Below are positions 1-64,000 of a DNA stretch of 64,000 nt, one piece after another. Source of the stretch: Musa acuminata AAA Group (taxonomy: Eukaryota; Streptophyta; Magnoliopsida; Zingiberales; Musaceae); the NCBI RefSeq assembly GCF_036884655.1, contig NC_088340.1:5663501-5727500 (forward strand), in the 5' to 3' direction. The notes below the pieces were generated by a model, which ran no database searches, was not told the origin of the DNA, and worked only from the letters and a program-made list of their open reading frames with translations. A program made the translations under genes and the position numbers. Each line of letters starts with the position of its first letter. The first letter of the stretch is position 1.

Positions 1-24
1 TCCATACGCACATCTCATTTCTGC

Positions 25-489
25 ATGAAGAAAATTGTGGTGAAAGTGAACATCCATGATGAGGAGGACAAGAGTAAGGTGATAAGAGCCACTTCCAATC
101 TTATAGGTAAAAACTCGCTCCATTCACTAAACCATCTTTGGCTCAATCTGTAGAGAGCTAAGAATTCTTTTGTACTACGAACAGGAATCGATACGATATC
201 GGTGGACTTGAAGGACAAGAAGCTCACAGTCATCGGAAGAATCGACCCCGTGCGGTTGACGAGAAAGTTAAGGAAACACTATCACGCTGAGATCCTCTCG
301 ATCCGCTCGGAGAAAGAAGAAGAGAAGAAGGAAGAGCCCGAGAAGAGTGAGGAGAAGGAGGAAGGAGCGGAGAAGAAGAATAAGGAGGCTGGTGCGGTCG
401 CCAGTGCATGGAATGGTTACGATCCGCATGTGATACCGCACTACGTCCCGATCACCGAGGAGGACCCAAATGGCTGTGTGGTTATGTAG
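25..489 (+). CDS. Heavy-metal-associated isoprenylated plant protein (HIPP), first tandem copy
   Basis: Exons 25-106 and 185-489 join in frame (GT-AG intron of 78 nt) to give about 128 residues. One HMA-like beta-alpha-beta domain spans roughly residues 2-70, beginning KKIVVKVNIHDEEDK and continuing DLKDKKLTVIG and DPVRLTRKLRK. The CxxC metal ligands of classical HMA domains are absent and replaced by an acidic HDEED loop, so metal binding is doubtful. A Lys/Glu-rich linker follows, and the protein ends in CVVM, a CaaX box predicting prenylation and membrane anchoring. The start is uncertain: ATG at 25 is in frame, but in the copy at 1863 the equivalent exon begins after an AG acceptor, and here an AG also lies at 29-30, so an upstream exon may lie outside the window. 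The family assignment is firm; the function of CxxC-less HIPPs is poorly known. Confidence 0.85.
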
Positions 490-1862
490 TTCTTCGTGTA
501 TTTGGTGAGGCGGCCACTGATGGCCTGAGGTGGCGCGAGTGTTCCGAGTGTTCCGAGGCCGAGAGGAGACGAACTCCGCATAGGACGTATTAGAAGACTC
601 TTTTGAGTAATTTACATATGACACCTTTTTTTTCCTGAAGAAAAATAAAATATATTATCTATCGATACTTCAACAAGTCATCACATAATCGGCACAATTT
701 GCGAGTAATATTCAACGATCATATAAAATTATTCTCGAGAATCAACTCCTCAAGATTTTCTATTGAAGCTTTTAGATATGTTAGCACACATAGGAGGAAT
801 TTTTGTTGAGCTCGTTCTTGATGAAAAGAATAGAAGATAAGAACAATTATTGAAGAAGTTTTATTGAAGAAATAAAAATGCTTCAATACATTAACTTCCC
901 TCAATAGAATCCTGATAAGGATACGACTTCGTGAGTAGGGCAAGAGTAGATCGTTGCTACTGTTGCGATTGTTGTTGTTGTGAGGGCATAGGCGTTCCCT
1001 TCGTTCTCCTTAAATTCGCCTTTCATTCTCCTTAAGTCCATCGACTTTTGGCAGATCAGCGAAGAATGTGGCTGCAGCGGCGTTGGTCACTGGCCGAAGA
1101 CAAGACCAACGCTGGCCGAAGACAAGGGCGAAACTTCGCTTTTCTCAACGACGAAACTTACACCAATCTAGTGACAAACTCTAACTCCAAAATCTTCAAT
1201 ATTTCAAGCAATCTTGTTCTACTTTTAACATGTATTAATTATAATTTCCACTAGCATAGGTTTTGGATCACTGAAATGGACAATTATAATTCTTGATTTG
1301 AAACCACATGAACTAATTTAAGCCCCTGTAACGAAGCATATTTTGAGACTACATTTTGTTGCACCAATTCCAGTTTTAGGATATTTAAAATGCTTACTAT
1401 CTTTATTCCATCATATCAACAAAATTTAAGATATTCTTATAAAACTATTTTGAAATATCTCCAACATTCATGCTCTAATTCGAAAGGGTGTATAAGAAAT
1501 AACAATGCATTGGATAAATATGACAAATTAAATGAAGGATTTTTTTTTTCTTTTTCGAATGATCGAGACAAGAAATTTCCTGCCAACTATAACATATCAT
1601 AGATTTTCTTAGTATGAACATATCTATATGTACCTGAATACATACATCTTATATACATTAGACAAAATATTCCTTAGAACTTGTACATGCATCTATGTGT
1701 ACCCATTAACGTGAAGACATCTCTTCCTTCACACTGCTACTGATACCACTATAAACCCAAACTCTCTGTTATCAGCTCGCTCACACCATTGTGCTCTCCC
1801 AAAGAGATCCACAGTCTTGCTTCGTCTTCAATCTCGCCACTCAACCTTGATCACCGCTGAAG
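490..1862. other. Spacer between the tandem HIPP genes
   Basis: No gene is supported here. The left part is the 3' flank of the first HIPP gene, followed by AT-rich DNA. A 21-nt spaced direct repeat of TGGCCGAAGACAAG occurs near 1091 and 1112. The right end is the promoter and leader of the second HIPP copy. Confidence 0.6.
1750..1755 (+). promoter_or_regulatory. TATA box of the second HIPP gene
   Basis: TATAAA followed by a pyrimidine/purine-mixed leader, about 110 nt before the ATG at 1863. Position and sequence fit a plant TATA box; the transcription start is not visible. Confidence 0.5.
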
Positions 1863-2252
1863 ATGTCATCGATACCCAAAGTGAGTTCCGATGCTAACAT
1901 TCAAGCTATAACAGCTGTGTCTCTGCTTGTGTTTCGCTCACTAAACTTGTACGTGCAGAAAGTGGTGGTGAAGTTGAACATCCTCGATGAGAAGGAGCAG
2001 AGAAACGCAATGAGAGCAGTTTCCGACCTTAAAGGTAAAAGCTTGCTCTGTTCGCTGCACCGCTATCTAAGGCTCAATCTTTTGCGAGTTGGGATGAAGT
2101 CTATTGTACTACGAACAGGGATTCATACGATATCGGCGGACTTGAAGGACAAGAAGCTCACCGTCATCGGAAACATCGACCCCGTGAGCGTGGTGATCAA
2201 GTTAAGGAAGCACTATCTCACTGAGATCGTCACGGTCGACCCTGCAAGTTAA
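1863..2252 (+). CDS. HIPP-type HMA-like protein, second tandem copy, C-terminally truncated
   Basis: Exons 1863-1880, 1959-2034 and 2119-2252 give a 75-residue protein starting MSSIPK. Its HMA-like core (KVVVKLNILDEKEQ, then DLKDKKLTVIGNIDP) is plainly paralogous to the gene at 25-489. It also lacks CxxC. It stops soon after the domain and has no charged linker and no CaaX box. The stop lies inside a 47-nt tandem microduplication (2199-2268), after which Glu-rich codons resembling the missing linker can still be read in another frame. Both introns (78 and 84 nt) are multiples of three and contain no in-frame stop, so the unspliced sequence is also open (129 codons). It may be a soluble, unprenylated HMA protein or a gene undergoing decay. 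The donors GTGAGT and GTAAAA and the acceptor CAGs look normal. Confidence 0.7.
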   Translation: MSSIPKVSSDANIQAITAVSLLVFRSLNLYVQKVVVKLNILDEKEQRNAMRAVSDLKGKSLLCSLHRYLRLNLLRVGMKSIVLRTGIHTISADLKDKKLTVIGNIDPVSVVIKLRKHYLTEIVTVDPAS

Positions 2253-2268
2253 GGAAGCGCTATCTCAC
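2199..2268 (+). repeat. 47-nt tandem microduplication inside the HIPP coding region
   Basis: A 23-nt segment beginning AAGTTAAGGAAGC at 2199-2221 recurs at 2246-2268 with one mismatch. The period of 47 nt is not a multiple of three, so the second copy is read in a shifted frame and supplies the TAA at 2250-2252. Confidence 0.85.
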
Positions 2269-4146
2269 CATAGAAGAAGAAGAAGAAGAAGGTAGAAGGA
2301 GTAGAGAGGCCGCCAAAGCATGCAAAGGTTTCTATATATATCATTATGTAATTCTTCATATATGGTGAGGTGGTCTGAACATTGGTGATTCTTCAATTGC
2401 TAAGGTGAATCATTATGTATTACACTCTTCAAGTAATCTATATATGTTTTTTTTTTGCTTGCATGAAACCTATATATCATTTGATTCTTAAAATAATCAA
2501 ATGATATATAGGGGATGGATCTGATTTACAACTAATTATTGATCTTCAATACCATCAAGGAGAAAGCTTTATTCTCTTTAGAAAGGCTATGCTAAATACT
2601 TAAAATAATCAAATGATTCTTAAAATAGTTCCGATTCCATTTTTCTTGAACCAAAGGGAACTCGGTTGATAGAGTAAATTCCTTTGCTGGCAGCTCTTTC
2701 GATTTTATTATTTTGATGATAAATAGTATGTTTCTCCTGTGATCAAAATCCAAAATAGTATGTTTCTCTTGATTGCTCAGCAAAGGAAAAGACAAAAAAA
2801 GATGGCACGGAATACATTGGGATCCAAATGAGAATCCATTTACCTTCCTTTATATATGGTGTCAATTCAGGCGAAGTACTCACTCAGGACAGTAATGGCC
2901 TGTGTGGAATCCAAAACTCTCAAAGCTTTGTTTCTGTCAGCATCACTGTGGCAAACCACATCAACACTTGAGATCTTTACAGACCCAAATAATTTATGGG
3001 ATTCCTTTCATCAAAATAATTAGTTATAGTTTCATAAACAAAGGAAGTCAGTAATAGCTTGCAATGCCTATATATAAGAGTTAGAAGAGAAAGAAATGAA
3101 ATAAGACAACAAGTTATTGATCATCTTTCTGGTTACATCATAATCCTATTTATAGAGTTAAAGAAAATCTAATCGATCTAATAAACTAAGGAATCAAGAA
3201 AAATATATGACGATCATATCCCCGTTTAATACAATAGTTTTAACAAAGGTATTCAATTTAATTCCTAAAAAAAGGATAAATTATTTGTCGTTTTATCATG
3301 AAGTAGTTCAAGTTATGCCGGTTGGAATATTACACAAAATTTATGATTAAATAGGATTTTTATTTAAAAAATCTAGTAAAGATATGAATCTTGGCATAGT
3401 TGAAGTCAAAGTTTTCTATAAATATAAATAGGGGGCTTATACATATAAGAAGGAGAAGTGACAAAATAGAGTCAAAAGAGATCATTGGATCTTTTAGAGA
3501 TTGTAAGTTATTATCATTATTAAGAGTTTTTTATTTTTTGAAGTATCTATGTTCTTCTCATGATATGTTATCTATGATTCTTTATATTCATCATCTTTTT
3601 GAGAAACTTTTCAACAGAATTATATATATATATATATTTAAGAGTTAGAAAAATATTTTCTATAGGAAATTATCATATAATTGAAATAGTCATTACTGAT
3701 CTCAAGAAAATGTGATAGACCTAATAATAAGAACCTCAAATTGCTTAATCTACTAATTGTCTCAAAAGATTGTCTATATATAAAATGCTATAAAAAGGAA
3801 GCAAAATAAATGTTCCTTGTTATGTCATTGGACCTCTAGTAATATATATTTAAAAACCCAATAATTAGACTAAACAATCCAATACCAATTATTAATTATC
3901 ATTGAAGAAAAGCTACTTCAATCAAGACCACAACATCTTGTGAATTTACATGAAGTATATTACAGTTGTCGACTCATCAATGTTTCTACAAATCCATAGA
4001 TGCATGCTCTTGAGGAATGCTTTCATTCGGAGAGCTTGCAAGCCATGTACATGTCAGTTGTCATGATTAAATATATGTTAGGGTTTATGCGCAGTACACA
4101 AATTAAACAGATTGTGAAGATGTTAATTCTTTTCCTATAAGCATAA
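2253..4146. other. AT-rich spacer, HIPP to MYB
   Basis: Apart from the hairpin at 2469-2512, I see no gene here. The DNA is strongly AT-rich with short poly-A/T runs. The part next to 4147 is the 3' flank of the MYB gene. Confidence 0.55.
2469..2512. repeat. Perfect 18-bp inverted repeat (hairpin)
   Basis: CCTATATATCATTTGATT at 2469-2486 and its exact reverse complement at 2495-2512 flank an 8-nt loop CTTAAAAT. A partial copy of the loop and right arm recurs near 2600-2625. It could be a MITE remnant or a 3'-end structure downstream of the HIPP gene; the sequence does not decide. Confidence 0.85.
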
Positions 4147-4802
4147 TTATATGCTTCCGACAGCCATGAAATCAATGAACCTGACATGAGTTCCCTTCTT
4201 CTCCTCCCCATCTTCTTCTCTCTTTCTTCCCAAATCCTCCTGAGTGCTTTCAGAGTCACTGTTTACTTGGAGGAAGTCATAGAACTCCATCGAGTTATCT
4301 CTATCTGCAATCAGACCATCATGCTAAGTAGATTAAAGTACCTAATTACACCAAGTGTTTCCGATGAAAATACCTGTAGAATATGTTACCTTCACACATG
4401 TCGAGGTGAGAATCCTCATGCTGAGAGTGATGAACCGTGACAGATGTTCTATCAGACTCCTCGATCATGGAAACCATATTTCTCGGCTCGAGCTTTCTCT
4501 TCTTGCATCTCTGAGACTGCTCCTCGTCGACGAAGTTACCATGAAGCCGAGACCGTTCTCTGTGCTTCCGTGCCATGATCACATGCCAATGGTTCTTCAC
4601 GGCGTTATCGGTGCGTCCGGGGAATAGGCGTGCGATGATAGCCCACCTGTTTCCATAGATCTGATGAGCGGCGAGCAGCAGCTGGTCTTCCTCCTCCGTG
4701 AAAGGATTCTTGTTGATCCTTGGATCCAGTTGATTGTACCATCTCAACCTACAGCTCTTTCCTGATTGAAATGATTGAGTGGAAACATTATTAGAACGAA
4801 CC

Positions 4803-4845
<43 letters not shown>

Positions 4846-4991
4846 AAACGCAGGGGCACAGAGATATATACTGCACCTGATCTACCCTGAAGCATCTCGG
4901 CGATGGCGTTCCAGTTATGAGGGCCATATTTGGCAACCAATTCCGTGAGCTTCGCGTCCTCTGCAGGCCTCCAGTGACCTTTGGTGCACAT
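4147..4991 (-). CDS. R2R3-MYB transcription factor, MYB52/54/56 type
   Basis: Three exons (4991-4877, 4761-4390, 4304-4147) give 214 residues. The start is the ATG giving [15 protein letters not shown], typical of this clade. R2 covers about residues 5-52 with regularly spaced Trp, ending in [13 protein letters not shown]3 follows, with Phe replacing its first Trp (NPFTEEEDQ) and ending [18 protein letters not shown]. The C-terminus carries FIDFMAVG, which resembles the FxDFLGVG motif of subgroup 21. Known members act in the nucleus in secondary wall formation, boundary formation or ABA responses; the role of this one is inferred. Intron 1 (4762-4876) splits the R2 region after GRSG, a usual plant R2R3-MYB position, and carries a long (CT)n tract on the coding strand. 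The third exon was placed by its TTGCAG acceptor and frame continuity. Confidence 0.93.
4805..4843. repeat. (AG)n microsatellite
   Basis: About 19 AG units inside MYB intron 1, read as CT on the coding strand. The tract is long and pure, so probably variable in length. It could serve as a pyrimidine tract, although the acceptor is a further 44 nt away. Confidence 0.95.
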
Positions 4992-6122
4992 CTCTCGACG
5001 ATCAGTATGCCTTCGGTGGAAAAGAAGATCGCAGAGGTGGAGATAGTGGGGAGACATATAAAATGCGATGGAGAGTTTCTAGTTAGAGAGTTACGGATAG
5101 TTACATGCACCGGTGGTTGAATGGTACGTGTAGACTAAAGAGTTGTGGTTCACACAAAGTGGGGTGTGGTGGGGGAAAAGATTAGAGAGAGAGAGAGAGA
5201 TATAGAGAGGGGGTTGCTTGGGTGGGTGAATTCTGTTCCTCTTTCAACATCTCTCCTCTCTAACCTACAACGTTTACTTGAGAACCAACCATCATCTTCC
5301 CCAGCACTACACTGAGGACATGCATTAGTAAACACATATTGGTCACCAACGCCGGGCAAGGAAAGTATACAGTATTGGCATTAATTTCGTGCAGATGGAT
5401 ATATGCAGTGAAAGAAGCAGTAGTTGTAGATCGTCTTCAGGTATGCAAGTAGACTTTTGTAGAAGCGCTGCAACGATGGCAGAAATGGAAGTTGTCTTCC
5501 CGACGCAAGAACTTGGTCCAAAGTCTCACCTCCCTCGCCAACCAATCAGCATCAGCAGCTAAGCTTATCACGAAACACTACATTCCTTGCATGGGTGACA
5601 ACCACCGGACCCATTTCGTCAAACGTTTGATGAAATGCCCGTGTCGAAAAAGATACGAGTAATAAGGTCATTTACTTATACAAATGATTAGTGCTTTCAC
5701 CGATACATCCACCAAATGCAAGACTTAGTATAAAGGGTTTATTTTAGTCGTTATGATTTTGATCATAGACTACTTGAGTTTTTATGATTTACTCATATTT
5801 TAAATAATATTTATATTTTTAAAAACATAACATATAAACTTATTCTGAGTTAGTTTGTTTGCGTGACATACTGACTCATAATAAACTATTAATATAATGA
5901 TATATATAATTTAAATTTAAAAAAAATAATTTTAATTGATGTGATTTCGATCATAGACCACTTAAGCCCTTATAATTTTATTTGTGTCTAAAATAACTCC
6001 TATATTTTAACAAACGTAGCATATAAGCCCCTCATATTAAATCCGAATTGACAGACATTAAAGTCTGCTTATGTAATATGCTGACTCATAATAAATTATT
6101 TAATATAATAATATATATAATT

Positions 6123-6167
<45 letters not shown>

Positions 6168-7763
6168 CGAGGAAGAGGAAGTGACGGAGACTAGACAGAC
6201 GAAGAAAGAGAGGTAGAGATAAAAGAGGTGAAAGAGATATAGCAACAAACGACAAACGAACTCGAATCTAATACAAATAAGAAATTCTCCGATCCAATTT
6301 ATTTGTTCAAATTTTAAAAATATTCTCTTAACTTTGACACAACATCGATTTTTTTTTATTAACTTTATTCCAACACAAAGATTATATAAATAAATCTATT
6401 TTATTTTACATATTGTCACTAACAATTCATGCCGGAAGGTAAATTGATCCTGATAATATCTATAGCTGTTGTATGTGATGCATTTATGATGCTTCATGTT
6501 TGAATATATGCCTAACAGTTCAAGTTTTGAGATTTATGACAATCCAATCAAATGATTTACTAACGTATCATAATAGGTTTTGAGTACGAATCACATGATC
6601 CATTTCACTAAGGTATCTGTCCATTTCAATTTCACCGGTTTTCAGTCAATACTTATGTTTTTCTCTGCAATTGGTTTGAATCTCTTCAATTAACTATAGT
6701 TATCACTGAGGTGAAAGGGATATTAATTTTCTTCCGCATGCAATATGATCCACCATATGCATTAAATAGATTAGTCATAAAGCTGCTAGATTTGACTAAG
6801 ATAAATATATGTTGTTAGACACGAGAACAAATCAGATGGTGGTAATCTTGTGTCAGCATAATAGGTGCCTTTGAATGCATAAAATAATGGTACCAGTAGA
6901 ACCCCCCCCTAAGGTTCTTTGTGATTAGAATATTGGAACACTTGCAGTCAAGTTCTTATGTCACTATCATATTTTCCTTTGGCAAGAAACACTCAATGTG
7001 TCATTTCAAGATATCCTTTTACATCTCCATTGCTTTGTATACAAATCAAGCTCTAGTGAATGTCTCTAAATTAAATAGGGTTCTTAGCAAGAAAGGATAT
7101 GCTAAAATAATCAAATTGGTAACTCTTTTAACCTTGTTTGCTTAGGTCTTCACTACATCAAAATAGGCATATTTTGTCGTGTCTAATTTATGTCCATGAC
7201 ATGATCACATTGTTAGGTTAAACAATAGAAGATGAGCAATGACAATGTCTACAAATTGTACAGCATTCATCACATGAAGGACATGAACCGAATTGAATGG
7301 GAATCAATGGCATAAATATCATAAAAACAAAGCCAACATTAGTTCCTAACTCTTTCTCATACATCCAAAATTTTCATTTACCAACAAAGAACTTGACCTT
7401 TAACCTCCAAAGCAGAATCAAGCCATGCGCTGTCCCAGAAAAGATCAGATACATAATTACAAACGAATTTGAAGTTCAATTGAAGTCAACATTTCAGGTT
7501 TCACATCTCGGGATATCTGCACACTGATATCATCTATGAACAACACTTCATAGGAGTTGTTCATCGATGCTTCCTTCGAATCCTTAGTTTCCACAAATGT
7601 CATACTTATTCCCACAATAGGCCGATGTCACATTAATTTTGTGGTTTCAGAGGGCATGACTTGGCAGCACATACACATACAGCAGAGCATGGTGAACCAT
7701 AAGCATGGGTTCTGTCAACTGGTGATTCTTAACCATGTAGGGAGCAGTATGGTTCAAACTGGA
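4992..7763. other. Spacer between divergent-side MYB promoter and DPB2 3' end
   Basis: The first 400 nt are the MYB promoter/leader side, with a short (GA)n tract near 5181-5201. A degenerate direct repeat and an (AT)n tract occupy 5753-6165. From 6200 to 7760 the DNA is AT-rich with only short, unconvincing open frames. The part from about 7500 is the 3' flank of DPB2. Confidence 0.5.
5753..6165. repeat. Two-copy degenerate direct repeat (about 188 bp) ending in (AT)n
   Basis: Copies near 5753-5940 and 5941-6127 share GATCATAGAC, an ACATAACATATAA-like block and GACTCATAATAAA in the same order, offset by 188 nt. An (AT)n run fills 6129-6165. The copies have clearly diverged. There are no coding features; it is probably an old tandem repeat or a non-autonomous element. 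Confidence 0.7.
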
Positions 7764-10700
7764 TTAGCTTTCCAAGGCAGACAACTCAACCTCCTGAGTG
7801 CAAGGGCGATATGCAGCAAATGTGTTGTCATTAGAGAAGGAGCCTGGATTGAAACAAGTTATTCCAGTATATTTGAAAGCCTTCTGCTCACTCCTGTCAC
7901 CCAACACTATCTGTAAAACAACAGCATTAAAGTTTGATAACCTTGCACACATGTTTTCAGGTATGCATGACACGAAGAGTTGATACCGTATGTGGAGTTG
8001 GATATAATCTAAGGCAGTGATCATAGTTCCAGATGATGGGTTGCACAGTCAGCGGCAAGGGGCAAAGATGACTTTGATGAGTAATAGTGGCTACAAGCTG
8101 CAACCAACATATCATCTGAGTGTAACCACTCGCAAATTCCAGTTTTTAGATACAAAAGAGCAAAATAAAAGAAAAATGAAAACTCACATGCTGGAAATAA
8201 TCACCCGTTTCTGCTGTTGATGGAGGAATCAAACAAGATCGACGCATTCTGTAAAGCAAATCTTGCCGAAAAATAACAATTTCTTGGGTGTAAAATTTAA
8301 TTCTGCAAATTGCACAATGAGTCACAAATTAAGATTATCAGATGAGCTAGAAACAAGCATATGATTCCATTGCGATGTATACAGAAAGAATAAAAATGAC
8401 CTCAAGTGCAGCTTATGACATTGGTTTATGTACCAACTCTTATATCAAGTCTAAAGCTTGATGGAACATATCATCTAAAGCGAAATGGGATGGTAGTACA
8501 TTGATATTCTCCAACCAACTATTCGGTGAGAGTGACAAACTAGCTAATGTTTTTCATGTGGAAAAAATAATTAACAATAGGGCAATTCAATTATCACATA
8601 AATCTAACCTGCATGGGTTGCTACGGAAAATAGCACCAGGGATATGCTTTTGCAATTCTTCAGTGAGATACTTTGGCAGAGCACACCTTGGAAGAACCTT
8701 GGATGGACCTACAATGTCAAACTTTGTGAGCTTGGATTGCATTAATCTCGGATAAGAGATCACAAATGTTCTCAAATAATCATGTATAGGGAGTATGCAT
8801 ATGAATCATGACATGTGGCAGCACAAAATTTAAGACATTCTGTAGATCATGGGAATTAATAAACTTCCCGACCAGTATAGGCAACAGATACTTAGAGAGG
8901 TTATGGTAACAGAATCATGGGCTGGCCCACACCAGAATTGTATCTACAAATTTCAAGTAATAATAGAAGTTAAAGAATAGATGGTACCTGCATCATCAGG
9001 ACCTGGAATAAACAAAAATCTGCTTTGTTCTCTTAGTCTTGGGTGAGAAGCAATCATTTCTCCAAGCTTTGCAAACTGCATTCTGCATTTTGTAATTTAT
9101 CTGTCATATACTTATTTTTCTGACAAGTGATACTTAGTACAATCATGAAATCTTGCAAATTACATAAGCTCTTTTAGTTAAAGAACATTGTCAAACAATA
9201 TATTGACCCCCTCATTCGCAGGAGCTTTGTGCACAGGGCTGTCCTTTTCATTAAGATCTTTAGTCGAAGTGCATCCAGAAAAGGTTAAAGAGGGTCCTAC
9301 CTGAGAGTTGAATAAGAATAGAAAGCAAGGTTGCAGGGCCGAGAGCAGAAATTCCCCATCAAGATAAATAAAGAAGGAACCACCTCAACACTTTCATAAC
9401 CGTCAAAGACCACAGCGAGCTTTTCCACAGTCTTTTCTATCAAATAACAAAGTCCATCATTTTGAGAAGAAAACATTAACCCATTAGATTGAAGAGACTA
9501 AGAGATACTGAGTCTACCTCTTCATTGTCCAACCAAACATCTGACAGGACCACAAACATGTCATTTACTGCCTTCTTCTCTAGCCCTAATAATCTGAACT
9601 GTTTGACATACGGAACCATTTTTTTGTCAAATTTTGACATATAGAAGATATGCTCGTTACTAATCAAGTAAATCTGGCTGGGAATGATGATTTATATAAA
9701 GGGTGAAGATAAGAATACATTTTCTTCGGTTGATAAAACGTCTCCACCGAAGAAGTCAAGCCCCATGTGTAGTGCCAATGATGTTTCTCTATCCTCCAAG
9801 GGTGGAAATCCACATGTATTGACCTACAAATCATGCAAAAGTTATGAAATTTAGGTTTGTGCTGTAGTAGGAATCCTTGAGATTTAACTGATGATAAATG
9901 CACAAAGATCCAAGTAGCTAGATTATATTATATTAACCAGAAGGCTATTTTCCCAGAGACTTCCAAAGCAGAATGAATATAGCCACTTCACCTTAGGGTG
10001 CAACTCCAAAATCTTGAAACCCCAAATCATTGAGTGTATTGGTGAAGCTATTACCAGAGCTTACTGCATAAGTCTTACAACAATAATTACCAATGTTTAT
10101 GTGATTTATAGTATCAGAAAAGTTTCCCAATTGCTTTTGGGTTTCCACAACAAGCATGCAAACTAACTAAGATTCTTAATTTTTTTGATCTTAACACAAT
10201 TATAAGTTTGTAAAATTGTGAAACATGGATCATACAAAAAACCTCTGATTCATCCATTTCATGAAAGAAATACTAGAGAAGCAGAATACAAAAGCTTACA
10301 ATTTTAAGGAAGCCTCACCTGGAAAATACCATTTGAAAGCAACTCTCCTTCTACTACAACCACAGTGTTCTCAACAAAGAATCCTGAAGTGATTTTGTGA
10401 TAAAGATTAAGGAAAAGCTAGTTATAACAGCCTTCCTAGATGAGAAAAGACTAAAAGTAATAATCACATAATATGAAAGGACTGGCACTTTGGCAAATGA
10501 TACAAATAAATTATAATGACTTGCTGGTTCCAGGGCATCAAGGTGATAAAATTCAGATGATAATGATCATTGTTGATTATGTTGCCCTCACAAAAATTCA
10601 GCTAGCAAGCAACAGTAACCCCATTACTTGAAAATTTTCAAGTTGCCGATAACAGATGGATATAACTAAGTTTATCCCACAGAAGAACAGGTTTCGTCTT

Positions 10701-12449
10701 CTTAAAGCAATAGCAATAACAACTGCTTTTTATGTTTTCTCATTTTTCCCCAGATTATCAGGAAATAAGCATGAACACATATAGCTCAAAGTTATGGAAG
10801 TACAAGGTGATACTGATAGGGTCTGGGAAATATATAACCAACATTCTGAAAGGTGGTTGTGTCATGGATACAGCCTTTATGACTAAAGTTTGACAGTAGG
10901 AAGTCAGATGGTTTATACAATTATTTTGGGTTACCTACAGCCGAGAAGCCAAATTTCATCAACTTATTTTCACTTTTAGTATACAGCATGAATGAGAGGG
11001 ATATGTACCAAAAGGTTTTAAACTGAACACACTTAATAGTTTATACTAATCCATTATGTTTGAGAATGCCAACTTGTGCTTCTTTCTTGAGTCATTGATG
11101 CTCTTCTTATTGTGTAAATATATTTCAGAACTTTTCAGATAATAAGAAGTCTACAATTCAAATTTTGATGTACATCATGAAGGAAAATTGACATCTTATA
11201 CACTTATTATTCCATGTTGCAAATTGCAGCCTTCTTACTATTCTATATTATGTCCCAGGTTGACTCCCATCGACAATTTTGGAGGATGAGAAAATCAATC
11301 CTCATCAAGGTGTAGGACAAACTATCCTTATCAAACACAACATATGGCCCTTTACTGCATACAAATACTGTAGGCAATTTACTTGCAACTAATCTATGAA
11401 AAATAAATTGTGAAAGGATATTGAGTTAGATAAATCAATTGGAACAGCAGCAGACAGATCTTCCAAGTAGAACTGGCCTTCTTCCAACTGTGATATCACG
11501 CCCATAATCCATCTTCTTCCGGTGCATCCAATCAAAGACTGAATAGGAGTGATCTGCATACAAACAATGAGGAGGCATAAATCAATAGACAGAGATGTAG
11601 AATCTAATCCAAGTTTCAGAAAGAGTATGATACCTCACAGCTCTCGGATTCAGTCATTTTGGTGTCAAAAACGGGTTTTGAAAAGAATTTGTCGCGAGCA
11701 ATCCTCTGAAGCAGTAACTGGTATCGATCCCTATATAGGGCAGCTTTATCACCAGCATCCCCATGGATAGGCAACTTTCCCGTGTGTCTAGAAACAAATG
11801 CAACCCGTATAATAGTCCGATTACCATATGTCTCATAAAATTCAACATAAACCAAAAAAAAAAACCAAATATGCCATTTTTGTCGCAAGTTTAACCTAAT
11901 AATGCATATAGCCAATGGAACCACGCAACATTATGGAAAGAAACAAACAAGGAAGAAGGAGGAAATTAAGAACGACGAGATCTTTGAGAATGCCTACTCG
12001 TAGAAGACGTTCTTGATGGGATCGTAACGAAACCGAGGGATCACGAACGCATCAATCACCCTGAGGGCGAAGCTGCTGCTGGTGCTGGCGGCGCTGGGGT
12101 CGACGGCGGCATCCGCATTGAGCAGGAGGCTAACAACCCGGCGGATTGCCTCCCGATCCAAGATGGACGATTTCACTGTTGATGTTTAAATAAAAACGAT
12201 TTTTAGGAATCCAGGGGTCAGAACAGAGTGAAAAGATGGAGATGGGATCTCAAATAATAACCAAGTTGAAAGAAACGCACGGGATTGCTTATCGATATCA
12301 TCGATGAGGAGGTCGAGGTATCCGTCTTCGGCGTCAGGGAAGCGGGCAAGGTAGGCGAGGGTCTCCTCTAGGGCGTCGACCTTGAGGGTGAACCCGCGGA
12401 GCTTGAACTTGCGCTGGACCTTCTTCCGAGATCCACTCGGCGCCGCCAT
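7764..12449 (-). CDS. DPB2: DNA polymerase epsilon subunit B (DPB2/POLE2)
   Basis: Thirteen exons (12449-12281, 12175-11998, 11787-11634, 11553-11422, 10396-10319, 9823-9719, 9598-9518, 9431-9301, 9082-8988, 8708-8609, 8302-8188, 8097-7987, 7910-7764) join into one 531-residue frame, close to the roughly 530 residues usual for the family. The N-terminal domain reads [20 protein letters not shown], as in POLE2 proteins. After a linker, the inactive calcineurin-like phosphoesterase domain (about residues 240-500) contains [67 protein letters not shown] and [10 protein letters not shown], ending [13 protein letters not shown]. It is the essential non-catalytic subunit of the leading-strand replicase in the nucleus. 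Intron 4 is an AT-AC U12-type intron; all others are GT-AG. The acceptor of exon 8 is a poor AAAAG, fixed by frame. E2F-like sites lie about 420 bp upstream. Confidence 0.97.
9205..9249 (+). mobile_element. 3' fragment of an Au-type SINE
   Basis: GACCCCCTCATTCGC, then GGAGCTTTGTGCACAGGG and a CCTTTT end, matches the 3' half of the angiosperm Au SINE as I remember it, and the same region of the fuller copy at 53884-54047. It is 5'-truncated and lies antisense in DPB2 intron 8 (9083-9300). Confidence 0.65.
10397..11421 (-). other. DPB2: AT-AC U12-type intron of DPB2
   Basis: No GT or GC donor follows the exon 4 coding sequence (VPIDLSNS). Instead the exon meets ATATCCTTT (11421-11413), the U12 AT-AC donor consensus. 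The next exon ([11 protein letters not shown]) is preceded by TTCCTTAAT (10414-10406), a match to the U12 branch-site consensus, about 10 nt before a terminal AC (10398-10397). Both flanking exons are in phase 0 and the joined protein matches DPB2. The intron is 1,025 nt. Confidence 0.93.
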
Positions 12450-12861
12450 GGGGATCTCTCGATGTCCCCTTCTTGCCCTACGTGGGGAGCGGAAGAAGGC
12501 GGGAAGCTTATGAGGAGGAGACTAGGGATCCGGGTAAAGCCACGGCCCAAGCTTGTGTGGAGGTCACCCTAAACCCGACCGGAACTAATCTACCACCGCA
12601 AGGTGTTCGACGAAAAGCCTGTAAAGCTTAACGTTTACTCGCGCAATAATACTATAGTGTTATTATTCCCATGCTTCGTGTATATACTATGTAGTATCGT
12701 AATCCATTTAGGCAATACGTGTTAAAAGCGTAGATTTGACGAAACGTAGAAATCAGCCCCATGTGACAAAAGGACGTTTATGTGCTAATTATTAGCATTA
12801 ATTGCCGATCATATTAACGCAATCCAACCTATCAGCACACCAAATTGGAGAGCGGGCAATG

Positions 12862-12887
12862 GCGGGAAAGCGAGAGATGGCGGCAAA
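12862..12887 (-). promoter_or_regulatory. Two E2F-type sites upstream of DPB2
   Basis: On the DPB2 strand, TTTCCCGC (12869-12862) and TTTGCCGC (12887-12880) both fit the E2F consensus TTTSSCGC and are 18 nt apart. DPB2 is an S-phase gene of the kind E2F controls. The sites are 413-438 nt upstream of the ATG. Confidence 0.6.
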
Positions 12888-12905
12888 ACCAAAAAACATT
12901 AGTGA

Positions 12906-12922
12906 CACGTGCTGTGCACGTG
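12906..12922. promoter_or_regulatory. Paired G-boxes (CACGTG x2)
   Basis: CACGTG at 12906-12911 and 12917-12922, centres 11 bp apart (one helical turn), within a near-palindrome. They adjoin the E2F-like sites and are 457-473 nt from the DPB2 start and about 1 kb from the WRC start. bHLH or bZIP binding is an inference. Confidence 0.5.
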
Positions 12923-13878
12923 ACAAAATATCATGTAAGATTATGTTTAATTGTTTTTAAAAAATATAATATAAATATGTATATTATAAATATTTGATAT
13001 ATTAATAATATTATTACCCAAAAAAAAGATTATATGGAGGGATGCGATAGTAATAAATATAATAGAATTTTTTTCTTTCATGAAAAACTTTAAATTCCCT
13101 TGGGAATTTAAATATGATAATAAATAAATCATTTAAATTGTTCTAAGGTTAAGATGATGTTCTGACTAGTAAACAATACTGGTTTAGAATTCATATTATC
13201 ATTTTTCTAACCATATTTGTAGTACAGATTAACATATAAGATTTTTTTTAATAACTAGATATAAAAATACTATCGATAATTAAATGAAATAAAAAATCTA
13301 TAATATGGTATTTGATACATAGTTTCATGAATAATAATAAAATTATTATATATATATATATTTGATTAGTTATAATTTTCTTTTTGCATAATTGCATATT
13401 TATATGGCGATTTCCCAAATATCAATTAGGAGAAGGTTTTCTTTAGATCAGGCGCAATCGATCACATCCACAGTCGGGCCCATCAAACCACCCGACATGA
13501 CAAATGGTACACATCAAGCCGGACATCGCATATGGCATACAGCACATGTCACGTCCTCCCATCTCAAAATGGGAGCTTTCAATACGCGAGAAAGCGGATC
13601 CGCCGTAGGCGGATGCGGTTAGGGGGCGGGAACAAACCCGCTTTTGTCCATTAACTCGTCGGCCGTGTACGTGCATGCCGTACTCCCATCACGACCCCAC
13701 ATCACCATCATCATCCCCACCCCCAGTCCCACTGATTGATGAAGAGCACCTCTCTCTCCTCCCTCCCTCCCGCTCGTGCCGCACGTGCCGCGTGGGGTCG
13801 TAAATGAAATGGATTAACTACGAGCAAAAGAACGGCACCCAAAACAAACAATGATAATGAAAGAAGAGTCCGCTTTAG

Positions 13879-13884
13879 TATATA
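13879..13884 (+). promoter_or_regulatory. TATA box of the WRC gene
   Basis: TATATA in the context TTAGTATATAGCAG, about 100 nt before the chosen ATG at 13983. It lies downstream of an in-frame upstream ATG at 13851, which argues against that start. Confidence 0.5.
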
Positions 13885-13982
13885 GCAGCCCTATTGGAAC
13901 CGCTGTGGGGTTTTGCACTGTCCCAAATCGTTACCACTCTCCTCATCCATCCATCTGCTTTTCTCTCCCAATCTCATCTACC

Positions 13983-15515
13983 ATGAGGATCCGGAAGAGG
14001 CCAAATCCCTCCGCCTCCCCTTCTTCTTCCATCTCTCGGCCGCCGCCGCCGCCGCCTCCGGTTCCTTCTCTGCTCCCAGATCCATCCTCCTATGTCCATC
14101 CAACAGCTGGAACGCCTGATAATAGTGGAGGAGGATATGGTGGGAGAGGTGGAGAGAGGTTGCACTCTGATGGGGATCTAAACATAGACCCCAGTGAGGC
14201 GGGGAATCCTCCCCATCCTGATCAGCCCCATGGAAGCAGCAGCGAAGCAGCAGGGAAGGTGCGCTTACTTACTCATCTTCACAACCTTCCTTGTTCTTCT
14301 TCTGCATCGACCTGCTGCTTTGTTTCGCTTCTTTGGCGAGATCCCCTTCTTGTTCTCGGGGTCCTGATGGGTGCAATGTGGTGATTGTTGCATAACCCCA
14401 CCGTGGGATGGGGCTTTTTCGGATTTGCTGCAGGTGTTGAGAAAGGATGCGAAGGAGGAGGACGGCATGGTGGATAGCAACGAGGGATGGAATACCCATG
14501 TCAATAGTAATTGCAGGTAGGTAACTATTTGTGCCTCTGCCCCCTTCTTGTCCATAGGAAATGAGTAGCTTTCGCTCGTATTACCATCGCTTGCGGGCAA
14601 ACCAACACATAAAGAAAAGGCAGCCCCAGTGCTGTTGCTTCTGCCTGTGCATGCCAGGCTGACCCATCATCGCATCCGACCACCATTCTCATCACGCATC
14701 CACGCACGCACCCACACGCCCTCCCACATCTCCTCCTCTTTCGGATTCCCATGGCTAGGTATCTGCTCATGAGACGAGTATGAAGAGTTACCGAGATTGG
14801 CCTGATGTTGTGAATCTCTAGCAGCTCAAGTGCACCGGTGTCGGCGTGGGAACAGCTTGGAGACGCTGCAACATCGCAGAGGAAAAAGAGAGGAGGAGAT
14901 GGGATGGACATTCAGAAGAAGCCCAAGGGGAAGGGGAGGGCGAAGACGAGTGACACCCCAGCAAATGGTAGTGCTTGCACTAGAGTCGATGCTAGCGATA
15001 ACGGGAGATGCCAAGGTGAGGATAAGGAGGAGGGAGTAGGATGGATGGATGGGAATGGGTCAAATGGGAAGAAGCGGCGGAGCCCAGCGGTGCTGATGGA
15101 GGGGTCGCGGTGCAGCCGGGTCAACGGCAGGGGGTGGCGGTGCTGCCAGAAGACGCTCGTCGGCTACTCTCTCTGCGAGCACCATTTGGGGAAGGGGAGG
15201 CTGAGGAGCATGGCCAGCGTGCGAGGCCAACTGGGCACGAGCACTGGTAAGCTCAAGCGAAGCAGTGAGCGAACCACTGCTCTCTCGAAACCTTTAGAGG
15301 ACAAGCAACCACAGCCCGATGACGCGGATGAGATCAAGATGGAAGATGATAAGGAGAAGACGGCCGCACCGAAACGGAAGAAGATCGGCATGGTGAAGGC
15401 TCGAAGGATCAGCAGTTTGCTCGACGAAATCAATCGTCCATTGCCATCTTTACTGTCGCAGCCGCCAGAAGATCCGTTCATGCGGATGCCCGACGGCAGC
15501 GAGGCAATGGTGTGA
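13983..15515 (+). CDS. WRC-domain zinc-finger protein
   Basis: Exons 13983-14258, 14434-14516 and 14825-15515 give 349 residues beginning MRIRKRPNPS. Exon 1 encodes a Pro-rich stretch (seven consecutive Pro). Exon 3 holds the WRC motif RCSRVNGRGWRC at about residues 215-226; Cys216, Cys226, Cys237 and His240 follow the C-x9-C-x10-C-x2-H spacing of the WRC zinc finger, otherwise known from growth-regulating factors. No QLQ domain is seen, so this is not a GRF. Basic stretches (GKKRR, PKRKK) suggest nuclear location. A C-terminal KARRISSLLDEINRPLPSLL block looks structured but is unknown to me. The role is probably DNA binding or transcriptional regulation, inferred from the domain. Exon 3 has a NAGNAG acceptor (TAGCAG), giving an optional Ser. 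Confidence 0.9.
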
Positions 15516-17930
15516 GAACATTAGCAGGTGCGTTCAGGTTCTTATCATGGAGGCCACGACCACTGGTGCTTGAAGAACAACTAATCTGCTCCAAATTTTG
15601 CTGCGTTTTTCTCTTTGTTTTGGTCATTTCGAAGGAGAATTCGAGTCTCTACTGCTCTTGGTGTTGTTATGTGGATCTGTACGAGGTATCTTTATCTGGT
15701 GCAATCTCCAGTCTTGTGGTTTCCTTCTTCATTCGTCCACAGCCCCGATCCCGTAGACCCAATGGCTGTTGATTGGTGCAACTCCATAATATCCATATAC
15801 TTGCTACCTCTAATTTTGCCATACCACAGCGGTCTTCCCTTTTTTTATATTTCTCAAACCGCATTTCTTATTTGTCATAATCCTAGAAAATATGTCTATA
15901 TCAATACCTATTTTTGTATGAGTTGATTTATGTTATGTTTTGAGACCATTTATCTCAATTATATAGCTTTTGAATAGATTTACATTGTTTTAATGAAAGT
16001 ATAAAAAGATATTATATATATGAGAGATTGGACCTATCTATAATGCATCATAGAGGGATACATCAGGGATTATGAAGAGAAAAAGGTTTTTATTCCGATA
16101 ATTACCTCAGGTTGATTCCGGGGTGTGTTGGGGTCGGTAAACAACTCTTTGTCTACTGGCCAAAGTGGGTGATGGGACCCAAGGAATGGTGTGCATGTGG
16201 GGGCACTCCTCCCCGCCAGTGAGAGGCGCCACAACCTAGAATGTGAGATTGGGTGGAACGTGACATTTTTGACACTCTCACGGCATCAGACATCTTCGAG
16301 CAACGCATCTCCTATTCCACCTGCCCGTGACGCGAGGCAGTAATGGCCTTCCGCCGGTGGATCCCGCATGGCTCCACCCAATCATAAGGCGGGTGGGTGA
16401 GTGGTACGACTGACGCCCAATAACTGATCCAATGGATCGGCGTCGGAGCCTCCATGGGGACGCGTGTCCAAAAACAACTAGCACAGATGCAGGGTGGGTC
16501 CCGACAATCGATTGACCAATGGCAAAGCAATGAGAGGAGGCCGTGAAGGGCCAGCCAGGCTTTTTGTCGTTGCCACTCCAACCATGATGTGTGGCTCCAC
16601 AAGTGCAGCTCTCTCTCTCTCTCTCTCTCTCTCTAAATTGATTGGGATCTTCTACACCAAATCGCCCAGCTCGATTTTTGATTAATACGATTGATTTATG
16701 AGAGTGGATATATTATTATTATCTTAAGTTTAAATATTTTAAATTAGTAAATTATATTTATTGAAGTTAATAGTTTATTTTATGAGATTAGATCATTATA
16801 ATTAGTATTAGAATCGTATTGATGCAATTGACCAAATCTCAAAATAATTACTGTTGTGTTTGAATCATATTTTAATTAACATAATTTTTTATGTTGAATT
16901 CATATACATCCACCTATTAGCGAATAAATATTGATCTAATGTGATAAACTGAATCACCACCGTTTAAAGAAAAGTTGAATTATATATACCGAGTTTTATT
17001 CATAATTTAATTGGCTTAAGCTAAGCATGTATACTGAATTAATGTCTAATCTAATATTTTTATAATTTTGATCGATTTAACTCAGATTTATCATTATATT
17101 GACTCTAACCGTTCATACACTATAAATAGTGATATTTAAAACATTAGTCTTGATAAGATCATTTAGTCTCAGTTAAAAAAGTATGGGAACCAAAGATTCA
17201 TAAGTTCATCAGTCTCTCTTATTTTTTAAATGTACATTTTGAAGCTCGTATGCTTCGATCGACTAAATAATCCCTTATCAAGTTTTATAACATCATGTAT
17301 CAAAAAACTATCTATTAAAAATCGAGGGTTCCAAACATCATTTGATAATATTTTAATAATTTTAAATAAATTAATTGGTAAAAGATCTTGATTATTGGTT
17401 TCAAGATTGATTCGATATTCACCGCTTAAAAAAAAGTATGAAACATATGTTTTACAACATCAACATTATATTTTGTTGCGAGATTATTACGTTCACGAGC
17501 TTTTCATTGGTTTCCAAACTTTTATCCATTAAGAAATATGCTAAGATAAGCAAAAACATTTTTTTTAGGATAAAAACAGCACATGTAACAATCGAACCCA
17601 TAAAACACCAAAAATATGTCTTGTAGACAATGGATAATTATGTATGTACTTAATTTCCATATATTGTCCCATAACATCGATCCTTTTCTACCTACGATGA
17701 GATGAGATGAAATTAAATAAATTTGAACGAAATTTCTAGAAACTTGTGCATTAATTCTAACCAAGCTATAGTACTTCCCGAGGAAAATAAGCGTCTTCCG
17801 AATCACCACGTTTACTCGCACAATCTTGCCCAAAATAGGATGTACGAGGTAACATAAATTGATCATATTTATATAGTCAACGAGGGTGAGCTTTGAATCG
17901 GCGATGGAGTCGTTGACTGAGTGTTTGAGG
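15516..17930. other. Intergenic region with a CT repeat and possible LTR relic
   Basis: After the WRC 3' flank the sequence has a (CT)n run at 16609-16634 and then 1.2 kb of AT-rich DNA. Near 16797 the sequence TTAGTATTAGAATCG resembles a mutated TGGTATCAGAGC-type primer-binding site, so 16690-17430 may be an eroded LTR retrotransposon end. No gag-pol coding remains. Confidence 0.4.
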
Positions 17931-18951
17931 TCAACGTAGAAGCAATCGCTTCATCGAACGGGTGTCTGGTGTCGGACTCCACTCTCCCGTCATCTTCCTC
18001 CCACATCTCCGCGTCAGCGCCGCCTCATCTTCACTGCAGCTGTTCCTCGTGCAGTTCAGCATCTCACTCTCAGACCTATTGCACGCCTCCTCTTCACCTT
18101 AGAGTAGAGATCATCGTTCTCATGGACCTCGACATAAGGTTGCAGTTTGTCTCTCATCTTCACCCTAACCATGGACCTTCTTCTGGTAACTCCCCATCCT
18201 ATAATCTTCGGCTTGTGATTCCTTCGAGTGCTATTTCTTTTCCTTGCTGCAAATCGTAGATTCTCGGTCGCATTACTGTTCTCCAAAGCATCACGATGGC
18301 AGAGAGTTATTTGCCTCATACTAGTCTCCTCCAGAAAACTATAGTCTTCAGCGTTCATGACTACCTTGCATGCTTCGGTCTCGTTAATGGAGACGTCAGG
18401 AAGAGCTTCCGCTGTCATCCACAAGTCATTTACGTCAGCAGCAGCGGTGGTGGTGACAGCGGTGGGATCATTTCTTGCCGTCTTGGGCTGGGAGTCATCT
18501 TGGGATACTCCATGATTCATCTCTGCACTATATTTGTATGTGCTTCTCTTCTTCAGTGGGATCTCTCTCTCTGCATCAGTCCAAGCCTGCCGCATATCTG
18601 CACCCACAAGACAAAATCCATTCATGAGAATGCTCAAATATCTCAACATTAATACAAAGGATATTAACTAACAAAACGCTAACAATAATTTCAGCTAACA
18701 AAACCATTTCCAAGCCTTGGGAAAATAGTTTACTTGAAAGATGAAAGATCGGAATGGATTAACAATGGGAATCGAAGTGGATCAACGGTTCTCCCCCTTG
18801 GACAGACAGACACGACCAATAACCAGAAGCCCATAAAAAAGATCTCCGTCAACGCCATCGGTGTCACAGAAATCAACATTCTCATGCATGCCCCGTAAAC
18901 TATGCTCTGCCTAACGATGGAGAGGAAGGAGGATGAGATGAAGAACTCCAT
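17931..18951 (-). pseudogene. Hypothetical membrane-anchored protein gene, apparently disrupted
   Basis: An upstream part (18951-18733) reads MEFFISSSFLSIVRQ and then a hydrophobic segment (EIFFMGFWLLVVSV). A second open stretch begins after a good GTGCAG acceptor at about 18611 and runs to 18056, encoding a basic region (RFAARKRNSTRRNHKPK, GVTRRRSMVRVKMRD). Near 18112 the coding character appears to move to another frame, which runs acidic (GEEEACNRSESEM, then SEDEAALTRRC) to a stop at 17931. The best donor of the first part (CAAGTAAAC) does not join in frame to the second. The N-terminal hydrophobic plus charged C-terminal layout recalls plant DUF4408/DUF761 proteins, but I cannot assign it. 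It could be a pseudogene, a sequence error, or two unrelated frames. Confidence 0.3.
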
Positions 18952-21243
18952 ACCTCTATTTAGAGCTTTGCAGTAGAACTATTGGGCATTAACAAGAGAA
19001 GAAAAGAGTGCACAATGTTTAGAAGGAAGGCAAGGTTTGACTGATCACGAGAAAAGCTTTGATAGGGCAATACGGCAAGCAAAATGGGGTTAAGATGCAT
19101 GCACTGTGATCAGCAGGAACTATAAAGGGTGTAGTTGGAGAGAAGAATGCGGTTTATTTATGGGAGGCCTTTACTGATATTTATTGTGGAAGACATTTGA
19201 GATATAGAGGATATGAATCCCTCTGATGCAGTCAATATTCCGATATAGGTTGGGATGAGTGGAGAGAGAGTTGCACCTCAAAGATTGTGTCAATGTTCAC
19301 CCTCTATAGTTAGTACCTCCCTAACTATGAGCGATTAAGGATATATTTTCATGAAAGAAGAAAAATATTTGAAGAATATTTGCTGTTCTAATTGTGTGGC
19401 ATATTTATTTGTTGAGTGCTTGTCTTTTATGATGCCATGGCTATTACATGTCAAGCTTCAGTTAATAGCAAATATTCCCCATATCAACATGCATCTTCTT
19501 CTAGAAATTAATTTGGTCAAACTACTGATGTTTGTTCAAAGATAAAGTTCACAGTTGACCATATGGGTGTCTTTTGTGTAACTTGGAATATTATTTTTAT
19601 ATGATAACATTGTTGGTCAAAGACATGATATTTTTATATTTTTGAAGCAAGTATATAGGATACATGCATTGGAGACAAACCAGATGCTAAATAGATGAAT
19701 TCCTTTAGGAACAACAACAAATAGGACACATGTAAATTTCTTTATATTCATTCACAAGACATTTATAATTAATGAAGTACATCACCATCTTGATCCAATA
19801 GAAAGGAAAAATAAACAATAATCCAGTAATCAAACCCAAATCAATCTACAAAACGACATGACACAAAAATCTAAACAAGTGTTGAGAACAAGCTAAAATT
19901 CTTGGAGGATTAAAAATAGGTGAAGCCATCAACTTTATGACCATCGAAGAAGGATTACCAATAGATTGGTAAGGTTTGTATAAGTCGGGTGATATATATC
20001 GACTTGACTCATAATTTAACGAGTTTAAATCCTTCTGTTGAACAGTGATGTTTTGGGTTAATGTATTATTGGCCTGATTCAGAAGTTGATGAACAGTGGC
20101 GTGGTGAGGCACAGCTCTGTCTACGTTCCGTACGCCTGATCTAAAGATCTGGCGTCCAGCAGCCAATGCCGGTTGCTCTGCAGACATAGACTGCAGCCCT
20201 ATGAAAGACGACTGTGGAGAGAGACAGAGGGAGCTGGTGTCTCCTCCCGGTGATGGTTGAGCTCTGCGTCGTCCATGATTGCTCGGCGAACGTGCTATGA
20301 TTGACCACACGAGGAGAGACAAGGTGAGAGAGCTGAGCAAGAGAGTCAGAGGTGTTTTAGGGAGCGTTCTTCAGGCCGTCTCACACGCACAGGGCGAACG
20401 TCCCATGAGATGCGACGCTTCTTAAATATCCTCCACCATGTCCGTTATACGACTTGGCTCGCAACAGTGGCCGATAAAATGAACATAACGGTTTTTTAGT
20501 TTCCGTTGTACGATTGTAACGGAACTTCGATTCTACGTTGACGAGCTCGTGCACCCCGCTATCGCCGGTGACTGGTGGGGCCCAACATAACGTGCCGGTC
20601 ACATCGCGACTCGGATGAACCGCCCGAACCGTGATTCGATTGAGCGGTTCAACGAAATTACGCTTCGGATGATGTACCGAGTTACGAGCGTCGCTCACGG
20701 CTCGTCAGGTACGCCATAAATTGGTGGCGCCCATTTATGTCTCTGCCGCACCTCACGTGACCTCGTCACGAGCGGACCCTAATCGAATCGAACCCGTTAA
20801 CGGTTCGATAGTTTCAGTTCTCAAAATCTGAAATAATCGGCAATTTCAAATAAATAAAATAAGCAAATTCGATTCCAAACCAAACTCAGAACCGAACCAT
20901 TGAGAATCGATTTGGCTCCATTTCGAAATTCAACAACCGAGGTCAACGCTTGTTCTTACAGTGACAAGAACGAATATGTTTTAGTGCAAATATTTTCTCT
21001 CGAGAATTCATCTCATTTTAATCTTTTTTTGCAGCAATAGAAAATTTGGATTTGGCTTTCTGATGGAATCCTGGGCTGGACATGGGAAAGGGTGAACGAA
21101 GATGGAGTCGCAACGATGGTCAATATGATTATGGTTTTCGGTTGTCAGACTGCTGTTATAACTGCTACCGCTGAAGCCGAAGCTGAAGCCGTTGTTGTTG
21201 TTTTCATGTTGCTGCGTTTCTGTGTCGTCCCCTTTCAGAGGAT
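18952..21243. other. Intergenic region with a possible minus-strand transcript near 19850-20430
   Basis: On the minus strand a TATA-like TATTTAAG (about 20428-20421) precedes a 164-codon open frame (20340-19846) with a hydrophobic start (SSLTLSLLVWSII). The frame has no ATG at its beginning: upstream, an ATG at about 20405 is separated from it by an in-frame TGA. I recognise no domain. It may be a non-coding transcript or chance. The rest (18952-19845 and 20430-21243) shows nothing I can name. Confidence 0.25.
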
Positions 21244-21249
21244 CACGTG
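21244..21249 (+). promoter_or_regulatory. G-box upstream of the HD-Zip II gene
   Basis: CACGTG 138 nt before the ATG, in the promoter or leader. HD-Zip II genes are classical shade-response targets of G-box-binding PIF factors; regulation here is inferred. Confidence 0.4.
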
Positions 21250-21386
21250 TGTTTGCCTACCTCTGAGTGTTGTCGGTCAAACGTGATTTCGCCCACTGCG
21301 CTCGCTACCTTTTGTGTTCCCTTTGCCTCTCCTTTGGCCGCCTGCCGGGGTGGTGGTTGTTCTGCAAGCAGCGCTGGTGGGGCGAG

Positions 21387-22805
21387 ATGGAGCAGGGGTT
21401 GGCGCTTGGGATGGGATTGGATGTTGGTCGCCGCGAAGAAGAAGAAGAAGAAGCGGCGTCGGGGGACGAGGAGGAGGGTGGAAAGGAGGATGGGGAGGTA
21501 AGGAGGTCCTTGCAGCCAGCGCTGCCGCTTAAACTCCTCCCCCTCTTGCCTGTTCCCCGGCAGCCTTCTCCTCCCCTGCTCCGGTTCCCATCGTCGACTG
21601 CGACGAGTAAGAACCTAGACAATGAAAGTTGGGTTTTTGTTTCTTTTTCTTCCTGGGTTCCATATGGATTAAAGGATTTGGCGATGGAGCTTTGTCCCTG
21701 ACATAGTTTGATACACTAAATGTATTAATAATATCGGAGAAAACAAGATCTTTATGCCCTGTTAGGATTCTTATCCACTGGTGTTTGTTCCAAAAGAGGT
21801 GAAATGTATTTAGATTTTTTTGCTAGAAAAAGGATTTTCTTACGTTAAGAATTCCGCTGAAGAGATAAAAATGCACATTTGGATGAAAGGAAGCTGTAAA
21901 AAAGTGTTCTTTACCCAATTTTAAGACCTTTTATCAGCGGTTGGATTGTGAAGGATTTCGCTCGAAAATTGAACTCTTATTGTTTTGTAGGGAATTTGGA
22001 TGCCTCGACGCGAGGGTTCGATGTGCCATCCACAGAGGAGGCCGAGGAAGCGGCGGCGGTGTCTTCGTCGTCACCGAACAGCACCATCTCCTTTCGGATG
22101 GGCTTCTCCGCCCAGCGAAGCAGCGCTGAGAGGGGAGGAGTGGTGGAAAGGGCGTCGTCTATAGTGAGCGACGAAGAGGAGAACGGATTGGCGAAGAAGA
22201 AGCTCCGCCTCTCCAAGGAGCAATCTGCCTTCCTCGAGGAGAGCTTCAAGGAGCACAACACCCTCAATCCAGTAAAAGATCTGAGAACAACAAAAATTAC
22301 AACTTTTGACGTCATGATTGAATATATATATATATATATATTGGATTATCTATTTCAGAAGCAGAAGCTTGCTCTGGCCAAGCAGCTCAACCTGCAGCCT
22401 CGACAAGTAGAAGTCTGGTTTCAGAACAGAAGAGCCAGGTACTCTTAGATCAACTCCATCTTTCTTTCCGTTAGCAGTCATGTTCCTTTTCTGATCCAGA
22501 AAAGCTCATCCTTCGTATCTGCATCTAATGGCAGGACGAAGCTGAAGCAAACAGAAGTGGACTGTGAGTACCTAAAGCGCTGCTGCCAGACGCTGACGGA
22601 GGAGAACCGCCGCCTCCAGAAGGAGGTGGCCGAGCTGAGGGCCCTCAAGACCACCCACCCTTTCCACATGCACCTCCCGGCCACCACCCTCTCCATGTGC
22701 CCCTCCTGCGAGCGCGTCGCTTCCACCGCTGCAGACCACCGGCCGAGCTCCTTCGCCGCCCTCTTCTCCAAGCCTACGCCTGCGGCACCTCGCCAGCCTC
22801 CCTGA
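21387..22805 (+). CDS. HD-Zip class II transcription factor
   Basis: Exons 21387-21606, 21991-22271, 22359-22438 and 22535-22805 give 283 residues starting [12 protein letters not shown], which resembles the family's LxLxL-type N-terminus. The homeodomain (about residues 142-197) reads [18 protein letters not shown] and [16 protein letters not shown]. The leucine zipper has Leu207, 214, 221 and 228. The class II CPSCE motif is at 249-253, after [20 protein letters not shown]. Both homeodomain introns sit at positions usual for class II genes (after LNP and within RRAR). These nuclear proteins bind CAAT(G/C)ATTG as dimers and mostly repress, in shade, auxin and leaf-polarity responses; this one's role is inferred. 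Exon 1 includes an acidic run of six Glu encoded by GAA/GAG repeats. Intron 2 (22272-22358) is 87 nt and stop-free in frame. Confidence 0.95.
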
Positions 22806-25763
22806 CAACTTCCGGCCCCAACCGCCAGCAGCCACTGGCCATTCATGTACATAACTCTTGTTTTCGTGGCGTTTTGTTAGAGGGACAAGAAAAGATGTGC
22901 GTCAACATACTTTGCTGCTGCTAATGATATCCACTGCGTTTCTAGGTGGTATGAGTTGATCTGACAAGAGAGATTTAATTTCTCTTCAAGCAGTCATATA
23001 GATGATCAAGACATGAATTATTGATGTGAGAGATTAAGAGGTTTAGCAGCTCATATGTTTCTCTTGTTCTATCTTCTTCGAGTTTCCACTTCCACGAGGA
23101 ACAAAGAAGTGAAACCAGTCGTGTTCTTGTACCCATCAAAGATGGAACACACAACATGAGGTGGATGGAGACAGATCTACTGGCTTCAGGTGGTGGGTGT
23201 GCTCTCCTTATCACAACCTCCAAACACAATCTTGGGATAAATGATTGATTGATATCAAGTGTCTGATGTAACAACTGAAGACTTTCTGTGAGTTGACCAT
23301 TACACCTCCATCTCTTCTTGTTGTGTGTTCATTAAAGAGAAGATTGAGCTATTTTATATATCCACGATGAAAGAAACTTAAATTGATTATCATATATGAG
23401 AATAATAAAATATAAGAAATAAATTCCTTTTTGAGTTTGCATATACTATCACATAAATTTGTGATTATAAGTAAAAAAAAACCTTAAGAGTATTATTTTT
23501 CATAATACCCCATTAATATAAAATTTTAAAATATTTTTTTAATTAAAAATATTTATCAATCGTAATAATTTCTATATGCTTTTCCATTTGGATGCCGAAA
23601 ACAACAATATGATATGACCTCTGCAGCTTAAATGTAGGAACAAATCCCTGATTCAAACTGTTGAACATATTCATCACAAAATGTCTCTTTCATCATTATG
23701 GTCATGTAAATCATAGTTTATAATTGAGAAAGTTGTTCATGGTGTTATGCAAGTGGTGGCAAAGTCAAACAAAAAAAGTTTCTCTTGCTCTGATGCAATT
23801 CTTGCATCTTGAATTCACATAAACCAATCAATCACTGATGAAGTACTCCAATGCATGCAGTATTTAATGATGAACTGAAGGCAATGAACTAAAGATCAAT
23901 GGAGGTACCAAAAAAAAGTTGTGGGATGTGCAAAACAAGTAAAATAGACGCTGACAAGGAACTTAATTTACTCACCTCAGATCTTCCAGGGTGGTTTCAT
24001 CCATGAACACATCAGTGACAGAGTAATTACTTGATCATGATGCATGAAACAAAAACTCATCCACTGCTTCCAACAATAGACATAAAAGCTGTTGCTTTGA
24101 TTTCACCATTCAATCTTTAATATGCATAAAAAAGAAACATTCTTCGATAGGATATCGTAATAACCGTATTTTCTGATGAATATGGGTTTGGTAATACAAA
24201 TTAACTCTGTTTGGTGAAAAATGCCAACAAAAAACAAAATTGCTAAGAGTCTAAAAGAAAAAGAGTAATAAGCACAATACGAAAAATATAAGGATCTAAA
24301 AATGAAGATCTAACTTCTTATAGCGATAAGAATCAAAATTGCTAATTGTGACAGCTTTTGCTACAAGCAAATGCAAATTTCAGAAGAAAGAACATTTGGA
24401 CAAGCCAGATTTCTTGTACTGCCACATTGTAATGCTAGTTCTTTTACCATGACGCAAACCGGTACCTAGGTTAAATATGCATCACAGCTTTATAGTGAAG
24501 ATTCAGGTTAAATCTCCATCCAAAGTTCAGTTAAATAAAATAAATCTAAGACTAAGTGGTCTGTTCTAATCTTATTAACAACAAGACCAGTGACCATAGT
24601 ATTAATAAGACAATTGCATAGTCAGCCTTCTACACAGTTATTAAAAACACAAATGAGAAATAACTATAGGAAAAAAAGAAAAAAAAGTAAGATAGAGAAA
24701 AAGTATATTGTGTAGTAAGTAACCTGCGACACATTATGCAAAACTCTAGCAATCCAAATACCTGCAACACAGCTACATTATAAAGAAAAGCACATTCATT
24801 TGCAGTAGATGTGACATCTTAGGGAAAACTCTGGCAATTCAAGATTGCCATATCATGTAACACTTACATGTAAAGATTCAACTAGATTGTTACCCTAAAG
24901 TTTACCTCGACGTGTCTCTCAAATTATAATGCTATTCCCTGTTACATCTTACAAAAAAAATCAGCAGTTCAAGAATCTTACATCATACCAACTTAATTAA
25001 AGTTGGTCTAAGTTACAAGTATTAGCTTATTACACCATGTGATAGTAACATGAATCTCCAAGTAATTAGTTCAATACCACAATACTACCAAGAGTGAGAC
25101 CACCATGATGCATTGAAGTCGTTCAAGCTATCTCCCATGTATCTAGAGTTGATTAGCAGCAAAAGATCAGTAATCCTTCAAAGATGTCTCGGGAAGAAAA
25201 AATTCAGTGAACTCACATCTATCAGCATGTATATTTGATATGTCAATGTCAAAAAAGGAAGAGACAAGCTATGACAACCGGGAAGAATAAGCTCAAGAGG
25301 TAGTAAATGGATTTTCTTTTTGGAAGAAACATGCAGTAGAATGATAGGTAATGCACAAGTCTTGAAAGACATGATCGTGAGCAACATAAATGGACTCATC
25401 ATTATTAATAAAAGGATGTAAAAGGAAAAATAAAGAATCAAGTAAAACGCTGTTTTATAACAGAGATATGTAATTCTTTATTTCTAAATAAACACATAAG
25501 ATTAACATCGTACGTCAACATGCCTAAAGCTGCCAGAAAAAGAATTTTGTAGACGTGAGGAAGAACTCACTAATACAGCTTGCTTTCCCTCTCTTGTTGC
25601 ATAAAATAAATTATACTGAATGCTTTCTTCTTCCAGAAATTTGTATTTTTCCCTCTGTAAGTACTCACATTGACAGTTTGATCCACTCATTGATTTACTT
25701 ATTTACCTCATATGAAATTAATATACAACACCACTTTATTATCCCCAGGTTGTTTAATTTTGG
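22806..25763. other. Intergenic region, HD-Zip II to TBL
   Basis: The 3' flanks of two convergent genes enclose AT-rich DNA. At 24720-24860 a short degenerate direct repeat (CATTATGCAAAACTCTAGCAATCC against CATCTTAGGGAAAACTCTGGCAATTC) is seen. No gene or RNA is supported. Confidence 0.5.
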
Positions 25764-28250
25764 TTACAGCAGTTGATGCTGTTTGATGATAAGCTGTGCA
25801 TATAGTAGCTCATTCCAAGAATCGGGCACTCCAGGGAGGCACCAATGACTGCAATCTTGGTATCTTTCAGGAGATCTCCTCTCTTCCTCAGTCAAGTGCT
25901 GCTTCCGGTAGATGGAAGGGTGGGCATCTTTCCTGTAGTCAGTCATTCTTGTAATGTTTAAATAGGAGGCAGGAGTTTTCATTCCCTTGATCACCGATTC
26001 CAAAACAGTCATCTTTGATGGATATGATGAGAGATACGTCTCATTCTTGATGGGTTCAGTCTCTTTGTCACATTGCCCACCTGAATTCCATTGCCCACCA
26101 CTGAACAGAAAACAGAATCAAGTGTGAGCAAGCTGAAAGAAAATGAAGCATTTGATGGTAAAACTTATGATCGAGTTAACAAATTGACTAGAGCACCTGA
26201 AATGTGAGGCAGAATAGCCCCTGAAAAAAACTAGGGATTTCTTGGGATTGACATTTGTATCCACCCATTTTGACCAAGTATCGAGAGCTTTATGAAATGC
26301 TTCGACGACATTCAATTCACTGTATATATGGTTGCCTTCTTGATAGTAGTCCTTCCTGTTTGAAAATATCTTACTTGGGTTAACCTTGGAAAATCATGCA
26401 AAACAGTACAAGATTTGATTGTCTAACTCTTGATTACCCTTTTGAGGTCTTCTCATGAGTCCACCAATGCCCTGTGTTGAAGATAATAACATCTGCATCT
26501 TTGTACTTGGAAGATGATCTCTCAATTATGTCAAGCCTAAGCGTCTCCTTTTTCTTGCCGTTGCTTACAGGCATCTCCCACTCCTGAACAAGAAATGGCG
26601 AGCGGAAGAACTCCACGGAACAATTGAAATCCTAAACAGACAAATAGTAGCAGCTACTGTAATCCTTGAGATGATATGAGAAACAACAGGATGACAAATT
26701 GGGAACAGAAACAAACCTTGAACACGAAAGAATAAGAACCCTCTGTTCTGAATTCATGCCTGCCAGAGGCCTCGAAAACCTTCTTTTTGTCTTTGACAGA
26801 GTTTCTTAAGATGCAAACCAAAGAGTCCCACATGTTTCTGTTCAGTGAATCACCAACAAATACCAGTCGTTTTCCTCTCAATCTCTCCAACATATCAGTT
26901 GCATTCAACCTAAACACACAGATATGAAGTTTAACACATAAAAGAACCAAACACATCAAACTTTCAGATTTCTAATGTTTATCACCTTGGAATGTTGCAG
27001 CCATTAGGCTGCCACCGGAGTTTCTGATAAGACCGATCGGGCCGGCCATTGCGGTAGCAATCAAAAGGTTCATCGATGTGAGGGCAGGAGCCCTCGGGAT
27101 AGAGTGGATATGAATCATCCTTCACCCACCTTCCTTGGAAAATATCACAACCTTTCATAGCACCGATCCAATCCACCTGTCTCTTTCCTTCATCCCTAGC
27201 TGATGCTGCGGTCGGACCATTTCCTTTCACGAGCGAAGATGATAAACTTGGAGCCCCTTTCTCCTCACTCTTTGCCGTAGTAGTTCCGGTACTCTTTGTA
27301 ACCGAGGGAACCCCACTGCTGGATTGGTTCTTTGCAGCAGCCCCAGACTTAGGAGTCGCTGTTGAATTAAGAACTTGATTTACCTTTGACGCGACTCCTT
27401 TATCTATCTGATTCTTCAATGGTAAATCTCCATTTCCCGCAGAACCAACTGCAGTTGTGGTCTCATTCTTCTTTGGAGGAGCTCCGGTTACTGTCAGGTT
27501 CTTAGCTGCCAAGACTGCATCTTTCTTGGAATCGTCTCTGTCTCCAACCTTAGTCTGGTTCTTCGTTGGCAAATCTCTAGTTTTTGTAGGATCAACTACG
27601 GATTTAGTCTCGTTCTTTGAAGGTATTCCATTCGCTGTCTGGTTCTTTGCTGCCAAGACTGTGGCTGTCGCAGAACCAATCCCATCCCTTCCCTGATCAC
27701 TCGTCGGAACCCCATTTCCGCCCTCCATCGAGTGATTCTTCGTCGAATCTCCACCTCCCTGCAACCCGATTGCAGTGGGTGAATGATTTTTCACCGCAAT
27801 TCCATTTCCCTGAGACCCAATTCCACTTCCTGTCTGATTCTTCGCCTGCAAAACCCCACCTTTCTCCACACCGACGCCCTCTGCCGTCAAATTACCCGCC
27901 AAGATCCCGCCTTTCTCAGCCCCACCGCCGTCGGCCGGCAGATCCTCCGGCAAAGGAGCCGCATTCTCCGGTGATGGCGATGAAGATGAATTGGGAAAGA
28001 TGTAAGAGAAAAGGGAAGATATTTGAGATCTGTAGGGAGCGGTGGAGACGGAAGCGGACGTGAAGAGGTTGTTGAACCAAGGGGAGGTCTTCTCCGGAGG
28101 GCAAAACGCCAAATAAGCGCTGAAGGCAACGAACGCGAAGGCAAAGCCATAAAGGAAGACCTTCGTCCTCCTCTTCCTGAGAAGGGAGAAGAGGGCCGTT
28201 AGATCGGAGACAACGGCGGAGCTCTTCGGAGGCTTTGAGGCTTCCTTCAT
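25764..28250 (-). CDS. Trichome birefringence-like (TBL) polysaccharide O-acetyltransferase
   Basis: Five exons (28250-26986, 26909-26717, 26631-26438, 26355-26197, 26100-25764) give 715 residues. A basic RKRRTK precedes a membrane anchor at about residues 31-49, predicting a type II Golgi protein. Residues 50-360 are a low-complexity Ser/Thr/Gly-rich stem with at least ten N-x-S/T sequons, many written KNQT, KNHS or KNET. The PMR5N domain starts [10 protein letters not shown] (367) and the esterase-like domain has GDS at 441-443 and DCSHW at 686-690, the GDS and DxxH motifs of the family. TBL proteins acetylate xylan, pectin, mannan or xyloglucan, or affect cellulose; the substrate here is unknown. 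The long stem points to the TBR/TBL1-2 branch. The chosen start is the first ATG; the frame stays open upstream, but only with a GTG at 28454. Confidence 0.95.
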
Positions 28251-31200
28251 GGCGCAGAGTGAGAGAGGAAGGGAACACAAAACAACAAGAAAAATGGGTT
28301 CTTTAATGGCTTTCACGCATCTCTGGCTGCAGGCAACGGAGAGAGGTGAAGAGCGACGGGAGATTGGCAGTGGAAGCCTTAAGGCTCCGTTGCTGTGAGG
28401 GAGTGCGGTGAGAGACCGGAGCAGACCAATAAGTGGACTGGTGTTTGCGGCCACCGAAGAACGGGAACTGTATTCCGAGACTGGTCTTCCAGTTCCAAAT
28501 TATTATATTTTTGCCATTATCTTTTCTTTATCTTATAATTGGAAGGATGGGATGAAATAGCTGTTTCAATTTTAAATCCTAATATTTTTTGGAAATCGGA
28601 AAAAGGGTAAAATTAAATCTAAAATTTCAAAATATCTATGATAATTTTTTACTTATTTTATTAAATTATCTTTTTTTTTTTTCACTTTGATTTGCTTGTT
28701 TCTTGGACTGATCTGATTCTTTTTAATCACAATACTGTCTTCTATCTTAAATTATTTTATTCTCATCAATTACAATAGCCTCCTAAATTAATATATATAT
28801 ATATATATATATATGATATAGAAAATAATAAAAATGATTTATGGGATTTTATGAAAACTAATACGTTTAATTACTTAATAATAATAATTAAAATATTATG
28901 AATGTCATAAAATCATCTTTAAAAGATGATAATAAATCTAATATATGTTTCTAAAAAAACCACAAAAAATTATAAGAAATACTAATTTTTGGCTCTCATT
29001 AAACGAACTTTATCATTATTCCATATTCATAATTCTAATTTTTAATCTAATTAACGGAGAATTCTTTGGATCCTTAATTATTAAGTTAATCGAACAAGAT
29101 TTATTTTTATTCAAATAAATCCATATTATGATGACTTCGTGATAGAGATATAAAACATATGTACATGTATGCCTTTTCTCCATCAAAATACCCACAAATC
29201 GTAATAAAATAGGAAGAGGGAATTAATGACTTTAAGATCATCGCTTTAGTTGATCATCTAAAGGTACAAAATTAACATTGAGATACCTAATCGTGAGAAT
29301 GGCAATTGAGATCGTGTGAGTGAGTTCTTCTTCTTGATTGTAGTTGGAAAGCAATTCCCGTGTGGGGCCTGCCATTTAATAAAGTAGGGAATCGATCCGA
29401 TGCCATGGTGGGTGATCTATATATCTTCTTGGAGTGACGGGAAGAGGCAACCAAGTATGGTGGTAAAGGTTGGTGGACGAGGAAGAAGAAGTGGCGGTCA
29501 TTGACATGAAGAAGAAGTGGTGGTGGCGGCGGGGGCACTCGACTTTGTGTCGATACATGTCTTTTCATGATAGATTGTGATTGGTTTGACTTAGAAATCT
29601 TATGTTCATTTCCTTTTCAAGGTTGAGACTTCATGAGTCAAAAAAATAGCATGATTGGGTACATGATTATAATTTTGATATGAACTCTCTCAAGAAAAGA
29701 ACTCGGGTACATGATTTTTCATATAATGTTTAATTAATTACAAAAAAATTATCCGAATCTAATTTTTAAGATTAAACTCACTTGAGGGAATCTTATAATG
29801 GATATAAGAGAATATTTAAATTGACTCGGAAGGGACCTAAATATTTCAAGTCATATGAATTCTATATCTATTGAGATAATACGTATGATATATATCATAT
29901 CGATTCAAATCTTGGCATGAATTCGAAGATATGATTTCTTACCTAAAATGTGTCGGAGAGTCTTACTCTAAAACGTAGTCGGTGGTTAATTAATCCAACC
30001 TTTAAGTAGGCTTCATGATTGGGTCTATTAATTAAGTGGGGTCGAACCAAACAATTAATGGGTAATGGTACGTTGTTGCACCACTAGAGGCCAATTTATG
30101 TGGGACTCGAAGTGTCGGCGCGAATGTGCTTGTAGCATTGTAAGCCACATATGTACCAAAGATGAACATCGAATTCAATATCATCTAACTAAATTTAAGG
30201 AGCTATCATTGTGATCTACGAAGATAAAAAGGAGGGTTGCTTAAGCCACTCCACTTTATTCGGGATGTGTTCCATTGCACTTGAAAGAATGACTAATCAA
30301 ATTAGATCCAACTCACATAACACACGCCTACCCAACTTTTCTTTTCGAAGGTTGCAATGCCCTCTACTTGGCTTTAGCTTTGCTTGGGCTTACGATTCAT
30401 GGAAGTGGGTATAAGAGTTGATTAATATCATCATGCGGGAGATCGTGGCTCTACTTAGATTGTTTGTTTTGATGCTATTAACATTGATTATTAAGTGTAT
30501 GATAGTTTCCACAAATCTTCGATATGTATTACTAATTATTATATATTTATCACTAGTCAAAGGATTAAAAGTTCAAGAGTTAGTTAATCTAGTTGTTTCT
30601 CATTTGTAAAAATAAATAAATTAATACCACTTAATAATAGTTTTAAATTAGAAAATGAATGATAAGTGTTATTTCTCGATTATCACCTTTGAATGAATCA
30701 TCAATATGATTTGATCTAAACTTGACTCGTTCTAGAAGATTTTTTTAATATATTTTTTTATAACTAGTTAATGGTTAAAAGATATATACTCGAGATATTC
30801 GAAGATGAGTATTTCTAATATCGATAAAAATATAAGAGGAGGTAAAGGTAACTCCTAAATTGAATCCGAAAGTCTAATCCTATCAAAACTATAATTTTTA
30901 TTTTTAAATCAATTACGATCTTTCATTATTTATCATCTCGCTATAACCTAACCCTAATGTAATATGATAACAACCCAAACACCACTCCTAATGCAATTAG
31001 AATAACTCTCTAATGCCTAAATTTTAATTTACCTTATTAAATTTGATCAAATTATCAATCAATACAAAATCTCCAAAGTACTCCAAATTTAAAATTCAGA
31101 TATAGCAACTCTTTCACGAAATTTGTCATACACTACACATAATTGTTTGAATCCTTAAAATGTTGATTGGATTTCTAATCCAGCTTACCATATCGTCACT

Positions 31201-31719
31201 TTTAAATGCGTCATTCAAAATCGTGTTTATTTATACGTAATAGTCATCAAAAGAAAAATTAGAAAATTGGAAATATAAAAGAACAAAGAATAATGTACGA
31301 ACGTAGTGTGGCATCCAAAAAGTAGGAAGCCATAACCTCCCATCTCATGATAACCTAATCACCATTGGAATATAGTGGTGGGTGGGTGAATATTCTTTAA
31401 TGCGTCGGGCAATTTTATAGGGATGTGGAGGTCGTCGTCATTTGGTTGCTACACACAAATTGATCGACTTCTTCTTCTTTTTTTTTTTACGAAGATTTTA
31501 AATTAACATAATTCATTTAAAGGGAAGATTCTTGCATGTCGGAGAAGGTGATTATGAAATCTCTTTAGGCTAATTATGGATTATTCATTATAGTTACTAT
31601 AGCATTTCGATTTTTATATTTTAAAAAATTATATTAACATCCATATAGTTATAAATGTGATATATCTAGATTTATTTATCCGAACGTCATCAGTTTTACC
31701 AACAAAGATATTTAATGTT
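28251..31719. other. AT-rich gene-poor region
   Basis: The TBL promoter side is on the left. An (AT)n tract lies at 28791-28814. The remainder is AT-rich, with scattered short open frames of low complexity. Nothing resembling a known gene, LTR pair or RNA could be supported. Confidence 0.5.
28791..28814. repeat. (AT)n microsatellite
   Basis: Twelve AT units upstream of the TBL gene, about 540 nt from its ATG. Confidence 0.9.
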
Positions 31720-31849
31720 TCAATTAGTGGTGACAGATGACGATATTGTTAGAGATCGTGGGTGATCGTTGTGGATGAGAAGAGTGGTAGTGAGAGGTGA
31801 AGACTTAACTATATCTATGTCGATGCCGACATAATTATCGAGCGACAAA

Positions 31850-32422
31850 AGCACCGTCGATGTAGATGCCGAGTAGTTCTTTCGTTGCTCGACAACTGGG
31901 TTAACATCAACACAGATGCAGAGTGACGAAAGGGTCACTCAACAACTACATCGACAATGGGTACGATGACATACTCAACATCGAATTTTGAGATCCATAT
32001 TTTTCTATTATTACCGAATATGTCTGCTAGAAGCTTGATAATTGCTCACATGCTAGCTTTTTTTCCCGTCGATGACAACCACAATGAATAGAATTCCTTC
32101 TTCAATGATCCCCCTATTTCTCTTTTTTCATGCCTATGCTAAAACTAACACGGTAACAGGAGAGCGATAGGAGCTCCAATGACCCTATTTTTGGGTCCAG
32201 TAGTCTACCTAATGGGTCGACGATGAGGTAACCATCATCTTCACTATAGATGTCACAATGGCCACCACCATCTGTGTCGATGTCGATGTAGTTGTTAAGC
32301 AACACCACTATACATCTACGTCGACGTTGATGTAGATGCTGAGCGACTCTTTCGCCGTTCGATAACTGTGTTGACGTAGATATAGAGCTGCAAAAGGGTT
32401 ACTTGACAACTATGTCGACATT
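31850..32422. repeat. Diverged direct repeat, two copies of about 100 bp
   Basis: A block at about 31857-31956 (GATGTAGATGCCGAG, then CTCTTTCG-like and CGACAACTG blocks, ending CAACTACATCGACA) recurs at about 32327-32422 (GATGTAGATGCTGAG, ending CAACTATGTCGACA). Copies look about 75% alike by eye and are 470 nt apart. Simple GTCGATGT-type motifs are frequent between them. The nature of the repeat is unknown. Confidence 0.6.
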
Positions 32423-32804
32423 CACAACAACTACATTGGATGTCGTCATCTACTATCACATATTAGGAAAACCGATGACATTAAGGTAATAAACGTAAAT
32501 ATCTTACTTTCGTAAATATATGGATACCAATATAACTACATGGGGTAATTAAAGTCTTCCTCCTCAAATAATATAGAGAAGCCCTCTAATATATCATTTG
32601 TTATGAAACAAATATTAACTATAAAAAAATAATTATCATAATAAAAAAATATTTTCTTTATAATATCATATTGACATGATAATGCTTAATACATACATCA
32701 TCATTTGACTTCGTGTATCAAGTTTTGATTGACTAGTACTATAGCACTAAATTAAATTAATCAGATCGAGTGAATCAACTTACTATATCAGAGTCCAATC
32801 AACA

Positions 32805-33070
32805 CTAAGACACTCCGTCGATGAGAGGTTTCATCGGCCTACTCGAGTTGTGCAGAAGATAGAGATGAATAAAAATGAGGGGTAGTGCGTAAGTCTGAAA
32901 GTTGGTCGGTAGAGAAGACGATGAAGTGGGCAAATAAGCACCGGTGTTCGGGGAGATGAAGGTGGAGAGGTCAGTGGTTCGTTTGGGATCGGTCATTATT
33001 GATAATGGGCACAGTTGAAGTGTTGGTGGCGAGTCTTCCTCTGTAGCCATTTGTCCCAACCTCACTTTAT

Positions 33071-33106
<36 letters not shown>
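32805..33106 (-). other. (GA)n-led short open frame, possible gene fragment
   Basis: On the minus strand a (GA)17 tract (33106-33073) is followed after 23 nt by an ATG (33050) opening MATEEDSPPTLQLCPLSIMT, which runs to a stop at 32805. A GA-rich leader before an ATG is common in plant genes. The peptide matches nothing I know, and a possible donor GTGCTTAT lies inside it. It could be a first exon fragment or chance. Confidence 0.2.
33073..33106. repeat. (TC)n microsatellite
   Basis: Seventeen TC units, read as GA on the minus strand just before the ATG at 33050. Confidence 0.95.
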
Positions 33107-33109
<3 letters not shown>

Positions 33110-33318
33110 CGTTCGAATACAGTGATAGTGTTGGATGTGACTTCCGTTCACTACGTTGCCTTTTTGAATGCGAAGACTTATGCAAAGGGAGAATTGCTTT
33201 TCTTTTCTTTTTTAGGGGTTTGTCCATTACAACGGAGGAAGTTTTTTCTTACGTGATATTGTTATGAATATAAAATAATAATAAATTATTAGTATTAAGT
33301 TGTTAGAATCAATTCATG

Positions 33319-33355
<37 letters not shown>

Positions 33356-36300
33356 TATATTACAAAATGATAGGTGATAAAGCATCAAAGTTTGCTAATT
33401 AGCAGCACTTTCAAAAAATTCTAATGGTCGGTTGGTTAAAAATATATAGTTAGAGGTGTTAATTCGATACTTAAAGATGAACTTGTAGTGCATCTTGATG
33501 ACACCTCGATTACTTTCATTAATCGAGCACGAGTAAAACCTTTTATCTTCTTTGAGTGGCTTTATTAGTTCTTCATGGTGGTCTATTCACGGCCTCGTTT
33601 TATTGCCATGATGACTAAGTGCTCCGTAGCACTTCGAGCATACAAATCACCCTTTATTATTTTTGCTATTATTAAATGTGTTTCGCTATATTGGATAATG
33701 CAATGCTTAATGTAGATGCAAAGTATCAGTGATTCACAATGACTTTTAAGTGGTTCCTTCCTTTTCTGAATTAAGTTGATTTTTTTTATGGAAAGAATAA
33801 TTACTATATATATATTTATTTATTTATATCTTTAACCTATTTAACTACACTTCATCACATTCAATTTCTTGTTGCTTTCCACCTGTTCCAAACAAGCAAA
33901 CAATTCCTTCTGTAGAGAGAGACAGAGTGACAAACAAACAAACACCTTCCTTCGAATCTTATCCTAACATTAAAGAGAGAGAGAGAGATTGCCTTGAAGT
34001 TTATCCTAATATTGCCATTGCTAATGATCTTTGCTTGGTGCTAACTAACTTTACTAGCAGATCAGCCACAAAGAGACAACATTGATCAAGCCTGCAGAAT
34101 CAAACAAGCACAAGGAGACAGCAGAAATGACCAACTTCCTTGTACATTACGTTTTATGGTTCACCAAACACAAGTTTCTCATCAGTATCATCATGTTCCC
34201 TTCTGAGACGGGAATGAGGCCATTGAGAACTGAGATTTTTTGGCTTTCCTCACGCTTGCTTTACTCACAGTTCCCCATGCCATATGCCATCGTAGTAGAA
34301 TACATATTACTGACGAAACTGCATTGATGGCTTGCAGGGAAGGCAGGAGGAGGAGGCGTGGGGAACATCTGAATCTTTAGAGGACATCTTACTTGTGGGG
34401 GTTCATGTGGATGAAAAGTGATCGAGTAAAGAAGAAGCAACGGAGAACATGTCTTCAGATCATGCAACACATGATCGAGCTCAAGCCTCTTTACAGCACA
34501 CCATCTTTTCTCTGCCCGAGAACTTCGCATTGACCACTATCATGTGGAATCATTATGTCAATCATGTTGATCATCTCATCGAGTCAACTTCAGCACAATC
34601 CATTCTTGCACTTGTACCGAAACTTACACTACCCCGACTTGGCTTTTCTGTGTGCAGCTACGCACCACCAAGGAAAGCAATGGCAGTACTACATCACTCA
34701 GACGCTTGCTTGAGAGGGTGACCAAGAGGGAGGAGGGCTCACATGGTGAAAGGTAACCCAAGTGCGGTTAAAGTGCTCCTATGGAGCTTTCCGCCACCGA
34801 CAGGCATCTCAAATCTATTTGGGCCCATTTACTGTGGAAGACCGGACGATGATGGATGGCACATGACCGTGACCTCCTTTTTATCTTCGAGTTCCTTTTG
34901 GAATCAGTGGATGGCGATGGAATACACAGCACCCCTCACACTCGACGCCCCAAACTGGCTGTTGACACTGCGAGGAGCCACTCGAGGTGCTGTTGAAGTC
35001 TAAGTGGAAACTGCATCGAATTAAGAGTGAATCGAGAGTTCCTGTGGACAGTGATGACAGGGAGCCATCTGATGTAGAACGAACAGCAACAACCACTATC
35101 TTACATCGGTTGATGTAGCTGCGACTTCTCCTCTTCCTTTGTCACGGAATAGAACGATGATGCCAAATTAGATAACTCCACATGAAGATACCAAAAACGA
35201 ACGAACACTGACAAATCACAAGGATGATTGAATAATAACAAGTCATTGAATTTTAGGCTTGTTTTTATTGGGTTATATAATATACTCAAGGCAGGATTCA
35301 TTGTGGGTGTGTGTGCACAAGTGAACTGCCTTTGACAAGATAGACTTGGGATTCATTTTGGAGGCCAAATGATGGTTGATAGGATCAATCTTACCTACCA
35401 ATGTTGGTTAGCTGTCATTCCCATCTAGTTTGTGGCTAAACCTTTCTTTCAATTTCTAATGTATTTGATGTTGGTGATCAACATGTTTGGTTAGCTGTCA
35501 TTCTCGTCTTGTTTGTGGCTAACCCTTTCAATTTCTAATATATTTGATGTTGTTGATTAGTATGTGTGGTTATTGATGTGCCGACATTATAAATCTTATT
35601 ATTTTGTAACAATTAGTAAAAGCTCAATTCATGAGTTGATATGAGACGATATATAAGAATGTTGAACACATTTAGATCATCCAAAAAAAGATTACAAATA
35701 GAAGAATGGAAGCACAAGGCCACCTCAACTCAACCATTAGGCCGTCGTTGAGATGCAGCCCATATCTAAGCTCTTCTCATTGTAACTCCATTTACGGATT
35801 CAACTCATATGATCGTTATTTATGTGATCACAAGATTAAAATAATCACATACTGCCTGCACATATGACACAAAATAATTAATAATACAAGAACAAAAGTA
35901 AAATACAAGTAAAGCATTCATGAAAGCTATTATCTACTCTAAGCAAAAGCAAATCTTAGGATTATAAAGACACGGGAGAGTAGGATACATTATTAGAGGT
36001 CCTAATGGAAGCCATTTAACTTGTGTTTGTTGGTAGCAAAACATAATTTATACTGAGATATAGGGATTATGATATGAATAGCCACCGATATCTTATTATC
36101 ATCCGATTTATCTTTATTTCATAAATAATATTTATCTAATTGTAAATCTTCTCGTCCTAATCTTACTCTTTTGTTATGAATAAATATATGAACATGATAT
36201 TCGATATTGTATACAGATCGCATAGAGATAAGACTGTCCAGAAAAAGACTACTCATGTAATTATTTTAGGGATTTTCTAACTCTACAGAATGGTGTAAAG

Positions 36301-37384
36301 TATTAGTCAACATAACACCTAGGAGCTACCAAGGTGACATGATTAGACGGACCTTTGAGATAGTATCTAAAGTTGATTCATCGTCTCGTTTCGTAATAGT
36401 ATCATACGAGCATTTGTTGAGACTTGTAATCTCGACCAACCACTTCGAACCATTCGTCATGCAATCATTCAATCGCGACGATCTCGAATTACATTTTATT
36501 TTTACCTGTTTTTTTATTAAATCTTTAAGGGACTATTAGAGATTTGGAAAAGATTGACCCTTTATAGATGAATAAATAAGATATTATACTGACTTCGGAA
36601 AAATCAATTAAGTTAGCAACAAATAGCGCTATAGCTTTATCTATGCACATGTTTCATGTTCTTCTCATGTCATCTAACTTTATGCATATATGCCAGTGAA
36701 ATGTGTCCCGTTTTTATATGTCACTATTTTGACAGAGCCACCATTCATTATCTTGCTGTTGACATAGTGAACGTATGCATATTACTTTACCAATACATGC
36801 ATATCACATGTTTCATATATATGTAATATGCATGTCACTGGTAGGGCAGACCTACCATTATTTATCTGGTGATACGGTGAACAGATGCCATCTCAAAGCA
36901 AATGACATGAGCACAAACACATCTTACACCATTCTCCTTGGTCACACTAGGATTACGACAATATACATTTGTAGGTTTAGTATGCGTTCTAAACTCGAAT
37001 ATTTGTAGTCGCACTTGGATTATGATGAAAGAAAGCCATGAATATTTGATAATGTCCACCATTGCTTAAGGGAACCGATCTTGATCGCAAACAATCACTT
37101 GTAGAAGGAAGATGAATTAGCTGCCATTTTTTGATGCCATTTTCTCTACCTCATTCCATTTCAATTCTGCTTCATGTTTTGTGCTGCCAGCTAGTCTACT
37201 ATTGTTATCATGACGAGTGATACGAGATTTATGTAACCCCAGATCGAAGTTGTTATCATTAACTGCAACTCAATGCATCGAGCAAATTCGCGCATACAAA
37301 GAATCAGAGAAAGAACTGCAAGAATGGACTAATTAGGCTTCTGCAACCCATCGACGCTTCGCCACGGAAGAGGAAGATGACTGA
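33107..37384. other. Gene-poor region between SSR tracts and the small membrane protein gene
   Basis: An (AT)n run lies at 33320-33349, and a short (GA)n at about 33975-33989. The DNA at 34050-35100 is more balanced in composition and carries several short open frames, but none shows a recognisable domain or consistent splice structure. The remainder is AT-rich. No gene is called. Confidence 0.45.
33320..33349. repeat. (AT)n microsatellite
   Basis: About 15 AT units followed by an interrupted second run to 33360. Confidence 0.9.
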
Positions 37385-37624
37385 CTACTGGTCCTTGAGA
37401 TCCGATGGCCGAGGTGACGGCTCGCAGTCGGAAGGCAGGTCGGAGAGCAAAGCAAGCATGTGGCGGAGGCTCGCGGACCTCGCCGTGCGGAAGCTGAAGG
37501 ATCTCGTCTTGGTGGAGGAGAAGACGTCGGAAGAGTTGGAGAGGATGAAGTAGATCAGAGCTTGGACGAGAACGAACAGGCTCATCTTCAGCAACTCCTC
37601 GCTCAAGGCTTCGAAGGCCATCAT
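37385..37624 (-). CDS. Small plant membrane protein, uncharacterised
   Basis: A single-exon frame of 79 residues starting MMAFEALSEELLKMSLFVLV. One hydrophobic segment covers about residues 15-32 (SLFVLVQALIYFILS). A Ser/Arg-rich middle follows (TKTRSFSFRTARSASLRH), then LLSDLP and an acidic/Pro-rich end. The layout of one membrane segment plus an R/S-rich tail is like a family of small unnamed plant proteins I recall, but I cannot name it and assign no function. A TATATAA box about 110 nt upstream and the uninterrupted frame support a real gene. The first of two adjacent ATGs was chosen. Confidence 0.65.
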   Translation of the reverse strand: MMAFEALSEELLKMSLFVLVQALIYFILSNSSDVFSSTKTRSFSFRTARSASLRHMLALLSDLPSDCEPSPRPSDLKDQ

Positions 37625-37731
37625 CCCCTCGCTCTGACTGTACCACGGAGATGTCGATAGGAGAGGAGAAGAAAGTGTCGGAGTTTAAAGGTGATGCGAG
37701 CTGTGAGCCATTATCAGGAAGAGATGCATCC

Positions 37732-37738
37732 TTATATA
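37732..37738 (-). promoter_or_regulatory. TATA box of the small membrane protein gene
   Basis: TTATATAA-type sequence (TATATAAG on the minus strand) about 110 nt upstream of the ATG at 37624. Confidence 0.5.
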
Positions 37739-38977
37739 ATGGTACATTATGGTCTTCTGCAGCTGCCTGTTTGACTGTCATCATCGTCCAAGGAACCTTC
37801 CGAACTACTTCAAAGAGATAAGAAGACTATGGTCATCAAACAGCGGTCAAATGCTTAGTGCTAGATCTTCATCAAGGAAAAGAGGGCAACTGGGTGATCA
37901 GGTAACCAACCAAGTCTTTGGCAGGCACGTATTTGACTATTTAGCTAGTCAAAAAAAGGTGTGGGAGTTGAATCTGAGAAGCGATGGCTTCGAACGGTGA
38001 TCGTACAACTCGGACTCGTTCGTTGGCGACTTCGGGGCTTGGTGTTGCCACCGACGTGCCCCGAACGCGTTTGACGGCAAAAAGGGACAAGTTCTAATCC
38101 TCACCGGCAGTCGCGTGAGGTTGCACCGTCAAAAGCACGAGGAAAACAGGATCCGACTATTATATTGTTTTTTGATTAGCCGACTTATATTTGGGATTTG
38201 TTGTCAGACGACTCGAAAGGAAAAGTGTCAATCAAATGTGTTTTTGTACATACAATAAATATTATTATACAATCGAACGCTCAGTAGTAGTAGTAGTAGT
38301 AGTAGTAGTACTGGGGATTTGAACATTTGCTTATTTATTTATTTATTTATTTAAAGGAGTAGAAATATGATTACAAGGACATGTGTTACCCCAACTGTGT
38401 TGCATAAATCGATTAGGTGAAAATCTTTAACGAGGACAGCCATTAATAGTGTTAGGGATGAAGAACAACCATGTGTTACCCCAACTGTAACCTCTTTCTG
38501 TAAGGTAAGGGGAGGAGGAGGGAAAGCACTTCCGATCGTCCACCTGCAGCCTTTTTGAAGGCTTCAGTCATATGCTCAACTAAAGAAATCAAAAGTGAAA
38601 CAAGGATTGTGACTATTTAACCATTACAGGTACAATTCTTTCCTCTAGAAACCAACTATTTCATTCATTTATCTCTTTTCTCAGGCAGTTATATATCTAC
38701 CGATTAAAGATAAAAAATACTTCTTTTCGTGGATAATTTTGTAGTTCATTCATAATCTCTTTCAATTTGTTTAAGGATATCTTAACAATTTTTTTCAAGA
38801 GACTCTAAATAAAATGTTTCCATAAACATGAAGTAAATGAATGACCAAAAATGCATTTCCAGTAGTTTAGAAGCAAATGGAAAACTGGTTTTTTCCATGA
38901 TGATAAGCTCGAAAAGTTCTTCACAACACATGTTTGTAGTGCATTTGAAAAGAGTTGGAGAGAATACCAACGTGTCA
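37739..38977. other. Spacer with two microsatellites
   Basis: Holds (AGT)9 at about 38283-38310 and (TTTA)n at about 38331-38354. The right end is the 3' flank of the RSRC2-like gene. No gene is supported. Confidence 0.6.
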
Positions 38978-41900
38978 TTACAAGCCAAGACCAACTGTTC
39001 GACCATCTCTTCGTCGGAGACCAGCAGTATATTGCTTCTCCAGATCGGTATCGAGCTCCTCCTGTTTCTTTGCATGGACGCTTCCATCGTTGTTGTCCGG
39101 TCTGCACTCGGAAGCCACAGTGCCCTTCACACCCTACAATTGGCCATAGCCACAAAGGCAACCTCAGACTCTAAAAATGTGTTAGTAGGGGTCGAAATTC
39201 TAATAAATTGTCATATTTCCAACAACCATGTAAACCGAGATAGCATCAACTACTTTCAAGAACATGACTGCAATTGATAAAAGATCAGAAATTACCATGA
39301 GCCTATTGAACTTTTCCTGGCGATCCTGATCTGGAAACAGATGCGAGTCCCATCGACTGGAGGACTGTATGTTGTATTCGACAATGAAATGAGATGCGTG
39401 GTGACAAACACCTATAAGAACAATTGCTGTTGCATTCAGAATTACAGGGATTATTACCTCTTCAGTAGAAGTGTTCTTTTTGTTGCCCCAAAGTAGCTTT
39501 TTCTTTTGGTCAGTAGACAAGAATCCAACCCCTCCGAACCCTACAAGGTTCCTGTTCACTGCACACGCAATCAAGGTAAGCATAGCAACAAAAGATGTTC
39601 AGGCTCATGAAAAATTCTCAAATCATTCATGATGGTTGGTCAGTATCTAGTTAAGAAATTCAATTAGTTAACTGGGGAAACTTGTCTGTTTCTTATGGTA
39701 ATGACATTTCTTTAAAGTTAGATCAGAAACAGGACAGTTTGAGCACTATGAATGGGCAAAAGGGTCATCGTTTAGACTATTTTTCAATATATAGAAAAAA
39801 ACACACAAACTTGTATAACCATATTGGATGAGTGGGGTCCAAAGAAATAATTCAGACCTTGAGACTACAATGAGCATCAAAATGTGCAACAAGCTGCAGC
39901 AGCATAATCTGCAGGCAATTCACCACCTGCAGATAGGACTGTTTAGGTGATGAGATGCTTTAGCTCATTTTCAGCCCACAAAAACAGCATTAATTCAGAC
40001 CTTGAGACTGGTGCTGCATGGGAGACCAATTGTGCACAACCATACTGACTTTTTAAGTATTTATGGTGTTGGACATGACAAACTCCATAAATATGTAGAG
40101 AGGATGAGGAGGAGATCATGAAATCCATGAAAGAAAATAGTTATTCTTGAGCATCAAAATGTGCAATATGCAGCAGCAGCATAGTCTGCAGGCAATTCAT
40201 CACCTGCAGATAGGAATGTGTAGGTGATGAGATGCTTGGCTCATTTTCAGCCCACAAAAACACCGTTAATTCAGAGACCTTGAGACTGGTGCTGCATGGG
40301 AGACCGATTGTGCACAACCATACTGACTTTTATTTATTAAGTTGGCCCTGTCCAGTAGTGGTACCAGACTCACCTTAGATTGAGGATGTGAATTCTCATT
40401 GTATAATTATTTTAGTTTGCGAAAAGGATACCAACAGATAATATCTTCATATTTATCTTATCAAACATAAATGAGGCCATTAACATAGAGTTCTGTATGA
40501 CAATATTTGAAGATCAAAGATTCCATCAGCGGTATACATAAAACATGTAACTTCTGCAGAAGACACCAAACATGAAGTCACTGAGAAACCATTTACAGAC
40601 ATTTGTAAAACATCAACATATTAGATTTATGCAAAAAGAGACCATATACTTGTTTCCATTACGGCACAATTTAGCAGAACCAAATGGCAAGCAGAGATAA
40701 TAGCTACTGTCTCCTATTAAATCAATGACAAGCTGAGGGCAAATATTGTACAATTAATGCTCACTGTAAAACATGAAAAGTTTGGTTTCAGATATGCATA
40801 AACAAACAAGATGGATTTCTGCAATTGTTCTGACTCTTCTGAAGTACACAAAATGGAGGTAACAGGGTTACATTAAATTCTAGAACTAAAGACCAACATC
40901 GGTTAATCAACCTCATTAGGGAGATCCAAAATCCCAAATGGTTTAATTAAATTCATTAACAATTTTTAAAGAATAAAGGGTTAAAAAAGGTAAAACATGA
41001 GACAGGTCTGAATTTTACAAATATAAAAGTGGCAGTTTACGTGTATGTATACTTCCCATGATTCCATCACTTGGATTACAAATTAATATGATTAATAAAC
41101 TTGATAATTACTCAGTAACAGATGATCCCAAATTCAAGAGTTACACATGACAACTAGGGTTTGAGAGTATCTATAACAAAGACCAGAAAAACAATAGATT
41201 GGCCATGCATTTTATAACACAAAGGACACTTTCAAGTTTCAAAATAATGAAAAGAATAAAGAGTGAAGAAAATACTCAACCTAAGCACAATTTATAAAGC
41301 ACAAACTGAAGGCATACCTAGTTCAGCAGCTTTCAGAGCAGCAACTTTTGCAGAATTAACATCATTAATAATATCAGCATTCTTGGTATTTACTTCCTCT
41401 TGTGTCTCCTCTCCTATGGTTGGATAATTAGGAACAATTATTCATGCAGATAGTTGCAGAATGCACATACAAATGACAGACAAATAGACAATCAGGTTTT
41501 TGTGACGTACTCACCAAGTTCTGAATGACCAACTTGAAGCTCTGCTGAATTCTTCTTGTCTATCAAATCAGAGGCTTTGTCTGAGTTCTTTTCATTCCCA
41601 CCTTCTCTCTCTCTGTGACTGGCAAAACCTTTTTTCTCTGTCTGAAATTCTTCTCTTTCCCTGCTGTGTTTCTGTCTGGGCTTCTCAACTTCTCTTTCAG
41701 TATGCTTCCTCTTTAAAACCAGATCCTCATGTCCACCGAAATCCTTCTTAGTACCTTTCTCATTTTCCCTCCGTTGTGGACCACCAGTATCTCTTTCTTG
41801 AGTTACATCTTTGTCAAACCCCATATATTCCTCCTGTGAAGTCGCCTGATCATTCTTATGACTTCCAGGGCTCCTCCGATAATCTTTTTTGTAATTCCTA

Positions 41901-44900
41901 GGTTCTTTATCTTTTCGCTGGTCCTGCTCTGAAATTTTATCATGATCTCTGGTCAAGTCTCCTTTGTTATTTCCAATATCAGGTTCTCTTCCCTTATTCT
42001 TGTTCTTATGCTCCGATATCTCACCTTTATCTTTAGAGTGATGCCAAGTATCTCTGTACCTGTCAGATATTCTTTCACCTTTTGTATAGTCAGAACGGCT
42101 GTCATTCCTTAATTCTCGACCAGACCTAGATGACCGCTGATAATTCCTAATATCTTCATCAGCATGCCTGTTATGCCTGCTATAATCATCATGCCTCCTG
42201 TAGTCTTGGGAGTTCCCATACAGATGCCTCTCAGAATGCTTCTGAGAATCGTGGGCTCTACTGGACCTGTTACGAGTAGAATCCCTTTCTGAGCCTCTTC
42301 CAGCATCCTTTCTGTGTTGATCAGCAGATGTCCTAACACGACCTTCCTTTGGAGGGAGAGGGCTGTAGCTCCGCTCACGTCTAGGACTGCCTATCAGCGA
42401 CAAAGAAGACACCAATTCAAATGTGAATGGTTTATGAAACAAATATGGGAAGTCAATATTAAGCATTTCCACAAAGAAAAAAAGACAAAGCAAGCCTCAA
42501 AAGTGCAAATTATGGATTACTATCATGTTTTGACAATGCAAATTAAATTCTTGAAACAAAAATTTACTTTTTCTTAAAGAATCCCTTTATATCTAGAGCA
42601 AGAAAAAGGAAGTGGATAACCTCTGAAGCTTACAGCCTAGGTTAAAGTGGGAACTTAAAAAAGAAAGAAAAAGAATAGCCTCACCGAAACAAAATTTTCA
42701 CCATATACAAAGCAAGCATTTTACTAGAAGCATGCTAATGACATGGATCTCAAGGCAAAATATGTCAAGAAATACATAGCAATATAGGGATTGCATGCTG
42801 ACCAGCATATTTTGGGATAGTTGAAAAAATTCATGATCATGCCGACCTTTGTTGGAGAAGCCCACAAGTTAATAGGTCAATTTTTGGCTCATGCTGGCTG
42901 ATATAGAAGCATACCCACCAGCATAACAAAGAATCACTCCATGCACTAAGGTATTCAACACACCCATGCCATAAAAAGACAAATCCTTGGTTATAAAAAA
43001 ATCCATACCAAAATATTCATCAAATGCCCAAATATAGAGGGGAATACTCATGCAGGGTGGCAATCCAAATTCACAACAACAAGTCAAGTGCATGTATAAT
43101 GGTAGTCTGATGCAATATCCTTCTCAACTAGATGCAACAATAACATGAAACACAACAAGAACATAAATTTATCTCACAAACAAAGTTGGTGGGTACTCCT
43201 CTCTTCTGTTCAACCAGGTTGATCTTGTATGTAGAATAGAAGCATCACAAATACTTAGCTGATGATATATGTATTTATCATACAACTGATGTTGTCTAGA
43301 AAGTATTCAGCATATTGTGCAGACTAGTGACACTTCCAAATAACAAGAATACAGGAAATAGGGAGAGGATAAAACTAGTGTATAATAAGAATGCCATACT
43401 GATAAGCATAATACCAATCCAGCATAGTTACATAAGAATAGCGCTAAGTAGACACTGGTAGAGATCAAAAAACACTGGGCCACTATGCGATGAAAGATTT
43501 AAACTGGACAAAGCATCACATCATAACCTGAGCCAAGCTGTTTGTGCTAAAGAAAGGTAACAATTATGACAACTCTTTAGTATATATATGAATTTTGTCT
43601 GTATCATTGATCTCCTTCATTTGAATCAAGGCTTAAAGTTTCAGTTTGAAACTTAATACTGATCCTTGGGTGGACTAGCATGATACCGGTACTGTTGGGG
43701 TCAACTTATGTCTCTAGACTCAACAAAGAGAGATGTTACGTCCATGAGAGTGAGGATTAGGGTTTCTTTATATGGTTGAAGTGGAAAACAAGGTTGAGAG
43801 GGGAGTCTATGACTAGACCCAACTCCAATCTTGTTAGCATAAGTTTGAAGGAAATAGATCAAATCATGGTAGTCAAAGCCAAGGACTGCAATTTTGTGTC
43901 AATTGTCTGTGCCAGTCTTTGGCTGGTCAGGTATGTACCAGTCTACACCAGCATAAATGCGCCGAAAATTCCAAAAAATGGCTAGAAAATATTTGAAACT
44001 ACCTGAAAATTAGGAAAACCCTAAATTAGGGCATTTTAGTTAGAACTAAATGCAAAATTAGTTCTATTTCAATAAGAAATATCAAAATAAGGAAGGGCTA
44101 AGGGATTTATCCTTTTTGGACATTGATGAGTTAAATATGCAATCAAATGGGTCCAATTGACCGTTAGAATCAATTCAATCTGGGCCCTTGATTGATTTCA
44201 ATTGAAATCTGCCCATTACCAACCGGTACAGGTTAGTAACGATCAAATTTCAATGGTTTTGATCAGTACGAGGGTGCATCGCCCAATATGCCCCCGTGGT
44301 CAGTGCTAGTTAGCTATCAGATTGGTACATCTTGCTCATACCATACCATTTCGAGCAATATGTCAAACCATGGTCCAAGCCATGGGTTTCTACACTCTAA
44401 CATAGCTAATCTCTTTTGATTAGGACTATAAAGGGCATGTAATAACTTGAGGGGTCACAAAATATGAAAAAAAAAAATATCACATAATATCTTTCTCAAA
44501 AAAAAAAAAAAACAATAAATCATCCTATTTAACAATGACATATACCAAATATTTATAAGAATTTACAGATTTGGAGGAAAAATGTACTCAATCATTTACA
44601 TACAAGTCAGGTGCCTACTCATGAATCAGGATCAGGAAACAGATGATTAATTCCCATATACTACTTACATTGAGATACTACTCTAATGAAATGGGAAGAC
44701 AATTGGACTACCAATGGAAGCTTGTTCCAACTACAAATATCCATACCCTTTAACCAATCAGTAACAGTTCATCCACGTTACTGAACCCCTTACTAACAAA
44801 AACCACAAAGTCTAAATTTAATGAAACTAAAGAATCAAATGTGGAAGACATGTCTCATAGCTGATAGCATTTGCATGAAACAAAAGTTCACAACCAATCG

Positions 44901-45058
44901 ATAGAGTCAGATTGCTAACCACCAGATGAAGATGAACCCGATCTACCAACAGGTGAATGGCGTCGATACTTCCTACTAGCAGCATCACTTGTGGGTTTTC
45001 TAAATGATGGCTTCAGATCTGATTTATCAGGGGAGGATGCAAGCAAGGAAGGCTCCAT
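38978..45058 (-). CDS. Arg/Ser-rich coiled-coil protein 2 (RSRC2)-like, SMAP domain
   Basis: Six coding exons (45058-44920, 42390-41515, 41413-41318, 39558-39458, 39364-39296, 39133-38978) give 478 residues starting MEPSLLASSPDKSD. Residues about 40-335 are an extreme charged region of RS, RD, RE and KD dipeptides (SPRRERSYSPLPPKEG, KPRQKHSREREE). The C-terminal part (about 360-478) has NLVGFGGVGFLSTDQKKKLL, WGNKKNTSTEE, SRWDSHLFPDQDRQEKFNRL and DLEKQYTAGLRRRDGRTVGL, which I recognise as the SMAP-type end of RSRC2 and plant relatives. It is probably a nuclear, splicing-associated protein; this is inferred from the family. The second coding exon is 876 nt. Intron 1 (42391-44919) and intron 3 (39559-41317) contain repeats. 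A leader exon is inferred near 46071-46200, spliced to 45069. Confidence 0.9.
39871..40331. repeat. Direct duplication of about 180 bp in an RSRC2-like intron
   Basis: The segment from TGAGCATCAAAATGTGCAA at 39871 to CATACTGACTTTT near 40053 recurs from 40148 to about 40331, offset 277 nt. Shared internal blocks include CACCTGCAGATAGGA, AGGTGATGAGATGCTT, TTTCAGCCCACAAAAACA and CTTGAGACTGGTGCTGCATG. About 94 unrelated bases separate the copies. Similarity is high by eye. Confidence 0.9.
43860..44370. repeat. Probable intronic repeat element with GGTAC-type ends
   Basis: Within RSRC2-like intron 1, this part contains GGTATGTACCAGTCTACACC near one end and CATACCATACCATTTCGAGC near the other, with AT-rich DNA between. 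The composition resembles the GGTAC-rich elements in the kinesin introns. Boundaries are uncertain and no target-site duplication was found. Confidence 0.35.
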
Positions 45059-46070
45059 CAAACTAGTACCTACATGTTTTCAAAATATTTTAATCATCTG
45101 ACAGTCAGGTTAGAAGATCAAAGACTTCAAAACCAGAGACAACAAGGGTAAAAGAAAAGATCAAGAAGAAGTACATGCAACATGTTCAAAAGTAAAGAAG
45201 ATCTATCGCGTAGGTATGACAGATTATGCAAGATAATCTCTACATAATGATCCATGCAAAGAAGAAATTTTGATTTTTCATGTTATAAATTTTATGATCC
45301 ACCAACTTTTGATCATTCTCAGCTTGCTTTGAGATGCTCCATATGAACCTGTTTAGGTCAGTTAGCCACTAGACAAAAGTTATTTGTAAATATATTTACA
45401 ACAGACAAGCACAGTTCTGACGTGCACTTCCAAGACCCAAGTAAAATAGTTGAATGAGTCAGAAAGATGAATGCCCGCATTTTTTTTAACTCAGTTGTCG
45501 TCTTTCTTCTAAAAATCACTATCAAGCTAGGAAAAAGTAGTCACTAAGGGTTTTGTTAACAATTGTGTCTTACCTAATCAATCCAGTGACCAACAGAAGT
45601 CCACAATCATCTAAACCCTCAAGAACACTTCCTTTTATTCTGAAAAAGAAAAACCTTAAGCACTAATGTTCTCTAAAATGAAGGCTTAATTTAATAAAAC
45701 CTGAAAAGTCTTTTATCTGCACCAAGAGATCCTTTAAATCTCACTTCCTAGCCTGATCAACGATCACCGAGTCATGCGGACAGAAACTAATGCCTACAAC
45801 AGACAAAAGTTGGAAAAAAACTTTCTATTTCAGAGTTGCATCTCAACGATAGAAATAATAAAATCCAACCCTAGAACAGATAGATGGCAGTCTAGACGAA
45901 GATTCTCGCTCAATCTTACCCTAAAATCAACTGCAAAAGGAAACACGAATACCAAATCCAAAGCACACAAGCAACAATTAAAGCATAGACGAGATCAAGA
46001 GTCGGACCAGGAACAAGAATCAATTATGCGAGGCGACGATTGACAATGAATTAAGATTACAAAAGAACAC

Positions 46071-46200
46071 CTTGAACAGATCAATAAAAGATATCTCGTC
46101 GAGGCGAACGACGCGATGAGAGATGAGAGGAATCAACGAGTTTCCTTCGCTGCCGCCCTCGGTTCGCTAGGGTTTCGAACCATCGGTCGATTTCGTGGAC
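46071..46200 (-). other. Inferred 5' leader exon and promoter of the RSRC2-like gene
   Basis: On the minus strand CTGTTCAAG is followed by GTGTTCTTTTG, a possible donor at 46071/46070. The coding exon has an acceptor at 45070 (ATGTAG), 11 nt before its ATG. AAACCCTA (46175-46168), a telo-box as found in many plant housekeeping gene leaders, lies just upstream. The exon limits are a guess from splice signals alone. Confidence 0.4.
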
Positions 46201-47153
46201 CGAATCGGGTGGGAAGCGAGCATATCATAAATCCTCGCATAATGGTATCCTGGTCCTCCACCGCTTTCGAAGGTAAAACTGTGCCCAACCCGGTCCGGTC
46301 CGGTCCGGCCAAGCTCAGATTTGAAGTCGGGCTAACGTAGCGCCCACTAGTAGTATTTAAGGTGGGAATAAAGCACTTCTACGCAAGTAACACCATTCTG
46401 TGTTTTTGTGTGACTCGGAATCCATCAAATGGGCCTTCAACTTCTCCCTTTATGGTGGAGCATTAGATTGTAGGGCCACTTTCATGACATATATTATATT
46501 GATTTTATCGAGTGGTGATGTGCCAGGCCATCACCTATCCAAGATGAAAGATTCAGAATCTTATATTGATCTGATCTGATCTGATGATGATATACAATCT
46601 TATATCATTTACTTAAGATTGAGAATTTATAACTGAGTCATATGATGATATACAATCTTATATGTGATATGATTTTTGTAGCTAATTATTTTTTCATCTC
46701 TTATTTTATCTTAATACTTTTTAAGTAATTCTTTCACATATAGATTATGTCATTTCCTTTAGTGTAAAAGTTCATATTTTCTCTTTTAAGTATGAGCTTT
46801 GGGCTACCCTCCTTCCCTTCTTTCTCCTCTCCTTTCCATTCATGGATACCCCCATCAAGTGGAGTGAAATGTTGGATGGTTTCAGCTTCACTGTCATCTG
46901 CTATCTTTACATATTTTCCAATAACATCTCATTACTGTGCACAAAAATGAAAACCTTTATGAAGTCAATACGTACCTTTCTTTTGTGGCCAGAAACTAAT
47001 TTCAAGCTGTAAATTTATGGCAACAATTGACAAAACCTGAATTCACATTGCAAACAAAGCTTAATTTACAATGATTACTTTGCACAACACACAGGTTATG
47101 GGCCTATGGAACACCGAACAATGATCACATCCCGCATTTATGTCTGTCTCTTC
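46201..47153. other. Spacer, RSRC2-like promoter side to KIN-7 3' end
   Basis: Includes a 21-bp direct repeat (TGATGATATACAATCTTATAT) at 46585-46605 and 46643-46663, beside a short GATCT-type run. No gene is visible; the right part is the KIN-7 3' flank. Confidence 0.55.
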
Positions 47154-50100
47154 TCATGGATTGGAATCTAAAACTTCAGGTTCAGTTCCTCGAGAGTTCT
47201 TCAACTTTGCCACCAGAATCCACATGTTTGCCAGTTCGTTCTCCAGGAAGGCCTCCCTTTGTTTTGATTCCTCCACTTTCTTCTGAAGCTCCGCTTCTCT
47301 TTGTTCCTTTTCTACAAGTGCAGCTTGTAGCTCTCTTTCATTGCTGGAAGTCACTTCTTTCTTGACAGTTGGCTCGTGCCGTTTTATGTGGCTGTCTCGT
47401 CTGGTATTCTTTGGTCCACTGCTCGCTCTCCGCTGAGCAGAGTTTTTCATGGAGGCCAATTCAGCAGCCAGCCTCTCGTTGTGGTTCATGAGTTTTGTGA
47501 CTTCCTCTGATAGTGCCTTCAACTCTACACCTGCAGCCGAAGCCAACCCTTTCGCATATGCACTCTCCTCCACCAACTTCTGATTTCGGGCTTCTAGTTG
47601 GCTTTTTGCTTCGCTTAATTCAGATACTTTCCGTTTTAGTTCTTCAACTTCGGATACCTAAGGTATTAAATGAAGGCAACAAAAATTTACAAGGTGCTTG
47701 ACTCTATTCAGAACGAAAAAAGAAGAGTGATGTGTAGCAAATTATGTTGTGTAGGGATGCATCATGAACAAAAATGTACCTACTTTTTGTGGCAGAAATG
47801 ATAATTATGTTGAACTCTCATATTTGCACCAAAAAATTAGACTAGAGGAACTTTGATATTGTAATTGTCACAAGATATAACTGAACAGAAATAAAACACT
47901 ATGTCGAAGTGGGCATGTCAAAAATTGTATTCTTTCACACTCGGATGAATTATCTGGTGACAAGCAAAAAACTTGAAGCGTATGTCACATGACCATATGC
48001 TATTTGAATATTAAAAAAACTGTCGATTATCTTCCTACATAAAAGAGGGTTCGTTGAAGATGCTGATGATTATTTAGGTAACAAAAATTGATCACAAACT
48101 TCAATGTGATAATTGATCTTTGATTTAGGAACCCTGGAGAAGGTGTGTGAAGCCTCCAATGATTGGTTCATGCAATCAGGAACAGACTGCCAAGGATTCC
48201 TTCAACAAAGAGTGTTGAACATGAAATAATGAAGATTTTTGATACTCAGTGCGTCAGGAAAAGAAAATGCACAAGATAAAGTAAATAAATATAGAAGCAA
48301 AACACAATGAAAGCATCGTAATAAAAAATATAAAAACTTGCTTATAGCCATAAAAACAGCTATCTAGATGCCAGGAAAAATACTTGCAAAATGACAATAA
48401 TTGGATCAGCTGATGTTTTATATCTAATATCAATATGTAAACATTAGTGTGCATTCAAACTAGAGTTTTCAACCAGTTTTTCAGTCTAAACTACTTTAGT
48501 TCATGATTGGACTGATTGTTTCGGATCCAAATATTGTTAAATGTTTAGATTTCTTTGATACTTTTTTATTGTTGATCAAATAAAAGAAGTATATACATTA
48601 CAGTATTAAAAGAATTTCGGTTTTCGTCTACTTTATTCAGATGTTAGAAATTAAAAAAAAAAAAAAAGACTTTTCATTACTTGACTTTTACACATTATAG
48701 CTTATATTTAGTGAAGCATATCTTTGATTTGCAGTCTCCATTATCAATTTTGAGGTGATAAGATTGATGCCTCCATTTTCTTAAGAGTATTTGAGCTTAA
48801 CTCTCTCTCTAGTCTTTTTCTTTCTCTTTGTTTATATTTTTAATACAAATGACCTTTTTCTAATGGTTTCATGAAGCAAAAATTATAGCACAGTGGGTGC
48901 TCGAGGACTATGAGCATTTAGAAAAATGCAATTGAATAAGCAATAAACAGTGCTAACCAAATTCGCATGAGGTAGCAACTCTGCAGAAATATCTCTTGAC
49001 GGTGTTGATTCTGTAATGCTTGTTTCTTCAAATAAATACTCTGATTTGACCCTCGTTGAGGAATCCTTCATTTCGAGAGATTGTGCAAGTTGTTGCTTCA
49101 AGGAAGTAATTGTTTCTTGCATTTCTTCACATTCAAATATCTGGTAAAGAGAGAGATTTTAGTGTTACAATCTATATGTAGTCAGCACAGAAACTGAAGC
49201 AACAACGAAAACTTGTAACTCTGTGTTACAACTTGCCTTTTGTTGCAGCTGATCCTGTATTATACTGTTATCTGCAGTCTTCACCTGAAAATGAGTTGCT
49301 ACTATGTAAGCTCAAATTCATACAATGCACTGAGATATATACATTTCAAAAGTACTTCATAGATGTCACGTTTAACTGACAAAAATGACTGATAAAGCAG
49401 AACTTCAGAAACACAAGAACTATCAATTTAAAAGTATTGCACACAAGGTATCAAAAGATGCAATTAAATGCTAATCTACATGAACATGAAAATAAATGAG
49501 TACCTCTAGCTCAAGAGATTTCTCATTCAGTTGTTCTAGTAGTTCAGCATATGACTGTAAAAGGAAAAGTAACCATCAAATACTATTAGGTGGAATCAAG
49601 AAAAAACAGTAAAGAAAGGTCATGAAGCAAAATTTTACTGGTGAAATCCCCGAGTTGCCCATTCTCTTTTGAGTCAATGAAACTGTTTTGGCCATTTGCT
49701 TTTCCAAAGAAGCAATTTGCTGGTTTTTGGCTTTTATCTCTTCACTGACCTTCCTCATCTCCATCTTCAGGTTCAAGAATCATCACATAAGGTCTAGACA
49801 TATCACATAATTTTGTTGAAGGAAATAAAAGAGATAAGGAATTACTTGAATCTGTTCATTCTTTGGGTTCTTAGCAGCTTCATCTGAGAGTCGCTTTAAA
49901 ACACTTGAATTAAGTGCTACTTCTCCAGCAAGAATCTTTAATTGCTCTTTAAGCAATTCAACATGGTCTGTAGTTTTGATGCTAGTCTGATATCAGATAA
50001 AGCGTGAAAGTTAACAGATTTCTGAAATGTAGAACCATTTTTTCATGAACATAAAAACAGACAGGAAGCATATAATGGCACAAAATTTCCAACTAAAGAA

Positions 50101-53100
50101 ACTGTATTAAATTTATTTCTACATGAAGATAGTGAACTTCCACTAATTACTTCCTAATGACAAATAAAGTTTTTGTAGGTAAGCTACTGCTATTGTTTAA
50201 ACAATGAAACCAACCTACATATTCTAAAAGAAAATTAAAAACAAGCATCATATGGCTTTTTATTTATTCTTAGTTTCTTCGTCGGGTTAGCCACAGGACA
50301 TTCATGTTACCATAAATCTGATAAAGTTGCTCCTTTTCTTTCTGAGATAGTTATTCAGTTCCTACTTTGATTGTTAAACTAAATAGAAATGAAATTCAAT
50401 CACAAATTTTCAAGTAGGCACAAAAACAAACATGATCATGCTTCTTTGTAAGTTACTGTCAATTTTTCTTGTTCTTCCTCCAATCTAATTCAGTTACAAA
50501 AGTTTGTTAATAAATTTGCTCATGCTATCCAGCAATAACACTCTGTAAATTCAGTGTAGGAATTCATTTTCAATCTTCAATCTATGGCAATAAGTATTTT
50601 GGTCATTATCATAGCTCTGGACAAAGTTACATATATTGATTTGATACCAGTATCAACAACTTGTTGGACTAGTACAGTACCAAGATACCAAGTGGTATAC
50701 TGATTTGTGCTAGTTGTGAATACCTGAAGAACATAATAAAAACCAAGTGGTAATGAGTTGTCTGGTCCTCATCAGTGCATGGTCAGACTGCTAACTCTCT
50801 GGTACATAAACGATCTAACCCTGTTGAGCATTATCAGACTAACACATTTACCATGACCTAAAGAAGCTTGCCTGATTATATGATGCACAGATGGCTGATG
50901 AGTGGCCTTGATGTAATTTGTGGTTCAATAATTGCCACAAACACCAACTTACTATCCTTACATGATATTAACTGAAGACAAATGGATCAGTGAATATAAA
51001 AAATCTATAAACTGTACCTATATGGGTGACAAAATAATTGATGTTGGTATAACATATTTTCAGTATAATTTTCTAGAAACAGACACATTCTAATATCCAA
51101 GCTAGTAATTCCTACTTTTCTTAATTGTTTAAATTTTTATTAAATGACGCTTCTCTGTCTCCATTTTCTGTTCCTCTAAGTAAGAACCTCGGCAATGATA
51201 AAAGCAGGGATGAGGTTTATGAGAAATGCGATACTTTGGCAAATAACTGCACTAGTGCTTGACTTTGCCACTGTTGGTCAACTGTCAGTGATAATATTTT
51301 ATAGAATTTATGAAGATAGTAGTGGTTGTTGAAAGTGATACAGCTAAAAACAAGCTAGGTCATTATCATGACAAGTCTATCCATGTTCATTCATGATGTA
51401 TCCTAAGATCATATAGGCCATTTTGGCAAGCTTGTTATTTCAAATCATCTGAAGAATTGAAGTAGATAGAATTTATAATACCCATATGAAAATTTATGAT
51501 TTCAGATAATTTTGTTCATTGCATACCAGAGGTGTCTCTTGGGAAGAAAAATCATCTGCAGGAAGTTCCCTGTCATGCATCACTTCCAACAAATCAGCAG
51601 GAATTCTGTCTGGAACCAAGGAATTTGATATTCTGGGCTCTGAAGGGAAGTTTACACTCTCTGCATGAGGAGTTGAAGGTGCAGTGTATGACTTTGTTCT
51701 ACTTGATTTGTCACCATCTGAACTCATCAATGTTGTCAACCCGCTATCTCGTTTCTGGAAGAAAAAAATTCAATCAAGCATGCAGTGAAAGATAGAATAA
51801 TAGTAATATAACATCAGCCTACTATCAATTTCAACTAGCCGTAACTGCTAAAAATGGAGTATTTAGACATCTACAACCAAATGTCTCTTGTGACACAAAC
51901 CTATGTGATAAGGCCATGAATGTGCTCTAACTATATGTCATTCACCCTTTATCATCGTGAATGTCTGCTGATATACTTTTTCATCATTATCATATTGCTT
52001 CTGTTCCTGATACAAATTGATTGTTCTATTGCTTACCGTATAGTATGACATCATTAAAATGTGTGTGAAGTCCACTACCTGATGGTAAAGAATATCATGT
52101 ACTGAAAATTTATATAAATTATGTTCTGCAAGGAACACAACTTGAAAAGTTCATAGCAAGAAGCATCTACACAGCAAGGCATACCCGTATCTTGAACCAG
52201 TTTAGGAGTCCATGTTTTCTGTTCTTTTTCTCTTCCTTTGAAGCATCATCATTAGTTTCACCAAATCCTTCCAGGGGAGCATAAAAGACACCATTTTCAT
52301 TATCTAATATCATATCTCGCCTTCGATATGGGAGATAAGCAAGCTGCAGGATCACATAATTGCCTAAATTAGGACATAATAGGACCAGTGGAAAAAGGTA
52401 ATAGGGTATCAGTGGATATTTGGAACAGAATAATAAGAAGTTGATAGTAGATTATCTATTCAAGAATTCATGTGGACAAATTAAAACCGAACCTCCTCCT
52501 CTCCAAAAGAATGTCTTCGCCTTGGACCAGCACGTTGAGGAAATCTTGGAGATTGGTTTGCTTTTGTAGAGACCAGAATTAATTTTGTTAAACGTTGTAT
52601 CCTTCCCAGTAAAGCAGCTTTAGCTTCTTCTTCTTGTTCCAGCCTCGACTGTAACTTGACATGACCATCTTCTAGCTTTTCATGTTAAACATTTGCACTA
52701 ATCAAATTGGCAATGAACACTAAAGAACTTTAACTTTTACAAATATTCTAAAAAATTATTGGAACTGTAATCCCATGTAGGCAGTCAAATAAAATATGCT
52801 AATGCATTAGTGGTAAAAGTCCAGACTTAAAAAATAGTATGAAATTGGGGCCATACTAGCTGGTACTCTGGTAGCATACCAGTGCAGTGACAATCGAAAT
52901 TGGTGCCATAATGACCCCGATACAGTACCAAAATTGATACCTGACAGAGACTTAATATCTTGTTGCAAACTATGATGTGAAATCATGAAGTGTCATTTGT
53001 GTAGCAGGTAAGTATAGAAACAACAAAATGTATGCACTGAACATCATGTAATGTCTCAAAATGAACAGGTTCATCAAGTTCAGATGTTACTTTATAAGCA

Positions 53101-56100
53101 AAGGGGAAATTACCTTACATGTGGTGCAAAAGTATGCAATGATGACCTACCTTTTGTTTTAGAAGAAAAATGTCATTTTCTCCAGAATCCTTTTGTGGAA
53201 CAACTGTCACAATGCCTCTCTTTAACTGTTCTAGCTCTTGCTTTAAGCAACGGATCTCATTTTGGTACTTCTTTATTAGAGACTTTTCATCTATTATCTG
53301 CATCAATAAGCAGAACCATAAGGCAAGGATATAGATGAAAGCAATCAAAATGTGAATGAACTGTAAGGTTAGGCACACAAGGTACAATATTTGATAGATT
53401 ATTAAGTCCACTCTTATGAAGATGAAAATTATTCTTAAATTATTAAGCATCTACTTGGGTCAGATGAAAACATACCTTATTTTGTGAAGCTTGGATCTCA
53501 ATGCATTTAGCACGATGAGCAAACTTCAGTGTATTATGTGTCTCTTCTGCATTGCTTGATGATGGAGTCACTGTACAGATGAGCTAAATAACAGGACAAA
53601 TAAATTCAGAACTGGTCCATTAAGTTACTGATCTTAGAAAAACTTGTACAGTAACATTAACTTACGGAAACACGCCCTTGACCACTTAAAGAAGATTGGA
53701 GGAGTCGAGTTAATTTGGAATCTCTGTAGGGGATATGTGTAGCTTTCCCATCAGTTAATTTTGCAATTACCTGAAAAAGGTAGTGGTTCAGTAATTTTAC
53801 TGGAAGATCTTGATAAATAAAGAGTGAATTTGTCCAACATTGATAACACGATGTAACAAAGAATTTTACAATATATCATAGAGGACAGGCCTTGGTACAA
53901 TAGTAAGATTGCTCCTTTGCCACCTGAGGGACCAGGGTTCAAGTCACAGAAACAACCTTTTTAAAATATTTAAAAGCAAGACTGCATATATTAACCCACC
54001 CCAGACCCCACATTGACGGGAGCCTCGTGCACTGGGTACACCCTTTTTATCATAGAGTTTAGTAGGTCATGCTGAATTAATGATTCCAATTCAATTCATG
54101 TTTATAAACTATCATGTAAAACACAACTATGATGAAAGAACTAGTAAAATTTCAACTAAAACTAGATCGATATGAAGAATAAAGGGTAACTTAGCGGGTT
54201 GAATAGAGGTTTGCCCTATTTCTTTCTTCCCCTTCTGCCTCTTCTTTCACCTTCTCCCTCTTTCTTCTCCCTCAATCACCGTCGACTCCCTCTTTCTTCT
54301 CCCTCGGTCACCGTCGACGATAATAGCCTCAATCGACGGTACCGCTCAGTAAGGTTCGCAATACCGTACCGTACCGGTATTTCAATCTGGGCTCGGTACC
54401 GGTATGGTACAGTGTACCGAGTGGTGTAGCACTGCTACAGTGCTACTGTAGCACTGCTACAGTGCGGACCGATACCAGGCGGTCCGCATACCGCTGGCCT
54501 GTCAGATCGGTACGTACCGCCCGTATCGGGCGGTATCATTCAGTATTACAAACCTTGGTATAAAATGAACATGATGCAACCCAAAGACAAGTAATTTTAC
54601 CATGTTGGTGCAATTATGTTTATGCGCACATGATTATTACCTACACCTTTTTTATCTTAGCATTTCATTCTAAATAAATGAAATCAAACCAAGGATAGAC
54701 AAGGACAAGTGACAACCATATAAAATGAAACTCCTAGGTTGAATCATAGGATACCAATCTCTGCAAGATTCATCATCAAATTACTGCCCTTGGAAGATTT
54801 TGGTGACCTGTGTCATCATGTCAGATAGATTGCTTTCTCAACATATGGCTTGTTCATGAGTGATGATTGGAGAAATTTGCTAGCATCACACAAAGAATCT
54901 AAGAATTCTTTTAAAATCATTTACCAAGGATTTTCCTTAATAAAACATTTAGCTCTCAACTTTAAACTGCTCTGTCCATGTACTAACATTTAGTGTTAGC
55001 AGATGATGTTGCTATCCATGTATCCTGATTAGCCTAGGAATTTGTCATATAATGTTGATATAATTAGAGATTACCCTGGCATAATATTGGGAACATTGAT
55101 AGATATATCACCTACCCACATCTAACACGGAAAAGAAGTGGTGATAACTATCAACTTATCCTCTGAATCTATAATCTCCTTAAGGCCTATGACATATTTG
55201 TGGAAGTACACGATTAACAAGACCATAGGACATTGGGTTGATCTGTCTCCTCCCAATTACCTCAAGAGTACAATAACTTATTTATAGCTGGAGCATCCAG
55301 CTTATACTAGCACTCATCTTTTTAGCCCATCCAACATAGGAGTGCAACCTTATATCAAATACAACAGCATATCGACTTCCTCTTATATCTAATGGTTTTA
55401 GGTCTTCCATAATCAACACGACCATCTTTGTTCTGATGTCTTCCTATATCAACAGTGATTTGCATCTTTCTTAGTAAACTCTAGCAAAATATCTCATATT
55501 ACAAACAGAAAGCATGTAAAGTATTGCAATCACATCCTTGTTATTCAACTGGTGATAACTAAACAAGGCCTAAGAATGAAGAATTTAAAATCATCCACCT
55601 ACCATCAGTCTGACAAGGGTACTAAGCCTCAAATTCACATCATCATGATGCAAATCTAAAAGTCAAAAATAAAGTCCAACATGCTAACCTGAATTTCCTG
55701 CGGTGCCCTAATTCTGTAAGAAGGCCTCAAAATGAACAATTTTGGTTCTACAGTTACCTCTTAGATATTATTTCATAGGCTTCAACCGAATTGTTCAACT
55801 ATTGCTGAATATCACTTTGAAACCCAATTATATTTAGGGGGAAATCATTTGGTTGCATGAAATGCTTCATTGCCTCCTATATATTAATCTTTAAGCCCAA
55901 TCATTCCTTAACTTCAGAAATGCATGTGGGGAGTTCCTTTCAAATTTTTTGTCATAAATTTTAAAACCCATCCAGGAAGAAAATTATGGTCATCAAACTT
56001 GTAAGGTCAAGAAGTTCTTGTGTCATGTGTGACTTAAAATGGCAGTATCTTTTAGGAAGAGACTAAGATTTGCTTTTCCTTGCACACCTACCCTTTCTTG

Positions 56101-59100
56101 CAAATATGATCGTCCCAATCCCTTTGATACACCCAAAGTGTTATAAATCATTTTATGAAGGTCATCATGTTCTCAAATGTTTGAAACTCCACTCGATCCA
56201 TGTATAGGATACTGAATCTCATCATTACTCCTCACCATTCTTGTCTTAACCTGCCTTTGCACAAGATCCTTCTATCTAAGCAGTTGTTCCCTTTTCTAAG
56301 GTCTTTAACTTCTAATAATTTTTTTAAATAGATTGTCTTAATAAACCATGCAGTAGAAAATTTTCACTTCTCAGCTGCATAAAAGAACAAACTGGCAGAA
56401 GGAAAAAAATCAAAGATAAAAAACAAAAAAATAGAATACTGACCAGAAAAAAGTATAGACCTTCGCTTTGATATATATGAGAAAACCTAGGACCAATAGT
56501 AGTCAAAAAGGGTACCTTGATCTCAAAGAGATGTTAAATCATAATAGAAAGAAGGCCTTTCAATGTCACTGAAAAATGTGTCTCAACTTGAAAGATAATG
56601 TAAAGACAATTGTTTCACATAAATCAGTAGAATTTCAAAATCAGGAAGCAGAGAAGGAAGAGAGAATGACAATGATTAAGCAAGATAATATCAGCTAAAA
56701 GAGATAATAATAGTGGAGAGAATAGAGAAGATAAGGATAGATCACCATAGTGATGGAAAATAGAAAGGGAAATCAAAGTTATTCTTCCCCAAGAAAAGTG
56801 TAACTAAGAAAAGTTGCTGTCCCTTCTCACAAATCCTAATAATACCCAGAAGAGAGAATAGCAATGAGAGGTTGGAGGTTGTATGGCATAAGAAAACATA
56901 AAGTGACAAGTTTTGCATAAATGCCTCAACTACATAATTGGGCATTAGCAACTGCTTCTTCATATGATCCCAACACACCACAAAGATGACATAAAAAAGG
57001 AAAAAAAATGAAAATATAGTTTGGTGGGATCGACAAAAGAAACTGTTAAATTAGTGTCAAAAAATCTAGACTATTGCCTCAATATAATTTAAATCTCGGA
57101 ACTCTATAGAAACTAGACAAACAATTGTTCTCCCTAGACATCAATCCAACCGACACAAACTATCTAGTTTTTTTCAACATATAAGGCACATCCATCATTC
57201 CTTTTTTGTAGTATGGCAGCAATATTACCATACACAGACTGACAGAGTTTTCCTTTTGAGAAAAAAAGGAGAAGAATCAGTAGAACAAGAGAAAAAGGAA
57301 AATCCTTTATGAAAGTTTTAGGAAACGAAGACCATATATGACCAGGTCAACAAAAGGATTGGATTGATGGATCTTGAATAAAATAGTAACATAGCCTAAA
57401 GAAAACATAATGGCAAGAAAAAATCTATCTTGGGGATGACTTCCTATTTTTTGTTCAATCAGCTAGTTTCACCAAAGGTCCTTGCATGAAGTTAACAAGT
57501 ATGCTTTTTGCCATTGATGAAATCACAAACATATATGCCCCTGGATAAATTAGTTTCATTCATTTATTCCAATAGTGATAAAACTATGGAGATCAGGTTT
57601 CCTTAGCAAGAAATCAAATACCTTACCAGAACCTAGTTGGACCAATACACCTTGGTACTACCGAGAATTATAAAAGATTGTTTAAAATGTCAGTAATACA
57701 GATACCTTAGTCGATATGGACCACTATTCATATTCATGTTCCTTGGCCTGCTCCAATCATGAAGCTCAGTGTTATCTATGATGAATGCATTTACTACATG
57801 ACTAATTCACAACAGGAGAGAAAATGATTACTAATGTCAGTGACACACATTCATGGCCATCAAAAGAAGAGAACTGAAAAATAGAAATGTAAAAATTCTA
57901 GCACACACAGATATTAAAAAATTAATATTATGAAGCAATTATTCTAAGGTCTCACAGTTCCAAGAGTCAATAGGCTTTTATTTATATAAGCTCCCTCTTT
58001 CCGACGGACTCCAGTAGTTTCAGCCCTCGAGCTCTCAGAACCTGCGAGATCGATGAGGTTCTGCATTCCCAAGTGAAAAAGAACGAAGAATTACATAAGC
58101 AAACCATCAATTGATGAACTAGTGACAAAAGAAGGCATACAGCAAGACCAAGAAATTCCAGCATCTATGTTAGAAAAAGAAGTCTATGCTAGAAGCTTTT
58201 GTATGATGAAGCAATAGAGGATGAGAAAGCAACTACACAAATTTTAAGGCTGAGTGAGATAAACTTACAAGCTGGGAAAAATTAACTGCTCCACCTTCAC
58301 CGCACTCATCACAAGGGCTACTCTCTATTGTCTGTTGGAAAGCCATAAATTTAAGTAACAAAATATAAGTCTGTAATTACTTGAATTACTGAATTAATCT
58401 GTTTAAGACTGTGATTATTGGTTCAAAAATGATTTTAAAGAGGCATACTAAATGATTTTCTATTCAAGGCTAATAAATATGACACCAGAAAGTATAAATG
58501 TAGATGCAAATTTCAACAAGTTGACTATGCAAGGCAGCAACAATGCAGAGTTAAATGTCGGAGGCACAAGATGCAACTGAAAATATGGGGAATTCCAGAA
58601 CTAAAGAATTTCTTAATTGATAAGCACTTGTATTGTAACTAACATATACATGTTGCACTATATTTACAAATTAGTTGGTGAAGCATGAAAAGTCAAAATG
58701 TCTGTATTAAAGATGAACTAGGAAGAATTTGTATAGATCTCGTTATTGAAATCTATAGCTCATTTAAGTGCAGTATAAGTACCAGCATCAAAATTGTAGG
58801 ACTTTGGCTGCTTAGTAAAAGATACATGTTGCACTATATTTACAAATTAGTTGGTGAAGCATGAAAAGTCAAAATGTCTGCATTAAAGATGAACTAGGAA
58901 GAATTTATTAGAACTCATTATTGAAATCTGTAGCTCATTTAAGTGCAGTATAAGTACCAGAGTGAAAATTGTATGACTTCGGCTGCTTAGTAAATTGAAG
59001 TTATTGGACCCAACATGTCTGTGCTCTGTAATCAACTCAAAAGTCACCATCATTAGCATAATAAAGATGCATCAGAAGCATAAAAATGAAAATATATACG

Positions 59101-62100
59101 GTGCTTTGTAACTTCACAACCACGCATATAGTAAGAAAAACTTTTTTTCCATGTAATATACCTTAATCTGGTACAGGGATATAACTAAACAAGTTCTTAT
59201 TTCAAATGGTCTAATTTCTAGTTGGCCACAATCTCCTACCTCCCATCACCTGCAATTGCTTCATCTCTTCTTGAGCCCTAATTTCTATGTGTTTTCCCTC
59301 TCTCCCTCTTTGCATGACAGTGCAGTCATAATCCACTCTGTCGCCCACCCTCAGCAAACTACTACCGAATCAGTGGCCCACAGCCCAGCTCCTACAGCTT
59401 GCCTCCTACCATCCGCCACCGCCTCATCCACAGTATTTCTGTTTCTCCTCCTTTTCCTTGTTCTGCCTTCTTCCTTCTCCTCCATTCTCCTCCTTTATTC
59501 CTCCCCTCTCCCAATAGAACAATGCCTCAGTATATGCTGACGTACCATGTGTTGGTACATCGGCATGAATCAGACTCACGGCCATTATCCAGTAAGGGTT
59601 CTCGGTACAAAATTACGAACCTTGACCGGAAGTGTCTGACTTTGAAAGTTGACTGTCGTATCTAGAGGATAGGTTGATTACCCTAACTTGGATATTTGTC
59701 AAACTTTTTGAATGTAGATTTTAGTACAAATAAAATGTTGTGATAACCAATAAACCTCTTCAGATCCGAATATGTCCTGTTAAAGTATTTTCTGATAGAT
59801 CACATTTTTACCACAATTGAATCTGAATTTTCATATGTATTTAGTAAAACTATTTTTCCATAATTATCCCAGAATTATTTTTGTTTATATGCTGAATCAA
59901 ACACCACTATAGGCATCTAAATCTGATTGGCATGTCATCCCAACCAAAAAAAAAACCTAAGTTACAGCTAGATAAGAACGAGAAATGAACAGGAAAGGAT
60001 ATAAGATAACATCATGTTGAAAATGTAAATAGCTAACCATCTATGAGTCAGTATGCAAGAACAAATTGTGTATATGTATGTTGACCTATAAAAAAGTCAA
60101 CTGTAAAGTTCACCTTCTCCAGCTGCTATAAGGGACAGTGCATGTGCAGGAGATAGGACAACCTCCTCCTTAATACCCTCAACAAATGTTCCCTGTAAGA
60201 AGTAACCATTAAGTCTACAGGACCTGTTACTGTCAATTTATAACAAATTTAGGAAACCTGTTGCAAGGCCTACGGACATCTAATTATAATAAGAGAATTC
60301 ATAAGAGATGCAAAAGTTATTAAACTAAAAGTCTGTTTCTTCCTTCAAATATCTAAGAAAATCAGCCATGAAAACATATCTGTGAAAATTTTGGAAGCCA
60401 CGTGGATGCTATGCTACTTGATGTGCTATTTGTTATATCAGCTCGATGGGCTGAAAAGCTAGTCCGTGGCAGATCTGCGTGTCTGCCCAAGTTGCACACT
60501 CAACCAAGCACACAAAGGAGCACTGTCACAGAGATGACAGCAGATTCAGGTTATAAATATATTGTTGTAGGTGGCAGATCCTCCCATCGCCAGCGTCCCT
60601 TCTTCTTTGCCTCATTGCAGCCATCTTCCCCCCAGTGCTGGCGGATTCTCCCAAAATCTTCATGCCCCCTCGCACCCAACCCGCCAACAACAACAAAAAA
60701 AAAACCACACTGCTCCCTGATAGCTCCCCTCCCTCCTCCCTCTTCCCCTCCCAACCGCTGACAATTACCCACATCAACCCAACCGACAACAATCAGACAG
60801 CCACCTCAGCCAACAGCAACCCTCTTCCATACCTCCTCCTCCCTCTCCTTCTCTTCGGATCCTTCATCCTTGCTCCCCTCTTCATACCCAACAACCCCCT
60901 CTCCATCCTCCTCCTTCTACATTAATTATTTTATTAATATAGATTTAAACAATATAATTTGGTCCTTTAACACTGTGTTATTTTTGTTTATTAATACAGA
61001 TTTAGACAATATTATTTGATCCTTTAAATGAATACTATTGATCATAATATATATTTTTTAAAATTTTAATATTTGGGAGCACCTCACTTTACTCGAGTAT
61101 TTTGGCCCCTTGGCACCTTTTAGCACCTCTCGCCTTTGACTATACTGGCTCAAATATTTATTTAAGCCCATACATTAAGTGCTCATAGCTCAGAGTTCAC
61201 ATATCATGAAAGACAATTGCTTTGCCAATAACAACATAGACATTCAAAATAAAACAACTGCCAAACTTGTACTAGTAAAATTAACCATACTTGAAAAAAA
61301 TAAATTAACCATATACATAAAGTGTACCTGAGAGTCCTCTCTGATTCGCAAGTTCTGTCCTGCTGGATTTAGCAAATCATTAACAACCTGGATCCATAAG
61401 TTTCAGTAAGTGAAAATGTAAAATGATATATACTTACTGAAAAGGAAAACTAATTAATTGACAATTTACCAAAGCTCATGAAGCCATATTGCTAAAATTT
61501 TGAAAGTTTGTCAGAGAATTCATGAAACTCATCAAGGTTAACAAAACAATATATCATGATGTTACATATATTTTAGATACCAGTACAAGCATGACCCTGT
61601 ACCTACAGAAATGTGTAAATCATGTGTACATGGTCAGATTGAAAATCTTCTCCTTAACTTCTGGGTGGACTGGTAGGCTTCTCATACAAGTACTTATAAA
61701 CTTATTTTGAAAAGTCTGCAGTTATCTACTTACATAATTTTGAAACTGTCTAGTGAAATTATTCATTTCTTGTAGTTGCATCTACAAGTTATCCAACACC
61801 AATAATAGAGCCATGCACAATTTAAGACTCCAAAAAGAAAGACTCTTTCTTTATGTTCTATATACTAATTACTGAATATATATAGTTTTAACTTTTAAGC
61901 ACATGAAAAGTAGTTGTGATTAAAGAGATTTTAATGTAGGAAAAACTCCTGCAAATTTGTGATCTCTGTTTGATACAAGTAATTGGTTTTGTACAGAAGC
62001 TAGCAGAAAATGGATTCATATATGTAGTATGTATGCCTTCAAGAGATCAGGTATTCCTCACAAATTTTGGAAAAATTATTGGATGCTCTAAATATATATA

Positions 62101-62457
62101 TGAAATCAGAAGCATAAAAATCCTCAGCAACAAACTACAGAAAAAGAGAACACACCGAGTCACAAAGAGAGGGGAAAATAAACTTCAAGTTATTTTGCAG
62201 AAAAATAAGCCAGCAACAGATGCAGGAGTTTCTGAAACAGACCTCATTGTAGATTTCCAGGTATGATACACGAAGAAGAAACTCACGGCTTGGAGTCTAG
62301 AACCAAAAGGACATAATTAGATGATTTCTGTAGAAAGGATTCCTGAACTTATTGAAAAGCATTTCAGAGATGGAGAACCCATCCAAATAACCTCTTGTAT
62401 GATGCTAAATGCATCTTTTACAGCCAATGGTATGATTCCTGGGGACCTTTGATCTCC
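47154..62457 (-). CDS. Kinesin-like protein, KIN-7 subfamily (5' end beyond the window)
   Basis: Nineteen exons in the window encode 825 C-terminal residues in one frame: 62457-62392, 62296-62243, 61387-61328, 60192-60114, 59025-58958, 58331-58269, 58060-57956, 53770-53666, 53583-53476, 53297-53151, 52675-52493, 52343-52185, 51754-51527, 49986-49846, 49764-49639, 49554-49504, 49284-49237, 49140-48958, 47657-47154. The motor part shows [31 protein letters not shown], switch [12 protein letters not shown], switch [11 protein letters not shown], and [14 protein letters not shown]. The P-loop exon is not in the window. After the neck ([13 protein letters not shown]) come coiled coils, including [20 protein letters not shown], and a C-terminus with [16 protein letters not shown], typical of KIN-7D-like proteins. 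No RING finger is seen. KIN-7 motors include cytokinesis and organelle-associated members; this one's task is inferred only. One intron is GC-AG. The 4.2-kb intron 53771-57955 holds a SINE. Confidence 0.95.
49235..49237 (-). other. GC-AG splice donor in KIN-7
   Basis: The exon ends CAACAAAAG and the intron begins GCAAGT. The next exon ([10 protein letters not shown]) is in phase 0, which a nearby GT donor would not allow. AAG|GCAAGT is the usual strong form of a GC donor. Confidence 0.85.
50640..50800. repeat. Small GGTAC-type repeat fragment
   Basis: TTGATACCAGTATCAAC, GTACAGTACCAAGATACC and AAGTGGTATACTG lie together in the KIN-7 intron 49987-51526. They resemble the GGTAC-rich elements at 54199 and 59228 but are much decayed. 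Confidence 0.3.
52845..52950. repeat. Small GGTAC-type repeat fragment
   Basis: CCATACTAGCTGGTACTCTGG, AGCATACCAGTGCAG and CCCGATACAGTACC occur within 110 nt in the KIN-7 intron 52676-53150. This is a further decayed relative of the GGTAC family. Confidence 0.3.
53884..54047 (+). mobile_element. Au-type SINE
   Basis: The element begins GACAGGCCTTGGTACAATAG, has a pol III box B-like GGGTTCAAGTC, and ends CCCCAGACCCC, GGGAGCCTCGTGCACTGG and CACCCTTTT, the 3' signature I know from angiosperm Au SINEs. It is flanked by a perfect 10-bp target-site duplication, TATCATAGAG, at 53874-53883 and 54048-54057. It lies antisense in the 4.2-kb KIN-7 intron. The intact duplication suggests it is fairly young. 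Confidence 0.9.
54199..54560. mobile_element. Non-autonomous element: pyrimidine-rich arm plus GGTAC palindromes
   Basis: A C/T-rich tract (CCTTCTGCCTCTTCTTTCACC onward) leads into GACGGTACCG, CCGTACCGTACCGGTA and CGGTACCGGTATGG, then two identical 15-bp palindromes GCACTGCTACAGTGC (54429-54443, 54451-54465), then CGGTACGTACCGCCC, ending ATTACAAACCTTGG. No coding content. It is of a type I associate with Musa-like genomes. Ends and target-site duplication were not resolved. Confidence 0.6.
58646..58996. repeat. Tandem duplication of about 175 bp including part of a KIN-7 exon
   Basis: Copy 1 (58646-58821) and copy 2 (58822-58996) share ATACATGTTGCACTATATTT, GGTGAAGCATGAAAAGTC, AGATGAACTAGGAAGAATTT and TTTAAGTGCAGTATAAGTAC. 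Copy 2 includes the last 39 or so bases of the real switch I exon (58958-59025) with its donor. Copy 1 carries a decayed version of those bases. Confidence 0.93.
59228..59630. mobile_element. Second copy of the pyrimidine-rich/GGTAC element
   Basis: A long C/T-rich tract (to about 59510) is followed by TGACGTACCATGTGTTGGTAC and TTCTCGGTACAAAATTACG, ending AACCTTGAC. The order of parts matches 54199-54560, but the palindromes are fewer. It lies in the KIN-7 intron 59026-60113. Confidence 0.5.
60560..60925. repeat. C-rich/pyrimidine-rich intronic block
   Basis: C- and CT-rich DNA with a poly-A run (60697-60705), markedly unlike the surrounding AT-rich intron 60193-61327. It resembles the C/T arms of the GGTAC elements but lacks GGTAC palindromes. 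It has open frames on both strands, which I take as compositional. Confidence 0.35.
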
Positions 62458-64000
62458 CTGACAAAAAGAAATGGATATGAGCTTGTTATATAATTTTCCA
62501 ACTGCATACTGCAAAGTGCAAACATCAAGTTCTATTAGACTAATAATTGTGTTTATGTCCTAATTTTACTACCAAAGCTACAAGGGAACTAAGATCATTT
62601 TTGGGGATGCAAGAACTTGTGATGGACCAGGTCTGGCTTCTGATTGACAGTTTTTCAAATGCAAACTTAGCAAACTATATGAAAGGAAAACATGAATTGC
62701 AATCTTAATCCATATTGGTTCCAACAGACAAGTGTACTACTGATAAACTACATTAGAGCAAGATTCCTCTAACATTTCAATGCTGGTGACTGTTGAAGAA
62801 AAAAATATCAGACAGCGAGAAGAGTGGAATGATATTATATTATATTATATTATATTATATTATATTATATTATATTATATTATATTATATATGCATATTT
62901 TTGTGTTTGTATATATACCTGACCTCCTGCATTGCAGTGGTCATAGAGTTTGTGCTACTTGGACCAAAAAGGGTGCACAGTTTGAGTCCTAAAACCTCTA
63001 TAATTCTTTTCTAATCATTGGACTAATTCAGTTATTGGACTGGTCCAATGCAAAAATGAATAAAGAGATGGGTCTTATTCATTACAAGTTTTTGTGCCAA
63101 GGGCATTCACAGATGGTATCTTACGATATTTGCTTGCGATTTAATGCCAAGTTCAAAATGGAATGTACCTACAAGGTGTTTTTCTTGCATGAAAATTCTG
63201 GTCAACATGTTTTTGTTCCAGACGTGTGATGGTCAATATAGACTAAATGTTGAATGGTCATTCATCAACATGAGATGCACTCAGCATGTACCGACCTTAA
63301 GTTGCCTGGAATGGGAATCCTGAATTATGAGTACCTCAGATTTGTTACTTTTTCTTATCTTGTCAAGATCAAAATTAGCCTAGTAGCAAATATTTTATCT
63401 TTATAAGTGAAAATCCAATAGCCTATGATGATTGCAATCAAGGTTTTTAAGTTCGACTGATACTGATTTGGGCAACTGATTAGAGTGGTATGGTACTTTT
63501 AGACCACCTGTTATCACTGAATAAATAATAATATTGATCTGTGCCAAGCTAAATATGGTCTGATCCAGCTCATCAAATGTAACTACCAATCTCACATGTA
63601 TTTAAGACCTTGATTAAGATGACGGTAATCCTCATTGTACTAATTTCTTGCTAGATTAATTTTATACTCAAGGTACATGGATAGGCATGATCCGAATTTA
63701 CGTTTCAGGAAAGTTTCAATTAGTACTAATTCCAACTTATCCCAGCCAAGAATTGGGCAGCATAGAAATTCTGGTCAGACACCCAAAGCATCAGGACTAG
63801 GGTCCCTAATGTATGCTTGGAAGTGGGAAATCCCTGGACTATGGACTTTGAAATTCCAGGATGAACATAAAATAAGCATGAAATCCCCTTGCCACAACAA
63901 AAACAGAATGTAAATAAGTAGTCAAATGGGGATTTTACTGGGAACTAGGAATCCCACTTGGAACTTCAATAAAAACTCATGAATTCTAATCCCCATACCA
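62458..64000. other. KIN-7 intron running past the window edge
   Basis: At least 1.5 kb with no kinesin coding sequence. The P-loop exon (GKTHTM type) should lie further along, beyond 64000. It contains a pentanucleotide (ATATT)n tract at about 62832-62890 and weak GGTAC-like traces near 63430-63500. Confidence 0.7.
62832..62890. repeat. (ATATT)n pentanucleotide microsatellite
   Basis: About 11-12 uninterrupted TATAT/ATATT units in the KIN-7 intron. It is pure, hence probably polymorphic. The open frames crossing it are produced by the repeat. Confidence 0.95.

Follow-up and report, generated by a model that had tools for sequence, protein, structure and literature searches.

AT-AC introns of the U12 type carry the donor consensus ATATCCTT and, near the 3′ end, the branch-site consensus TTCCTTAAC. 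The AT-AC share of U12-type introns has been put at 23% in soybean, 26% in Arabidopsis and 13% in maize (PMC7367187, Table 2). A passage of PMC7312986 lists mouse Pole2 with the candidate genes whose U12 introns are affected in Zrsr1/2 mutant embryos. Historically, minor introns have been omitted by some annotation pipelines (PMC10639083), and the tying of plant phenotypes to single U12 introns has been called premature (PMC4892727). In a DNA damage response table a plus sign is entered for Arabidopsis DPB2 (At5g22110), and U12 is absent from that paper (PMC7042379). Intron 4 of banana DPB2, which an original prediction from the sequence had assigned to the AT-AC U12 type, is compared here with these systems.

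The DPB2 gene and the boundaries of intron 4

The DPB2 coding region lies at 7764..12449 on the minus strand of the window, the whole 64-kb stretch of banana DNA analysed here. It consists of 13 exons and encodes DNA polymerase epsilon subunit B. The spliced model contains no internal stops and yields a product of 531 residues, in which the Pfam domains DNA_pol_E_B (1.6e-50) and Dpoe2NT (9.6e-8) were detected. The product matches the human POLE2 chain 5vbn_A (4.7e-98) over residues 3-530, nearly its full length, and is 96% identical to Ensete ventricosum P0001 and to Musa textilis proteins, an identity that places the window in the banana family. Both domains and the full-length similarity place it in the DPB2/POLE2 family. 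Eleven of the 12 introns have GT..AG ends; intron 4 is the sole AT-AC intron. Elsewhere in the window, an open frame at 4346..5134 (minus strand) with Myb DNA-binding domains (Pfam) probably belongs to a MYB transcription factor gene, an open frame at 14814..15515 (plus strand) has a WRC domain (Pfam, 2.3e-15), and no Rfam family was found at gathering threshold in the 64 kb.

Intron 4 (10397..11421, minus strand, 1025 nt) interrupts the frame in phase 0 at codon 211 of 531, within the 5′ portion of the coding sequence. Exon 4 (11422..11553, minus strand) ends at 11422 with GAT TTA TCT AAC TCA (DLSNS), and exon 5 (10319..10396, minus strand) starts at 10396 with AAA ATC ACT TCA GGA TTC TTT (KITSGFF). 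The intron reads ATATCCTTT...TTCCTTAATCTTTATCAC. Its 5′ splice site, ATATCCTTT at 11413..11421 (minus strand), matches the general AT-AC U12-type donor consensus ATATCCTT. The branch-site match TTCCTTAAT lies late in the intron at 10406..10414 (minus strand) and departs from TTCCTTAAC at one position; the second A of the match is 10 nt before the last base of the intron, and the terminal AC occupies 10397..10398 (minus strand). The coordinates, strand and letters given for this intron in the original prediction are exact, base for base, and all the elements on which it had based an AT-AC U12-type intron in DPB2, that is donor, branch match and terminal AC, were found.

The chance expectation of these motifs was estimated from 100 shuffles of the window. 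ATATCCTTT occurs in five copies in the 64 kb, compared with a mean of 1.60 in the shuffles, none of which (0/100) reached five. Donor-branch pairs were counted when the donor was exact, the branch site had at most one mismatch and placed its A 8-19 nt ahead of the final base of the AC, and the intron measured 60-2500 nt. Three such pairs are present, compared with 0.22 per shuffled window (100 shuffles), and all three use the donor at 11421, with ends at 10397, 10389 and 8957. At relaxed stringency, 21 U12-like pairs from seven donors were counted in the window and 8.19 pairs per shuffle. By themselves the motifs make a moderate, suggestive case. The argument against chance is that the exon junction demanded by the conserved protein coincides exactly with one donor-branch pair. 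Downstream of DPB2, at 7003..7108, a 17-nt imperfect inverted repeat has one of the five ATATCCTTT copies in each of its two arms.

Traces of the intron in plant and vertebrate protein models

The intron was followed in other species through protein models rather than genomic DNA. The plant set comprised the best 120 of 581 proteins, taken from 90%-identity clusters and thus related rather than independent. Among these 120, a net insertion or deletion of at least 4 residues was seen at junction 4 in 34 models; the same count at junctions 1, 2, 3, 5, 6, 7, 8, 9, 10, 11 and 12 was 7, 1, 1, 3, 0, 0, 1, 0, 2, 1 and 0, the single gaps of P0018, P0019 and P0063 each spanning two junctions and being counted at both. 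The junction-4 pattern is intact in 74 of the 120 models (72 with a slightly different pattern), 15 continue into the intron, and 31 deviate in other ways, some of them without a change in length. The intact-junction pattern thus fails in 46 of the best 120 of 581 models, so that database DPB2 proteins often carry probably false insertions, deletions or replacements near residue 211.

Directly after the end of exon 4, the 15 read-through models continue with ISF (eight models) or ISL (seven), the expected translation of ATA TCC TTN, i.e. ATATCCTTN. They come from Puccinellia, Festuca, the orchids Dendrobium and Platanthera, Rhynchospora, Spirodela, Coptis, carrot, Senna, Spatholobus, Sesamum alatum, Perilla, Hibiscus, Nepenthes and hemp. 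None of the 39 insertions of at least 3 residues elsewhere in the same 120 proteins starts with IS. The start of exon 5 was located in 103 of the 120, and 31 of these 103 were not scored as clean. In these 31 the residue before exon 5 is Y in 19 and H in nine (28/31), as expected of an intron end of pyrimidine plus AC (codons TAC/CAC), TAT/CAT also encoding Y and H. FLN or FLD within 8 residues before exon 5, seen in 6/31, matches translated TTCCTTAAC/T or TTCCTTGAC. The remaining three carry E (P0063, which lacks exon 4), I (P0084, with an extra residue) and A (P0112, an intact model that the pattern missed). P0084, from Victoria cruziana, has one extra isoleucine between SKT and KITSG, which could reflect displacement of a splice end or an error in the model. 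These faulty public gene models suggest that other angiosperms have an AT-type donor at this residue, in the same phase.

The animal set consisted of the best 120 of 992 proteins matching the human chain, all vertebrate where named and likewise from related 90%-identity clusters. In the alignment, A211 of human POLE2 stands opposite S211 of banana DPB2. ISF follows straight after [DN]L[SN]KA in seven of these 120 models (P0167, P0176, P0180, P0196, P0198, P0206 and P0210), which come by name from pangolin, nighthawk, frog, pitta, narwhal, sturgeon and titi monkey. Among the other vertebrate insertions listed, up to four per site, none starts with IS. One vertebrate model, P0227, has an odd insertion followed by AIS before FHSGLY and was left out of the read-through count. 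The start of exon 5 was found in 113 vertebrate models, where the preceding residue is the ordinary A in 98 and Y or H in seven. Four of the seven ISF models end in Y or H, and P0176, P0180 and P0196 end in L, S or F. With Y or H in four of seven ISF models and in 7/113 overall, the vertebrate models trace the donor end well and the AC end less well. Position, phase and an AT-type donor are thus found in vertebrates by protein read-through only (7/120).

The comparison with other plants and animals that the original prediction had proposed, as a guide to whether the intron is ancient, supports an ancient origin: at the level of protein traces, an AT-type donor occurs at the same residue and phase in angiosperms and vertebrates. 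Intron 4 very probably represents an ancient intron of the AT-AC U12 type, common to plants and animals. Since angiosperm DPB2 and vertebrate POLE2 share its position, its phase (0) and an AT-type donor, it would most likely predate the plant-animal split.

Alternative readings of the junction

All splice pairs of the GT-AG, GC-AG and AT-AC types were enumerated for donor positions 11547..11334, with the acceptor 60 nt or more beyond the donor and no further than the last base of exon 5. The frame stays open with 51 of them (6 GT-AG, 17 GC-AG and 28 AT-AC), and 73 intact plant orthologues served as the reference for scoring each spliced product. The AT-AC pair 11421/10397 has the top score of the 51 frame-preserving pairs (275.2), and conservation thus favours AT and AC as the ends at the true junction. 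Among the GT-AG pairs, 11445/10418 does best, with 245.8. The original prediction went wrong in holding that the frame precludes GT-AG splicing: six such pairs keep it open, and one of them gives the sequence of the deposited Musa textilis protein P0002. It is conservation, not the frame, that disfavours them, and the AT-AC conclusion stands. GT-AG and GC-AG readings of the exon 4/5 junction were rejected on the conservation scores.

If the major spliceosome removed 10418..11445 (minus strand), with the ends GCT/GTTCC ... AACTAG/CTTTTC, LFLNLYH would replace VPIDLSNS in an open frame, as in P0002. The FLNLYH of P0002 is, however, the translation of TTCCTTAATCTTTATCAC from the intron end, so that the U12 branch motif and the AC would be turned into protein. 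This splice would also delete residues that plants conserve and that have counterparts in human (VQLDLSKA) and yeast (VEIDISQT), and by the general consensus its donor GTTCCA is poor and its acceptor has little pyrimidine tract. With its lower score in addition, removal by this GT-AG pair appears extremely unlikely. Splicing of the AT-AC ends by the major (U2) spliceosome has a precedent in U2-type AT-AC introns, which do exist and are reported for sodium-channel genes; these carry G at +5 (PMC2831892), whereas intron 4 has C at +5 inside the full ATATCCTTT and a branch match 10 nt from its end, so that a U2-type assignment has next to no probability. A real intron could also have been gained separately at the same place in plants and animals. 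The sampling leaves some room for this, since it consists of flowering plants and Ginkgo on one side and vertebrate protein models on the other. Against it, residue, phase and AT-type donor are identical in both groups, and 20 of 135 U12 positions are common to human and Arabidopsis, exceeding the U2 share (PMC2426677, Table 1). Independent gain is thus judged very unlikely. On the genomic letters and the protein comparisons, 11421..10397 is almost certainly a genuine AT-AC U12-type intron of Musaceae DPB2, inherited, presumably removed by the minor spliceosome and most likely older than the plant-animal split.

Discussion

From what is established for this intron class, ATATCCTTT would be bound by pairing with the U11 snRNP and TTCCTTAAT by pairing with the U12 snRNP, and splicing by the minor spliceosome would link DLSNS and KITSGFF with the frame preserved. 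If intron 4 were retained, the first in-frame stop would be met at 11389..11391 (minus strand) after 10 intron codons; the sequence would then encode a 221-residue fragment, and the retained transcript would probably undergo RNA decay. The earlier proposal that any change in U12 splicing reduces DNA polymerase epsilon is overstated. What stands of it is the stop after ten codons upon retention and the naming of mouse Pole2 in the Zrsr1/2 mutants in the cited passage (PMC7312986). Control of the Pol epsilon dose through intron 4 in plants is plausible and speculative. That the intron stayed AT-AC in both kingdoms as slow minor splicing sets the amount of Pol epsilon subunit B is an idea we regard as doubtful; if true, it would tie the supply of the leading-strand polymerase to minor-spliceosome activity in dividing plant and animal cells.

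The faulty DPB2 models fit pipelines that left minor introns unannotated, as described in PMC10639083. Phase-0 read-through into ISF or ISL in protein models may offer a cheap flag for missed AT-AC introns. In a literature search of article texts, as distinct from intron databases and supplements, no report was found that locates intron 4 in plant DPB2 and no plant measurement of the DPB2 intron 4 transcript, and 'polymerase epsilon' and 'AT-AC intron' were never found together in one paper.

Three described systems stand closest to this locus. Mouse Pole2 is the orthologous gene, and its intron is of the U12 type like intron 4 of banana DPB2; the passage names neither intron number nor ends, so the two introns would match by inference (PMC7312986). 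Like the U12 introns shared by human and Arabidopsis, intron 4 appears conserved between animals and plants and is located in the 5′ portion of the coding sequence; the main text of that study contains none of the words polymerase, DPB2 and replication (PMC2426677). With the plant AT-AC U12 subtype, intron 4 shares the AT-AC ends and, as judged by the general consensus, the donor and branch motif; it is likewise one such intron amid U2-type introns, and nothing notable differs from the subtype as described (PMC7367187). Intron 4 is a further case of a known intron class, not a new kind of thing, and it adds a clear AT-AC minor intron that plants and vertebrates seem to have retained at a single codon of a core replication gene.
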